Both the position numbers and the translations under genes were made by a program. Shown one piece after another: positions 1-44,566 of a stretch of DNA of 44,566 nt (the stretch's first letter is position 1; every line of letters begins with the position of its first letter). The DNA comes from a virus, in IMG/VR virus record IMGVR_UViG_3300035698_007784, positions 1-44,566 of that record; one strand, given 5' to 3'. The notes under the pieces were generated by a model that saw nothing but the letters and a program-made list of their open reading frames with translations, was not told the DNA's origin and ran no database searches.

Positions 1-1727
1 AAATCCTAGACGCAAATGGAGGCACTCCTGTTTTTAATGTTGATACGACTAATGAGAGGGTTGGGATTGGGACGGGGGCGCCTTCTCAAAAACTAGATGT
101 TGCGGGGAGTATAAACATAGATAGCTCTTTTGCTTATATGTATAATGGGGTTAACGCCTTGAAGCTTGATAAGAATGGTGAAGCTCTTTATTATTCAACT
201 TTAGTAGGTGTTGATGCAGGTAATACAGGTAATGCTAATTCTACAAGACAAACAGCATTAGGTTATCAGGCAGGTTGGTCAAACAGTGGAGCAAGACAAA
301 CAGCTTTAGGTTATCAGGCAGGTCTTTCAAACACTGGAGCGTATCAAACAGCCTTGGGTTATTATGCAGGTAATTTAAACAGTGGAGCAAGACAAACAGC
401 TTTAGGTTATCAGGCAGGTCGGTCAAACAGTGGAGCGTATCAAACAGCCTTGGGTATGTATGCAGGTTATTCAAACAGTGGATCAAGTCAAACAGCATTA
501 GGTTATGACGCAGGTCTTTCAAGCAGTGGAAACCAAGTAACCGGAATAGGTTATGAAGCAACAAGGAATAACTCTGGGAATGATGTTGTTGCTATTGGTT
601 ATCAGGCAGGGAAAGATAATACAGTTGCGAATCAGTTTATTGTTAAGCAAACTAATATTAATGCAGTGCCTTTGATACAGGGGAATTTTAGTACAGGCAA
701 CGTCGGGATTGGGACGACTACCTTCGGCACCTCCGCCGCCAAAGTCCTAGCCATAGGTTCCGGCACAGCCCCAACCACCTCTCCTGCAAACGCCGTTCAA
801 CTCTGGAGTGCGGACCTAGCAGGCGGGGCAGGGACAGCAGCCTTGCACCTGCGAACGGAGGATGACGTTGAGCATGTGTTTGGGTCCAAGGTAGGCATTG
901 GGACGACGGACCCCAATGAACTCCTAGACGTGGACGGGGACGCACTATTCGATAACGTAATTGTTGAAAGTACGGTCAAAATCACAGAACAAGCCGCAGC
1001 TAATGCAGATGTTGCTACTATAGGCCAAGTGTGGGTAAAGGATGACGTACCTAATCAAGCGTACTTTACCGATGACGCCGGAACGGACCATCCATTAGTA
1101 GCGACCTATGGTGAGATGTTCTTCTATGAGTCTGCCGGTACTGAGACTGTTGGAGAAACTAGCCAATATTACGGAGTACAAGGGCAGTTTGCTGGAGATG
1201 ATTTAGCTGGCTGGACTTTTGTTGCTGGATCAAGTGGTGTAGGCACCATAACAACTGACGAGGGCACTCGTATAAACATAAACGATGTAACGCATGGTCT
1301 AATAAGTGGAGATTACATAAACGTCCAATCATCAAACCATGCGGGAACGGCTGAGGTTAATTATGTTGATGCTAATAACTTTGACATTCTTATCGCGTAT
1401 GTAGGGGACGAAGCGTGTACTTGGCAAGAAGGAGATCACCTACTTGCTGGTGCTGGGTCAGCAGGGAAGTATCTGATAAGCGTATCGGTCACGGCCTCCG
1501 CTGGTGCAGCAGCCAAAGAGTATAAATTTGAAGGCGTACAAAACGCTACACACATAGACCAAACGGCCTTTGATATCACCACAAGTGGAACGAAACACCA
1601 ATCGGGTGCGTCCTTTAGTTTGATTACGATAGCTGAAGCAGATCGTATTTGGTTGCAATTTAAGAACCAGACTGATACTCAAGATTTAGAATACCAACAC
1701 GCGAATGTAAATCTAGTGAGATTATAA
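1..1727 (+). CDS. Tail fibre / trimeric adhesin-like protein, C-terminal part (5' end off the window)
   Basis: The frame is open from the first base (codons from position 3), so the gene enters from outside; the first in-window ATG at 138 is probably internal. In order it shows a V-G-I-G-T module (about 1-75), eight 16-residue repeats of the type xQTALGYQAGxSNSGx (246-629) resembling YadA-head/left-handed beta-roll repeats, further VGIGTT modules (about 700 and 890), and a C-terminal region of about 180 residues with jelly-roll-like beta composition. I see no S74 chaperone domain. The CDS at 43429 runs off the right end in a compatible frame; joining the two gives 955 codons including the stop. 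Likely role: receptor-binding fibre at the virion tip. Fibre assignment is good; whether the two ends abut directly is not proven, because both lie in repeats. Confidence 0.75.
   Translation, partial: ILDANGGTPVFNVDTTNERVGIGTGAPSQKLDVAGSINIDSSFAYMYNGVNALKLDKNGEALYYSTLVGVDAGNTGNANSTRQTALGYQAGWSNSGARQTALGYQAGLSNTGAYQTALGYYAGNLNSGARQTALGYQAGRSNSGAYQTALGMYAGYSNSGSSQTALGYDAGLSSSGNQVTGIGYEATRNNSGNDVVAIGYQAGKDNTVANQFIVKQTNINAVPLIQGNFSTGNVGIGTTTFGTSAAKVLAIGSGTAPTTSPANAVQLWSADLAGGAGTAALHLRTEDDVEHVFGSKVGIGTTDPNELLDVDGDALFDNVIVESTVKITEQAAANADVATIGQVWVKDDVPNQAYFTDDAGTDHPLVATYGEMFFYESAGTETVGETSQYYGVQGQFAGDDLAGWTFVAGSSGVGTITTDEGTRININDVTHGLISGDYINVQSSNHAGTAEVNYVDANNFDILIAYVGDEACTWQEGDHLLAGAGSAGKYLISVSVTASAGAAAKEYKFEGVQNATHIDQTAFDITTSGTKHQSGASFSLITIAEADRIWLQFKNQTDTQDLEYQHANVNLVRL
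246..629 (+). repeat. Eight tandem 48-bp repeats coding a 16-aa beta-roll unit
   Basis: Eight in-frame units of 48 bp, each giving a variant of (R/Y)QTALGYQAGxSNSGA. The first six are close copies; the last two (QVTGIGYEAT.., DVVAIGYQAG..) have diverged towards the classical YadA-head motif. Tandem near-identical units of this kind can change copy number by recombination. Confidence 0.9.
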
Positions 1728-1739
1728 ATAGGGGCAAGC

Positions 1740-2093
1740 ATGAAGAAAGTAATCGTACTACTGTTAATCCTGGCGACACAGGCGTCGGCCATTGATATCT
1801 CGTTCACCGTGGCTGCGGAAAACGCATTGCTATACCTGACATCACTCGAAGGCAATGCAGGCAAGACGCTAGTCCTTCGATACAAAGGGGACGACGTTAC
1901 GGCTGAGTTCGTAGCACCAGCCAAGGACCCGAATGAAACTAATATACAGTACGGCGGTCGGGTAAGTTACCTCTTGAACCTGGCAAACCACCAATTGTAC
2001 GTCCGGCAGGCTCGCTACGAAGCACAGAAGGCCAAGCGAGATGCTATCCTGTTGTCAGATCCTAACGACCCAAACGATCCAAATTCTTTATAA
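1740..2093 (+). CDS. Small exported protein of the tail cluster, unknown function
   Basis: 117 aa, unrecognised. It starts with a clear Sec-type signal peptide (MKKVIVLLLILATQASA, predicted cleavage after the ASA). The mature part is mixed alpha/beta and ends in a (DPN)3-SL tail encoded by an imperfect 9-bp repeat. A Shine-Dalgarno (AGGGG) lies seven bases before the ATG. It sits 12 bp after the tail-fibre gene and 11 bp before the first ejection-protein-like gene, so it is part of the late operon. It could be a small fibre accessory or chaperone; nothing in the sequence decides this. Confidence 0.7.
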   Translation: MKKVIVLLLILATQASAIDISFTVAAENALLYLTSLEGNAGKTLVLRYKGDDVTAEFVAPAKDPNETNIQYGGRVSYLLNLANHQLYVRQARYEAQKAKRDAILLSDPNDPNDPNSL

Positions 2094-2104
2094 AGGATAC
2101 TAAT

Positions 2105-2986
2105 ATGTATCACGACGAATTTAAACTAAGCCCACCGAAAGACAAATATTCTATCTTTGGGATGAGCAAACGTGATTTCGTTGGTGGAATGGTTGGAGGC
2201 ATTGGTGGCGTTGTTGATATGGCTATCGACAATGAACAGGCCGCACAACCTTATACCGCAAATACGACTTCAGCTCTTAATCCAAACCAAGAGGCATTTG
2301 CCAACCAGTTTTATGGACAGGCTATGCCACAGATAGGACAACCTGGAAGATCTTATCAGGGTCAACGAGTCGCGGATATGTCGTCTCTTCAGCAGCAAGG
2401 ATTTGGTCTTGCCGGGCAAACCCCTGGATTAGCTGGGCCTATTTATGGTGGGGCGCAGAACATCATGCAGAATCTTAGTCAAGATCCTAGCCAGATGTTC
2501 CAGCCGGTTGCGAATGCTGCGTTTAATACGTTCCAAAATAGAATTGCTCCTGACATTATGAATCGGTTTTCTAATACAGGTAGTGCCGATTCAGGTATGG
2601 CACAACAGACACTCGGTAGGGCTGGAACGGACCTATCCACGCAGTTATTTGGACAACTAGCCTCTATGCAGCAACAAGCGATGGGCAATCAGATAAGTGC
2701 CTTGCCTCAGATGGCTAACTTTGCTCAGTTGCCCACCCAAATGGGAGCCCAGATGGCTTCTCTTGGTGGACAACAGAGAGGTATAGGTCAAGAGTATCTA
2801 ACAGCAAATCAACAGCGATTTAATGAGCAAGACCCAAGTAAGAATCCTTGGTTGGCTCTGGGCCTCAACACTCTTCCTTCTTCTGGACAATTCCAAGATA
2901 CAGCGATGCTACAGCAACCCGTGTCACAGAATGAGGCTTTGGCTGGATCTATGAAATCAGCATTCGACCCATTTGATTGGTTTTAA
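2105..2986 (+). CDS. Putative internal virion / DNA-ejection protein
   Basis: 293 aa, low complexity, rich in Q, A, G and M. A glycine-rich possible membrane-active segment near residues 25-40 (GGMVGGIGGVV) is followed by long glutamine-rich helices. Short-tailed phages of the P22 type carry three such ejection proteins beside the tail genes; composition and position just after the fibre gene and before two similar large genes fit that role. No sequence motif proves it. It could instead be a minor head protein. Confidence 0.5.
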   Translation: MYHDEFKLSPPKDKYSIFGMSKRDFVGGMVGGIGGVVDMAIDNEQAAQPYTANTTSALNPNQEAFANQFYGQAMPQIGQPGRSYQGQRVADMSSLQQQGFGLAGQTPGLAGPIYGGAQNIMQNLSQDPSQMFQPVANAAFNTFQNRIAPDIMNRFSNTGSADSGMAQQTLGRAGTDLSTQLFGQLASMQQQAMGNQISALPQMANFAQLPTQMGAQMASLGGQQRGIGQEYLTANQQRFNEQDPSKNPWLALGLNTLPSSGQFQDTAMLQQPVSQNEALAGSMKSAFDPFDWF

Positions 2987-3000
2987 GGTAAGGTGATATT

Positions 3001-4221
3001 ATGGCTTTCGTAGTTTTACCAAGGCAACAGAGAAGCAGGAATGCTCCACAGGCATTTAACATGCTTGGCCAAGGCATTGATGGAATGATAAATTCAATGC
3101 AAGAGGGTAAAGATTCTAAACGTCTAAAAACTTGGTCGGATGGTGGGTTTGAAGGACCAATGCCAGAGTTCTCTTCCGCTAGATATCAACAGATGGCAGC
3201 TTCAAGGCGGCTAGATGAAGCAAAGGCAATGGAGGACTTTAGACGACGTGCTGAGTCCATGGCAGCGATTCAGGGCATAACGCAGGGCCAACAAGCCTTT
3301 GACCCCAATATGCAGCCTCCAGGGTCTCTGGATCAGTCTGGGTTTAGCTATCAGAACCAGCCGAATGCACAAGGGTTTGCTATGGGTGGCCAATCTGGTC
3401 CACAGCAGGGTCCACAGCCCCCAGGGTATCAGTTCCCTCAACAGGGTGGGTATAATAACCAACAGCTCAGTGCTATAGGCAGGAACCCCGTTGCCTCTAA
3501 TGCTATTATGGCTCAGATGATGCAGGGGATGGACCCACAGACAACGCTGAATCGTGAGCTTACTCAATCACAGATAGACAAGAACAAAGCATCTCTTTCC
3601 CCAGTTGAGTCTCCTTCAGATTACCGACACCGAGTGGCTCTTGAACAAGGACACGAACCAGGAACGTCTGGATATAATAGAGTAGTATCGACAGCTATCC
3701 CTATTTCTGAAAATCCCATAAAAGCAGTTAATGAATTAAGAAAAGAGTTTAATTCAAACAAAGTTTTAGAAAGATATGAGATAACAAAACGTGCTGAAAG
3801 AGTAATGGAAAAAGCATTGGCCTATTCAAAACAACCAGGATTGAAATCACGAATTGGTTCGGATCAGACGCTTGGAGTATTGTTTCAAAAAGTATTAGAT
3901 CCTGATTCAGTTGTTAGAGAAAGTGAATACGCACGAACTCCAGCTGGAGCTGCGGTACTTAATAAAATCAAATCTACGCCAGAAAAATTACTTAGAGGTG
4001 GACTTGCACTTGTAGATGAAGATAGAGATGCTTTGTTTTTGATAGCACAGCAGACTTTGAATGCTGACAAGCAAGCTATGAATGAGCATATAGAAAGATA
4101 TGAAATAATTGCAGAGGCAACTAACATCAAAAACAAAAAGGGCCTTTTTGGTAATATCAAGAAGTTTGATATTCAGGGCCAATCTGAAGACGCTGTCTTA
4201 CTTAAAAAGGCTGGTTTCTAA
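3001..4221 (+). CDS. Putative internal virion / DNA-ejection protein
   Basis: 406 aa. The N-terminal half (about 1-190) is disordered and rich in Q, G, P and M; the C-terminal half is charged and helical (about 230-400). There is no signal peptide. Its stop overlaps the next start (TAATG), which suggests translational coupling with the 687-aa protein. This two-part layout and the position between another Q-rich protein and a large helical protein suit a set of ejected core proteins. Family not recognised with certainty. Confidence 0.5.
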   Translation: MAFVVLPRQQRSRNAPQAFNMLGQGIDGMINSMQEGKDSKRLKTWSDGGFEGPMPEFSSARYQQMAASRRLDEAKAMEDFRRRAESMAAIQGITQGQQAFDPNMQPPGSLDQSGFSYQNQPNAQGFAMGGQSGPQQGPQPPGYQFPQQGGYNNQQLSAIGRNPVASNAIMAQMMQGMDPQTTLNRELTQSQIDKNKASLSPVESPSDYRHRVALEQGHEPGTSGYNRVVSTAIPISENPIKAVNELRKEFNSNKVLERYEITKRAERVMEKALAYSKQPGLKSRIGSDQTLGVLFQKVLDPDSVVRESEYARTPAGAAVLNKIKSTPEKLLRGGLALVDEDRDALFLIAQQTLNADKQAMNEHIERYEIIAEATNIKNKKGLFGNIKKFDIQGQSEDAVLLKKAGF

Positions 4222-6284
4222 TGAGAGAAGTAACAGAGCAAGACAGGGCGTTATGGCAGCTTGGACAAAGAGGAACTGTCCTGCCTGGAACTGCTACGGA
4301 TCAACAAAAAGCTGTGTGGGAAATGGGACAAAAAGCTATCCCCCTTCCCGAACAAGCAAAACAACTTCAGGGCCAAGCAGGTCAAGAGGTAATACGTTCA
4401 ACTCCTCTTAAATCAGCGGGTCAACAGGGGGTATATTCTCCTTCTTATCCAGAAAAAGCAAATCAAGCTCAAGCAGGACAAGAAACAATATCGTCAACCC
4501 CCCTTACCTGGGAGGATCAGCTAGAGAATCGTACCATGGACTATGCCCAAAGCCTGTTAGAAGATGGGACTATTGTAGAAAAGAAGCCTGGATTGCTACA
4601 AAGGCTAGTTGGTGAAATACCTCAGACCGGTGGAAGTATCGCAGCGGTGAAGTACGGACTTCCTGAACTCACGAGAAGAACAGCATCCCTCCCCCCAAGT
4701 ATTAGGGTTCCGGCAGTTGCATTAGGAACAATGGGACTTGCAGGACTAGGTGGGATTGGTGGAGAGTGGGCGAAGGCTGGCTTTAAATCATACCAGACAG
4801 GGGATGAAATTAATTGGAATGATTTGAAGGATGAGGCATCTGCTGCATTTATTGAAGAATCTCTTGGTGAAGGTGGTGGTCTACTTCTCGGCCAAGCACT
4901 TAAAGGTGCTGGCAGGGCACTTGGTATTGGGAAAAATACAAAAGAGGGCGCAAAAGAAGCAGCTTTACTAGCGAGAAGAGGAGGAACAAACGCTACGCTT
5001 GGACAGCTATCTAACAACAGACTAGCAGGAGTTGCTGAAGGTGTTGCTGAGAAGTTTACTTTTGGTAGTCGTGCTTTACGTACCATAAAAAACGTAGGTC
5101 AAGCAAAAGCGATTAAAGATTCTGGACAAGACCTTTTACAAGGATTTGCAGATGAATTTGGAAAGAGCCTATCTGCCAGTGAAGCCGGTGAAGTTGCACT
5201 TGAAGCTATTAATAATAGCAGACGATTTCGGCAAGCCGGAAGCAAGGCTTATTACAAGAGACTAGATAAGACAATTAGAAAGTCTGGAGCAAAAAAGAAA
5301 AAGATTGTTGACTTCCGTCCACATAAAAGAATGGCTGAACAAAAGCTAAGTGGAAGAATACAACCTGGAGTAACAGACGAACTGATTTCAATGGCGAATA
5401 AAGTTAAGAACCTCCCAGATTTTGGCACTTTTAATGAGGCAAATGCATTGAGGAGTGGGTTACATATAGAGGTCGGAGTCGCTGAAAATATTAGTGGAAT
5501 TAATCCAATAAAGGGGTTTGCTAAACAGTTAACAAAGATGACAGACAATCAAATGACTTCTGCATTTAGCAAAACCCCAAAGACTAAAGAAGTCGTAAAT
5601 GCATGGAGGTCGGCAAACGCATTTCATAGAGCTGGAAAGGAAGAGTTAAACACTAAGATCATAAAGAGTCTTGCAAAGACTCTTGAAGACCAGCCACAAA
5701 AACTAACAAGTCTTCTTTTTGAAAAGCATGGAGTTACGGCAGTTAAGAATGCAAGAAAAGTTCTTCCTGATAAAACTTGGAAGGCTGTTAAGTTTTCTCT
5801 TGTTGAGCAGACAATGGAAGCGGCATCAAAAGATGGGATACCACAAGGAAAGAAATTTTCTTCTCTTCTGTATGACAAACTTGGCAAAGATGTTATGGGT
5901 GCAACGTTTACAGGAAAAGAGTTAGCTTCAATAGAGAATTTCAGTAAAGCTGTATCCAGGCTACAGGAAAACATAAACATTCCTGGCACTAGTGGATTGA
6001 TCGTTGGCGGTGCCCAGATTGGTGCGATTGGTGCAGCATCTCAGGGATATCTCAAGCCAATCATTGCAGTGCTTGGTGGTCCAAAGATCGCTTCTTTGAT
6101 TGCGACGAATAAGGTTTGGACGGATATCGCAATTGAAGGATTACAAGCTCCGAGGATATCATCGCCAGTAGTAAAGATGGCGAATCTGGTTAGAAGGTTA
6201 CAAAAGAATGAAGACATAAAGGCACGCAAGAGGAAAATACCGGTAAAAGAACCAACGCAATTCAAAGGATCTAGAGGCTACTAA
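4221..6284 (+). CDS. Large internal virion protein (putative DNA-ejection protein)
   Basis: 687 aa. The N-terminus carries two related stretches containing (A/V)GQE..(R/S)STPL (about residues 55-95). A hydrophobic glycine/alanine region follows (about 160-190), then long charged helices, and a second hydrophobic G/A stretch near 590-630. The C-terminal 30 residues are strongly basic. Size, amphipathic content and location at the end of the ejection-like trio suggest a protein expelled with the DNA. I see no lytic transglycosylase motif. Start and stop overlap both neighbours by one base (TAATG), so the three genes are probably translated as a unit. Confidence 0.55.
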   Translation: MREVTEQDRALWQLGQRGTVLPGTATDQQKAVWEMGQKAIPLPEQAKQLQGQAGQEVIRSTPLKSAGQQGVYSPSYPEKANQAQAGQETISSTPLTWEDQLENRTMDYAQSLLEDGTIVEKKPGLLQRLVGEIPQTGGSIAAVKYGLPELTRRTASLPPSIRVPAVALGTMGLAGLGGIGGEWAKAGFKSYQTGDEINWNDLKDEASAAFIEESLGEGGGLLLGQALKGAGRALGIGKNTKEGAKEAALLARRGGTNATLGQLSNNRLAGVAEGVAEKFTFGSRALRTIKNVGQAKAIKDSGQDLLQGFADEFGKSLSASEAGEVALEAINNSRRFRQAGSKAYYKRLDKTIRKSGAKKKKIVDFRPHKRMAEQKLSGRIQPGVTDELISMANKVKNLPDFGTFNEANALRSGLHIEVGVAENISGINPIKGFAKQLTKMTDNQMTSAFSKTPKTKEVVNAWRSANAFHRAGKEELNTKIIKSLAKTLEDQPQKLTSLLFEKHGVTAVKNARKVLPDKTWKAVKFSLVEQTMEAASKDGIPQGKKFSSLLYDKLGKDVMGATFTGKELASIENFSKAVSRLQENINIPGTSGLIVGGAQIGAIGAASQGYLKPIIAVLGGPKIASLIATNKVWTDIAIEGLQAPRISSPVVKMANLVRRLQKNEDIKARKRKIPVKEPTQFKGSRGY

Positions 6285-8593
6285 TGAAATACCTAATCCC
6301 CCTACTACTAACCGTATCTTGCTTTGCAGCGTTTGACGAAACCAACCCGTCAGCGAATACCCCGATAAACACCGCGTACTCTGAGATTCGAGCTAACTTT
6401 GCAGCTATCGCCACCAGGTCATATGATGTTTCATCTGAGACTTATGGGGCTGTCGGTGACGGATCAACAAACGATGAAACAGCCATAGAAGCGGCGATCA
6501 CTGCGGCGGCGGTCAATGGTGGGCTTGTGTTCTTCCCAACAACGGGGAATGCCTACAAATTCATAGAATCCATTAACGTCCCGGCGAACGTGTCTTTAGT
6601 GTTCGCCCCTGGAGCCTCTCTTATGGGGGATGGCTCTGCCACATTAGATGTCAATGGGCTTTTGGTGGATACCATCCATCAGGTTTTTGAAAGCACTATG
6701 ACAGCTACGGGGTTTGAAAAGAATGACTTTGTTAGACCTGAATGGTGGGGGGCTGTCGGTGATTATGATACGTCAACAAACACCGGAACTGATGACAATG
6801 TTGCATTCCAAGCGGCTGTCAATGCGGTCACCTCTGGCAACAACAAGACGGTTCGGATTACGAATAGCGCATACTACCTTGCGTCTCCTGTTGAAATCTT
6901 GGCTCCCGGCGAGATACGTATTCAAGGTCCCGCAGGTGCCTACGCCGAAGATTCGTCCGGATCTGTTCAGTCTAATTTCTATGGTGTCACTGGGATGGAG
7001 TGCTTCTTTGATATCGGGGGTGGTGCGGCAACGTCCATGTTCTCAATCGAATTTGATGGAGTTAAGTTCTGCGGCACAAATGGTGGGACTGCGGTGGACT
7101 CCGCGATTCATATCACTTCTACTTATACTGGCCCTGTGTGGCCGCTAATAATTCAACGGTGCTTTTTCGCTGGCTTCACCACGGCGGCGATTCACCAGGA
7201 ACAGGCCGGGCTGACGTACAACCAAGCCTTTGTCAGTATTACAAAATCTGCGTTCCACACCAGCACTTATTCTTATCTAGTTGCCTCTGGTAACAAGTGT
7301 GAAGGGTTGTACTTCTGTGACAACAGGGCACACCAAGGCGGTCGCATCAAGGGCACATTTGGGGGAGAAGTAAGGATAATTAGCAACAACCTCGAAGGCC
7401 AAGACGGTGAGCCGGTGATAAATATAACCGCCTCTGGTAATGCCCCCCGAGCCATTATCGAAGGCAATCGATTTGAATCGTGTAATGATGGGGACTATAT
7501 CATCTACATTGCCGCATCGTCTTCTATAGGTGCGTATGTTCGCACCGCTGGAAACAACTGGATTCTCTGTGACGCAGACGTTGCTTATATTGGGACCGTG
7601 CAGTGTGACGTAGACATACAAGACCCCGTCACTCAATACCATGTCCGAGCGACCGACTGTTCCGAAGTCGATCGGGTGGTTGGGGTTACTTATACTGGCT
7701 TTAGTATGCGGGCAAAGGATGTCATTTCTAAAGCCCTGCCTAGTGGGGTGGAAAACGCAGACTTAAGTAGCTCTACGACAAGCGGCGTTATCCCCACACC
7801 TTTTGGGATTAGAGAATACGCCTTGATTACAGATAACACCGCCCAAACACTAACGTTTGACGACTGGGCGACCCCAATGGCTCAGGGTGACTTGTTAGTG
7901 TTTAATGTGCTGTTGAAGTATTATGACGTTCCATCGTCTTATAGCTCTAGGGTAATCCTTAAAGACAATGATGGAACTACGCTTACCGCAAGCACTGGAA
8001 CCTTGTCGTTCATCACTACGGATGACTGGGTTGTTGTGACCTATATGTATGTCATTGAAGACGCCGTGTCTGGTACTGAGGATGATGCACTGAGGGCCAC
8101 CTTTAGGCCTTATGGGGTCTCTGGGTCTGGTGATGGGTGTATGGTTGCCGGTTACTCGGTCTATAAAGTTCTTGCTGCCAATATCGCAACAACTGAAGTT
8201 TCCCCATATATGTACCGGTCCCCGTATACAGTTGACACTGTAAATCTTCTCAGTACAACGACAGTCCCGTTAAACGCCAATGGGGACACAGCTCTTTATA
8301 CAGTCCCTACCGGTAAGCGGTGCCTACTACACAAGGCGATATTGGTTGCGGGTGCTGATGCAGGAACGTCTGATATCTCTATCGGTGCAAATGGGGCGGA
8401 AACAGATTTTGTTGGGGTGACAAATCTTGACAACGTGGATGCCGCATACGATTCGTGCTTGATTGCCCCCATACCTTCTGCCACACCAGCTACATTAAAG
8501 AGCTATGCCGCTGCTACGGTAATAGAAGCTCAAGTAGCGAATCAGGCGGGTAGTGCGACGAACACGGTGTATCTCTACGGTACGCTCTATTGA
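6284..8593 (+). CDS. Exported tailspike with pectate-lyase-type right-handed beta-helix
   Basis: 769 aa, the last rightward late gene. The N-terminal 17 or so residues form a signal peptide (MKYLIPLLLTVSCFAAF). Two copies of the pectate-lyase-superfamily entry motif follow: YGAVGDGSTNDETAIEAAI near residue 52 and WGAVGDYDTSTNTGTDD near 155. A long repetitive beta-helix runs to about residue 480, then beta-rich C-terminal domains of carbohydrate-binding or trimerisation type. Tailspikes of this fold usually bind or cut surface polysaccharide. The catalytic residues cannot be named from sequence alone. A secretion signal on a tailspike is unusual and is shared with several other late genes here. 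Confidence 0.7.
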   Translation: MKYLIPLLLTVSCFAAFDETNPSANTPINTAYSEIRANFAAIATRSYDVSSETYGAVGDGSTNDETAIEAAITAAAVNGGLVFFPTTGNAYKFIESINVPANVSLVFAPGASLMGDGSATLDVNGLLVDTIHQVFESTMTATGFEKNDFVRPEWWGAVGDYDTSTNTGTDDNVAFQAAVNAVTSGNNKTVRITNSAYYLASPVEILAPGEIRIQGPAGAYAEDSSGSVQSNFYGVTGMECFFDIGGGAATSMFSIEFDGVKFCGTNGGTAVDSAIHITSTYTGPVWPLIIQRCFFAGFTTAAIHQEQAGLTYNQAFVSITKSAFHTSTYSYLVASGNKCEGLYFCDNRAHQGGRIKGTFGGEVRIISNNLEGQDGEPVINITASGNAPRAIIEGNRFESCNDGDYIIYIAASSSIGAYVRTAGNNWILCDADVAYIGTVQCDVDIQDPVTQYHVRATDCSEVDRVVGVTYTGFSMRAKDVISKALPSGVENADLSSSTTSGVIPTPFGIREYALITDNTAQTLTFDDWATPMAQGDLLVFNVLLKYYDVPSSYSSRVILKDNDGTTLTASTGTLSFITTDDWVVVTYMYVIEDAVSGTEDDALRATFRPYGVSGSGDGCMVAGYSVYKVLAANIATTEVSPYMYRSPYTVDTVNLLSTTTVPLNANGDTALYTVPTGKRCLLHKAILVAGADAGTSDISIGANGAETDFVGVTNLDNVDAAYDSCLIAPIPSATPATLKSYAAATVIEAQVANQAGSATNTVYLYGTLY

Positions 8594-8651
8594 TCGGCGT
8601 CTACATCTAATACTTGCTTATTCTTACTCATTGGTTGCCTTTCAAAAAAAA

Positions 8652-8728
8652 CCCTGCCAGCGAGTCGTTATTAAGTTGTTAGAAGGTTCTGGCACTTTTA
8701 ACCGCCTTAACCGATGTTGCTGACAGGG
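8652..8728. terminator. Convergent terminator between the rightward late and leftward operons
   Basis: CCCTGCCAGC (8652-8661) pairs with GCTGACAGGG (8719-8728) with one mismatch. Read leftward, the stem is followed by a run of eight Ts, a good Rho-independent terminator for the minus strand with a long loop. A second hairpin, AACCGCC (8700-8706) with GGCGGTT (8727-8733), shares two bases with the first, so the two folds exclude each other. The whole gap 8594-8755 holds no gene. Confidence 0.65.
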
Positions 8729-8755
8729 CGGTTCTTTGCCCCGTGCAGGGAGTAG

Positions 8756-8899
8756 TTAATATGTTACCACAAAAGTCAAGCCAGCCGCAAACAACCAGTA
8801 CAAACACTTGCGCCAATCTCCACTAACTCCGTATGGGATCGACGCCAGGATGTCAATACATATCAAAACGGTTGGCAGTATTCTTGGGTCAAATTTCAT
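8756..8899 (-). CDS. 47-aa two-helix membrane protein (holin-like)
   Basis: Starting at the ATG at 8899, which overlaps the stop of the upstream gene (ATGA), it gives 47 aa with two hydrophobic segments (ILPTVLICIDILASI and CLYWLFAAGLTFVVTY) joined by a short charged turn. Small two-helix proteins at the end of a lysis cluster are often holins or antiholins. A longer frame extends upstream but has no reason to be used. It is the last gene of the leftward operon. Confidence 0.55.
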   Translation of the reverse strand: MKFDPRILPTVLICIDILASIPYGVSGDWRKCLYWLFAAGLTFVVTY

Positions 8900-9090
8900 T
8901 CTGTTTGATTCATCCGATCCACAGCGTCTCGCCGGGCCTGTCGCATCGTATCCCAATCATTCTGTGAGATTACGCCATTGTCTTTGAGAAGGTTCCCTAT
9001 CGCCAGCCAGGCCCTTACAAGGTCAGCAAGAATAAAGCTCAACTGTACGCCGGTTAGGATATCTGACATTATCTTTTTTTCTTTACTCAT
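8896..9090 (-). CDS. Small protein of the putative lysis cluster
   Basis: 64 aa, unrecognised. It has a moderately hydrophobic helix near the N-terminus (LSFILADLVRAWLAIGNLL) and a charged C-terminus. Its last part (ISQNDWDTMRQARRDAVDRM) resembles a segment of the adjacent lipoprotein (LSDGDWASIKQIAKEAHLYL), hinting at a shared fold or duplication. Four-base ATGA overlaps with both neighbours show a tightly coupled cluster. Confidence 0.6.
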   Translation of the reverse strand: MSKEKKIMSDILTGVQLSFILADLVRAWLAIGNLLKDNGVISQNDWDTMRQARRDAVDRMNQTE

Positions 9091-9416
9091 TCTTGATTCT
9101 CCAACAGATATTGTTGCAGACGATTAATTAACGGGCGAACGCGACCTTCCATGTCTGGCCTACTGACTCCTGCCTTTTCTGTCTCATACCAAAACTCTAG
9201 GTATAGGTGGGCTTCCTTGGCAATCTGCTTGATGCTCGCCCAGTCGCCATCTGAAAGCTTCTTCTGCTGTCGGAGTAGTATTGCAGAGTCTACCGTTGTG
9301 GTATAGGTCTGTTCTAGTACCGCACGGACTCCGTCAGAGCTTTGTAGGGTCTGACAGCCAGAGTAGACGGTGCATCCAGTTGTTAGGAACATTAACAGTA
9401 AGAGCTTGGTTTTCAT
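9087..9416 (-). CDS. Putative outer-membrane lipoprotein of the lysis cluster (o-spanin candidate)
   Basis: 109 aa with a lipoprotein signal (MKTKLLLLMFLTTGC, lipobox LTTGC, Cys15). The mature part is helical and soluble. In phages of diderm bacteria a small lipoprotein beside the holin is often the outer spanin, but I see no i-spanin partner with a periplasmic coiled coil. A superinfection-exclusion lipoprotein is the alternative. ATGA overlap at both ends. Confidence 0.6.
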   Translation of the reverse strand: MKTKLLLLMFLTTGCTVYSGCQTLQSSDGVRAVLEQTYTTTVDSAILLRQQKKLSDGDWASIKQIAKEAHLYLEFWYETEKAGVSRPDMEGRVRPLINRLQQYLLENQE

Positions 9417-9604
9417 TTCTTTGCTCCGTTCTTAGCAACCTTATGCCCAACACCAACTCCTAGAATGATAGCACCAATGCCTAGCAGGTAGTTTGCGGAC
9501 ACGTCATTAATCCATGCGTTTGCTACGGCGAACCCCACAGTAAGGGAGTAGATGCCGCCGATTGCTGTTTTTTTTCCGTTAAACCATATCCATAGCTTTT
9601 CCAT
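9413..9604 (-). CDS. 63-aa two-helix membrane protein (holin candidate)
   Basis: The start at 9604 is preferred over the longer frame because AAGGA lies at a proper distance before it. The product (MEKLWIWFNGKKTAIGGIYS..) has two membrane segments (AIGGIYSLTVGFAVANAWI and YLLGIGAIILGVGVGHKVA) and a basic C-terminus (AKNGAKK), the usual look of a small holin. It overlaps the downstream lipoprotein gene by ATGA. Confidence 0.6.
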   Translation of the reverse strand: MEKLWIWFNGKKTAIGGIYSLTVGFAVANAWINDVSANYLLGIGAIILGVGVGHKVAKNGAKK

Positions 9605-9677
9605 AGTCAGTTCCTTAAAGGACGCAGCAGGGGCACGGAGGAGAGTGTAACGCACCCCTGCTGCTGATGAAAGGGTA

Positions 9678-10280
9678 TTAGATCGGGAGCATTAAGCCGA
9701 CTCTGGCGAATGCACCCTCAAGGTTATTCACTTGCCCGCCAAGGTTCGTTGTGCCCAATTCCCATTGGTATCCTAATCCGCACACAATAGAGGGAGTTCC
9801 CACAGGAATGACAAGATTCGCACCGAGATGTCCAAGCCAGAAATTGCCGATATCCTTTGCTTCTGATTCGCTCCAATACTTAGTTGCTGTATTGTCGTCC
9901 ACGTCGATATCGGTTACGAATAGGTATTTAGCTCCAGCCTCTAATTCAATCTTGCACTTCTTAACAGGAATCTTGTAAATACCAGAGATGCCCAAAGGGA
10001 TTGCCCGTAGCGATCCGTTCGTGTTGTAGTATTTCCTGTACCATTTATACCTAGCCGATGCGTCGGTTACGCCCCAGTTGTACCGATAGTATCCAGTTCC
10101 TAACCCGATATCTATCTGGCTCGCTACCGGTATGCGGAGCTGGATATCCGTACCATATCCATCTGTCCATAAGGAGCCCTCATGTCCGTCGTAATACGTC
10201 CCCCCGACCAATAAATCCATTGCATTCGTTGACGAAATCATCGCCAACACAATCATCAATACTAACCATGTTCGTTTCAT
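9678..10280 (-). CDS. Outer-membrane beta-barrel-like protein encoded by the phage
   Basis: 200 aa. A signal peptide (MKRTWLVLMIVLAMISSTNA) is followed by alternating amphipathic strands (DIQLRIPVASQIDIGLGTGYYRYNW.., CKIELEAGAKYLFV.., WLGHLGANLVIPVGTPSIVCGLGYQWE) and a final strand FARVGLMLPI, with spacing typical of an eight-stranded OmpA/OmpW-like barrel. Known phage-encoded outer-membrane proteins (such as the Lom family) alter the host surface or receptor access. The gene sits between the lysis cluster and the NinG-containing block. AGAAAGGA precedes the ATG. Barrel assignment is from pattern only. Confidence 0.6.
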   Translation of the reverse strand: MKRTWLVLMIVLAMISSTNAMDLLVGGTYYDGHEGSLWTDGYGTDIQLRIPVASQIDIGLGTGYYRYNWGVTDASARYKWYRKYYNTNGSLRAIPLGISGIYKIPVKKCKIELEAGAKYLFVTDIDVDDNTATKYWSESEAKDIGNFWLGHLGANLVIPVGTPSIVCGLGYQWELGTTNLGGQVNNLEGAFARVGLMLPI

Positions 10281-10293
10281 TGTGCTTCCTTTC

Positions 10294-10575
10294 TTAAAGA
10301 ATACTCATTGTAACGGCTTTTTGTATATTGACTAGTTTATCATATTCTTCCGGTGGTATCTTCCTTTCTAATATAAATCCCCAAATTCTTGCGGTTAGAG
10401 CATCTGCGGCCACTTCGTCTAGGTCCTTCCCTTCTGCCTTTAGATGTGGCATCACGTCTCTTGGCTTGTGTGCCGCTTCAACAAAACCGGTCATTGGTAA
10501 CCTTCCCGTTGTTATTGTCCTTCTCTGTTGGCCGTCTGTGTAACTCTTGACTTTGTGGTCTTCGTTTATGCCCAT
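10294..10575 (-). CDS. Conserved-looking small protein, unknown function
   Basis: 93 aa from the ATG at 10575, chosen because AAAGGAG lies eight bases upstream and because the stop of the preceding gene overlaps it (TAATG). Hydrophilic with no motif I recognise; the C-terminal half is helical (IWGFILERKIPPEEYDKLVNIQ). Co-translated with the two genes upstream. Confidence 0.6.
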   Translation of the reverse strand: MGINEDHKVKSYTDGQQRRTITTGRLPMTGFVEAAHKPRDVMPHLKAEGKDLDEVAADALTARIWGFILERKIPPEEYDKLVNIQKAVTMSIL

Positions 10576-10820
10576 TAGTGTTCTCCTTTCATAACTTGAA
10601 ATTTTGATATGTCGTCTTCTTCTACAAAATATTGATACATTCGCCAAAAGGCTTTGCCCGCGTTAACACATAATTCTCCGTCTTTTTTTAATGGCCAAGG
10701 TCCATTATTCTCTTCAATAGAGAAGAACCATTCTTTTTTTGTTTCCGGGGACGTGTATCGGTATAGCTTGCGATTCGATACGCAAATGATGCCATTTGGT
10801 ATTCTATGGCATGGGCCCAT
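10575..10820 (-). CDS. Small protein, unknown function
   Basis: 81 aa, unrecognised, beta-rich N-terminus and helical C-terminus (GKAFWRMYQYFVEEDD). It begins inside the stop of the NinG-like gene (TAATG) and ends inside the next start, so its translation depends on its neighbours. Confidence 0.6.
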   Translation of the reverse strand: MGPCHRIPNGIICVSNRKLYRYTSPETKKEWFFSIEENNGPWPLKKDGELCVNAGKAFWRMYQYFVEEDDISKFQVMKGEH

Positions 10821-11230
10821 TAGAATACCTTCCCTTTCTCTAATTCTGTGTTTAATACTTTGAACTTCTCGATGGCTTCTACCATCATTTCTTTCGTGCC
10901 AAGCTGTTTGCTCAATAGGAACATCTCCTCAAGAATATCTGTCCCGTACTTGCTTACCATGTAATGTCCGTACCCTGCTGCATTGCCCTGGTTCCATTTA
11001 TTACATTGAATACATTGAAAGTGTACGTTTCTTTTGTCAACACACGCGGCATTGTAGTGGTTGCCCTTTGGCTGAAAGTGGCCTCCTTGCCCGTCCGTGA
11101 AATGCAGAGCCTTGTTACAAGAACAGCAGTACCCCCAACCATTATCATCAGTCTCATTCAGCCGTGCGTATCTCTGAATCAGTTCGCAGGCTTTCTTTGC
11201 GTAGGAGGTTTTGGTTTTCTTCTTCTTCAT
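10820..11230 (-). CDS. NinG-like recombination protein (Rap family)
   Basis: 136 aa. The core carries the NinG/Rap zinc pattern: GYCCSCNK, HFTDGQGGHF, then CVDKRNVHFQCIQCNKW and QGNAAGYGHYM. NinG of lambdoid phages is a structure-specific recombination nuclease acting on branched DNA. The protein is shorter than lambda NinG and lacks most of the N-terminal region. Shine-Dalgarno is weak, so it may be coupled to the preceding gene 13 bp upstream. It heads a three-gene overlapping set in the replication-recombination operon. Confidence 0.8.
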   Translation of the reverse strand: MKKKKTKTSYAKKACELIQRYARLNETDDNGWGYCCSCNKALHFTDGQGGHFQPKGNHYNAACVDKRNVHFQCIQCNKWNQGNAAGYGHYMVSKYGTDILEEMFLLSKQLGTKEMMVEAIEKFKVLNTELEKGKVF

Positions 11231-11243
11231 TTCAAATCCGTAT

Positions 11244-11453
11244 CTATTCGAGGGAAATTGGTCTTAGTTTGCCATTTGTAATCTTATCACCAGACATTCT
11301 GGAAAATTCCATTTCCATTGCAACGACTTTAGCCGCTGTTCTTATTTGTGCTCCCATCGCCTTTGCTTCATCTACTTTAATTTTTCCTTCTTTAAGCTGA
11401 CAATAAACGGATTCAGCACTTTGCATTAAATCTTTTGACGTTTTCCATTTCAT
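11244..11453 (-). CDS. Small helical protein, unknown
   Basis: 69 aa, entirely helical and charged (SAESVYCQLKEGKIKVDEAKAM..). Short helical proteins of this look are common in phage replication regions, but I do not recognise the family. ATGA overlap with the upstream gene. Confidence 0.6.
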   Translation of the reverse strand: MKWKTSKDLMQSAESVYCQLKEGKIKVDEAKAMGAQIRTAAKVVAMEMEFSRMSGDKITNGKLRPISLE

Positions 11454-11998
11454 GTTTTTCTCCTTGAGTTAATTGCAACCAAATATGCGGCCATAGTTCT
11501 AAAATTTTTACTTCTTCTATCCCAAGGATTCATCTTAAACCCAAGGGTCTTTGATATAAACTGATTGACAGTAATATTTCTTTTTTGTGATTCATCTCTA
11601 CATTCATAACTACAAAATAGTTTGCTTCTCCAGCTTTCAACTCCATTGTATTTTTCTCCAAATCTATTCTTTCTGTTGTACGCGATAGAATCTTGAATAG
11701 TTTCTCCGCATATTCGGCAGACATAGAAACAACACTTTGTACATAAAAAAGTAGATTTACATACCTGTAACGGATACTCAATAATTACATTTTTGTGAGA
11801 GTTGCATGGGGTTTTTTGTTTCTTTGTGTTTAGTTTTTTAAACACTGTAATCATTTTATCAAGAGAACCATATTGAGTGCTGTTTATTACTCGACCACGT
11901 TTATCTTGTGGAATCAGAGCAAATTGACCACCACAAAAGATGTGAAATGCTACGCGGTTATCTTCGCACCACTTTTGTAGTTCTTCTATATTCTTCAT
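11450..11998 (-). CDS. Zinc-binding protein with two cysteine clusters, unknown function
   Basis: 182 aa from the ATG at 11998, five bases after the previous stop (a longer frame overlaps that gene and has no better start). One cluster is CTKCCFYVCRICG (about residues 85-97); a second CxxxC (FCSYECRDE) lies about 37 residues later; a basic tail follows (RRSKNFRTM). The arrangement recalls treble-clef nucleases or zinc-ribbon DNA-binding proteins, without a visible HNH triad. Function not inferable. Confidence 0.6.
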   Translation of the reverse strand: MKNIEELQKWCEDNRVAFHIFCGGQFALIPQDKRGRVINSTQYGSLDKMITVFKKLNTKKQKTPCNSHKNVIIEYPLQVCKSTFLCTKCCFYVCRICGETIQDSIAYNRKNRFGEKYNGVESWRSKLFCSYECRDESQKRNITVNQFISKTLGFKMNPWDRRSKNFRTMAAYLVAINSRRKT

Positions 11999-12005
11999 TT
12001 CACAC

Positions 12006-12347
12006 TCAGGTAGTAAAAAACATATCAACATATTTTGCAACGCCATTCTGGAATTGCTTGAACGCTTCGTCGCCTTCTGTGTCATTGAAGCCATATCCAC
12101 AATTTGATCCCGCCGGTTCCGTGATACCTTCACATAGCTTTTCTTCTATACTAATGAACAAATCCTCAAGAAACTTTGCTTTTTCTCTGTCATGGATTAT
12201 TGCTGCTTCTCTTTCCTCCTTTTCTTTTCTATATGCTTCTAACGAAATGTCATAAAATTCCCAGTTATCCACTCCTCCGGCCTCAAGAGATTGCATCATT
12301 GATTCCGCATCGAGAAGGTTGTCCAATCTTTCTTCGCTAATCTCCAT
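12006..12347 (-). CDS. Acidic helical protein, unknown
   Basis: 113 aa, strongly acidic, mostly helical (a run of charged residues around YRKEKEEREAAIIHDREKAK). Preceded by a GAAGGGA leader. No family recognised; acidic phage early proteins sometimes act as DNA mimics or inhibitors, but nothing here shows that. Confidence 0.6.
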   Translation of the reverse strand: MEISEERLDNLLDAESMMQSLEAGGVDNWEFYDISLEAYRKEKEEREAAIIHDREKAKFLEDLFISIEEKLCEGITEPAGSNCGYGFNDTEGDEAFKQFQNGVAKYVDMFFTT

Positions 12348-12398
12348 TATATATTCCCTTCATCTATTTCACACTCAATGGGTATTCAGTTCCGTTCT

Positions 12399-12776
12399 TC
12401 ATGTTCTTCTCCGTGAGACAAGTAGCGTCAAATACCACTCAAACATTAACTCTTTAAATTGCTCAGAGTTGTCTGCAAGGATTCGCGGGTATTTTGGCTC
12501 AATGGCTTCAACCGCGATACGGTAAGCAGTGTCAAAGTCTTTTTCCTTTCGCAAGGCTATCTCAAATTTTATACGAAGGCGTCTCATAGCATTGTACTTG
12601 TCGTAAAAGTTCGGGTCCTTCGCTAACGCAATTTCTGCAATATCATCTCTGGAAGCTCCGATAGCTAGGGCCAATGCCTCATAATGCTTCATACCAGTTG
12701 CACGGTACGTCTTGAATAGAGATTTAAAGCAATCGACCTGTAAGCGGTCTCTTTTTGTTATTCCTGATTCTCCCAT
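12399..12776 (-). CDS. Helical protein beside the helicase, unknown (possible small DNA-binding protein)
   Basis: 125 aa from the ATG at 12776, chosen for the AAGGAG seven to twelve bases upstream. All-helical; a possible helix-turn-helix is HYEALALAIGASRDDIAEIAL (about residues 31-51), where the spacing of A, I-G and I residues fits. It lies five bases after the helicase gene, so it is probably co-translated with it. Role in replication is a guess from position. Confidence 0.55.
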   Translation of the reverse strand: MGESGITKRDRLQVDCFKSLFKTYRATGMKHYEALALAIGASRDDIAEIALAKDPNFYDKYNAMRRLRIKFEIALRKEKDFDTAYRIAVEAIEPKYPRILADNSEQFKELMFEWYLTLLVSRRRT

Positions 12777-12780
12777 GGGA

Positions 12781-13719
12781 TTACTCCTTAACAATCAAGC
12801 CTTTCTCATTCAGCATTAGACAGTCTTTGTCAAAAACAAACCCAATCCTCTTTCCCTGCCCCCTGCCGTTACGAACTTTCAGTAAGTGCATGACCCTGTC
12901 AATCTCAGATGAAGACCGACCGCAAGCCCCCATGAACGTCTCTTCTGAAGGCTCTATAGCTTCCAGCCATAGGACACAATCGGTATGTCTTTGGTACGCT
13001 GCCCCACCAGACAGGGAATCGAGAGACGGGATAGCGTTGTTCTTCGCTGGATGGGACACGATAATTATAGAGCAATCATACTTCCCTGCGATCCGCTTGG
13101 CCTGGTTCGCTAGCTTCTTGTCGTCAATCCAAGGCTTACCATTACCATCGGCTGAAGTAATAGGATCTACAATAATGATTCTCGCCTTCTGCTGGGCCTT
13201 CAGGAGCATCCATTCGACAACGGTGTCGTAGCTCACCCCATCCATTTCGTCGGTAGTTGTAATTAGGCTCCCAATCTCAAAGACCTTGTGATAGTTCTGC
13301 CCCATTGCAGAAGAGGATTCTCGGGGATTGGCTTCAATCCAATCAAAGTCTGTCATATTACTAACTTCGGATATCTGGGCAAGGACTCTCAGGGTATGTT
13401 CTTCTAGGGTTCCTTCCAGAGCCAGCATACGCGATTCTATGCCCTCTGCCTTCCAGTATTGCATACATTGCACCATCACAAAAGACTTGGATGCTCCGGG
13501 ACTACCAGCGAAGATTGTTACTTCACCAGGTTTCAGACTAGGGGCTAGTCTTGAGGTCTGAGCCCACGGCCAGTGAATTGATTTAAGTTCTCCTTTTTGA
13601 ATACGCTCAATCTTATTGGCTAGTGCCATCGCTGGGTTAAGAGCTGGTGATTCTAGTAGTTCCGCTTCTGGAACGCCCATATCAATGAGCTGTTTCTTTA
13701 GTTCTTCGGCTCCATTCAT
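12781..13719 (-). CDS. DnaB-type RecA-fold replicative helicase (C-terminal domain only)
   Basis: 312 aa. Walker A is GSPGASKS (residues 72-79), Walker B is ARIIIVDPIT (about 178-187), and a sensor-like strand CSIIIVSHPAK is followed by LSGGAAYQRHTDCVLWL and VRNGRGQGKRIGFVFD, the end-of-domain signature of DnaB/RecA-like phage helicases. The usual DnaB N-terminal domain is replaced by about 60 residues. It should unwind the fork as a ring with host polymerase, since no phage polymerase is present. It is four bases from the DHH gene upstream. A RadA/KaiC-like ATPase is the alternative. Confidence 0.8.
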   Translation of the reverse strand: MNGAEELKKQLIDMGVPEAELLESPALNPAMALANKIERIQKGELKSIHWPWAQTSRLAPSLKPGEVTIFAGSPGASKSFVMVQCMQYWKAEGIESRMLALEGTLEEHTLRVLAQISEVSNMTDFDWIEANPRESSSAMGQNYHKVFEIGSLITTTDEMDGVSYDTVVEWMLLKAQQKARIIIVDPITSADGNGKPWIDDKKLANQAKRIAGKYDCSIIIVSHPAKNNAIPSLDSLSGGAAYQRHTDCVLWLEAIEPSEETFMGACGRSSSEIDRVMHLLKVRNGRGQGKRIGFVFDKDCLMLNEKGLIVKE

Positions 13720-13722
13720 GCT

Positions 13723-14592
13723 TTATGATCCCTTCGTTTTTTTGACCACCTCGATTACTCCATCTTTAATAAACAACTGTTTGCACTGGAATCCACAGGC
13801 TCCTGGGTGGCCGCCACCTCCATACTTGACGGCAATTACGGAAGCGTCTATCCCCGTGTTGTTATAGAGCGTAACCGTCCATCCTTTGTCGTTGCAGTTG
13901 AAAGACAACATGAGGTCGTAGGTTTTTTGGTCGACTGAATCAAAATAGGTGGAGCTTCTCCCACTATTGTTTAAACAGATACAACGATAACCTTCGAACT
14001 TGGCATAGAAGCCATTGCTTTCCACGGCCTGTTTACGAGTAGCTTGCTGATATTTACGAATCAGCTTCCCGTTGTCCATCATTTTATGGATACTGCTTTC
14101 TGCGAACAACCACACTTCCCACAGTTGATTGCATGGGTGGGTGTCTTCTAGCTTCACACCGGCTTGTAAGTTCCGAGTGTCGTCGCCATACACGAAGGCC
14201 CATATATCATAGTCTCCAAGTAGTTCTACAATTTTGGGCAGTTCTTTTTTTGGGTAATAGTGTTCCCATGTCAAGACGCATCCAGCATCCCCCGTGTCCC
14301 TTATGCCATCAAGATACGAATCTTCGTATTGGTGTTTTTCGATGGCTGTTTTGTGGTGGTCTATCCACACCACGTCATCCGTTAGCGATAGAAGATACTT
14401 AAAGTCGCCTGGTTTCTGTAAGCTGAAATCAACTATAATCACATGTTCATCTTTAGCTACTCGCTCAAACGGGAATGGGCGGTCGTAATCCATCTCAATG
14501 AAATCAAGGTCAGTCATTTTTGAGCCGTAGTATCGCTTTACTATTGCGGCTGAACATTTTCCATCCATGTCGTTGTGATAAAAACACTTCAT
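13723..14592 (-). CDS. DHH-family phosphoesterase
   Basis: 289 aa. Motifs in order: HNDMDG (D8 and D10), HVIIVDFS (about 50-57), WIDHHKT (DHH, about 75-81), GDYD (about 125), and the DHHA1 glycine motif GGGGHPGACGF near the C-terminus. All manganese-binding positions appear intact. Relatives include RecJ exonuclease, nanoRNases and cyclic-dinucleotide phosphodiesterases; the protein is far shorter than RecJ and lacks its OB domain. Between helicase and initiator genes it may trim DNA ends or short oligonucleotides, but degradation of cyclic-nucleotide signals is an equally testable role. Confidence 0.85.
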   Translation of the reverse strand: MKCFYHNDMDGKCSAAIVKRYYGSKMTDLDFIEMDYDRPFPFERVAKDEHVIIVDFSLQKPGDFKYLLSLTDDVVWIDHHKTAIEKHQYEDSYLDGIRDTGDAGCVLTWEHYYPKKELPKIVELLGDYDIWAFVYGDDTRNLQAGVKLEDTHPCNQLWEVWLFAESSIHKMMDNGKLIRKYQQATRKQAVESNGFYAKFEGYRCICLNNSGRSSTYFDSVDQKTYDLMLSFNCNDKGWTVTLYNNTGIDASVIAVKYGGGGHPGACGFQCKQLFIKDGVIEVVKKTKGS

Positions 14593-14632
14593 GTTACTTG
14601 CCTTTCTATTGGTTTTTTTATCTTAGCTCCAT

Positions 14633-15010
14633 TCATAGTCCCAACAACTCCTTTGCATCGTCCTCAGTACATTCGTATTCGTCCATACAGCCATTCAACA
14701 AGGGAAAGTCCCTTATACAGAATCCATCACTTGAGAATCTAACGATCTGTAGGCTATGGTCCCCGGTCTTATGTCCTGGGCGGTGTTGCTTCATAAACAG
14801 ATGAATAGGCCATTTCATAGACCATTGATATTTTGGATTCGTTAAGACTTCGTGGTAGTTGTCGATAGCAATTAGAACCTCTTCTTTGCTGCCAAGGATT
14901 CTAAGAGCGTCCCTTATCGCGGTTGCCATAAAAGGCTTAATTGCTTTGTGCTTCCACCACTTACCATCCCTACTATTCCAGTAGTCAAATATGTCTTGGA
15001 TTTCGTTCAT
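14633..15010 (-). CDS. Replisome-organiser C-terminal-like protein (helicase loading candidate)
   Basis: 125 aa. The first 75 residues (IFDYWN.. at 7-12, then A-I-D-N-Y-H-E-V-L-..-PKYQWSMKWPIHLFMKQ) match my memory of the conserved C-terminal module of many phage replication-initiation proteins (DnaD-like or Phg_2220_C-like). Here it is a separate gene whose start overlaps the stop of a winged-helix gene, as if a two-domain initiator were split. It would recruit the helicase encoded two genes downstream. Confidence 0.5.
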   Translation of the reverse strand: MNEIQDIFDYWNSRDGKWWKHKAIKPFMATAIRDALRILGSKEEVLIAIDNYHEVLTNPKYQWSMKWPIHLFMKQHRPGHKTGDHSLQIVRFSSDGFCIRDFPLLNGCMDEYECTEDDAKELLGL

Positions 15011-15279
15011 TATATCACCTTATACGGACAACACATTGATTTCTTAATTGTACACTTTCTTCGCGGGGCCGTGTCTATAAATCCCTTTCGCTTTAAATCT
15101 GACAGCCTCTTGGCAACTTTAGGCTCTGGCCAATTCATCATGTAAGCAAGCTCTGAGGAGGTAAAGGATGGGTAAGTAATAAGAGCCCGTAACACACACC
15201 TACAATCATTAGCCTTATCGCCCTTCTCTGCTGCCAGGTAGGAGGTTATTGGATCGTTTCTGTGGCTTAGTGCTTCCAT
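15010..15279 (-). CDS. Winged-helix DNA-binding protein (N-terminal half of a split replication initiator?)
   Basis: 89 aa. The segment SELAYMMNWPEPKVAKRLSDL followed by KRKGFIDT forms a winged helix-turn-helix with its wing. The C-terminus is basic and cysteine-containing. It shares one base with the next start, so both chains are made together. Origin recognition or operon regulation are the two likely roles. Confidence 0.6.
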   Translation of the reverse strand: MEALSHRNDPITSYLAAEKGDKANDCRCVLRALITYPSFTSSELAYMMNWPEPKVAKRLSDLKRKGFIDTAPRRKCTIKKSMCCPYKVI

Positions 15280-15283
15280 GAGA

Positions 15284-15499
15284 CTAATCCTCTATACCAA
15301 CTTCGTCTACCTGCTCCTGTGTTAGCTCGACAACTTCAGCGGATATTTTACATCCAACTTCTGTATTATGCTTGCAGTATTGTTCGTCTAGTAAACTCTC
15401 AATTATATTTGATATCTCTTCCCATGTGTTTTTATCACTACATAATCTGAAATAATACGACGAATACTCACGGTAATTATCGACCTTTAGAAACTTCAT
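15284..15499 (-). CDS. Small acidic protein, unknown
   Basis: 71 aa, acidic, mixed alpha/beta, unrecognised. Strong TTTTGAAAGGGA leader. It lies just after a GC-rich stem-loop (15518-15558) that may attenuate the operon. Confidence 0.6.
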   Translation of the reverse strand: MKFLKVDNYREYSSYYFRLCSDKNTWEEISNIIESLLDEQYCKHNTEVGCKISAEVVELTQEQVDEVGIED

Positions 15500-15517
15500 C
15501 TTATCCCTTTCAAAACT

Positions 15518-15558
15518 CCCTCCCCGTCCAGCGTCTGCGAATCCGCTTTAGGGGAGGG
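15518..15558 (-). terminator. GC-rich stem-loop, possible attenuator
   Basis: CCCTCCCC (15518-15525) and GGGGAGGG (15551-15558) form a perfect 8-bp stem. Leftward it is followed by AGTTTTG, a short T run that also begins the next gene's leader. Weak for full termination; partial read-through would explain why helicase and DHH genes lie downstream. Confidence 0.45.
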
Positions 15559-15569
15559 GTCCACGGAGG

Positions 15570-16040
15570 TTACTTATTAAAATCAGGGTTTGGGTCGTGA
15601 ATGTCAATTCCCAAAGGCCCCAGAATCAAACGGAAACGCTCAAAGAAGTTGTTTGCCTGCTGGGTGTCCATCTTGCTAAGTGTAATCCTACGTCCGTCCT
15701 TGTCCACCGTAGGACACACCATGTACGCAAGCTCCAACAGGAAATCCTTTGTCAAACCAACTCCCTTGGGCATCCCCTTATCTAACAGATAGGCTAACAG
15801 ACTAGAAACGTCAATCCCCTGGTCATTCGACTGGGCTATCACGCCCTCTAGCATGTTCCCAAAGATATTCCCCAGTTGCTTCTTTGTCTTTCTGGGGAAC
15901 TGCTGGACGACTTCTATCCTTACCAGTTGTCCAGGCTTCAAAGAATCGAGATAGTCTTTCGCAAGCAACTGGGAATTTTCGGCATAGTTGAATCCACCGT
16001 CGTCTGTGCTGCTCCCTGTCGCTATCCCGTAGGCTTTCAT
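15570..16040 (-). CDS. Phage protein of the recombination/replication block, unknown
   Basis: 156 aa. The middle reads KTKKQLGNIFGNML (about 53-66), then TKDFLLELAYMVCPTVDKDGRRITLSK, and ends DIHDPNPDFNK. The layout (a K-x-Q-L-G motif, an internal basic beta hairpin, a C-terminal helix) resembles NinB-like or related DNA-annealing accessory proteins of other phages, but I cannot assign it. CAGGAGA precedes the ATG. Directly follows the SSB-like gene. Confidence 0.55.
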   Translation of the reverse strand: MKAYGIATGSSTDDGGFNYAENSQLLAKDYLDSLKPGQLVRIEVVQQFPRKTKKQLGNIFGNMLEGVIAQSNDQGIDVSSLLAYLLDKGMPKGVGLTKDFLLELAYMVCPTVDKDGRRITLSKMDTQQANNFFERFRLILGPLGIDIHDPNPDFNK

Positions 16041-16074
16041 TATTCTTCTCCTGAAGTTCTTTTAGCGTTGGCAT

Positions 16075-16503
16075 CTAGAAAGGGATGTCACTATCTAGCG
16101 GTGTCATTGGGACCGCGTCAAGGCCCGCCGCAATCTCTTCTGGGGTCATCTCTGCTACCGGAGGGATGGTTGCGGGTACGGGTAGGGCTACTGCGGCCCC
16201 TGGAACTATAGGTCGTACCCGAACCGTCTGCATTTGCTTCCCAGCGTAGTCCACCCATGCTGTCACCAAAAGGATTTTCTTGCCAATCCATACATCTGTT
16301 TCTTCCCCGTACAGGGTTGTTATCATATTGGCGTTCGTCTTGTTTAGTACCAGCCCCTTTTTCTTTCCAATGAAACTCAGGACAGGGCGGGTGTCGTCGT
16401 TAAAGTCTGCCATCGTAATGCCTGACATGATGACTTCCACCTCTTCCCCTTGGAGGTCGGTGTACTTGATGTACTTTGAGGGGTACGCGCTGTTAATGTC
16501 CAT
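16075..16503 (-). CDS. SSB-like protein with acidic SSB-type C-terminal tip
   Basis: 142 aa. Residues 1-100 look like a beta-barrel (YIKYTDLQGEEVEVIMSGIT.., KGLVLNKTNANMITTLYGEETDVWIGKKILLVT) of a phage family I have seen without assigned function. A proline/alanine linker follows, and the last residues are LDSDIPF, nearly identical to the DDDIPF tip by which bacterial SSB recruits partners. With a RecB-like nuclease just upstream and a helicase downstream, single-strand binding is likely. AAGGAG precedes the start inside the previous gene's end. Confidence 0.65.
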   Translation of the reverse strand: MDINSAYPSKYIKYTDLQGEEVEVIMSGITMADFNDDTRPVLSFIGKKKGLVLNKTNANMITTLYGEETDVWIGKKILLVTAWVDYAGKQMQTVRVRPIVPGAAVALPVPATIPPVAEMTPEEIAAGLDAVPMTPLDSDIPF

Positions 16504-16507
16504 TTTG

Positions 16508-16669
16508 CTACTCCTTGAATAAGTGGTTATTGATTTCAGCCGATTGCTGTAACGTCCGTTCTTGGTGTCCTAATTCATAAATGCTTTTCAATAAGGACTT
16601 TAACTGTTCTGGGGTATGCAGTGTTTCACGTGAAACATCCAGCTTTTCCCATATCTTTTTGAAGGTCAT
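16508..16669 (-). CDS. 53-aa protein whose coding sequence contains a parS site
   Basis: The ATG at 16669 overlaps the TGA of the nuclease gene (ATGA); the frame ends at TAG 16508-16510, four bases before the SSB-like start. The product is helical and charged (MTFKKIWEKLDVSRETLHTP..). The residues VSRET come from the palindrome at 16622-16637. Tight coupling on both sides supports a real gene; it also carries the Shine-Dalgarno for the SSB-like gene in its last codons. Confidence 0.65.
   Translation of the reverse strand: MTFKKIWEKLDVSRETLHTPEQLKSLLKSIYELGHQERTLQQSAEINNHLFKE
16622..16637. promoter_or_regulatory. parS: Perfect parS (ParB/Spo0J-binding) palindrome
   Basis: TGTTTCACGTGAAACA, a 16-bp perfect palindrome equal to the widely conserved bacterial chromosomal parS consensus (TGTTNCACGTGAAACA). 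It lies inside the 53-aa gene. No parA or parB gene is visible in the window, so host ParB would be the binding protein. A chance exact match to a fixed 16-mer in 44.6 kb is of order one in a hundred thousand. Confidence 0.85.
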
Positions 16670-17652
16670 TCTTTTGCCCCTTTCATAATCTCATCCAAGG
16701 ACCAACATTCGCCCTTCTTGTACATGTCCTGCGGGTAATAGTCCAGGTTGGCGCACCAAGCGTTCTGATTTGCTCGGATAGCAAAAAGGCCCTTCTTCAT
16801 TTCTTCTTCGGTCAGCTTGATAAAGCAGGTTTCCCCGGTGTCAGGATGGTCGTCTTCAACTCTGATGGGGATGACGTAAGCTGTATCAGCGTGAACCAAG
16901 GACGCATACCCGCTAATCTGCTTGGCCGCGTTCCAAAAATACTGCCGCTTGCCAGCCTTCATACCTTCAAACCCTGCTGCACTATGCTTGGTCTTGTAAT
17001 CCCCAACGATACGTTTCTGTGGGGTTTCGATATCCACATCGATTGTCCCACCGTACCCATGGATAGGATCGCAATGGCAGCGTTCTCTGTGGACCTCAAT
17101 AACCTGTAGGTGTGCTTCCCAGGCCCGAATTTCTGCGATAGCCCGTAGAGAGGCAGGTCCAGGTCCGGTAACAACTTCTCCGTCTAGGTCTTTCTGGATG
17201 TGGCCATGAATCATCGTTCCCCTGTCGGCATATTCATCCTCATAACCTGGCAAGTCTTTATTCAGACGTTGCATGAATATTTTAATATCTGGATGATACA
17301 GCTCGTGGCACAAAGTTGCTAGGCGGGTTTTGTACCATAGAGATAGTTCAATCGGTATATTTCCGTATGTTGAAAGGAGAGACAAGGTGGGAAATAAACC
17401 ATATTGTTTAAAGTGCTTAATGGTTGTGTCTGTTAGCGTAACTAATTCAAATCCGCTTACGTCAATCTTAACTTTACAATCAGGACAAGTTGCCTTATTG
17501 CCCTTAACTGTTGTTGATATTGAGCGATTACATGACGAACAGATCCCTATTTTTTTAGGGTTCTTCATGGGTACTTGGTAAACAGGATTCCCTAAATAAT
17601 CTACGCTATGAAGTGATTCAGGAGTTATGATTTTATTTTCCATATTTTTCAT
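16666..17652 (-). CDS. PD-(D/E)XK exonuclease (RecB/Cas4-like) with N-terminal zinc ribbon
   Basis: 328 aa. An N-terminal zinc ribbon (ICSSCNRS .. ATCPDCKV, about residues 37-60) precedes the nuclease. GTMIHGHIQ (about 146), then GGTIDVDIETPQKRIVGDYKTK (GxxD .. D-x-K with the QxxxY-type helix KQISGYASL after it) form the PD-(D/E)XK active site. Phage enzymes of this group resect ends for single-strand annealing; the SSB-like gene two positions downstream fits. Its first codons overlap the end of the HNH-AP2 gene by 20 bases. Two candidate ATGs (17652, 17643) are both usable after GAGGAAG. Confidence 0.8.
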   Translation of the reverse strand: MKNMENKIITPESLHSVDYLGNPVYQVPMKNPKKIGICSSCNRSISTTVKGNKATCPDCKVKIDVSGFELVTLTDTTIKHFKQYGLFPTLSLLSTYGNIPIELSLWYKTRLATLCHELYHPDIKIFMQRLNKDLPGYEDEYADRGTMIHGHIQKDLDGEVVTGPGPASLRAIAEIRAWEAHLQVIEVHRERCHCDPIHGYGGTIDVDIETPQKRIVGDYKTKHSAAGFEGMKAGKRQYFWNAAKQISGYASLVHADTAYVIPIRVEDDHPDTGETCFIKLTEEEMKKGLFAIRANQNAWCANLDYYPQDMYKKGECWSLDEIMKGAKE

Positions 17653-18097
17653 CTTCCTCTTTTTCTATTTGACTTAGCCTTTCCTGGTATACCAAATGTG
17701 CTTCATACTCATTAGAAAAGTAACCAAGAGGTATGTTTTCACCATCAATCTGTATTAAAACACGCCATTTTCCATTGTTTCGGCTTACTCCGGTATATTT
17801 CGACAATCCATGATTTCTTCTGTGTGACACGTTGAAACGATTCGTTACAACACGAAGATTCTTTTTTTGGTTGTCTATCCCGTTATGGTTTATATGATCG
17901 ACAACGTATGGCTTTTTTGGATACATACATAACAAACGGTGCATGTGAACGATGCAATAATCTATGCCTGTTACCGCATAAAAGATTGGGTTCTTCCCTC
18001 GTTTTGTCCAAGCACACCATTTCCACGTTATCAACCAATCATAATCCTCATCGTCAACAAGTGCTACTTTCCCTTGGGTTAGTGGTATGATTCTCAT
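17633..18097 (-). CDS. HNH homing-type endonuclease with AP2 DNA-binding domain
   Basis: 154 aa. Residues 45-85 carry the HNH core (VHMHRLL .. VVDHINHNGIDNQKKNLRVVTN). SKYTGVSRNNGKWRVLIQI and IPLGYFSNEYEAHLVY form an AP2 domain at about 100-145. Free-standing HNH-AP2 genes are mobile; this one has replaced the start region of the nuclease operon and is the first gene after promoter 18204-18232. Its start codon is embedded in a structured leader (18097-18193). It could be an intruder or a recruited DNA-processing enzyme. Confidence 0.85.
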   Translation of the reverse strand: MRIIPLTQGKVALVDDEDYDWLITWKWCAWTKRGKNPIFYAVTGIDYCIVHMHRLLCMYPKKPYVVDHINHNGIDNQKKNLRVVTNRFNVSHRRNHGLSKYTGVSRNNGKWRVLIQIDGENIPLGYFSNEYEAHLVYQERLSQIEKEEDEKYGK

Positions 18098-18193
18098 TGG
18101 ACAGAGCCCTTTTAAAAAAGCCGTGCATGGGATAGACTCTGTCCAAGGAATGATATCCCATGCAACAGCTGAGTGATTTGGTTTTGGACAAAG
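18097..18193 (-). promoter_or_regulatory. Structured 5' leader with interleaved inverted repeats (putative translational switch)
   Basis: Transcript order: CTTTGTCCAA (18193-18184), TGCATGGGATA (18164-18154), TTGGACAGAG (18146-18137), TATCCCATGCA (18134-18124), AAAAGGG Shine-Dalgarno, CTCTGTCCAA (18106-18097, whose last A is the A of the ATG). The 11-bp stem and the 10-bp stem interleave (pseudoknot topology); the latter covers the start codon. The first segment can pair with TTGGACAGAG instead (nine Watson-Crick pairs and one G-U), freeing the start. Confidence 0.7.
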
Positions 18194-18203
18194 TCATAAC
18201 CGT

Positions 18204-18232
18204 AATATGATATATCAAAGAGCTTCTGTCAA
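18204..18232 (-). promoter_or_regulatory. Leftward sigma70-type promoter for the HNH/nuclease/SSB operon
   Basis: TTGACA (18232-18227), 17-bp spacer, CATATT (18209-18204). Predicted start of transcription near 18197 places the first switch segment at the very 5' end of the RNA. It overlaps nothing but the last bases before the upstream gene's stop. Confidence 0.65.
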
Positions 18233-18239
18233 GGATAAT

Positions 18240-18527
18240 TTAAATTTTAGGATTGCCAACGTTCTCTCCATGCCCAGCCGCCTTCCTAACCGCTCCTAGG
18301 CTCCGTTCGGTCGCAATGTGTGTCTTGTGTAGTTTGGCCAGCAGACGGGCCACCAGGGCACAACTAGGGCAAGCTACCTTAAAGTGGTCATCCGTGCAGG
18401 CTACCGGGCATTCAACGGTTTCCGTACAGGTCCGGTGAAGCTCAACAGAGCAGTATTGGCAGGTGTCGATTGTGTCAGACCAGAAATCATCGTCGTCGAT
18501 ATACACATCGCATTTTGGACAGTTCAT
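18240..18527 (-). CDS. Small zinc-finger protein, unknown
   Basis: 95 aa. Cys/His ligands: CPKC (3-6), CQYC (23-26), H31, C34, C40, C44 and CPSC (53-56), a RING/PHD-like or double zinc-ribbon spacing. The C-terminus is a charged helix. Overlaps the upstream gene by ATGA and ends eight bases before the promoter of the next operon. Confidence 0.65.
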   Translation of the reverse strand: MNCPKCDVYIDDDDFWSDTIDTCQYCSVELHRTCTETVECPVACTDDHFKVACPSCALVARLLAKLHKTHIATERSLGAVRKAAGHGENVGNPKI

Positions 18528-18763
18528 TTTGTCTCTCCAACGGGTGTCCCCTCTAAGACTTCAGACTGACTGTGGGGGAAGGTTTCATTCAAACGCTGAA
18601 ACGCCTCGTCGAATGTCTCACCTTGAAAATGACCATGATTTAAGCCTGCTATATACACTCCGCACGGGAGTTCATTATAGGATGATTCCTGGTAGGTAAT
18701 GCTCCAAGCGTTCTCCCCTGCCAGGCATTCTAGTTTTACTCGTGCTTCATTGAATGTCATCAT
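18524..18763 (-). CDS. Small protein, unknown (possible membrane-anchored long form from 18877)
   Basis: 79 aa from the ATG at 18763, supported by AGGAAAG upstream. The frame stays open to an ATG at 18877 and there encodes a convincing membrane helix (AAILYVMLVAGLLFAMSSVLA), so a longer anchored form using 18877 or the ATG at 18832 is possible. Both forms share the domain around LPCGVYIAGLNHGHFQGETFDEAF. Function unknown. Confidence 0.55.
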   Translation of the reverse strand: MMTFNEARVKLECLAGENAWSITYQESSYNELPCGVYIAGLNHGHFQGETFDEAFQRLNETFPHSQSEVLEGTPVGETK

Positions 18764-18857
18764 AGTTTCTTTCCTACTTCTTAATTGTGCTAAAACAGAA
18801 CTCATCGCAAACAATAATCCAGCTACAAGCATGACATATAAGATGGCGGCTTCCTTG

Positions 18858-19100
18858 TTACTCCTGTTTAGAAACACGACCCATTTCGTAACAATCCCGT
18901 AGCAATTCCGTAATCCAGTTTAAATCACGGTAAAAAACACAATCCTCTGGCTGCATTGCATCAGATTTCAAGGCGATCACCTTACCCTCGTTCATAACTC
19001 TAATATAGGTCGCGGATTCTTTACCGGACCCATTGTCTGGTTGTTCTTCCTGTTGTTCTGTTGTTAAGTTTTCATAGTTTAGCATTCTTACTTCAAACAT
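18858..19100 (-). CDS. Small acidic protein, unknown
   Basis: 80 aa from the ATG at 19100, chosen because GGAGAG sits seven bases upstream; the longer frame to 19181 has no such site. Acidic linker (EQQEEQPDNGSG), then a short beta-alpha domain. No family recognised. Confidence 0.55.
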   Translation of the reverse strand: MFEVRMLNYENLTTEQQEEQPDNGSGKESATYIRVMNEGKVIALKSDAMQPEDCVFYRDLNWITELLRDCYEMGRVSKQE

Positions 19101-19177
19101 GATATCTCTCCAAATTATGTGCCATCCCTGGCACGGGTTAACCATCCTTGAAATATTACCTATCGTGCTACGTGTAC

Positions 19178-19729
19178 TCACAGTGCCTCTTTATTTTGCT
19201 GTTTATCGTCGCCCCTCCAGCCAGGGCATTTTACATCAAGAACGAGACACATTGCCTCCCATATCGTTGGAGGCGGACCAGGGGACCAAAGCTCTTTCTT
19301 CTCGGCGAAGTTCGCAACACGGCACACTCGCACATAGCTATAGGGGCACGCCCCGCCATTAAACCAAACGTCAAATGCTTCTGGATTGGGGTGAGCAGAG
19401 GCGTCAAGCCGCATAAGTTTGATTGTGATTGCCTCTGGTAGAACGCCCCAATGGGCCAATAGCACGGAGGTCGGGCACAGTTTAGCTCGCGAAAGGTCAG
19501 CCCCTGAAAGGTTAGCCCACGAAAGGTTAGCCCACGAAAGGTCAGCCCGCGACAGGTCAGCCCCCGACAGGTCAGCCCCCGACAGGTTAGCCTGCGACAG
19601 GTGAGCCCGCGACAGGTCAGCCCGCGACAGGTTAGCCTGCGACGCAACGGCTGCAATGAGAGCATCCTTGATTGTATCTGCTGCACATTCGTACAGCACT
19701 TTTTCGTAATAGGATAAAATCCGTTTCAT
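19178..19729 (-). CDS. Pentapeptide-repeat protein
   Basis: 183 aa from the ATG at 19729 (TGAAAGGGCG upstream). Residues about 31-86 hold at least ten tandem A(N/D)LSx pentapeptides, a short right-handed quadrilateral helix that mimics B-form DNA in Qnr/MfpA-type proteins. The C-terminal 90 residues are a separate domain ([16 protein letters not shown].., ending WRGDDKQQ). First substantial gene of the leftward operon, so expressed early; gyrase or DNA-binding-protein inhibition is a possible role, not shown. Confidence 0.75.
19486..19640 (-). repeat. Tandem 15-bp repeats encoding the pentapeptides
   Basis: About ten near-identical 15-bp units of the type AACCTGTCGCGGGCT/GACCTGTCG (minus strand). 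Nucleotide identity between units is higher than needed for the protein pattern, so recent expansion is likely. Confidence 0.8.
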
Positions 19730-19792
19730 GTTCAACGCCCTTTCATCTGTGGTTAAAATCTTACACCTGCCCCCAGTAACAGTTTTCACCAA

Positions 19793-19887
19793 TGCCCCAG
19801 GCAAGAATCGAACTTGCATCCTTATACGGTTCATTTAGGCAACTTACCATCCTTTCCGGACTCCACCCGTGCGCATCGGGCTGGGGC
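19793..19887 (-). ncRNA. tRNA-like element with perfect acceptor and T arms, no canonical anticodon arm
   Basis: Minus strand: acceptor GCCCCAG (19887-19881) pairs fully with CTGGGGC (19800-19794), discriminator A. T arm GCAAG-TTCGATT-CTTGC matches TTCRANY exactly. A 4-bp hairpin CCCG-ATGCGCA-CGGG follows the 5' acceptor strand in the D-arm place. The 45 nt between hold GTCC-GGAAA-GGAT but no 5-bp/7-nt anticodon arm with U33. No encoded CCA. It directly abuts the terminator at 19888-19947. A degraded long-variable-arm tRNA, a phage attachment-site relic, or a functional tRNA mimic are all possible. Confidence 0.45.
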
Positions 19888-20062
19888 AAAAAGCAGGGCC
19901 TCCGAGGGAGGGAGCGATAGTAGGGAGAAGAGGAGGTGGAGGCCCTGTGTATTTGGTTTGGAATAAAGAACCGGAACCGTCCAACGACATACTCGGAGCT
20001 TGCAGGCAAAGAGTTGCGTTTAGTAGAGTTTGGACGGCCCGGTTGGTTTGGTATTGGTTCAT
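19844..20062 (-). CDS. Possible 72-aa leader ORF in the leftward control region
   Basis: ATG at 20062 follows an excellent Shine-Dalgarno (AATAAGGAG, eight bases) and promoter 20108-20135, but the product (Pro-, Ser- and Leu-rich, with PPPPLLP) looks unlike a folded protein and the frame runs through the terminator hairpin and into the tRNA-like element. I regard it as a regulatory leader ORF or spurious. Confidence 0.3.
   Translation of the reverse strand: MNQYQTNRAVQTLLNATLCLQAPSMSLDGSGSLFQTKYTGPPPPLLPTIAPSLGGPAFCPSPMRTGGVRKGW
19888..19947 (-). terminator. Hairpin plus T-run terminator of the leftward leader
   Basis: CAGGGCCTCC (19947-19938) pairs with GGAGGCCCTG (19903-19894), then C and five Ts (19892-19888). 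The 34-nt loop is pyrimidine-only for long stretches. It would end a leader RNA of about 215 nt started at about 20101, so downstream early genes would need antitermination or read-through. Confidence 0.55.
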
Positions 20063-20074
20063 TAAGCAAGCTCC
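19969..20074 (-). promoter_or_regulatory. Structured leader with interleaved inverted repeats around a Shine-Dalgarno
   Basis: Transcript order: GGAGCTTGC (20074-20066, contains the Shine-Dalgarno GGAG), ATG 20062, AACCGGGCCGTCCAA (20044-20030), GCAAGCTCC (20003-19995), TTGGACGGTTCCGGTT (19984-19969). The outer arms of the second stem give 6 + 8 bp around a small internal loop; its loop holds the perfect 9-nt complement of the Shine-Dalgarno segment. Topology is the same A-B-A'-B' order as in the leader at 18097-18193. Confidence 0.6.
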
Positions 20075-20107
20075 TTATTCAGTTGTGTAAATCATTCAAC
20101 GCTCGGC

Positions 20108-20135
20108 ATTATACCACACCCTACGCAGGCGTCAA
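20108..20135 (-). promoter_or_regulatory. Leftward early promoter
   Basis: TTGACG (20135-20130), 16-bp spacer, perfect TATAAT (20113-20108); predicted start near 20101. Divergent from the regulator promoter, with about 30 bp between the two -35 boxes. Confidence 0.75.
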
Positions 20136-20164
20136 TAACAAAGTCAAAATAATCCAATAAAAAC

Positions 20165-20192
20165 TTGACACACTCCAGTTATAGAGTATAAT
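20165..20192 (+). promoter_or_regulatory. Rightward consensus promoter for the Cro/C1-type regulator
   Basis: Consensus TTGACA (20165-20170), 16-bp spacer, consensus TATAAT (20187-20192). The -10 box ends only six bases before the ATG at 20199, so transcription should begin at or within a base of the start codon. Confidence 0.8.
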
Positions 20193-20198
20193 GCTGCC

Positions 20199-20414
20199 AT
20201 GGATAAAAAGATAACACATGAAGTTGCAGCACGTATACATCGCCTGCGACTAGACGAAGGCATGGATCAGACGGAATTTGGGCTATGCTTGGACAAGGAC
20301 AACACTGTTATTAGTAGGTGGGAAGCTGGGAAAAATCTAATCAACACAGAAACGGTCATGCTGATATGCAAAAAGTTCGGCATTTCGGCGGATTGGCTAC
20401 TTTTTGGGGAATGA
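20199..20414 (+). CDS. Cro/C1-type helix-turn-helix regulator
   Basis: 71 aa, a single HTH_3 (XRE) domain: MDQTEFGLCLDKDNTVISRWEAGKNLINTETVMLICKKFGIS (about 22-63), then the typical DWLLFG ending. No dimerisation or cleavage domain, so more Cro-like than CI-like. The mRNA should be leaderless because of the promoter spacing. It probably binds the gap between the divergent promoters and sets early leftward expression. Confidence 0.8.
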   Translation: MDKKITHEVAARIHRLRLDEGMDQTEFGLCLDKDNTVISRWEAGKNLINTETVMLICKKFGISADWLLFGE

Positions 20415-20629
20415 CCATGAGAACGGACTCAGCGAGATTATACTTCTATGAGACCCACCACAAAGACTTCCGATACCACGGTCACCCCACCATGGATAAC
20501 AAATACCCTGCATGGAGTGTTTGGACAGCCCTACAGGGGAAAACCCCCAAAACAGTGAGGAAAACCCTCAGGGAGGCAATTGACTTGGCTATGAATGATT
20601 TGGAGTTTTATCGAAAATCAGTAAAGTGA
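20411..20629 (+). CDS. Small protein, unknown
   Basis: 72 aa. The ATG at 20411 overlaps the regulator's stop (ATGA); a second ATG two codons on is equally usable. Mixed alpha/beta, with KTPKTVRKTLREAIDLAM as a possible helix-turn-helix. Coupled to the regulator, so it may be a partner or second regulator. Confidence 0.6.
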   Translation: MTMRTDSARLYFYETHHKDFRYHGHPTMDNKYPAWSVWTALQGKTPKTVRKTLREAIDLAMNDLEFYRKSVK

Positions 20630-20639
20630 AAGGGATCTT

Positions 20640-20780
20640 ATGAGAGAAGTAAACGACCTACTAGAAAAAGCACTTCTAGCAATTAATGACAGAACGGTAT
20701 TTACTGAAGATCAAATTGCCTCACTATCTGAAATGATAGATTGGGTGTCAGCCGCGATTTATGAATCCGTTAGCAAATAG
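20640..20780 (+). CDS. 46-aa helical protein, unknown
   Basis: ATG at 20640 after GTGAAAGGGA. All-helical acidic product (MREVNDLLEKALLAINDRTV..SLSEMIDWVSAAIYESVSK). Fits between two supported genes with a good Shine-Dalgarno for itself and another (AATAGGAG) for the next gene in its last codons. Confidence 0.55.
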   Translation: MREVNDLLEKALLAINDRTVFTEDQIASLSEMIDWVSAAIYESVSK

Positions 20781-20791
20781 GAGTAGAAGAC

Positions 20792-20968
20792 ATGAAAACG
20801 GACGATAGTGTAAGTGGTGGGGCGGTGGACTTTGCCGAGACAGACAAAGGACTTGAGCTAATAGAAGTCCACGCTCCATTTGCGTGTGGTTGGTACGGCC
20901 AGGACGATAAGGATTACGTGTACTGGCAGTATTTTGCTTGGCCGAATATGAAGTGGTGGAAGAAGTGA
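20792..20968 (+). CDS. 58-aa aromatic-rich protein, unknown
   Basis: ATG at 20792 after AATAGGAG. The C-terminal half is very rich in W and Y (CGWYGQDDKDYVYWQYFAWP..MKWWKK). Followed eight bases later by a terminator, so it is the last gene of this short rightward block. Confidence 0.55.
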   Translation: MKTDDSVSGGAVDFAETDKGLELIEVHAPFACGWYGQDDKDYVYWQYFAWPNMKWWKK

Positions 20969-20975
20969 CACTCCA

Positions 20976-21001
20976 CCCCCGCCGCAAGCGGACGGGGTTT
21001 T
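20976..21001 (+). terminator. Rho-independent terminator after the regulator block
   Basis: CCCCGCCGC (20977-20985) pairs with GCGG-A-CGGGG (one bulged A) ending at 20997, followed by TTTT. It ends the 20199-20968 transcript. Confidence 0.8.
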
Positions 21002-21072
21002 CTTGGCAGTTTCCTATAACGTACGATTTTAATCCGAATATACGAAAGAAATCCGAAGTTTACTAAAACCTC

Positions 21073-21101
21073 TTGACTTACCATCAGGTTCGGAGTAAAA
21101 G
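21073..21101 (+). promoter_or_regulatory. Putative rightward promoter
   Basis: TTGACT (21073-21078), 17-bp spacer, TAAAAG (21096-21101). Four of six -10 positions match. It lies after a terminator and before the next rightward gene, where a promoter is needed. Confidence 0.45.
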
Positions 21102-21107
21102 GTTGGT

Positions 21108-21242
21108 ATGAAACACAAATGCTTGAACACTTCATTTAAACAATCTCTTAGAGTCGCCCAAGGTCTTTGGCCGTCAAGCAGCCTTTCAGCCTTGGTCGGC
21201 TCTTTTATGAGATATTACCATGCACTTAAAGATAGCAGCTAA
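21108..21242 (+). CDS. Possible 44-aa leader peptide
   Basis: ATG at 21108 just after the putative promoter, ending 23 bases inside the 21220 gene. The product is Ser/Leu-rich and basic. The downstream gene lacks a clear Shine-Dalgarno, so coupling through this frame would explain its translation. The region also contains inverted CCAAGG/CCTTGG repeats. Confidence 0.3.
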   Translation: MKHKCLNTSFKQSLRVAQGLWPSSSLSALVGSFMRYYHALKDSS

Positions 21243-21750
21243 CGCTACCGAAAAAGTAAAAGACACATCCTACAGAGAAGATTCGGTTGTTTTTTTCTTT
21301 GCCCAGCAAGCGAAAGGTCATAAAAAAGAGGTAATAGAAGCCGCTGCCGATGTTTTCTTAACGAATATCGTATGTGACTTCGAGTGTGACTATGAAGATT
21401 TCCTTATTCTGGTCGAAGATATGATGGATCGGGTAAAATACGCACCCAATGAGTTTTTTGACTCTGCCGTGAAGGCCGCTGAGACCTCATCTAACGACGC
21501 AACCTGGCCAGAGTACAAAGATCCTGCCCTTTTACTTTTAAGGGTCTGTAGGGAGCTACAGGGGCCTTCTGATCAATTCTATCTAACACAAGCAGACGCA
21601 GGTGTCGTTTTAGGGAAGAAAACGAGCGTTGGGCGGGCCTGGATGAACAAATTCATCAAAGATGGGGTCATTTCACTTGTTAAGAAGGGTTGTCAGGGAC
21701 GGGCAACTACATATTCGTTCAAAACCAACACTAGAGTACTAGAACAATAG
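21220..21750 (+). CDS. Winged-helix protein next to iteron-like repeats (candidate replication or regulatory protein)
   Basis: 176 aa. The N-terminal 90 residues are helical and acidic (a pattern of short helices, DYEDFLILVEDMMDRVKY). The C-terminus (QFYLTQADAGVVLGKKTSVGRAWMNKFIKDGVISLV) is a winged helix-turn-helix, with a basic end. Similar C-terminal modules occur in phage primase or initiation proteins. The tandem AGTAYAGA repeats start in its last codons, which would fit an initiator with its own binding sites, as in iteron replicons. That is inference from layout. Confidence 0.55.
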   Translation: MHLKIAANATEKVKDTSYREDSVVFFFAQQAKGHKKEVIEAAADVFLTNIVCDFECDYEDFLILVEDMMDRVKYAPNEFFDSAVKAAETSSNDATWPEYKDPALLLLRVCRELQGPSDQFYLTQADAGVVLGKKTSVGRAWMNKFIKDGVISLVKKGCQGRATTYSFKTNTRVLEQ

Positions 21751-21795
21751 AAGTATAGAATACTAGAAGTATAAGAAGTACAGAAGTACAAGAGT
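21733..21795. repeat. Tandem 8-9 bp iteron-like repeats (AGTAYAGA)
   Basis: From the 3' end of the winged-helix gene: AGTACTAGA, AGTATAGA, ATACTAGA, AGTATAAGA, AGTACAGA, AGTACAAGA in near-tandem order. The stretch is AT-rich and followed by an 8-bp inverted repeat TCCAAGGA (21795-21802) / TCCTTGGA (21843-21850). Candidate protein-binding array or origin. Confidence 0.6.
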
Positions 21796-21921
21796 CCAAG
21801 GATTGCGGTTCAAGATATTGAAGTTTTAGTTTTAGGACATAGTCCTTGGAAGAGTAGTTAGAGTGTTTTGCGCCGCCGTGGCTTTTTGAGGATTAATTCC
21901 TACAGAAGAAAGGGTAATAGA

Positions 21922-22227
21922 ATGAAAGACCTACTAAAATCAAAGGACATACTAAAAGAGGATCGGGTAATTGAAGCATATTGGGGGCTGATAGGCACTC
22001 CAGTCCGCGTCATTCCTCATATGAAAGACGTTAGCGGTGGATCGATGGCCGATGTGGCTTTTGTTATGCGGGACGCCTGCATTGCTGCTGACATTGCCGG
22101 ACAGCCTAATGACTGGTACGGCCATTTAATTGACATAACCGGGCATGAGGACGGATATAACGTAATGCTGTCTGATCCAAAGCAGTGGATTTGTGCCGCC
22201 GTCAAGGTCTGGGAAGAAAGAGAATAG
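21922..22227 (+). CDS. Small protein, unknown
   Basis: 101 aa from the ATG at 21922, after AAAGGG. Alpha/beta fold with GTPVRVIPHMKDVSGGSMADVAFVMRDA; no recognised motif. The gap before it (21751-21921) holds the repeats and an inverted repeat but no gene. Ends nine bases before a terminator stem. Confidence 0.6.
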   Translation: MKDLLKSKDILKEDRVIEAYWGLIGTPVRVIPHMKDVSGGSMADVAFVMRDACIAADIAGQPNDWYGHLIDITGHEDGYNVMLSDPKQWICAAVKVWEERE

Positions 22228-22235
22228 GAATAAAA

Positions 22236-22258
22236 GGAGCCCGCCATCGACGGGCTCC
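22236..22258. terminator. Bidirectional terminator between convergent genes
   Basis: GGAGCCCG (22236-22243) and CGGGCTCC (22251-22258), 7-nt loop. Leftward it is followed by TTTTATT; rightward by ACCATTTT. Lies between the rightward 21922 gene and the leftward 22281 gene. Confidence 0.75.
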
Positions 22259-22280
22259 ACCATTTTACTGATGAGTTGGT

Positions 22281-22529
22281 TTACTTCTGTCTGCTGATCC
22301 AAGCACGGATAGCCAGCTGCGCCATACCCAAAAAGTGGGCTCGTTCGGTGTCATCAAAGATCCCATCCCCTTTCGTTTCCGATTCAAACACCGTTTCCCC
22401 ACCACAATCAGGGCATTCAACCCTAAAAAATCCATGCCGTAGTCGTAAGTAACCTACCGGTTTGCCATCGAACGTCGCCTCATATTGTTCTGGGCAGGCG
22501 CCGCCGCCCTCTATTTGGTATCCACTCAT
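22281..22529 (-). CDS. Small zinc-containing phage protein, unknown
   Basis: 82 aa from the ATG at 22529 (GGAGG upstream, ATGA overlap with the previous gene). Pattern IEGGGACPEQYEATFDG .. GYLRLRHGFFRVECPDCGGETVF is one I have seen in many phage and metagenomic proteins with no assigned function. CPDCG may bind zinc. Last gene of the leftward early block. Confidence 0.65.
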   Translation of the reverse strand: MSGYQIEGGGACPEQYEATFDGKPVGYLRLRHGFFRVECPDCGGETVFESETKGDGIFDDTERAHFLGMAQLAIRAWISRQK

Positions 22530-23005
22530 TTTGTGCCTCCATTCTGTAAAAGGTAATAACGCAACCGTGCCGTCCTGCCTCGATCGATCATCCACTCAGC
22601 CCACCATGGGCTACCTGCTTCCAAGGGCTCCACGTTCCAATCTGGCGCCCAAAGGCCCGGACCCCTACGATGGAACGAACAAAGGTCGTATTCGTCCATA
22701 CGGTGCCCCTTGCGGCTCCACACGCCCTGCCAGTAGGTAAGGACGATCCGACACATGCTGGCCGACCTTTGGAAGCTTCTCCGGTCTGAATCGACGAACT
22801 GTTCGGTAATCCCGACAAGTTCCGCAATCCTATTCGCCTCGCGACGATAAATGTCCCTTATTTGAAATGGTCCGCGTTCGCCATCGGTCCCGTTCGCCTG
22901 GCCGTCTAGCTTTTCGACTTTTGCCAGGGCTGCCAGAAATGTAGCCGTGATGCGGAGTTGTTCTTGCTCTTGGACTACTGCTGGCGGTGTTGTGTATGCG
23001 ATCAT
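22526..23005 (-). CDS. Lysozyme/transglycosylase-fold protein (candidate endolysin)
   Basis: 159 aa. FLAALAKVEKLDG (possible catalytic Glu near residue 31) is followed by NGTDGERGPFQIRDIYRREAN, like the GP-x-QI-x-x-x-Y core of goose-type/GH23 lysozyme-fold enzymes. About 60 residues later, EYDLCSFHRRGPGLW recalls their H-N-G-G-P motif with substitutions. No signal peptide or membrane segment, so it would need a holin. It is oddly placed in the small-gene early block, far from the holin-like genes at 8.8-9.6 kb, but no better endolysin candidate exists in the window. Confidence 0.45.
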   Translation of the reverse strand: MIAYTTPPAVVQEQEQLRITATFLAALAKVEKLDGQANGTDGERGPFQIRDIYRREANRIAELVGITEQFVDSDRRSFQRSASMCRIVLTYWQGVWSRKGHRMDEYDLCSFHRRGPGLWAPDWNVEPLEAGSPWWAEWMIDRGRTARLRYYLLQNGGTK

Positions 23006-23307
23006 TTGTCACCTCCAGGACATTGGATCTCATTAGTTGTAATGATGGAATTTACCATCCATTCGTAGCCACAGAAACCACTTGATTTTTTTCGTAGCTT
23101 TGCGGCTTGGCGACTATCAACAGATTCAGCGGAAATGTTAGCAACCCAACCGTCCCCGAACGAACAGCCGAATGATCCAATTTTAAGGATTTCGCTTGCT
23201 TTGTCTTTTGGGACCGTTCTTGTGACAATATACATTTTCTCTGCGCCGGTCCAACAGTTATTCCATGCGTTGTTACGGGGCATTGAGAGTGTGAATGCGA
23301 TGATCAT
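23002..23307 (-). CDS. Small conserved-looking phage protein, unknown
   Basis: 101 aa. The pattern MPRNNAWNNCWTG .. SFGCSFGDGWVANISAESVDS .. LRKKSSGFCGYEWMVNSI matches a family I have met repeatedly in phages and environmental bacteria without known role. ATGA overlap both sides. Confidence 0.65.
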   Translation of the reverse strand: MIIAFTLSMPRNNAWNNCWTGAEKMYIVTRTVPKDKASEILKIGSFGCSFGDGWVANISAESVDSRQAAKLRKKSSGFCGYEWMVNSIITTNEIQCPGGDK

Positions 23308-23588
23308 TGTACGCCCCCTCTCTGAGTCTCTATATGTCCACCAGGCAGGGCAGGAGTGCCAGGGGCAAGAACGTCTCTAGCTGCTGCTACATCACGTCGC
23401 CCGCCTTCGTAAGCCCCTCGTGCAGCCCCAACAACACAAGCACAGCCCGTGGCATAGCCGGCCCCCCAACCAAGGGCCAGGATCAGGAGCCAAGCCCGCC
23501 CCATACGCCGCAGGGCGGAAATCTCCCTTTTCAGCTTTGTATCGCGTTTTGTTTTGATTTTTCGGACCAATTTTGTTAAGATTTTCAT
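23304..23588 (-). CDS. Small membrane protein, unknown
   Basis: 94 aa with a basic N-terminus (KLVRKIKTKRDTKLKREIS), one glycine-rich membrane segment (AWLLILALGWGAGYATGCACVV) and a charged tail. AGGAGAG precedes the start. It is adjacent to the lysozyme-fold gene cluster, so a holin or antiholin role is conceivable. Confidence 0.55.
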   Translation of the reverse strand: MKILTKLVRKIKTKRDTKLKREISALRRMGRAWLLILALGWGAGYATGCACVVGAARGAYEGGRRDVAAARDVLAPGTPALPGGHIETQRGGVQ

Positions 23589-23657
23589 GTCAGCTCTCCT
23601 AAAAAGTTAAGATTACGCTCCCTCGTGCTATAACACGCGGGGAGCAACTTATGGTTG

Positions 23658-24218
23658 TTATTTTCTTGCTCTGGGCGGTGTTGGGTAGTGCTTGCGTATG
23701 ATGCTGAGTTGTTTTGTTTTTGCAGCAGCATAAGCAGCAGCATCAGCAGCAGCAGCAGCAGCATCAGCAGCAGCAGCAGCAGCAGCAGCATCAGCAGCAG
23801 CATAAGCATAAGCAGCAGCATGAGCATCAGCAGCAGCAGCAGTAGCAGCAGCAGCAGCATAAGCATAAGCAGCATCAGCAGCAGCATAAGCAGCATCAGC
23901 AGCATCTTTAAATTGTTTTTTTGTTACGTCCGCTCCATTTGCATATCGCTTGAGCAGGCTTAATGCCTTCGCTGGTCTTTGTTCGCCTTTTTTGACATAT
24001 TTTAGGCACGGCAGGACCGTCTTGTGCAATACACCGCAGGCTTTCCGGTGCGATTTACTGCTATACGGACCTGTGACACGGAAAATATACCACATCAAGT
24101 CTTGCGGGCGGTCCCATTTGTCCCATGCTTCCTGCCTGGTTTGGTATGATTTGGCCTTTTCAATTGCAGAGTCACAAGCTCCAAGTTGTTTTAAGGTGTT
24201 GATTGTCCTGGTTTTCAT
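23658..24218 (-). CDS. Alanine-repeat protein with trinucleotide-expanded middle
   Basis: 186 aa from the ATG at 24218 (TTGAAGGG leader). The N-terminal half (WDKWDRPQDLMWYIFRV .. KACGVLHKTVLPCLKYVKKGEQRPAKALSLLKRYANG) and the end IIRKHYPTPP match a family I recall from soil and environmental bacteria, sometimes labelled putative immunity protein, always with an alanine/tyrosine/aspartate helix between. Here that helix (about 110-170) is coded by GCA/GCT-TAT-GAT triplet runs. Role unknown. Confidence 0.65.
   Translation of the reverse strand: MKTRTINTLKQLGACDSAIEKAKSYQTRQEAWDKWDRPQDLMWYIFRVTGPYSSKSHRKACGVLHKTVLPCLKYVKKGEQRPAKALSLLKRYANGADVTKKQFKDAADAAYAAADAAYAYAAAAATAAAADAHAAAYAYAAADAAAAAAAADAAAAAADAAAYAAAKTKQLSIIRKHYPTPPRARK
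23720..23910. repeat. GCA/GCT trinucleotide repeat tract inside a gene
   Basis: About 190 bp made almost entirely of AGC-type triplets (CAGCAG.. on the plus strand) interrupted by ATA and ATC triplets. In the gene's frame it codes Ala with scattered Tyr, Asp and His. In other frames it produces long open frames with no meaning. Confidence 0.9.
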
Positions 24219-24245
24219 AGCAATTCCCTTCAATTTGGCGATTTA

Positions 24246-24269
24246 GCTCCCTGGCACGTACCGGGGAGC
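24246..24269. promoter_or_regulatory. Inverted repeat in the leader of the alanine-repeat gene
   Basis: GCTCCC (24246-24251) and GGGAGC (24264-24269), with an inner GG/CC pair and a 6-nt loop. No T run follows leftward, so more likely a stable leader stem or processing site than a terminator. The gap 24219-24337 holds no gene. Confidence 0.45.
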
Positions 24270-24337
24270 GGATCGCGTCTTTGGCAAGTTAATATCTTAA
24301 TCGTACAATTCGCCGGACGACTTAACAACGAATCGGG

Positions 24338-24541
24338 TTATTTAATTCTGCCTAGAAAATTCGGAACCATCACAATTAACAACTCATCACAAAACCGCTC
24401 TAAGGTCTTGTGTGTTACGTTCTGCCCGCGTAAAAACCTAGTCAGGACACTATGGGGCAGGCCAGTTGCCGCAGTAACAGAGTAGGCCGTGCGGCCTTGG
24501 CGGATTAGTTCGTCGGCTATGATTTTACGGTAGTTTTGCAT
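24338..24541 (-). CDS. Small helix-turn-helix protein (Cro-like)
   Basis: 67 aa. RTAYSVTAATGLPHSVLTRFLRGQNVTHKTLERFCDELLI (about 17-56) is an XRE-type helix-turn-helix. Starts inside the stop of the previous gene (TAATG). A second regulator besides the one at 20199, in the other early operon. Confidence 0.7.
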   Translation of the reverse strand: MQNYRKIIADELIRQGRTAYSVTAATGLPHSVLTRFLRGQNVTHKTLERFCDELLIVMVPNFLGRIK

Positions 24542-24732
24542 TAGTATTTCCCGGCTATCACTTCAGAATTTAGAGGTTTACTTAGGGTGTCTAAGACGCA
24601 TCTCATGCACCCAAAAACATCTCTATGGCCAACTTCCCCAAATTTGTGATATTTGGCATAATAGACGTTTTCTGGGACTTTCTTGCATATTTCACAAGGC
24701 CCAAATTCTTTTCCTGTGCCACTTTGTTTCAT
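24541..24732 (-). CDS. Small zinc protein, unknown
   Basis: 63 aa with CEIC and CMRC pairs 29 residues apart, a probable zinc ribbon. TTGAAAGG leader upstream. Coupled to the following regulator. Confidence 0.65.
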   Translation of the reverse strand: MKQSGTGKEFGPCEICKKVPENVYYAKYHKFGEVGHRDVFGCMRCVLDTLSKPLNSEVIAGKY

Positions 24733-24810
24733 AATTCTATTCCTTTCAATCTACGATAACCAATCAAAGGCCCACGATAGGCCCTTGAATGGCCCCCGTA
24801 GGGGCATGGG

Positions 24811-25134
24811 TTAAACAACCAACAGCTTTTCTTCACTTGCCACACGGTAAAGTGCCAAGCTAATTTCGTGCATAATTTCCGCAACTTGTTTTTTTTCAGG
24901 CTCGATCATGTCCAAGTTCTTTTCGGTTGGGTCCATTTCATAGTGCCGACACGCTTCCCGTTGTAGTTTCTCTTTTATTTGTGTCTCACACATCTCCATG
25001 AGTGGCGCAGGCAGCATACCAAAGGCTAATGCTGCAACATAGCTATCGTCAGGCATCTCCATTGTCATATTGTACAATCCTTTTGCAATAGCCCTGTAAT
25101 CAACGGTCGTTTTCAGTCTACAGATAAATTTCAT
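24811..25134 (-). CDS. Early protein, unknown
   Basis: 107 aa, helical, with a short hydrophobic stretch (YVAALAFGMLPAPLMEM) not long enough to be a sure membrane helix. TTGAAAGGGAAT leader. It follows the 50-nt tRNA-like element by 27 bases. Confidence 0.6.
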   Translation of the reverse strand: MKFICRLKTTVDYRAIAKGLYNMTMEMPDDSYVAALAFGMLPAPLMEMCETQIKEKLQREACRHYEMDPTEKNLDMIEPEKKQVAEIMHEISLALYRVASEEKLLVV

Positions 25135-25161
25135 AACAATTCCCTTTCAATTAGTAGGTTA

Positions 25162-25211
25162 CTCCCCCCACCGGAGTCGAACCGATGAGCTGCGCCGTAT
25201 CGCAGGGGGGA
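25162..25211 (-). ncRNA. 50-nt miniature tRNA-like element
   Basis: Minus strand: acceptor TCCCCCC (25211-25205) pairs fully with GGGGGGA (25169-25163), discriminator G. T arm ATCGG-TTCGACT-CCGGT fits TTCRANY with a closed 5-bp stem (one U-G pair). Between them is one 4-bp hairpin TGCG-ATACGG-CGCA and the four bases GCTC. There is no anticodon arm and no second arm. It sits alone between two early genes on the coding strand. All three helices being intact argues against a decaying fragment. Confidence 0.6.
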
Positions 25212-25219
25212 ATAGATGG

Positions 25220-25441
25220 TTACATATGAAGGTGAACAGAGTATTGAGCGAGGTTTGTCATTGCACAGAATAATTCGGTTAAATTATTGATTACAAATAT
25301 ATGATTTTCGTTGCTTTTCAGGTCTATCTTTTGCAAGGACCATGGTTTAACGTCAATACCGTAGAATTTTGGTATCTTAAACGTCCAATGATTCTTTTGT
25401 GATACAAAGTCAAGCTTTACGTCGATGTTTTTAAGTCTCAT
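25220..25441 (-). CDS. Small early protein, unknown
   Basis: 73 aa, beta-rich, ending in VHLHM. TTGAAAGGG leader. No family recognised. It is the gene immediately upstream of the miniature tRNA-like element, so the element would lie in its 3' region. Confidence 0.6.
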   Translation of the reverse strand: MRLKNIDVKLDFVSQKNHWTFKIPKFYGIDVKPWSLQKIDLKSNENHIFVINNLTELFCAMTNLAQYSVHLHM

Positions 25442-25510
25442 TTTATTACCCTTTCAACACAGAGCCAAATAGGCCCAGATAAACAATATGAATGTTTGGC
25501 GAGACATTGT

Positions 25511-25771
25511 TTAGCCCCTTCCGAATGGGTCTTTTATTGCTTCTTTGCATTGCTCATTACATCGGGCGAAAAACTCGGATAGTCCGACTAAATGGGGTTG
25601 TACTCGTTTCAGAATAGATGCTGCATGATCGTCTCGTTGGCCGTTGCTAAGACCTAAACCTTCCCATTCTTCGAGCATTTCGTCGACTTCATAGGCCAGA
25701 TGGGATTGCCTTCGTGTTGCCTCAAAGAGTAGGTTTTTCAGTGACGTGAGTCTTTCGGTTGCCGTTTTCAT
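25511..25771 (-). CDS. Small helical early protein, unknown
   Basis: 86 aa, coiled-coil-like helices (LTSLKNLLFEATRRQSHLAYEVDEML). TTGAAAGGGATATT leader. Unrecognised. Confidence 0.6.
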   Translation of the reverse strand: MKTATERLTSLKNLLFEATRRQSHLAYEVDEMLEEWEGLGLSNGQRDDHAASILKRVQPHLVGLSEFFARCNEQCKEAIKDPFGRG

Positions 25772-25850
25772 AATATCCCTTTCAAGTTACGGTTAAAATC
25801 AATACACTCTGCAAAGTGCCCCGATGATTTGGGTCGCTGAACAGAAAATA

Positions 25851-26039
25851 TCAATCAGTGATCCATGTCTGGGCGGTGTAATCATAGTAGGGTTTGCCTG
25901 TTAATAGCTGTTCAATACGCTGCAGTTCACCAGCCAACATATCGAGGGTTAATCCATCATGGCCAGGGTGTGATAGAGCCATTAGGTTATGAGTTTGGGT
26001 GGATTTGAGTGCGGCTTGAATACGTTTCTCAGTTAACAT
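25851..26039 (-). CDS. Small early protein, unknown (first gene of the leftward early block)
   Basis: 62 aa, helical with a short aromatic end (YYDYTAQTWITD). ATTGAAAGGAG leader. First gene after the divergent region at 26.04-26.24 kb and so probably among the earliest products. No family recognised. Confidence 0.6.
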   Translation of the reverse strand: MLTEKRIQAALKSTQTHNLMALSHPGHDGLTLDMLAGELQRIEQLLTGKPYYDYTAQTWITD

Positions 26040-26095
26040 TGCAAGCTCCTTTCAATAGGTTATCAATTGAACTGTCTTAACTATAAGCTTTCATC

Positions 26096-26123
26096 GTCAT
26101 AGTGGCAAACGAAATCCAGTCAA
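26096..26123 (-). promoter_or_regulatory. Putative leftward early promoter
   Basis: TTGACT (26123-26118), 16-bp spacer, TATGAC (26101-26096). Imperfect -10, but correctly placed for the 26039-22281 gene block, which has no better candidate. Confidence 0.4.
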
Positions 26124-26137
26124 AGTTCAGAAGATAC

Positions 26138-26166
26138 TTGACAACCAGCACCCAAAAGCCGAGAAT
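26138..26166 (+). promoter_or_regulatory. Rightward promoter of the packaging/structural operon
   Basis: Consensus TTGACA (26138-26143), 17-bp spacer, GAGAAT (26161-26166). A weak -10 after a perfect -35 is typical of an activated promoter. Followed by a hairpin CGCCC-GTAAAT-GGGCG (26188-26203) in the leader; read leftward this hairpin is followed by TTTTT and could stop antisense transcription. Confidence 0.55.
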
Positions 26167-26235
26167 ATACACATAAGATTCTAAAAACGCCCGTAAATGG
26201 GCGAATTAGTAAACGCCAAATGATCGGATTATCTT

Positions 26236-26433
26236 ATGGACGGCATAAACTTAGAGCCTAGGGATATGACAGATCCAGCAGCAACACGGAGTCATATCAT
26301 CCGAGCAACGGCGGAACTGATTAGGATATGTATGCTAATTCCTCTAAAACCAAACAGCGAAAACCAGGATCATCAACAGGACGCAATTGAGCACCTGAGA
26401 GACGCGCAACACTCAATTAAAGAGATCAAATGA
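26236..26433 (+). CDS. Small protein at the head of the late operon, unknown
   Basis: 65 aa, mostly helical (SHIIRATAELIRICMLIPL .. AIEHLRDAQHSIKEI). Overlaps the next gene by ATGA. First product of the rightward transcript. Confidence 0.6.
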   Translation: MDGINLEPRDMTDPAATRSHIIRATAELIRICMLIPLKPNSENQDHQQDAIEHLRDAQHSIKEIK

Positions 26434-26684
26434 AGGTAGAACCAAAGAAATACTACTGGCTATCACGAAAATGGAGCAAACCAGTAAAAGTCATAATCTG
26501 GCAGACCGACGGCAAACTTGCTCAAATTGGTGTAAATGACGGCAAAGATGATGTTTATTCTGATACGTGCCAAATATCTGACCTTTATCCTACAGCCAAA
26601 AAAGCAAAAGAAATTAGCCGACAATTCAGAATCAAAGAACTAAAGGCAGAACTAAAGAAATTGACGGTGACCCATGCTAAATAA
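26430..26684 (+). CDS. Small protein, unknown
   Basis: 84 aa. The N-terminal half is a small beta-sheet (KYYWLSRKWSKPVKVIIWQTDGKLAQIGV); the C-terminal half a basic helix (AKEISRQFRIKELKAELKKL). Could bind nucleic acid; no family recognised. Overlaps both neighbours. Confidence 0.6.
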   Translation: MKVEPKKYYWLSRKWSKPVKVIIWQTDGKLAQIGVNDGKDDVYSDTCQISDLYPTAKKAKEISRQFRIKELKAELKKLTVTHAK

Positions 26685-26775
26685 CCAGATCGCCGAAAAT
26701 CAATGCAAATGCCTACAATGCCGCATAGACCAGTACGATGAGTCTGAGCGGCTTTCCCCCCCGATGGATAGATAA
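26674..26775 (+). CDS. 33-aa cysteine-containing ORF, possible
   Basis: ATG at 26674 overlaps the end of the previous gene by 11 bases and its stop overlaps the small terminase start (TAATG). Product has CKCLQC. It fills an otherwise empty gap in a region where every gene is coupled, which is its main support. Confidence 0.4.
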   Translation: MLNNQIAENQCKCLQCRIDQYDESERLSPPMDR

Positions 26776-27413
26776 TGGTAGCAACAACACAAATAGCCAG
26801 CCAGCCGAAAACCACGAGCCCCAAGATAAAGAGGGGTGCAGGTAGGCCAAGATCATTTATCCTTTCGCCAGAACAATATGAAAGATGTATGACAATAGCC
26901 TACGACCAAGGCACAATGCAAATGATAGCAGACGTCATAGATGTTAGCTATGATAGCCTGAAACGTCATTATGAGAAGAAAATCCGTGCTAAAAGGTCTG
27001 AGGGCAGGGCGGATCTGCTTCATGTCCAGCGTGAACAGGCGACCCGCAACCCCATCATGGCCATATTTCTCGGGAAGAATCACCTAGGTCAAGCGGATAA
27101 GATGGACAAGCCCGACGTTCACGTAACAATTGAGCATAAGTCGTTTGATGTCAAGGGCTTAGGCGACACAAGCATCTGCAAACCAGATGTCACAACCTTA
27201 ATGTCACTACCCAAATCTGGCACAAATGCGGATAATGTACACAACATAGACAGCAGCGATCAGGCCAAAAACCCCACTGAGGCTCCAGAAACACGGGAGA
27301 GTAGTTTTGTGGCCGAAGGGCCATTGCCGACTAAGGATGCGGAGAATGTACACTCTCTAAGGGTAGGCCAGACAGAACAAGTGGGACCCCTATCCCAACC
27401 CGAGGGGGGGTAA
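26775..27413 (+). CDS. terS: Terminase small subunit (putative)
   Basis: 212 aa, directly before the large terminase. Residues 20-115 form a helix-turn-helix region (GRPRSFILSPEQYERCMTI .. MIADVIDVSYDSLKRHYEKKI) followed by NPIMAIFLGKNHLGQADK, a signature I know from many small terminases. The C-terminal 90 residues are disordered and P/S/T-rich, with two related stretches (ADNVHNIDSS, AENVHSLRVG). It would bind the packaging site and dock the large subunit. Its stop codon lies in the loop of a GC hairpin. Confidence 0.7.
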   Translation: MVATTQIASQPKTTSPKIKRGAGRPRSFILSPEQYERCMTIAYDQGTMQMIADVIDVSYDSLKRHYEKKIRAKRSEGRADLLHVQREQATRNPIMAIFLGKNHLGQADKMDKPDVHVTIEHKSFDVKGLGDTSICKPDVTTLMSLPKSGTNADNVHNIDSSDQAKNPTEAPETRESSFVAEGPLPTKDAENVHSLRVGQTEQVGPLSQPEGG

Positions 27414-27419
27414 CCCCCC
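27405..27419 (+). promoter_or_regulatory. Six-GC-pair hairpin with the stop codon as its loop
   Basis: GGGGGG (27405-27410), TAA (the small terminase stop), CCCCCC (27414-27419). Three-base loop. The gap 27414-27503 to the large terminase holds no other feature. Confidence 0.6.
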
Positions 27420-27503
27420 AGGGAGATTGGAGAAGAATTGTGATCTATCCCGTGTATGCTCGTTTCGAACAAAAGGTTCCCCTAACCTACCCTTGTTAAC
27501 ATT

Positions 27504-28862
27504 ATGGCTAAAGACACATTAAGAGTTTCGATACCTCATCATTTTGAGCCCCGTGATTATCAGGTTCCATTTTGGCGAGCTGCGGTAGGCGATCCTGGCA
27601 AGGGTATTTCGCCGAGTCACAATCGTGTTGCCTGTGTATGGCATCGTCGAGCTGGCAAGGACAAGACATTTTTGAACGCGTTTATTAGTCACATGACGGC
27701 CCGGGTTGGTTTTTACCCATATTACTTTCCTACTCAGGCACAGGGTCGGAAGATTTTATGGAAGGGGATGGACAAGGAGGGTTTTCCATTTTTGAAGCAT
27801 TTTCCTCGCGAGATGATTCGTAAGCAGAACGACCAGGAGATGATTATAGAGTTAATAAACGGGAGTATTTTCCAGATAATGGGAACAGACCGTTTAGAGG
27901 TTGTAGGGATGAACCCTATTGGTTGTGTTTTCAGCGAGTTCAGTTTACAGAATCCAGAGGCATGGGAGCTGATTAAGCCGATTTTAGTTGAGAACGGCGG
28001 CTTTGCATGGTTCAACTTCACCCCTCGTGGCAAGAATCACGCATACAAGGTATTGCGTAACGGCCAGCGTAGTGATCGTTGGTTCACTGAGGTTTTGACT
28101 GTTAACGAGACGAAAGCGGTAAGTTTACAGGCTATTCAGGATGAGAAAGACGATGGAATGCCGGAGGATCTTATCCAACAGGAGTTTTTCTGTTCGTTTG
28201 ACCTTGGCATTAAGGGTGCGTATTACGCTACGTTGATGAATGACGCATGGAACGCTGGTAGGATAGGCGATATTCCACATGACCGGAGCAAGAAGGTTTA
28301 TACGGTCTGGGATTTAGGTTGGGCGGACCCTACGGCTATCACATTTTATCAGAAGGACGGTCAGTACTACAATATCATCGATTATTATGAGGACGACGGT
28401 CAGGCTATAGCTGAGTACGCCCGTGTATTGGACGATAAGCGTCGTGAGCACGGATATCACTACGGGACTCACTTTGCCCCTCACGACGTAGCGAAGCACT
28501 CTCAGACTGACGGCAGGAGTGTATTTAGTGCAGCGAAGGAGGCTGGTTTACAGTTCAAGAAGTGCAAGAAGGAGAAGACTGTCGGCAACGCCCAGTACGG
28601 AGGTATAGAGCGTACTCGGAGATTCATCCCCAAGTTACGTTGGGACCAAGTGAAGTGTAAGCGGTTGATTGAGGGCATGGAAGGTTATCGCAAGCAGTAC
28701 AACGAGAAGATGCAGTGTTATTTAGACAAGCCTCTTCACGACTGGTGCAGTCAACCGGCGGACACTATTCGGTTAATGAGTCAAGCGGTAAAGATTGACG
28801 AGGCAAATTACGACAAGGGTTACTACGCGAAGTTAAGGAGTCACTTCCGTGTGCCTGCTTAG
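27504..28862 (+). CDS. terL: Terminase large subunit (packaging ATPase-nuclease)
   Basis: 452 aa. ATPase: Walker A-like WHRRAGKDKT (about 47-56), Walker B GCVFSEF with its catalytic Glu, coupling motif FNFTPRGK (about 170-177). Nuclease: VWDLGWADPTAI (first Asp pair, about 268), YEDDGQ and HFAPHDVAKHS. All main motifs are present, and length is usual for this class. It pumps DNA through the portal and cuts it. No strong Shine-Dalgarno; the start is fixed by the N-terminal pattern IPHHFEPRDYQVPFWRA, typical of such terminases. The portal gene follows after eight bases. Confidence 0.92.
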   Translation: MAKDTLRVSIPHHFEPRDYQVPFWRAAVGDPGKGISPSHNRVACVWHRRAGKDKTFLNAFISHMTARVGFYPYYFPTQAQGRKILWKGMDKEGFPFLKHFPREMIRKQNDQEMIIELINGSIFQIMGTDRLEVVGMNPIGCVFSEFSLQNPEAWELIKPILVENGGFAWFNFTPRGKNHAYKVLRNGQRSDRWFTEVLTVNETKAVSLQAIQDEKDDGMPEDLIQQEFFCSFDLGIKGAYYATLMNDAWNAGRIGDIPHDRSKKVYTVWDLGWADPTAITFYQKDGQYYNIIDYYEDDGQAIAEYARVLDDKRREHGYHYGTHFAPHDVAKHSQTDGRSVFSAAKEAGLQFKKCKKEKTVGNAQYGGIERTRRFIPKLRWDQVKCKRLIEGMEGYRKQYNEKMQCYLDKPLHDWCSQPADTIRLMSQAVKIDEANYDKGYYAKLRSHFRVPA

Positions 28863-28870
28863 AGGTTCTT

Positions 28871-30826
28871 ATGAAGTTTGATGACTCAAAGAAAGATTAC
28901 TTAGAGGCTTACGACACGGCGAACAGCGGCTGGTCGATGTGGCTTCCTGAAGCGACTTCTGATCTTGAGTTCTACGCGAACGCTCAGTGGAACGGGGAGG
29001 ACTTGAAGGTATTGAAGGAGTTGAACCGTACTGCTGTTACACTTAACAAGGTTAAGCGTACGGTGAACTTGATTTCAGGTATAGAGATCCGCGACCGTCA
29101 CATTTTAAAGATTGGCCCTACCGGTTTTGACGATGACCAGTCATGCAGTCAGATGACCGAGTTGGTTATGAACGCGATGACATGTGGCGACGGGTATGAT
29201 ATTTTGAGTGACTGTTTCAAGTGGGGTGCATTGTGTACGGGTGCGAACCTGATTGAGCCTTATTTGGATAGAGAGGGCTACATCAAGTTTGCTAGGCGTG
29301 CGCACAACTCTTTCTTGTTAGATCCTGCCTTTACGAAGAAGGACTTATCTGACTGCCGGTACATTTTGGGTGGTCAGTATTTATCGGACGGGTTGATTCT
29401 TGAGTTTATCCCTGAATTAACGAAAAAGAGCTTAGAGGAGATCCCGAAGGGCAGTTCTTTACGTTGGAACTATCTATCAAGGAATCACAAACGGAAATTA
29501 AGGATGGTCGAAGAGTTCTGGCGTCGTGACTCGAAGACGATTCCTATGATAATTGATAGAATGACAGGTAAGCAGCACGAGTTTGACGACTTCGCCACCA
29601 AATTAGGTGGGGACAAGAAGTATGCTAATTATGTCGTGGGTAACGATATCTCTGCGAACGGCTCTCCCCGTTGGAGTAAGTTCAACGCGACCAAGCGTAT
29701 GGTGACTCTGACAGTTTTTGTTGACGGCGAACCTGTAGCAGAGCAGGAGAACCCTTCTCAGATAGACGACTTCAACCAGACCTTAGTTTCTGGCGATTTC
29801 ATTCCAGAGCTTGAGAGAGACGATTTGAAGCTTCAGGGCATCGTCAGGACATTAAGAGACATCCAGAACGTCAAGAACAAGCGTATTTCACAGATGATTG
29901 ACATTGTGGAAGCTCAGTTAACCGTATGGCGGAAGGCGAAAGCTGGTTCTTTAGTAGATGACCGAGACGCTTACGGTAGTGGCCAGGGTAATGTTGTATG
30001 GATGAAGGAAGAATCTGACATGAACGACTTCCAGCAGTTACCTGGTGTGGGTATCCCTGCTGGCGTTTTTGGGCTGTTTGAGACATTAGAGAAGGAAGAG
30101 ATCCAGATTGCCGGCTTAAACGAGTCGATCTTTGGCACTGAGCAGTCGGAAGTATCTGGAGTTTTGGAGAAACAGCGTACTGGTGCCGCCTTAACTGGTC
30201 AGCAGGGTCTTTTTCAGTCATTTAGAGGCTCGAAGCGAGAGTTAGGCCGGAAGCTAGTCAAGATCATCCAGAAGAACTACTCAGACCAAAAGATCCAGAG
30301 GATCACTAATAAGCCACCTGCCCAGGACTTGAGAGTACCAGACTTCACGAAGTACGACTGTGTACCAACGGAAGGGCTCTTAACGGACTCTCAGCGTCAG
30401 TTGTACTATCTTGAGTTACGAGGGTTGAAACGTGAAGATCCGAGTATTCCTATTCCTTGGAGCGAGATTCTTGCTGCAGCGCCTATGCAGAATAAGGACC
30501 GGCTATTGGAGTCTATCAAGAAGCAGGAACAGCAGGAACAACAGCAACAGGAACAGGAACAGAAAGAGAAGCAACAGCTTGAACGTCTAAGGGAAGCCAA
30601 GATCCAGGCAGACCTTGGCCGTGGTGTAGAACGTCAGACCCAGGCGGTAGAGAACCGCACGACAGCTCAGTTGAACCGAGCGAAGCTAATGACCGAGATT
30701 CAAGACCTACAGAACAGAGGTCAGTTGGAGCAAGTTGACCGGTTGTTGGAACGGATGCGGTTAGAGATTGAGATGGAGAAGGCCATGACAGAGAGAATGA
30801 AGGCAAACTCAACAGGAGACAAGTAA
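28871..30826 (+). CDS. Portal protein (P22-like)
   Basis: 651 aa. The start (KKDYLEAYDTANSGWSMWLPEATSDLEFYANAQW, with TLNKVKRTVNLISGIE following) is the typical opening of P22-type portals, which thread the genome through the capsid vertex as a dodecamer. A Gln/Glu-rich coiled coil (about 540-575, runs of Q and E) and further helices form the C-terminal barrel, shorter than in P22. Gene order terminase-portal-scaffold-capsid supports it. TAATG overlap with the next gene. Confidence 0.85.
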   Translation: MKFDDSKKDYLEAYDTANSGWSMWLPEATSDLEFYANAQWNGEDLKVLKELNRTAVTLNKVKRTVNLISGIEIRDRHILKIGPTGFDDDQSCSQMTELVMNAMTCGDGYDILSDCFKWGALCTGANLIEPYLDREGYIKFARRAHNSFLLDPAFTKKDLSDCRYILGGQYLSDGLILEFIPELTKKSLEEIPKGSSLRWNYLSRNHKRKLRMVEEFWRRDSKTIPMIIDRMTGKQHEFDDFATKLGGDKKYANYVVGNDISANGSPRWSKFNATKRMVTLTVFVDGEPVAEQENPSQIDDFNQTLVSGDFIPELERDDLKLQGIVRTLRDIQNVKNKRISQMIDIVEAQLTVWRKAKAGSLVDDRDAYGSGQGNVVWMKEESDMNDFQQLPGVGIPAGVFGLFETLEKEEIQIAGLNESIFGTEQSEVSGVLEKQRTGAALTGQQGLFQSFRGSKRELGRKLVKIIQKNYSDQKIQRITNKPPAQDLRVPDFTKYDCVPTEGLLTDSQRQLYYLELRGLKREDPSIPIPWSEILAAAPMQNKDRLLESIKKQEQQEQQQQEQEQKEKQQLERLREAKIQADLGRGVERQTQAVENRTTAQLNRAKLMTEIQDLQNRGQLEQVDRLLERMRLEIEMEKAMTERMKANSTGDK

Positions 30827-31230
30827 TGCCCCAGACAGGTGAAATCAGAGACGAGCTTAGAAAAGAGCTTCTCAGGAACCTAGACCGCATCGTAGGTCAC
30901 GATGGTCTGAAGAACTTTGACCCTGCCTTAACGAACTACGGTCATTGGGAGCATCTGACTAAGGTCATGGAACGCAGAACGAAACATGCGAAGAACTATT
31001 GGCTCTTAATCCACGACAAGTGGGTGGGTGACGTTCTTCATACGTTCATTATCGTTCTTGACGGTATGCCGGACAAGTTCATAGGTACTCAAGTATGGCA
31101 GGTTAACGAATCGAGAGGGAAGGTTGACTGTCGATGGGTATTACCGATAGACCGACCGGCGACGAATGTAGACTTGGTAGACCCTTCTGGCAAGATTCTT
31201 GAGAGTGCGAAGGGAGCGCCGTTACATTGA
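30826..31230 (+). CDS. Structural-operon protein, unknown
   Basis: 134 aa. Helical N-terminus (EIRDELRKELLRNLDRIVGHDG), then beta-rich with KNYWLLIHDKWVGDVLHTFIIVL. No recognised family. Coupled to portal (TAATG) and to the small gene after it (TTGA overlap). Could be a head-completion or portal-associated protein. Confidence 0.6.
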   Translation: MPQTGEIRDELRKELLRNLDRIVGHDGLKNFDPALTNYGHWEHLTKVMERRTKHAKNYWLLIHDKWVGDVLHTFIIVLDGMPDKFIGTQVWQVNESRGKVDCRWVLPIDRPATNVDLVDPSGKILESAKGAPLH

Positions 31231-31379
31231 CGAATAAGAAGGTAAAAGAAGAGCTGGACAAGATCATTAAAGAGCATCCAGATTTTACTGGTAAGTGTGA
31301 AATAAACTATAAGGCTGGACGGCCTATGGATATTAACACAACGATACGTATATCGTTGAAAGAACAGAAGACCTATTAA
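31227..31379 (+). CDS. 50-aa TTG-start protein (DUF2292/YezD-like pattern)
   Basis: TTG at 31227 overlaps the previous stop (TTGA) and has AAGGGAG upstream at good spacing; the frame ends at 31379. The pattern DKIIKEHPDFTGKCEINYKAGRP resembles the small YezD/DUF2292-type proteins common in phages and bacteria, of unknown role. The rare start and short length make it easy to miss. Confidence 0.6.
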   Translation: MTNKKVKEELDKIIKEHPDFTGKCEINYKAGRPMDINTTIRISLKEQKTY

Positions 31380-31391
31380 GTGGAGATTACA

Positions 31392-32144
31392 ATGAGCGAA
31401 GAACAAGCCGTCGAATCGGCTCAAACGGACGTTACTGCTGGTGCCGCTGGTGCCGCATCTGGTGCCGTCGACCAGACTACGGGCGATACAGTTCCTGACG
31501 CCGGGGAACAATCTCAAGAACAAACGGGTGTAGAGCAAGGTGCCGCCGACCAGAGTCACGAGAAAACAGTACCTTTGACAGCGTTAGAGGCCGAACGACA
31601 GAAACGACAGCAGTTAGAATTTCAACTAAATCAGATGACGCAACAGCAACCACCCCAGCAGCAACTGTCACAAAAGGACATGGTCATGCAGCAGTACGGC
31701 CTTGAACAGAGTGACATTGTGGAGTCTGACAAGCTGGCCCAGATCCTAGCATCGGAGCGTCAGGCATTTGCTAAAGCGTTAGAGTCGTTACAGTATCAGT
31801 CGAAGCACAAAGACTTTACTGAAGTCGTTGGTGACGGTCAACAGTTCGCTACTCCACTAATGGAACGTTTAAATGCAAACCCGAACTTAATGCGTGCTTT
31901 GAAATCAAGTCCTGATTGGCAAGAGTTAGCTTACGAGATTGGCAGCTTACAGAAACAGGTAAGCAAGCTAAAGAGTGGTAAGGCCACTCAATCTCAGGTA
32001 GCAGAAACGGTGAACAACATCACACGATTGATTCCTCCTGGAGCGTCAGGTTCTTCGGGAGCCATTAATCAGAGTTCCCGTTACTCCGATATGCCAAGAG
32101 ATGACTTTGAGGCAGAGGTATCGCGTATAAAAAGGAGTGGCTAA
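31392..32144 (+). CDS. Capsid scaffold protein (putative)
   Basis: 250 aa from the ATG at 31392 (GTGGAG upstream). Acidic, low-complexity N-terminus, Q-rich coiled coil (LEAERQKRQQLEFQLNQMTQQQ), helical C-terminus, and a basic last segment (RIKRSG) such as scaffolds use to touch the capsid protein. Located between portal and capsid genes, where scaffolds lie. Assignment from composition and position. Confidence 0.65.
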   Translation: MSEEQAVESAQTDVTAGAAGAASGAVDQTTGDTVPDAGEQSQEQTGVEQGAADQSHEKTVPLTALEAERQKRQQLEFQLNQMTQQQPPQQQLSQKDMVMQQYGLEQSDIVESDKLAQILASERQAFAKALESLQYQSKHKDFTEVVGDGQQFATPLMERLNANPNLMRALKSSPDWQELAYEIGSLQKQVSKLKSGKATQSQVAETVNNITRLIPPGASGSSGAINQSSRYSDMPRDDFEAEVSRIKRSG

Positions 32145-32147
32145 ACA

Positions 32148-33074
32148 ATGGCTAATCTCACAACGACAACCACACAGATCGATCATCCAGTAGATGTCTA
32201 CTATGATCGTCTGCTGTTGGAACGAACGACCCCACTGTTGGTACACGCTCAATTTGGGCAGATGCGTAACATCCCCAATAAAAGCGGCGATACCATTAAA
32301 TTCCGGCGTTACGCTTCACTTTCGGTAGCAACCACCCCTCTCACTGAAGGCGAAGATCCCAACGCCCAACAGATCAGCAAGACGGACATTCTGGCCCAGG
32401 TAGCCTGGTACGGCACGTTCGTCAAAGTCACGGATCGCGTTTCCTTGACTGTCGCAGATGCAGTCACTTCAGAGATCGTTGAGATCCTCGGTGAGAACCG
32501 TGGCGAAACGATTGACGAGTTGACCCGCGACGTTCTTGGTGCTACGGCATCCTCGACAACCTGCTCGAACGGTACTGGAACGGCAACCTTGCTGAACCGC
32601 ACTGATATTGACACGGTAGTCCAAACCCTTTACGGTAACCGAGCGAAGTTCATCACAAGTTCCTTGAAGGCTTCTACAGGTCAAGGCACGGCTCCGATTC
32701 GTCCCTCTTATATGGGGATTCTCGACACCGACTTGATTGACGATCTGGAAGTTGTTTCTGGTTACAAGAACACTGTAGAGTACGGCAACTGGACGAATCT
32801 CTACGAGGGCGAATGGGGTGCGACTGGTAATGTTCGATGGATCGCCACGGACAAGGGTTATACTTCCAGCACCAACTACCACTGTCCCATTATCGGCAAG
32901 AACGCTTACGGCGTAACGTCGATTGACATGGGTACAGCAGAGCTAATCCACCACACGCCTAAAGAGGCGGGAAGCGCCTTGGAAATGTACGAGACCTTGG
33001 GTTGGAAGCAGCCTCATGTAGCTCGAATCCTCAACGATAACTTCATTCATGTACTCATCTGCACGAATGGCTAA
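32148..33074 (+). CDS. Major capsid protein, N4-gp56 family
   Basis: 308 aa. The opening (DVYYDRLLLERTTPLLVHAQFGQMRNIPNKSGDTIKFRRY, then LTEGEDP and ISKTDILAQVAWYGTFVKVTDRV) and the later PSYMGILDTDLIDDL are characteristic of the N4-gp56-type HK97-fold capsid family. Strong codon bias compared with neighbours and three-base spacing from the scaffold gene fit a highly expressed protein. It forms the icosahedral shell. Confidence 0.9.
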   Translation: MANLTTTTTQIDHPVDVYYDRLLLERTTPLLVHAQFGQMRNIPNKSGDTIKFRRYASLSVATTPLTEGEDPNAQQISKTDILAQVAWYGTFVKVTDRVSLTVADAVTSEIVEILGENRGETIDELTRDVLGATASSTTCSNGTGTATLLNRTDIDTVVQTLYGNRAKFITSSLKASTGQGTAPIRPSYMGILDTDLIDDLEVVSGYKNTVEYGNWTNLYEGEWGATGNVRWIATDKGYTSSTNYHCPIIGKNAYGVTSIDMGTAELIHHTPKEAGSALEMYETLGWKQPHVARILNDNFIHVLICTNG

Positions 33075-33090
33075 TACAAGGAGCTGAATA

Positions 33091-33708
33091 ATGGATACAG
33101 CAACTGTTGAACGAATTTGGATTGCTGACGGCAACGCTGTCAATGTCGATTGTGGGTTTATCCCCAATCGGTGCATCCTCTTTTATGATTATGAACAAAC
33201 GAATCCGTTACGGATTGACTGGTCATATAATCTATACAAACTCCGTACTGCCTACGGTCTTTTGACTACAGGTTCATCTGGAGTTATCACACAACTCAGT
33301 ACTGCTGCTACGGGGATTATTCCTTATGATTCATCTTCTGCAACCCCGACTATCAACGAATATACCACAACGGTATCGACGGCTGCTACTGCACGAACTG
33401 CTACGGCGGCAGGTACTTACGTCAAGCCTTCGACGAGTTCCACAATGGATCGTGACGCAGTATTTGAGTGTGTAACGGCTGGTACGGGTGCTGCTGAACC
33501 GACTTGGCCTCTGGGTATTGGCGAGCAGATTCTTGAAACTGCTGGTGATGTTGTTTGGGAGCGTGTAAACGTAGCCCGCGAAAACGGCGGATTCCAGGGC
33601 GTAACCGTCGGAGCAACTACACAGACTGACGGATATTATTGTGTCCTTTACGCAGAGCGTGGCGATTCCAAGGACCTGGGCAACGCGGACAATATTCTTC
33701 CTGCATAA
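33091..33708 (+). CDS. Capsid-associated protein, unknown (decoration candidate)
   Basis: 205 aa, beta-rich, threonine/alanine-rich middle (STAATARTATAAGTYVKPS). Residues 110-145 contain FECVTAGTGAAEPTWP, a motif common in phage head-fibre and tail surface proteins. Placed directly after the capsid gene with its own GGAGCTG site. A capsid decoration or head-fibre protein is the best guess. Confidence 0.55.
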   Translation: MDTATVERIWIADGNAVNVDCGFIPNRCILFYDYEQTNPLRIDWSYNLYKLRTAYGLLTTGSSGVITQLSTAATGIIPYDSSSATPTINEYTTTVSTAATARTATAAGTYVKPSTSSTMDRDAVFECVTAGTGAAEPTWPLGIGEQILETAGDVVWERVNVARENGGFQGVTVGATTQTDGYYCVLYAERGDSKDLGNADNILPA

Positions 33709-33721
33709 AAAGGAGTAACTT

Positions 33722-34270
33722 ATGTCAACAACCCTAGACAAAATGGGTTCCGATGAACTTAGGGCAAAAGCCCGTGAACTGAACGTGGACGTTCCCGGAG
33801 CGTTAAAGAACGAAGATAAGCTCCGAGAACTATTGAGGCCGCATATGGCACCTAAAGTTGAACCAACTGAACAAGAGTTAGCTATTCGTGAACGTGTTCG
33901 CATTGAAGAAGCGGAACGTAAAGTGATCGCCAAACGCGAAGAAGAAGCGATCACGAAGCTAGGTCTTGAGATTGGTGACAAAAAGAAGTGTTACGAAGAT
34001 ATCGAAATCGAAAAGAGTCCCAAACGGAAGTATAGATTCGTGAACGTCGAGTGCGCTACCGAAGATGTATCCTTCTGTTTAGGGACTCATCGATATCATC
34101 TCTTCGATGGTATGGAATACGAACTTCCAGAGTTTGTTCCGAAAATACTTCAGGAAAGATGTCGCTTACCGATCTACAAGACGGTCCCAGATGGGGAAGG
34201 TGGTTCAACTTCAAAGAAGGTTGACGACCGGCCACGGTTCAGTTTTGAAGACTTAGGAGAAGTCGCATGA
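33722..34270 (+). CDS. Virion-region protein with N-terminal SAP/HeH-like motif
   Basis: 182 aa. Residues 5-38 (LDKMGSDELRAKARELNVDVPGALKNEDKLRELL) form a helix-extended-helix (SAP/HeH-like) nucleic-acid-binding motif. A charged coiled coil follows (about 50-85), then a compact beta domain with CxxxxC spacing. Such proteins occur beside capsid genes in other podoviruses without firm function. AAAAGGAG leader; ATGA overlap downstream. Confidence 0.6.
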   Translation: MSTTLDKMGSDELRAKARELNVDVPGALKNEDKLRELLRPHMAPKVEPTEQELAIRERVRIEEAERKVIAKREEEAITKLGLEIGDKKKCYEDIEIEKSPKRKYRFVNVECATEDVSFCLGTHRYHLFDGMEYELPEFVPKILQERCRLPIYKTVPDGEGGSTSKKVDDRPRFSFEDLGEVA

Positions 34271-34518
34271 GACGCGAAGACTTAGATACTCCTGACAAGC
34301 TGTTGAAGGCTTTTATTACGATTGAAAAGAAGTTAGCTCAATTCTACGAAGCGATGAAAACTTCGTTGGAAGTTGTGGGCGACTTGGATGTCAGAGTAGA
34401 AAAGCTAGATAAGGCTTTGAAGGCAAAACCGATACAAGAGCCCCCAAAGGCTCCAAAAGAGCCCCCAAAGGCTCCAAAAGAGTCCAAGAAGGCTCCTAAA
34501 AAAGGAGCATACAAATGA
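34267..34518 (+). CDS. Small coiled-coil protein with Lys-Pro tail repeats
   Basis: 83 aa. A helical coiled coil (about 5-57) leads into a tail of KAPKEPP repeats encoded by two identical 21-bp units (34441-34482), then KESKKAPKK. The basic proline-rich tail could bind DNA or another virion protein. Overlaps the next gene by ATGA. Confidence 0.6.
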   Translation: MRREDLDTPDKLLKAFITIEKKLAQFYEAMKTSLEVVGDLDVRVEKLDKALKAKPIQEPPKAPKEPPKAPKESKKAPKKGAYK

Positions 34519-35567
34519 AAAGACTAATCTTAATGTGTGGACTTGTGATGTTGCTCGCTTGGCCTTGCCAGGCAACGATTTCCAAGACTCCATATAACTT
34601 CTCGAATCTGAATACGACATCTGGTATTGTAAGTCAAATGAGGGATCTCGTTGACGAAATTAACGATGAGATTTCTGGATCGGCTTATCTTGGGACTGGT
34701 AAAAGATTCTATGTTGACAGTTCTGTTGGTGCCGACACCAACACAGGCACCAAGCCTGAATGGGCAATGGCTACTATTAATGGGGCAATAGGTCTTTGCA
34801 CTGCTGACCGGGGTGATGAAATTGTCGTCTTACAGGGTCACAATACTGCTATAACTGGTGCAGATGGTGTCGATTGTGATATTTCCGGTATTACTATAAC
34901 TGGCCTTGGCAACGGTACACTAAAGCCGACTCTTGACTACGACCATGCCAACGGTGAGTTTGTTATTGGTGCTGGTAATGTTACTATCAAGAATCTACGT
35001 TTTAGAGTATCCGCGAATGCGGTTACCAAGGCGATTGACATTGAGACTGCTGGTTTGAATGCTCATATTATTGGTTGTGAGTTCGGTTACGCTGAGACTT
35101 CAACTGATGAGTTTGCTTCTGCGATTATTGTTGCAGCGAATGATGTGACGATTAGCGGATGTACGTTTAGGGCTGGTGGCCAAGCGGCTGTTTCAGCTAT
35201 TTCTGTCCCTGCAGCACAGGACAACTTAGTCATTGAATATTGCAAGATGTTTGGCGATTATTCGACGGCAGTATTCTCTGGTGTTGGTGTGGTAACAGAA
35301 TTTGAACTTGCCTACAATGTTCTGTTCAATGGGACAATGAGCGGTGATGGTGAACTTCATAGCGAACCAGCTATTGAGGTCGCCAATGATTCGTCTGGAT
35401 TTGTTCACGACAATCGCATTGTCTCAGATGTAGCAACGGGTATACTTATGCGTGTTGCAGACGATGTCTGTTTTATGAACAACTTCATTCTTGATACGGA
35501 TGGTGACGAGTTCTCTGGAACTAAAGAAGACTCCGCAGCGAGCATTGCTGCTCATGCTGACGGTTAA
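34515..35567 (+). CDS. Exported right-handed beta-helix protein
   Basis: 350 aa. Signal peptide MKRLILMCGLVMLLAWPCQA, a short coiled coil (about 35-55), then FYVDSSVGADTNTG and a regular beta-helix with rungs such as VTISGCTFRAGGQAAVS and LVIEYCKMFGD, rung spacing about 22-26 residues. Similar proteins occur in phages as capsid or tail surface spikes. Starts after AAAGGAG inside the end of the previous gene. Attachment to glycans is likely; enzymatic residues are not identifiable. Confidence 0.7.
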   Translation: MKRLILMCGLVMLLAWPCQATISKTPYNFSNLNTTSGIVSQMRDLVDEINDEISGSAYLGTGKRFYVDSSVGADTNTGTKPEWAMATINGAIGLCTADRGDEIVVLQGHNTAITGADGVDCDISGITITGLGNGTLKPTLDYDHANGEFVIGAGNVTIKNLRFRVSANAVTKAIDIETAGLNAHIIGCEFGYAETSTDEFASAIIVAANDVTISGCTFRAGGQAAVSAISVPAAQDNLVIEYCKMFGDYSTAVFSGVGVVTEFELAYNVLFNGTMSGDGELHSEPAIEVANDSSGFVHDNRIVSDVATGILMRVADDVCFMNNFILDTDGDEFSGTKEDSAASIAAHADG

Positions 35568-35595
35568 AATTGATACTTCCTCCTTCTCTCGACTC

Positions 35596-35619
35596 GGGGA
35601 CGGTTTAACAGCCGTCCCC
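35596..35619 (+). terminator. Strong stem-loop after the first beta-helix gene
   Basis: GGGGACGG (35596-35603) and CCGTCCCC (35612-35619), 8-nt loop, extended by CTCGG/CCGAG-type outer pairs. No T run follows on the plus strand, so it may act as an RNA-stability stem or processing point rather than a full terminator. Confidence 0.5.
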
Positions 35620-35643
35620 TGGCCGAGCTAATATAGCGTGCGG

Positions 35644-35958
35644 ATGGGAAGAAAGTGGCGTGAAGTCATGGTAGTATGTGAAAGCAGAGACAATGACATG
35701 GACGAAATGGGAATGTATAATTCCATATGCGACAAAAGATTTACGCACCTTGAAGAGAGGTTTGATAAGCGTCATACCACGATAGAAGGCAAAGTTGACA
35801 AGGTTATAGTGCTATTGCAAGGGAATGGTAAGCAGGGCATTAAAGATATGGCTCTAAATAATAAACGTTGGATACAGCGTGTTATGTGGGGTTTGGGAGT
35901 TTTATTTATTGCAGTTGTAACGGCTATTGCTAAAGGACATTTTCAGGCGCATCCATGA
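35644..35958 (+). CDS. XhlA-like coiled-coil membrane protein (holin-associated candidate)
   Basis: 104 aa from the ATG at 35644; a GTG two codons earlier and ATGs at 35668 and 35698 are alternatives. Coiled coil (KRFTHLEERFDKRHTTIEGKVDKVIVLLQ) followed by one membrane segment near the C-terminus (VMWGLGVLFIAVVTAIAKG), the architecture of haemolysin XhlA-type phage proteins. Lies among exported fibre genes, so it might instead anchor them. Overlaps the next start (ATGA). Confidence 0.55.
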   Translation: MGRKWREVMVVCESRDNDMDEMGMYNSICDKRFTHLEERFDKRHTTIEGKVDKVIVLLQGNGKQGIKDMALNNKRWIQRVMWGLGVLFIAVVTAIAKGHFQAHP

Positions 35959-36731
35959 AACGAATAGGCATACTATTATTGATGTTGTGCGGCGTTGCGT
36001 CTGGTCAATATGCGGTAGTCATTGCTGGCGTAACTCCCCCAGAGTCTAATCCGCCTACGCCCAATCCTGCCACTTTCTCCGTGGCTCCTGCTGCTGTCAG
36101 TGCTGAGGCTATCACGATGACGGCAACAACCGGTACGGACGAAAACCCTATCTACTATTACTTTGCAGAGACTAGTGGCGGAACAGGTGGTTCTGATAGC
36201 GGTTGGCAATTAGGCCAAAGCTATACTGATTCATTACTAGCCAGTGACACCGTCTATACTTATACTGTACAGACGAAAGATGCGTTGGACAACACCGGCA
36301 CTGCTTCAGGCGGAGAATCAGCAACAACTCCGGCAACAGGGGATGTGTACTATGTTGCGACGGATGGGGATAATGGTGCAGATGGGGCGATTAGAACTCC
36401 ATGGCTAACGATTGACTATGGCGATAGTCGGCTATCAGCAGGGGACACCCTGTACGTTCGTGGTGGCCGTTACTCTGAATATGTAATTCCTCAAAGTAGC
36501 GGGACAGTAGGAAATCCAACTACAATCTCCGCGTATCAAAGTGAAGAAGTGATTATTGATAGAACCGTTGCGGTAACCGGTTTTGTACAATGCCTAAGCG
36601 ATGATCCTAATTTGACTGTAGGGGGTGTAACAAATTCTAATTATGCCAGTATATACCGAGCCAAATTTCTAACATCGGCATTACCTACAGATATTTATGA
36701 TACGATGTTTTTGAGGACGATGTATTATTGA
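35955..36731 (+). CDS. Exported Fn3 + beta-helix protein, N-terminal part (reading frame interrupted)
   Basis: 258 aa. Signal peptide MKRIGILLLMLCGVASG, an Fn3-like domain (about 38-125: PATFSVAPAAVS .. YYYFAETSGGTGGSDSGWQ .. TVYTYTVQTKDALDNTG), then YYVATDGDNGADGAIRTPW and GDTLYVRGGRYSE, the usual opening of right-handed beta-helix proteins. The chain stops in the middle of that fold; the rest is in the -1 frame (36728-38137). One extra T in the TTTTT tract at 36708-36712 would fuse them. The Fn3 wording is typical of secreted PVC-group proteins as I recall them. Confidence 0.65.
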   Translation: MKRIGILLLMLCGVASGQYAVVIAGVTPPESNPPTPNPATFSVAPAAVSAEAITMTATTGTDENPIYYYFAETSGGTGGSDSGWQLGQSYTDSLLASDTVYTYTVQTKDALDNTGTASGGESATTPATGDVYYVATDGDNGADGAIRTPWLTIDYGDSRLSAGDTLYVRGGRYSEYVIPQSSGTVGNPTTISAYQSEEVIIDRTVAVTGFVQCLSDDPNLTVGGVTNSNYASIYRAKFLTSALPTDIYDTMFLRTMYY

Positions 36732-38137
36732 TCCTTTGCAGTGAACCAAATCAAGTTTTCGGCCACCGAAAGGACACATTCCTTTATACCGCATTAGAGG
36801 CAGAGGCATATGGTGTTCGTGATCGGGTAATTGACTCAGACCTAACCCAAGCGGCTGACTATTGGAATGGGGCGATTCTAGCTGTTCACGTCACAAATTA
36901 CGCCAATCGTCAAGACCACAAGGCTATAACAGACTTTACCGCTTCGCCAGGAACATTGATTTTGGAAAGTGATTTGGGAGTGTACGTTGACGATACTATC
37001 TCGGCTGGTGATAGTTATCGGATTGTCAATCATCCTCACATTATCAATGGCTCTGGAGAGTTTTATTTAATTGAAGATGCTGGAGACGCTGCTTATACAT
37101 GGGTTTATTTGTGGCCGAATGATACAGCTAATTTGGCTAGTAATATCAGGATGACACCGAAAAGTTCCAATTCATCCTTGTCTTTTTTTGAGGACAGCTA
37201 TTACGATATCAATGGGATTACGAGTTTTGGGTCACCGACATACGGTTTTCGGATGCAAGATTGTAATAATATTAATCTTACTAATTGCAGTGTTATATAC
37301 AATTCAAATATTACCGCTATTTATATGTACGGAGATGTTGAATCAGTTGTAATTTCAGATTGTGCCGTATATCGTGGGCGTGGAACGGGCATTTTTGGCT
37401 ATACCGTTGACGGTCTGGCTATACGAAATAGCACAGTTACAGATCAAAGCATGTATTTTGTTAGTACAAGTAACGTCGAGATCTCTCATAATACAATCCA
37501 AGGTAAACTTGGCACTCACTCCAACGGTATAGCGATATATACCGGGTCAAGTGACTTCCTTGTGGCTCATAATAAAATACTATTACTGGATTCTCCAGTA
37601 TCTAATGCCGTGACGTTCAACACTCCAACGGATTTGTATTTTTTCGGAAACCTAATAGTAACTGATTGGAGTTTGAGTGTTACGCCATGGAGTGCAATTA
37701 CTGACGATTGGCATTGGATACACAACACTGTTTATAGTACGAATAGCGAAACAAGAGCTTTGTATTTCTTCTATGGAACGCCGAGCTTCTTCGTCAAAAA
37801 CAATATTATTGACGGCCCATATACGTACAACGGGCAGCCGGGCAGTCCGAATAGAGACTACAACCTATGGACAATGGACGGAGGCAATACGGGCACGGGT
37901 AGTTGGTCATTGTCTACTAATGAAATCCTAGACACGAACTATGCTGACGTGTTTGTTGATTACGCGAGTGCAGATTTCAACATACCCTCAGACTCTCAAG
38001 CCGCGGAGGCAGGGACAGCAACATTGACACTGCCAACAGTTCAATGGCCTGCTTATGATTTTTCAGTAGACCTTAACGGCAACGCCTGGGCGAGCCCACC
38101 GTCGATGGGAGCTTTTGAGGTAATTGTGGCCGAATAA
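36728..38137 (+). CDS. Beta-helix protein, C-terminal part of the interrupted gene
   Basis: 469 aa by a TTG start overlapping the previous stop (TTGA); this may be real coupling or simply the continuation after a frameshift. Contents: an insertion domain (DLTQAADYWNGAILAVHV .. GEFYLIEDAGDAAYTWVYLWPND), then beta-helix rungs (NINLTNCSVIYNSNITAIYMYG, VVISDCAVYRGRGTGIF, VEISHNTIQGKL), ending in VDLNGNAWASPPSMGAFE, a closing motif of secreted bacterial beta-helix proteins. Without the 35955 part it has no signal peptide and half a domain, so one gene is the better reading. Confidence 0.65.
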   Translation: MILCSEPNQVFGHRKDTFLYTALEAEAYGVRDRVIDSDLTQAADYWNGAILAVHVTNYANRQDHKAITDFTASPGTLILESDLGVYVDDTISAGDSYRIVNHPHIINGSGEFYLIEDAGDAAYTWVYLWPNDTANLASNIRMTPKSSNSSLSFFEDSYYDINGITSFGSPTYGFRMQDCNNINLTNCSVIYNSNITAIYMYGDVESVVISDCAVYRGRGTGIFGYTVDGLAIRNSTVTDQSMYFVSTSNVEISHNTIQGKLGTHSNGIAIYTGSSDFLVAHNKILLLDSPVSNAVTFNTPTDLYFFGNLIVTDWSLSVTPWSAITDDWHWIHNTVYSTNSETRALYFFYGTPSFFVKNNIIDGPYTYNGQPGSPNRDYNLWTMDGGNTGTGSWSLSTNEILDTNYADVFVDYASADFNIPSDSQAAEAGTATLTLPTVQWPAYDFSVDLNGNAWASPPSMGAFEVIVAE

Positions 38138-38160
38138 GTACGTTATTGTAAGGAAAGAAG

Positions 38161-39198
38161 ATGAAACAATGTCTTATAATTCTACTAGTTTTTGCGTCAG
38201 TTTCCTGGTCTACAACGCTTGTCTATAATGTAGATACTGACGTTGTTGGAGGCAATGCAGACGGTGACGGATGGGCAAACGCCTACAGTAGCCTGGAAGC
38301 AGCAGAGCAAGCAAGAACGGCGGACATAGACACGGCAAACAATATTGTCCAATTCCTGTGTAGAGCTTCGTCGGGCACAGTTGATACGACTGCCTGCTCA
38401 TTCTCTGGATGGACAACCTCAGTAACGGATTACGTGGAGGTCATTGGATACGACGGAACGTACATTCACAATAACCCAGACACGGGTTATGTCTATGTCC
38501 AGACAGAGGATATTCGATTTACGAATATCACTTTTAGAACAACGGTCGCTGGCACTAGTACGATTGCCTGTGTATATATTTCTTCTGTTAGTACTGGTAC
38601 TATTTTCTTTGACTCTTGCACGTTTGAATGCACAGGCAGTGGAACTGGTTCTTGTCACGGCATATCCGTAAACGATGCAGATATAACAGTGACCGCTTAC
38701 AATTGTACATTCGCTGGATTTGAATCAGTGGAAGACACTTCTTTCTCTGGTGTTTACTCCCAGAATTGTGACACATTTAACCTTTACAACTCAACCATTT
38801 ATGATTGTTATGCGGGACTCTATAGATCGCTCGGCACGATTAACATAATCAACACCGCCTTCTTTGGCAACACGGGCGACATCACAGGGACTGTTACTAT
38901 CACCTACTCTGCTACCGAAGATGGAGACGCAGGTACTGGCAATGTGACAATCACTCAGACTGCCGATGATTACGCCGCACTTGTTACTGACGCTGCTGGT
39001 GGGGACTTCAGCTTGACCAATGCAAGCTCTCAACTCTACAACACAGGTGATGGTACAAATGTTAAGAGTATATTTACAGTGGATATCGTAGACGTAACGA
39101 GGGGACCGGCGGATGCTGACTGGGACATTGGAGCCTATGAGTATAACTCCCCTTCAACTGTCGCAGTAATCCAAAACAATTATCGCAGGAGACGTTAA
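38161..39198 (+). CDS. Exported right-handed beta-helix protein
   Basis: 345 aa. Signal peptide MKQCLIILLVFASVSWS, entry motif GGNADGDGWANAYSSLEAA, then beta-helix rungs rich in S, T and paired cysteines (FFDSCTFECTGSGTG, VTAYNCTFAGFE, FNLYNSTIYDCYAG), closing DVTRGPADADWDIGAYEY, and a basic tail (NNYRRRR). The closing motif is like that in secreted proteins of Bacteroidetes and PVC bacteria. GTAAGGAAAG leader. It is the third beta-helix gene in this run. Confidence 0.7.
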   Translation: MKQCLIILLVFASVSWSTTLVYNVDTDVVGGNADGDGWANAYSSLEAAEQARTADIDTANNIVQFLCRASSGTVDTTACSFSGWTTSVTDYVEVIGYDGTYIHNNPDTGYVYVQTEDIRFTNITFRTTVAGTSTIACVYISSVSTGTIFFDSCTFECTGSGTGSCHGISVNDADITVTAYNCTFAGFESVEDTSFSGVYSQNCDTFNLYNSTIYDCYAGLYRSLGTINIINTAFFGNTGDITGTVTITYSATEDGDAGTGNVTITQTADDYAALVTDAAGGDFSLTNASSQLYNTGDGTNVKSIFTVDIVDVTRGPADADWDIGAYEYNSPSTVAVIQNNYRRRR

Positions 39199-39199
39199 C

Positions 39200-39976
39200 A
39201 TGAGAAACTTACTTATCATTCTACTTACTTTACTGTGTGGCGTCTGTGGTGCTTTGGATCTCAAAGAGAATACTGCTACCAAAATCTTCTGTGGTCCGTT
39301 CGTTGACTTCTCCGATGGCGTGACACCCGAAGTGGCCATGACTGCTACGAACATCACCTGCTACCTGTACAAGTTAACCGTCGATGGTTCAGCTCCAACC
39401 CTGACAGAGATCGACCTGACAGCTTCCGGTGGCGACAATGACTTTGTCTTAATTACGGACTCAAATGATGGTATGCACAGCCTAGAGCTAACGGCTGCGC
39501 AGCTCAATTTTAAGGGAGCCATACGAGTCAGTTTCACGGACCCGGATGTGATGTGTCCGGTGTGGGAAGATTTCTCGGTTGTGGATGTAAACTACCATAG
39601 CATCCTGAAGTACGGTGACGGGCCAATTACAACGGACAGTTCTGAATGGATTGATCTTACATCTGATGCTGCTACGGGGGCTGCGGCGTCGTCGTCTATC
39701 GCTTACGAGATTGGTACGGTAACTTCTCAATATGAGTATGTTATAACGTCTGGACCGTCAATCAATGCAATTCGTCCTGGTGATGTTGTACGAGTGTTAA
39801 ATGATGGGGATTCTGACAACAGTTGGGCAACCATGTACTGTACCAGTTATGTTGGTTCTACGGGAACGCTAAAAGTAAAAGGCCCAACACCTGGATGGGA
39901 AATAGATGGTGATGACTCGTTAGTTATATTAATTCCATCGCCGTTAATCTACAGAACATTCTATAAACCGAGGTAG
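39200..39976 (+). CDS. Exported tail-region protein of the 'DLKE..GPFVD' type
   Basis: 258 aa. Signal peptide MRNLLIILLTLLCGVCGA. The mature start ALDLKENTATKIFCGPFVDFSDGVTPEVAMT and later CPVWEDFSVVDVNYHSIL match a phage protein family I have met often beside fibre genes (function unnamed, usually without a signal peptide). The C-terminal 100 residues are beta-rich with IRPGDVVRVLNDGDSDNSW. CAGGAG leader, two bases after the previous stop. Possibly a tail-fibre base or spike-docking protein. Confidence 0.6.
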   Translation: MRNLLIILLTLLCGVCGALDLKENTATKIFCGPFVDFSDGVTPEVAMTATNITCYLYKLTVDGSAPTLTEIDLTASGGDNDFVLITDSNDGMHSLELTAAQLNFKGAIRVSFTDPDVMCPVWEDFSVVDVNYHSILKYGDGPITTDSSEWIDLTSDAATGAAASSSIAYEIGTVTSQYEYVITSGPSINAIRPGDVVRVLNDGDSDNSWATMYCTSYVGSTGTLKVKGPTPGWEIDGDDSLVILIPSPLIYRTFYKPR

Positions 39977-39980
39977 TCCC

Positions 39981-40559
39981 ATGAAGAAGACATTTGTAAT
40001 CTTATTGTTGTTTGTTGGTGTGGTTTTTGCTCAACAGGCTTTCTATCCTTACGATATTGTGGGAGATAAGACAAACCCTGGACAGCTTCACACAAAACAA
40101 GCTGCGTGGACTTCCGTGGGCACGTTCGCTACGGGTGCGACCACGCCAGGGGTCACGGCAAGAACGGCCGCTTTGTTTTCTGTGACAGATCCAAATAATG
40201 TCAGCTTTAGTATCGGGCCAGGTGATAATCGGATTAAGTTCCGGTGTAGTTCCACCACGGACGCGGACAGCACCGTCTTTGATGTCTTTGTAATGCACGT
40301 AAGGACTACAGACGGGACGGACCACTTTAATCGCATTGGGACATTGACATTTACAACAGGCACCCAGACAGCGGGGACCGCAACTTATAAGTTTGCGGAT
40401 ACGGTTGTTTCCTCGAATGATCTCTATTCGATTACTGATTTTAGTCCGATTGGTAACTACATCGCAGAAGCAAACATTGACGTTCAGGGTGCTAAGATAA
40501 TCGGCATCTGCCCAACTACGATCACGAATACTGCTATCCTTGAGTGGAAGGGTTACTAA
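39981..40559 (+). CDS. Exported protein of the tail region, unknown
   Basis: 192 aa. Signal peptide MKKTFVILLLFVGVVFA, then a beta-sandwich-like body (SFSIGPGDNRIKFRCSSTTDADSTVFDVFVM .. GTQTAGTATYKFADTV). Similar bodies occur in phage proteins next to head-tail connectors. GAGGTAG leader. Stop overlaps the next start (TAATG), tying it to the head-tail adaptor. Confidence 0.6.
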   Translation: MKKTFVILLLFVGVVFAQQAFYPYDIVGDKTNPGQLHTKQAAWTSVGTFATGATTPGVTARTAALFSVTDPNNVSFSIGPGDNRIKFRCSSTTDADSTVFDVFVMHVRTTDGTDHFNRIGTLTFTTGTQTAGTATYKFADTVVSSNDLYSITDFSPIGNYIAEANIDVQGAKIIGICPTTITNTAILEWKGY

Positions 40560-41584
40560 TGGCTGCAACTGATGCAGAAATGCTATTAGGTATACGCACA
40601 AATGTTCGTGCTGCGACTGGCGAGTCTACAACGGCGGAAGTGGCTGATGCTACCCTTACGGCTGAGATAAACGCCTACTATACTACCCAGTTTATCAAAG
40701 ATGCGATGGTAGAGGATTTTGAGGCTGACCTTACTCAAGACCTGACAGCCACGGATTCCGGGGAGTATGCTCTTACTGCAAGTGAGATTATGCTAGAGAA
40801 CCCTGTCTTAATAAATGGTTCCACGGTGGACCTCTTTCTTAACAAGGGCGATTTCTGGGCGGAATTTCCTACTCAGGAGACGTATATCACGCCACCTACG
40901 CTATCGATAGGGGTATCTTCTGCTGCTGCGGTAACAAATGCCGCGTTTGACTATCAGATTAAGGACTGGAGTTACTCGAAAGCTACAGCGGAAACCGCCC
41001 TATCTGGTGATAATATTCCCCAGAGCAAGTACGGAGCCTGGAAGCTAACAATCGATTCTGACGGCACGATCACCTTAGCGGCTGCTTCTGCCAACGGAAC
41101 AGGGTATGCAACAGCAGCTAAGGCCGTATATGCTCTATTGGCCACAGCAGGCGATTCTAGCTGTCTTGGCTACGTAACAGCTATTGACACGTCTGGAGCG
41201 TTTGTGCCCGGCACAACGGACCTGGACGCCTCTAATACGACCGTAACCTATACAGACGGTGACCCCAAGCTAAGAGGACAGCCTTATGGAGTCCTAGTAG
41301 ATGGCAGAACGATGTATGTAAGGCCGAAACCAAACGACAAGGCTCGTCTGACCTGTCCGATGGTACTCCAGAGGCCGACAGAGCTTTCTGGTGATACTGA
41401 CGCTGTCTTTAACGAGGAATGGGGCTACGCGATAGCTTACGCCGTTTCAGAAGATAGGCTGATGCGACAGCACGACGCGGAAGGTGCTCAAAGACAGGGT
41501 GCCCTCAAGAATAAGTACATACGCTCGATAGAGAAGGATCTATTGCTACAACTAAAGAAATCCCATACTCAGAGGGCCTTCTAG
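40559..41584 (+). CDS. Head-tail adaptor / connector-like protein (putative)
   Basis: 341 aa from the ATG at 40559, overlapping the previous stop (TAATG). The N-terminus (DAEMLLGIRTNVRAATGESTTAEVADATLTAEINAYYT) and C-terminus (DGRTMYVRPKPNDKARLTCPMVLQRPTEL .. NEEWGYAIAYAVSEDRLMRQ) look like a split head-tail connector; a repeat-poor beta insert (about 110-225) lies between. P22 gp4-type adaptors have the outer parts only. It should join portal to tail hub. Confidence 0.55.
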   Translation: MAATDAEMLLGIRTNVRAATGESTTAEVADATLTAEINAYYTTQFIKDAMVEDFEADLTQDLTATDSGEYALTASEIMLENPVLINGSTVDLFLNKGDFWAEFPTQETYITPPTLSIGVSSAAAVTNAAFDYQIKDWSYSKATAETALSGDNIPQSKYGAWKLTIDSDGTITLAAASANGTGYATAAKAVYALLATAGDSSCLGYVTAIDTSGAFVPGTTDLDASNTTVTYTDGDPKLRGQPYGVLVDGRTMYVRPKPNDKARLTCPMVLQRPTELSGDTDAVFNEEWGYAIAYAVSEDRLMRQHDAEGAQRQGALKNKYIRSIEKDLLLQLKKSHTQRAF

Positions 41585-43134
41585 TGTATAAGCCTTTTTT
41601 AATAGCGCCAATGCAAACTGCCAAGGATATCGGTATGGAACCGTGGCTCAGTCCGCAAGATGCCTTCCCAGAGATGGTGAATGCTCGTCTGAACAAGGGG
41701 GTATTGTCCAAGCGGTTGGGTTACACTGAAGAGGTGGACTCTGGGAATGGCAACCCGATCATAGGATTTCACAAGGCGACTAGGAGAGATGGCCAGCACA
41801 GTATTATTGTGGCTGATACAAAAAGGCTTTATGAGTTTGACCCATACAACAAGACTCTGACAGAATTAACCTCTGGAGATACCTTCACAGGATTAACTCA
41901 TAATTACATGCAGTTCGTCAACTGGCAGGAAAAGACCTACATGACGAACTTCGTAGACCCGCCGTATGTCTTGAATCTTCATGCGGGGACCATCGCGGCT
42001 GTGGATACTGGAGATATCAGCTTTGATGGTGTGAAGAAACTCCTGGTCTACAAGAACAGGATTCATTATCTTGGCCCGATAGTAAACGGAGAATATTATC
42101 CTGATCGCGACTGGTTCTCTGCCGTTCTTGCTACAACTTGCACTTCTGCGACGTATGTGGACGCAGACACTGACGGAAGTGTAATGAGCGTAGGCAAGAT
42201 CCGGGGAGAACCATTTGTCTTTGTCAAGAAGGCCAATAACGAAGGCGTTGGAGTCTATAGGATCGTATCGTCAAGAGATTCGACCAATCCGATCTACTGG
42301 GAAGCTCAATCTGACACGGTTGATAGTCTAATGGAAAACGTCTGTGTCCAGTTCAAGGATAACTTAGTGGTTTACACTCAGGAAGGGTTCCAATTCTACG
42401 ATGGATATCGAGGTTCCACTGCTGATATGCCGAAGTTGAGAGACTTCATTGACACGATGAACGTGGCGAAGCATCAGTTCTGTCATGCGGCCAGAATCTA
42501 TGAAGATGAATATCTCTACATGACCTACGCTCAATCTGGCCAGCAGTACGCGAATCGGATGTTGGAGTTTAACCTAACAGAGAAGTCATTCTCTGAAAGC
42601 GACATTGCCATGAACTGCGTTTGGGGTTGGGATGGGTATTACGCTCCTGCTGCTGGGGATGTGATTACCGTGAATGATGGCGGTGCTACGACGATGGGAT
42701 TTGACCTTATGCCATCTGACCTTTTGAGATTGGGACCAAGGACCTACGCTGGTGGAAGAGATGGGAAAGTCTACCGACTAAACAGCGGTGGAGATGACGA
42801 CGGTTCGGATATTACAGTAGACATCAGAACTTCACGCTGGAATCCATTTACTAAAGACGGTCGGAAGTGTAGACTAGGCAAGATAGGATTCTTAGTAGAT
42901 ACTAGTGCAACAGCTTCTTATTCTGTTGGATTCTATAAGGACCAGAGTTCAACCGCGTTCAAGACTCAGACTCTTTCTTGTGCAGGAGCTGGCGATAAGC
43001 ATTGGGAATATTTAAGTGGACAAGGAGAGCAAGGTGAGTTCTTTAGAATAAAGCTGTACCATACGGACAGTGATAATCGTCCTATTATCCATGCGATAAT
43101 GCCATACTTTGAATCTGCGGGGTGGCTGGCATGA
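41584..43134 (+). CDS. Tail hub/nozzle-like protein (P22 gp10-like, beta-propeller)
   Basis: 516 aa with GTG start overlapping the previous stop. The opening ISPQDAFPEMVNARLNKGVLSKRLG-type sequence (here LSPQDAFPEMVNARLNKGVLS) and blades such as IIGFHKATRRDGQHSIIVADTKRLYEFD, then KKLLVYKNRIHYLG, GKIRGEPFVFVKKANNEGVGVYRIV and NLVVYTQEGFQFYDG, match phage tail-stabilising propeller proteins. These close the portal channel and form the nozzle of short tails. Overlaps the next gene by ATGA. Confidence 0.75.
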   Translation: MYKPFLIAPMQTAKDIGMEPWLSPQDAFPEMVNARLNKGVLSKRLGYTEEVDSGNGNPIIGFHKATRRDGQHSIIVADTKRLYEFDPYNKTLTELTSGDTFTGLTHNYMQFVNWQEKTYMTNFVDPPYVLNLHAGTIAAVDTGDISFDGVKKLLVYKNRIHYLGPIVNGEYYPDRDWFSAVLATTCTSATYVDADTDGSVMSVGKIRGEPFVFVKKANNEGVGVYRIVSSRDSTNPIYWEAQSDTVDSLMENVCVQFKDNLVVYTQEGFQFYDGYRGSTADMPKLRDFIDTMNVAKHQFCHAARIYEDEYLYMTYAQSGQQYANRMLEFNLTEKSFSESDIAMNCVWGWDGYYAPAAGDVITVNDGGATTMGFDLMPSDLLRLGPRTYAGGRDGKVYRLNSGGDDDGSDITVDIRTSRWNPFTKDGRKCRLGKIGFLVDTSATASYSVGFYKDQSSTAFKTQTLSCAGAGDKHWEYLSGQGEQGEFFRIKLYHTDSDNRPIIHAIMPYFESAGWLA

Positions 43135-43445
43135 GCAATGAGTATCTACCAGAACGAATAGACTTACAGGTGGAGAAGGACGCCGTTCTTGAAGGTGGTG
43201 AAGCACTATACCATCATCTGAGAAGACTCTTTGGACAGCTAGAACGGTATTTGGTAGATGCGAATAAAGAAGTAAATAACATTCTTATAACCGGTGGTGT
43301 TGGTAGTGTGTTTTATTTTGGCTTGCCTGGCGACAATGGAACTTATTCAAATGGAACGATACGAATAGATACGAGTGGTGGAACGTTTAAAGTTGAACAG
43401 AAACTGGTTGGAACCTGGGAACAAATCAGTGAAGACTCTTACTAA
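43131..43445 (+). CDS. Small tail-associated protein, unknown
   Basis: 104 aa from the ATG at 43131. Helical N-terminus (ALYHHLRRLFGQLERYLVDANKEVNNI) then a short beta end (YSNGTIRIDTSGGTFKVEQKLVGTWEQI). Position between hub and fibre suggests a fibre-docking or trimerisation piece. It overlaps the fibre gene by 17 bases. Confidence 0.6.
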   Translation: MSNEYLPERIDLQVEKDAVLEGGEALYHHLRRLFGQLERYLVDANKEVNNILITGGVGSVFYFGLPGDNGTYSNGTIRIDTSGGTFKVEQKLVGTWEQISEDSY

Positions 43446-44566
43446 AATACTAGTCATATTGTTCATAGTATCAGTTGCGATGGCTGGCCACACATTCCGT
43501 GGTCCGGTTCTAGATAGTCTATCTGGGTATTCTGTAGACGTTAATGGCCTTATGGAAGTAAACGATGTTAACGTATGGAATCCAAGTCTGGTCTATTTGT
43601 TATCGCATGACCTATTTGCAGACTTTTTGCAAACAGAACACTTCACTGTAGAATCCATAGACCACGGGTTGATTGCTGGCCTAGGTGATGACGATCATAC
43701 GCAGTACCACAACGACACAAGAGCAGATACCTGGCTTGCCGCAGGTCACGAAGGAACCTACGACCATAACGACATTGCCTTAAATACAACCCACCGTACA
43801 TCAAACGGTACGGACCACACGTACATAGACCAAGATGTAACCACTACCGCAGACGTTGACTTTAACTCTGTAACCACTCCCACCATCACCGTTTCTACGA
43901 GTGCAGGGCTGACCGTCAATCAGGAGGCGGTTCTAGGTGGTACGGCAGGCGATACTGTTGTTGTGTTGAACAACCAGGCGTCAGGCGGTGCGGCAGGGGA
44001 CACTGTCTATCGCAAGGAATGGCGGCTGCGGGAGAGCAACGACACGAACTGGTGGTCTAACATCATTCACGATGCTGTTGCTGTGAATGCGAGCTTCGGC
44101 ACACCAGGCACGGATACGAGAACGTATTGGGAGCGAAACCCGTTTAGCGATGTGCAGTCCTGGGGCACGGGCACGACGGATTATGTGACCATTGATACGG
44201 GGTTGGTGGGGATAAATAATCCATCTCCGACAGTCGAGTTAGATGTACTGGGCGACGTATTGTTCCAGAGCGACGCTAATAGCACGACAGCCTTTCAGGT
44301 GCTAGACGCAGATGGCGGCACTCCTGTTTTTAATGTGGATACGGTTAATGAGAGGGTCGGGATTGGGACGACTACGCCTTTAGGTCCATTACACATTTTT
44401 ACAAATTCTAATGCTTGGGGAATTTATACAGGTAGTGTCAGTAAACAATTAAGATTATCAGGAACCGCAGGAGCAAGCACAGGATACGCTTTAATTCAAA
44501 CGGAATCATCATCATCAAGAAGACCTTTAATATTAATGAGAGATGGCGGCAACGTCGGGATTGGGA
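43429..44566 (+). CDS. Exported tail fibre, N-terminal part (runs off the window)
   Basis: 379 codons visible, GTG start at 43429 inside the previous gene. Signal peptide MKTLTKILVILFIVSVAMAG. Next a hub-binding-type region (residues 20-120: DHGLIAGLGDDDHTQYHNDTRADTWLAAGHEGTYDHN, a motif common in phage fibres), then a beta domain and the V-G-I-G-T/V-N-E-R modules (44302-44376 and the end). It continues beyond 44566; the left-end CDS is in a compatible frame. It binds the host surface as a trimer. Start choice: the only frame start giving a complete signal peptide. Confidence 0.75.
   Translation, partial: MKTLTKILVILFIVSVAMAGHTFRGPVLDSLSGYSVDVNGLMEVNDVNVWNPSLVYLLSHDLFADFLQTEHFTVESIDHGLIAGLGDDDHTQYHNDTRADTWLAAGHEGTYDHNDIALNTTHRTSNGTDHTYIDQDVTTTADVDFNSVTTPTITVSTSAGLTVNQEAVLGGTAGDTVVVLNNQASGGAAGDTVYRKEWRLRESNDTNWWSNIIHDAVAVNASFGTPGTDTRTYWERNPFSDVQSWGTGTTDYVTIDTGLVGINNPSPTVELDVLGDVLFQSDANSTTAFQVLDADGGTPVFNVDTVNERVGIGTTTPLGPLHIFTNSNAWGIYTGSVSKQLRLSGTAGASTGYALIQTESSSSRRPLILMRDGGNVGIG
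44302..44370 (+). repeat. 69-bp fibre module repeated at the left end of the window (6-74)
   Basis: CTAGACGCA..GGGATTGGGACG at 44302-44370 and 6-74 differ at only about six positions over 69 bp and code LDA(D/N)GGTPVFNVDTxNERVGIGT. Shorter copies of the VGIGTT part lie near 700 and 890. Assembly across such repeats is unreliable. Confidence 0.85.

Follow-up and report, generated by a model that had tools for sequence, protein, structure and literature searches.

A 50-nt tRNA-like element between early genes of a phage, and a class of phage mini-tRNAs without an anticodon arm

The DNA analysed here (the window) is a virus contig of 44.6 kb from IMG/VR. In its leftward early operon, two ORFs of the minus strand, encoding unknown proteins of 73 aa (25220..25441) and 107 aa (24811..25134), are separated by a gap of 85 nt that holds a tRNA-like element on the same strand. 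The stop codon of the upstream ORF lies 8 nt before the element, the start codon of the downstream ORF lies 28 nt past its acceptor stem, and an RBS-like AAAGGG is found between the acceptor and this start codon. The initial annotation had placed a tRNA-like RNA at 25162-25211 among early genes; the coordinates, the structure and the placement between the two ORFs were all found to be right, and the strand, which had been left unnamed, is minus (25211 to 25162).

Read in this direction, the 5' strand of the acceptor stem, TCCCCCC (25205..25211), pairs perfectly over 7 bp with its 3' strand, GGGGGGA (25163..25169). Between them lie a D-like hairpin predicted by folding, TGCG-ATACGG-CGCA, with 4 bp and a 6-nt loop containing GG (25191..25204), a 4-nt linker, GCTC, in the place of the anticodon arm and variable loop (25187..25190), and a T arm that was recognized by both pattern and covariance model (25170..25186). 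The T arm is composed of ATCGG (25186-25182), the consensus loop TTCGACT (25181-25175) and CCGGT (25174-25170), with one U-G wobble in the stem. A discriminator-like G (25162) follows the acceptor, with TAA next and no encoded CCA, and a U stands at position -1 (25212), so that the predicted RNase P cut is 25212/25211. The perfect acceptor, the consensus T arm and the single 4-bp hairpin described initially were thus all recovered, and the linker indeed leaves no room for an anticodon arm; an arm with a 7-nt loop is absent. ARAGORN did not call the element a tRNA, the Rfam tRNA model (RF00005) matched nothing in the whole window at the gathering threshold, nor the surroundings of the element when E values up to 10 were allowed, and the phage has no further tRNA in the window. 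Host tRNA 3' ends are frequent in attP sites, and the element might be a phage attachment site of this kind. However, a paired 5' acceptor strand and the hairpin are present as well, and no integrase was found among 30 proteins scanned (smaller ORFs being only partly covered), which makes this origin very improbable.

The minus strand of the element folded at -24.9 kcal/mol (z -2.2; 6 of 200 shuffles were equally good), and the plus strand of the region was unremarkable (z -0.8). In the minimum free energy structure, C25205 was paired with G25190 and not with G25169, giving helices of 6, 5 and 6 bp instead of 7, 4 and 5 bp; the strict tRNA-like form lies 2.1 kcal/mol above this minimum. With the exception of C25205-G25169, every pair stayed at a probability of about 0.97 or higher when folded within 270 nt of mRNA. 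Under a strict definition (a Watson-Crick 7-bp acceptor, a GTTCRANYC T loop and a 5-bp T stem), one match was found in the window and none in 2000 second-order Markov genomes, and a loose definition allowing G-U pairs and a loose T loop gave 0.05 elements per shuffled genome. These results uphold the earlier claim of a tRNA-like RNA and place it beyond chance; in our preferred explanation, it is truly an RNA domain derived from or resembling a tRNA, with the acceptor stacked on the T arm.

Other gaps of the leftward operon hold strong stem-loops on the minus strand (-22 to -32 kcal/mol, at 15500-15569, 23589-23657, 24234-24337 and 24733-24810); GCTCCC...GGGAGC stems occur in two of them and a T loop in none, and they may be mRNA stabilisers or processing sites. 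Since at least four other gaps carry strong stem-loops that are not tRNA-like, a generic role is conceivable for the element as well: it could be an ordinary intergenic stem-loop that stabilises the mRNA or serves as an RNase III/E site and only by coincidence resembles a T loop. The exact stacking of 7 and 5 bp, the GTTCGANTC loop, the result with the 2000 shuffled genomes and the class-model score given below nevertheless speak against coincidence, and we consider this explanation quite improbable. A second consensus-like T arm, GCAAGTTCGATTCTTGC, occurs on the minus strand at 19801-19817 near a pentapeptide-repeat gene; it has no acceptor and is probably due to chance.

Close relatives were sought by the neighbour protein, the portal protein and a DNA pattern, and one contig only was obtained, which has 9994 bp, matches 23217-33316 at 98-99.9% and is 100% identical in the element region. 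Because this sole close relative is identical at the element, it carries no covariation information for the window copy. Named phages had no match at the nucleotide level to either the element region or 1-25000, and the terminase, portal and DHH proteins of the window phage had distant relatives only. The alignment with the near-identical contig breaks at 23810-23822, inside an ORF (23658-24233) with a long GCT/GAT (Ala/Asp-rich) repeat around 23730-23905, and this break is probably repeat-length variation; the same ORF gave a sub-threshold Rfam isrG match, most likely a low-complexity effect.

We searched IMG/VR for sequences in which a tRNA T loop comes so soon after a tRNA D arm that no anticodon arm fits between them; the acceptor was left unspecified, and 50 distinct sequences were obtained. 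The results showed that on average 5.86 of 7 acceptor pairs formed in these sequences, against 3.32 when strands of different sequences were combined, and that pairing was full in 60% of them, against 1.3% of the mixed-strand combinations. The distance from D arm to T arm peaked sharply at 11 nt (19 of 50), corresponding to an 8-nt linker, and was never below 10 nt. Among the 19 sequences with the 11-nt gap, each of the seven acceptor pairs and of the three outer pairs of the T stem was changed on both sides; their covariation score was 0.595, compared with 0.152 in shuffled sequences (0/500) and at most 0.157 with slid partners. A second scan, in which only half of the D stem, the linker and the T loop were fixed, added more members, and the two scans together gave 39 distinct sequences with the D arm and the 8-nt linker, 34 of which had at least 6 of 7 acceptor pairs. 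Many second-scan matches without the TAGCTC D arm looked like 3' parts of ordinary tRNAs or tmRNAs and were removed by requiring the D arm and acceptor pairing. In 1.9 Mb of fetched phage DNA, the distance from acceptor to T stem was bimodal, with 26-28 nt in mini-tRNAs and 39-43 nt in full tRNAs; as the fetched loci were chosen by pattern, this bimodality describes the discreteness of the class and not its frequency. A pattern search of 199 genomes of the phylum of L006 found no mini-tRNA, and one mini-tRNA used as query had no match in plasmids. These results show that a discrete class of phage mini-tRNAs without an anticodon arm exists and covaries.

The class consensus, 56-60 nt long, consists of a 7-bp acceptor, UA (U8-A9), a D arm GCTCAG..GG..AGAGC with a loop of 7-9 nt, a linker, the T arm and the second acceptor strand. 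The linker has 8 nt (8-11 nt were accepted), reads about CTTGGGTC and ends in an invariant C (C48, partner of G15). The Rfam tRNA model scored the tested members at about 35-52 bits, above its cut-off, and ARAGORN called none of the examined members a tRNA. The acceptor is free in sequence, with every pair type at 3:70; the discriminator was A in 21 of 45 members, the next base was C in 27 of 45, an enrichment, and ACCA was encoded in 5 of 45. A bias for U at position -1 was not found across the class. Repeatedly, the mini-tRNA was the only tRNA-family match in contigs or genomes of 34-47 kb (e.g., G201, G202, G204, G210, G214, Danklef, P335 and bIL309). Mini-tRNAs are often intergenic, about 46-58 nt past the upstream stop and 19-50 nt before the next start, and are often preceded by a GC-rich hairpin; this lone, intergenic, same-strand setting is usual and not universal, and the layout is firm for clear cases only, gene calling being crude in GC-rich loci. 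PHROGs assignments placed a major head protein gene upstream and a tail protein gene downstream of the L016 mini-tRNA, and a terminase small subunit gene downstream of that of L034.

Named phages also carry members of the class. Polaribacter phage Danklef has one of 58 nt between small ORFs, annotated as 'tRNA-OTHER, Undet (NNN)', and lactococcal phages of the P335 group share an almost identical 60-nt member with the perfect acceptor GGTTCTT/AAGAACC, which follows the lysin gene and has no RNA annotation (L116 199-258, L117 2494-2553, L120 1994-2053; P335, bIL309 and D2544 were examined, and ul36, TP712 and others were covered by BLAST). The P335-group mini-tRNA adjoins TGTGCCAAA or GTAGCAAA direct repeats, which could be integrase arm sites. 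L022, L031 and L059 have the identical acceptor TCCGGTG/CACCGGA and linkers of different length (8 vs 11 nt), suggesting a linker change inside one lineage. In another group (L011, L051 and L063, also L153, L154 and L190), related mini-tRNAs stand behind a GC-rich terminator-like hairpin, and several encode ACCA; between members of this group, acceptor changes are compensated (C1-G72 to G1-C72).

We then compared the window element with this class. The class covariance model R2 found it as the best match in the window, with 20.1 bits and an E value of 2.4e-4 by a rough calibration, the next match having 0.29. Like the class, the element has a 7-bp acceptor that runs straight into a 5-bp T arm with the GTTCGANTC loop, and it is intergenic, on the strand of its neighbours and without another tRNA. 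Its hairpin, however, directly follows the acceptor, with no U8-A9 and no D arm of the GCTCAG..GG..AGAGC type, a part that R2 skips, and the linker has 4 nt instead of 8 (8-11), ending in C all the same. Nothing else of this size and make-up was found in the fetched DNA. Because it lacks U8-A9, the standard D arm and the 8-nt linker, we do not count the element as a member of the class and regard it as a shorter analogue built on the same acceptor and T-arm principle.

Vestigial tRNAs are common in phages, and the window copy, as distinct from the class, might be the functionless relic of a tRNA-Gln-like gene whose anticodon arm was deleted. Among about 85,000 genomes, the TCCCCCC/GGGGGGA acceptor occurred together with the same T loop in only two full-length tRNAs, both tRNA-Gln(UUG), and the element has the run TTCCCCCCTG and the U1-A72 pair in common with both genes. 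This lead nevertheless consists of two sequences only, the acceptor is perfect with every helix intact, the window phage has no other tRNAs, and similar mini-tRNAs found repeatedly elsewhere covary and have one set linker length, not deletions of various sizes. We therefore regard a relic as unlikely. The initial annotation had argued that the element does not look like decay: the helices are intact as it said, and the claim is plausible because a recurrent, covarying class shows that tRNAs without an anticodon arm are maintained, while the window copy itself lends it nothing further, its sole relative being identical.

As to function, our tentative preference, held at somewhat below an even chance, is that the element marks the early mRNA for processing of the RNase P type and thereby separates cistrons. 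It would be carried within a polycistronic early message, presuming that both ORFs are transcribed on one mRNA; host RNase P would recognize the 12-bp helix of acceptor and T arm with its T loop and cut at 25212/25211, and RNase Z and the CCA enzyme might act on the 3' side. Such a cut would part the two cistrons on either side of the element and create new mRNA ends, presumably with a regulatory purpose. A helix of about 12 bp made of acceptor and T stem, with a T loop, is what RNase P requires of a substrate (PMC11143913), and the element has such a helix. Among non-tRNA substrates of RNase P are the precursor of the C4 antisense RNA of phages P1 and P7, phage M3 RNA, T4 gene 32 mRNA and operon mRNAs (PMC11143913); as proposed here, a tRNA-like element lies within a longer phage or operon RNA, and the likeness is one of description, not of sequence, with cleavage demonstrated there and predicted here. 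The class repeats the layout of the window, being intergenic at L016, before the terminase gene at L034 and between small ORFs in Danklef. Because class acceptors covary while their sequence is free, an enzyme that reads shape fits better than an aminoacyl-tRNA synthetase. Against the processing signal stand the missing encoded CCA, the class position -1 without U bias, and the lack of U8-A9, the standard D arm and the standard linker in the window copy. GTAA follows the acceptor in the place of 3' RCCA, which is favoured by E. coli-type RNase P; many bacteria do not encode CCA.

The numbers for the 3' end (ACCA in 5 of 45 members and C enriched after the discriminator) leave room for a trans-acting, CCA-tailed RNA. 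Such a mini-tRNA would be excised and stable, acting as a decoy or substrate for the CCA enzyme, EF-Tu, or tRNA-targeting defence nucleases or nucleotidyltransferases. The class keeps the acceptor, D and T arms, the G15-C48 pair and the letters of the tRNA elbow, usually as the sole tRNA-like gene of its phage, and A as discriminator in 21 of 45 members also suits this role. However, the class has no conserved acceptor identity and mostly lacks an encoded CCA, and the window copy has G73 followed by TAA, and we rate a role in trans as rather unlikely.

The element and the class share the acceptor stem, the T arm with a TTCGANT loop and the discriminator position with the tRNA family (RF00005); the class differs in having no anticodon arm, and the window copy also in having no standard D arm. 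The tRNA-like domain of tmRNA likewise joins an acceptor to a T arm and lacks an anticodon arm, but the window element has no tag-encoding mRNA domain, no pseudoknots and no conserved G3-U70, and neither an Rfam tmRNA match nor a tag reading frame was found in the window. The mascRNA and menRNA of MALAT1 and MEN beta are reportedly tRNA-like RNAs of about 60 nt with no usable anticodon that are freed by RNase P; they are unrelated vertebrate nuclear RNAs. tRNAOther of Bacillus cereus is a pseudo-tRNA unused in translation that was proposed to be a structural element of a larger RNA (PMC3399842); it resembles the window element, by description and not by sequence, in being tRNA-like and non-translating, and differs in being bacterial and located beside a genomic island.

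A search of the open literature for anticodon-less, mini or truncated phage tRNAs, with subscription papers and preprints mostly outside it, returned no description of the class, and an earlier one may exist; the published ideas that come nearest are the phage RNAs processed by RNase P and tRNAOther of B. cereus. Apparently, tRNAs that retain just the acceptor, the D arm and the T arm form an undescribed class, with the window element reduced further. Because an RNA without a decoding arm cannot translate, phages that have exactly one of them and no other tRNA keep it for a use outside translation. We give an even chance to the broader proposal that phages of many hosts carry an undescribed family of lone tRNAs minus the anticodon arm, in which acceptor, D arm and T arm are kept and the linker is fixed at 8 nt. 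The family would serve as portable processing signals or decoys of the tRNA machinery, with the 50-nt window element as the most strongly reduced natural form observed. The class is discrete, covaries and is found in phages of very different hosts, yet it is overlooked by tRNA finders or reported by them as 'undetermined'. Should its members be RNase P sites, phages would be punctuating their messages with the shape of a tRNA; a decoy role would instead hint at a struggle for the machinery that handles tRNAs. Both readings can be tested in named phages with cultured hosts, namely Polaribacter phage Danklef and the Lactococcus phage P335 group.

A separate scan for elements of the tRNA-Gln type mostly returned tRNAs with shortened or unusual anticodon arms in tRNA arrays and not clean mini-tRNAs. 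In the phage tRNA arrays of L085, L091, L104, L083 and L098, some of the tRNA-like genes that lie among normal tRNAs have reduced or unusual anticodon arms with loops of 4-6 nt, and these genes may represent a second kind of non-decoding phage tRNA.
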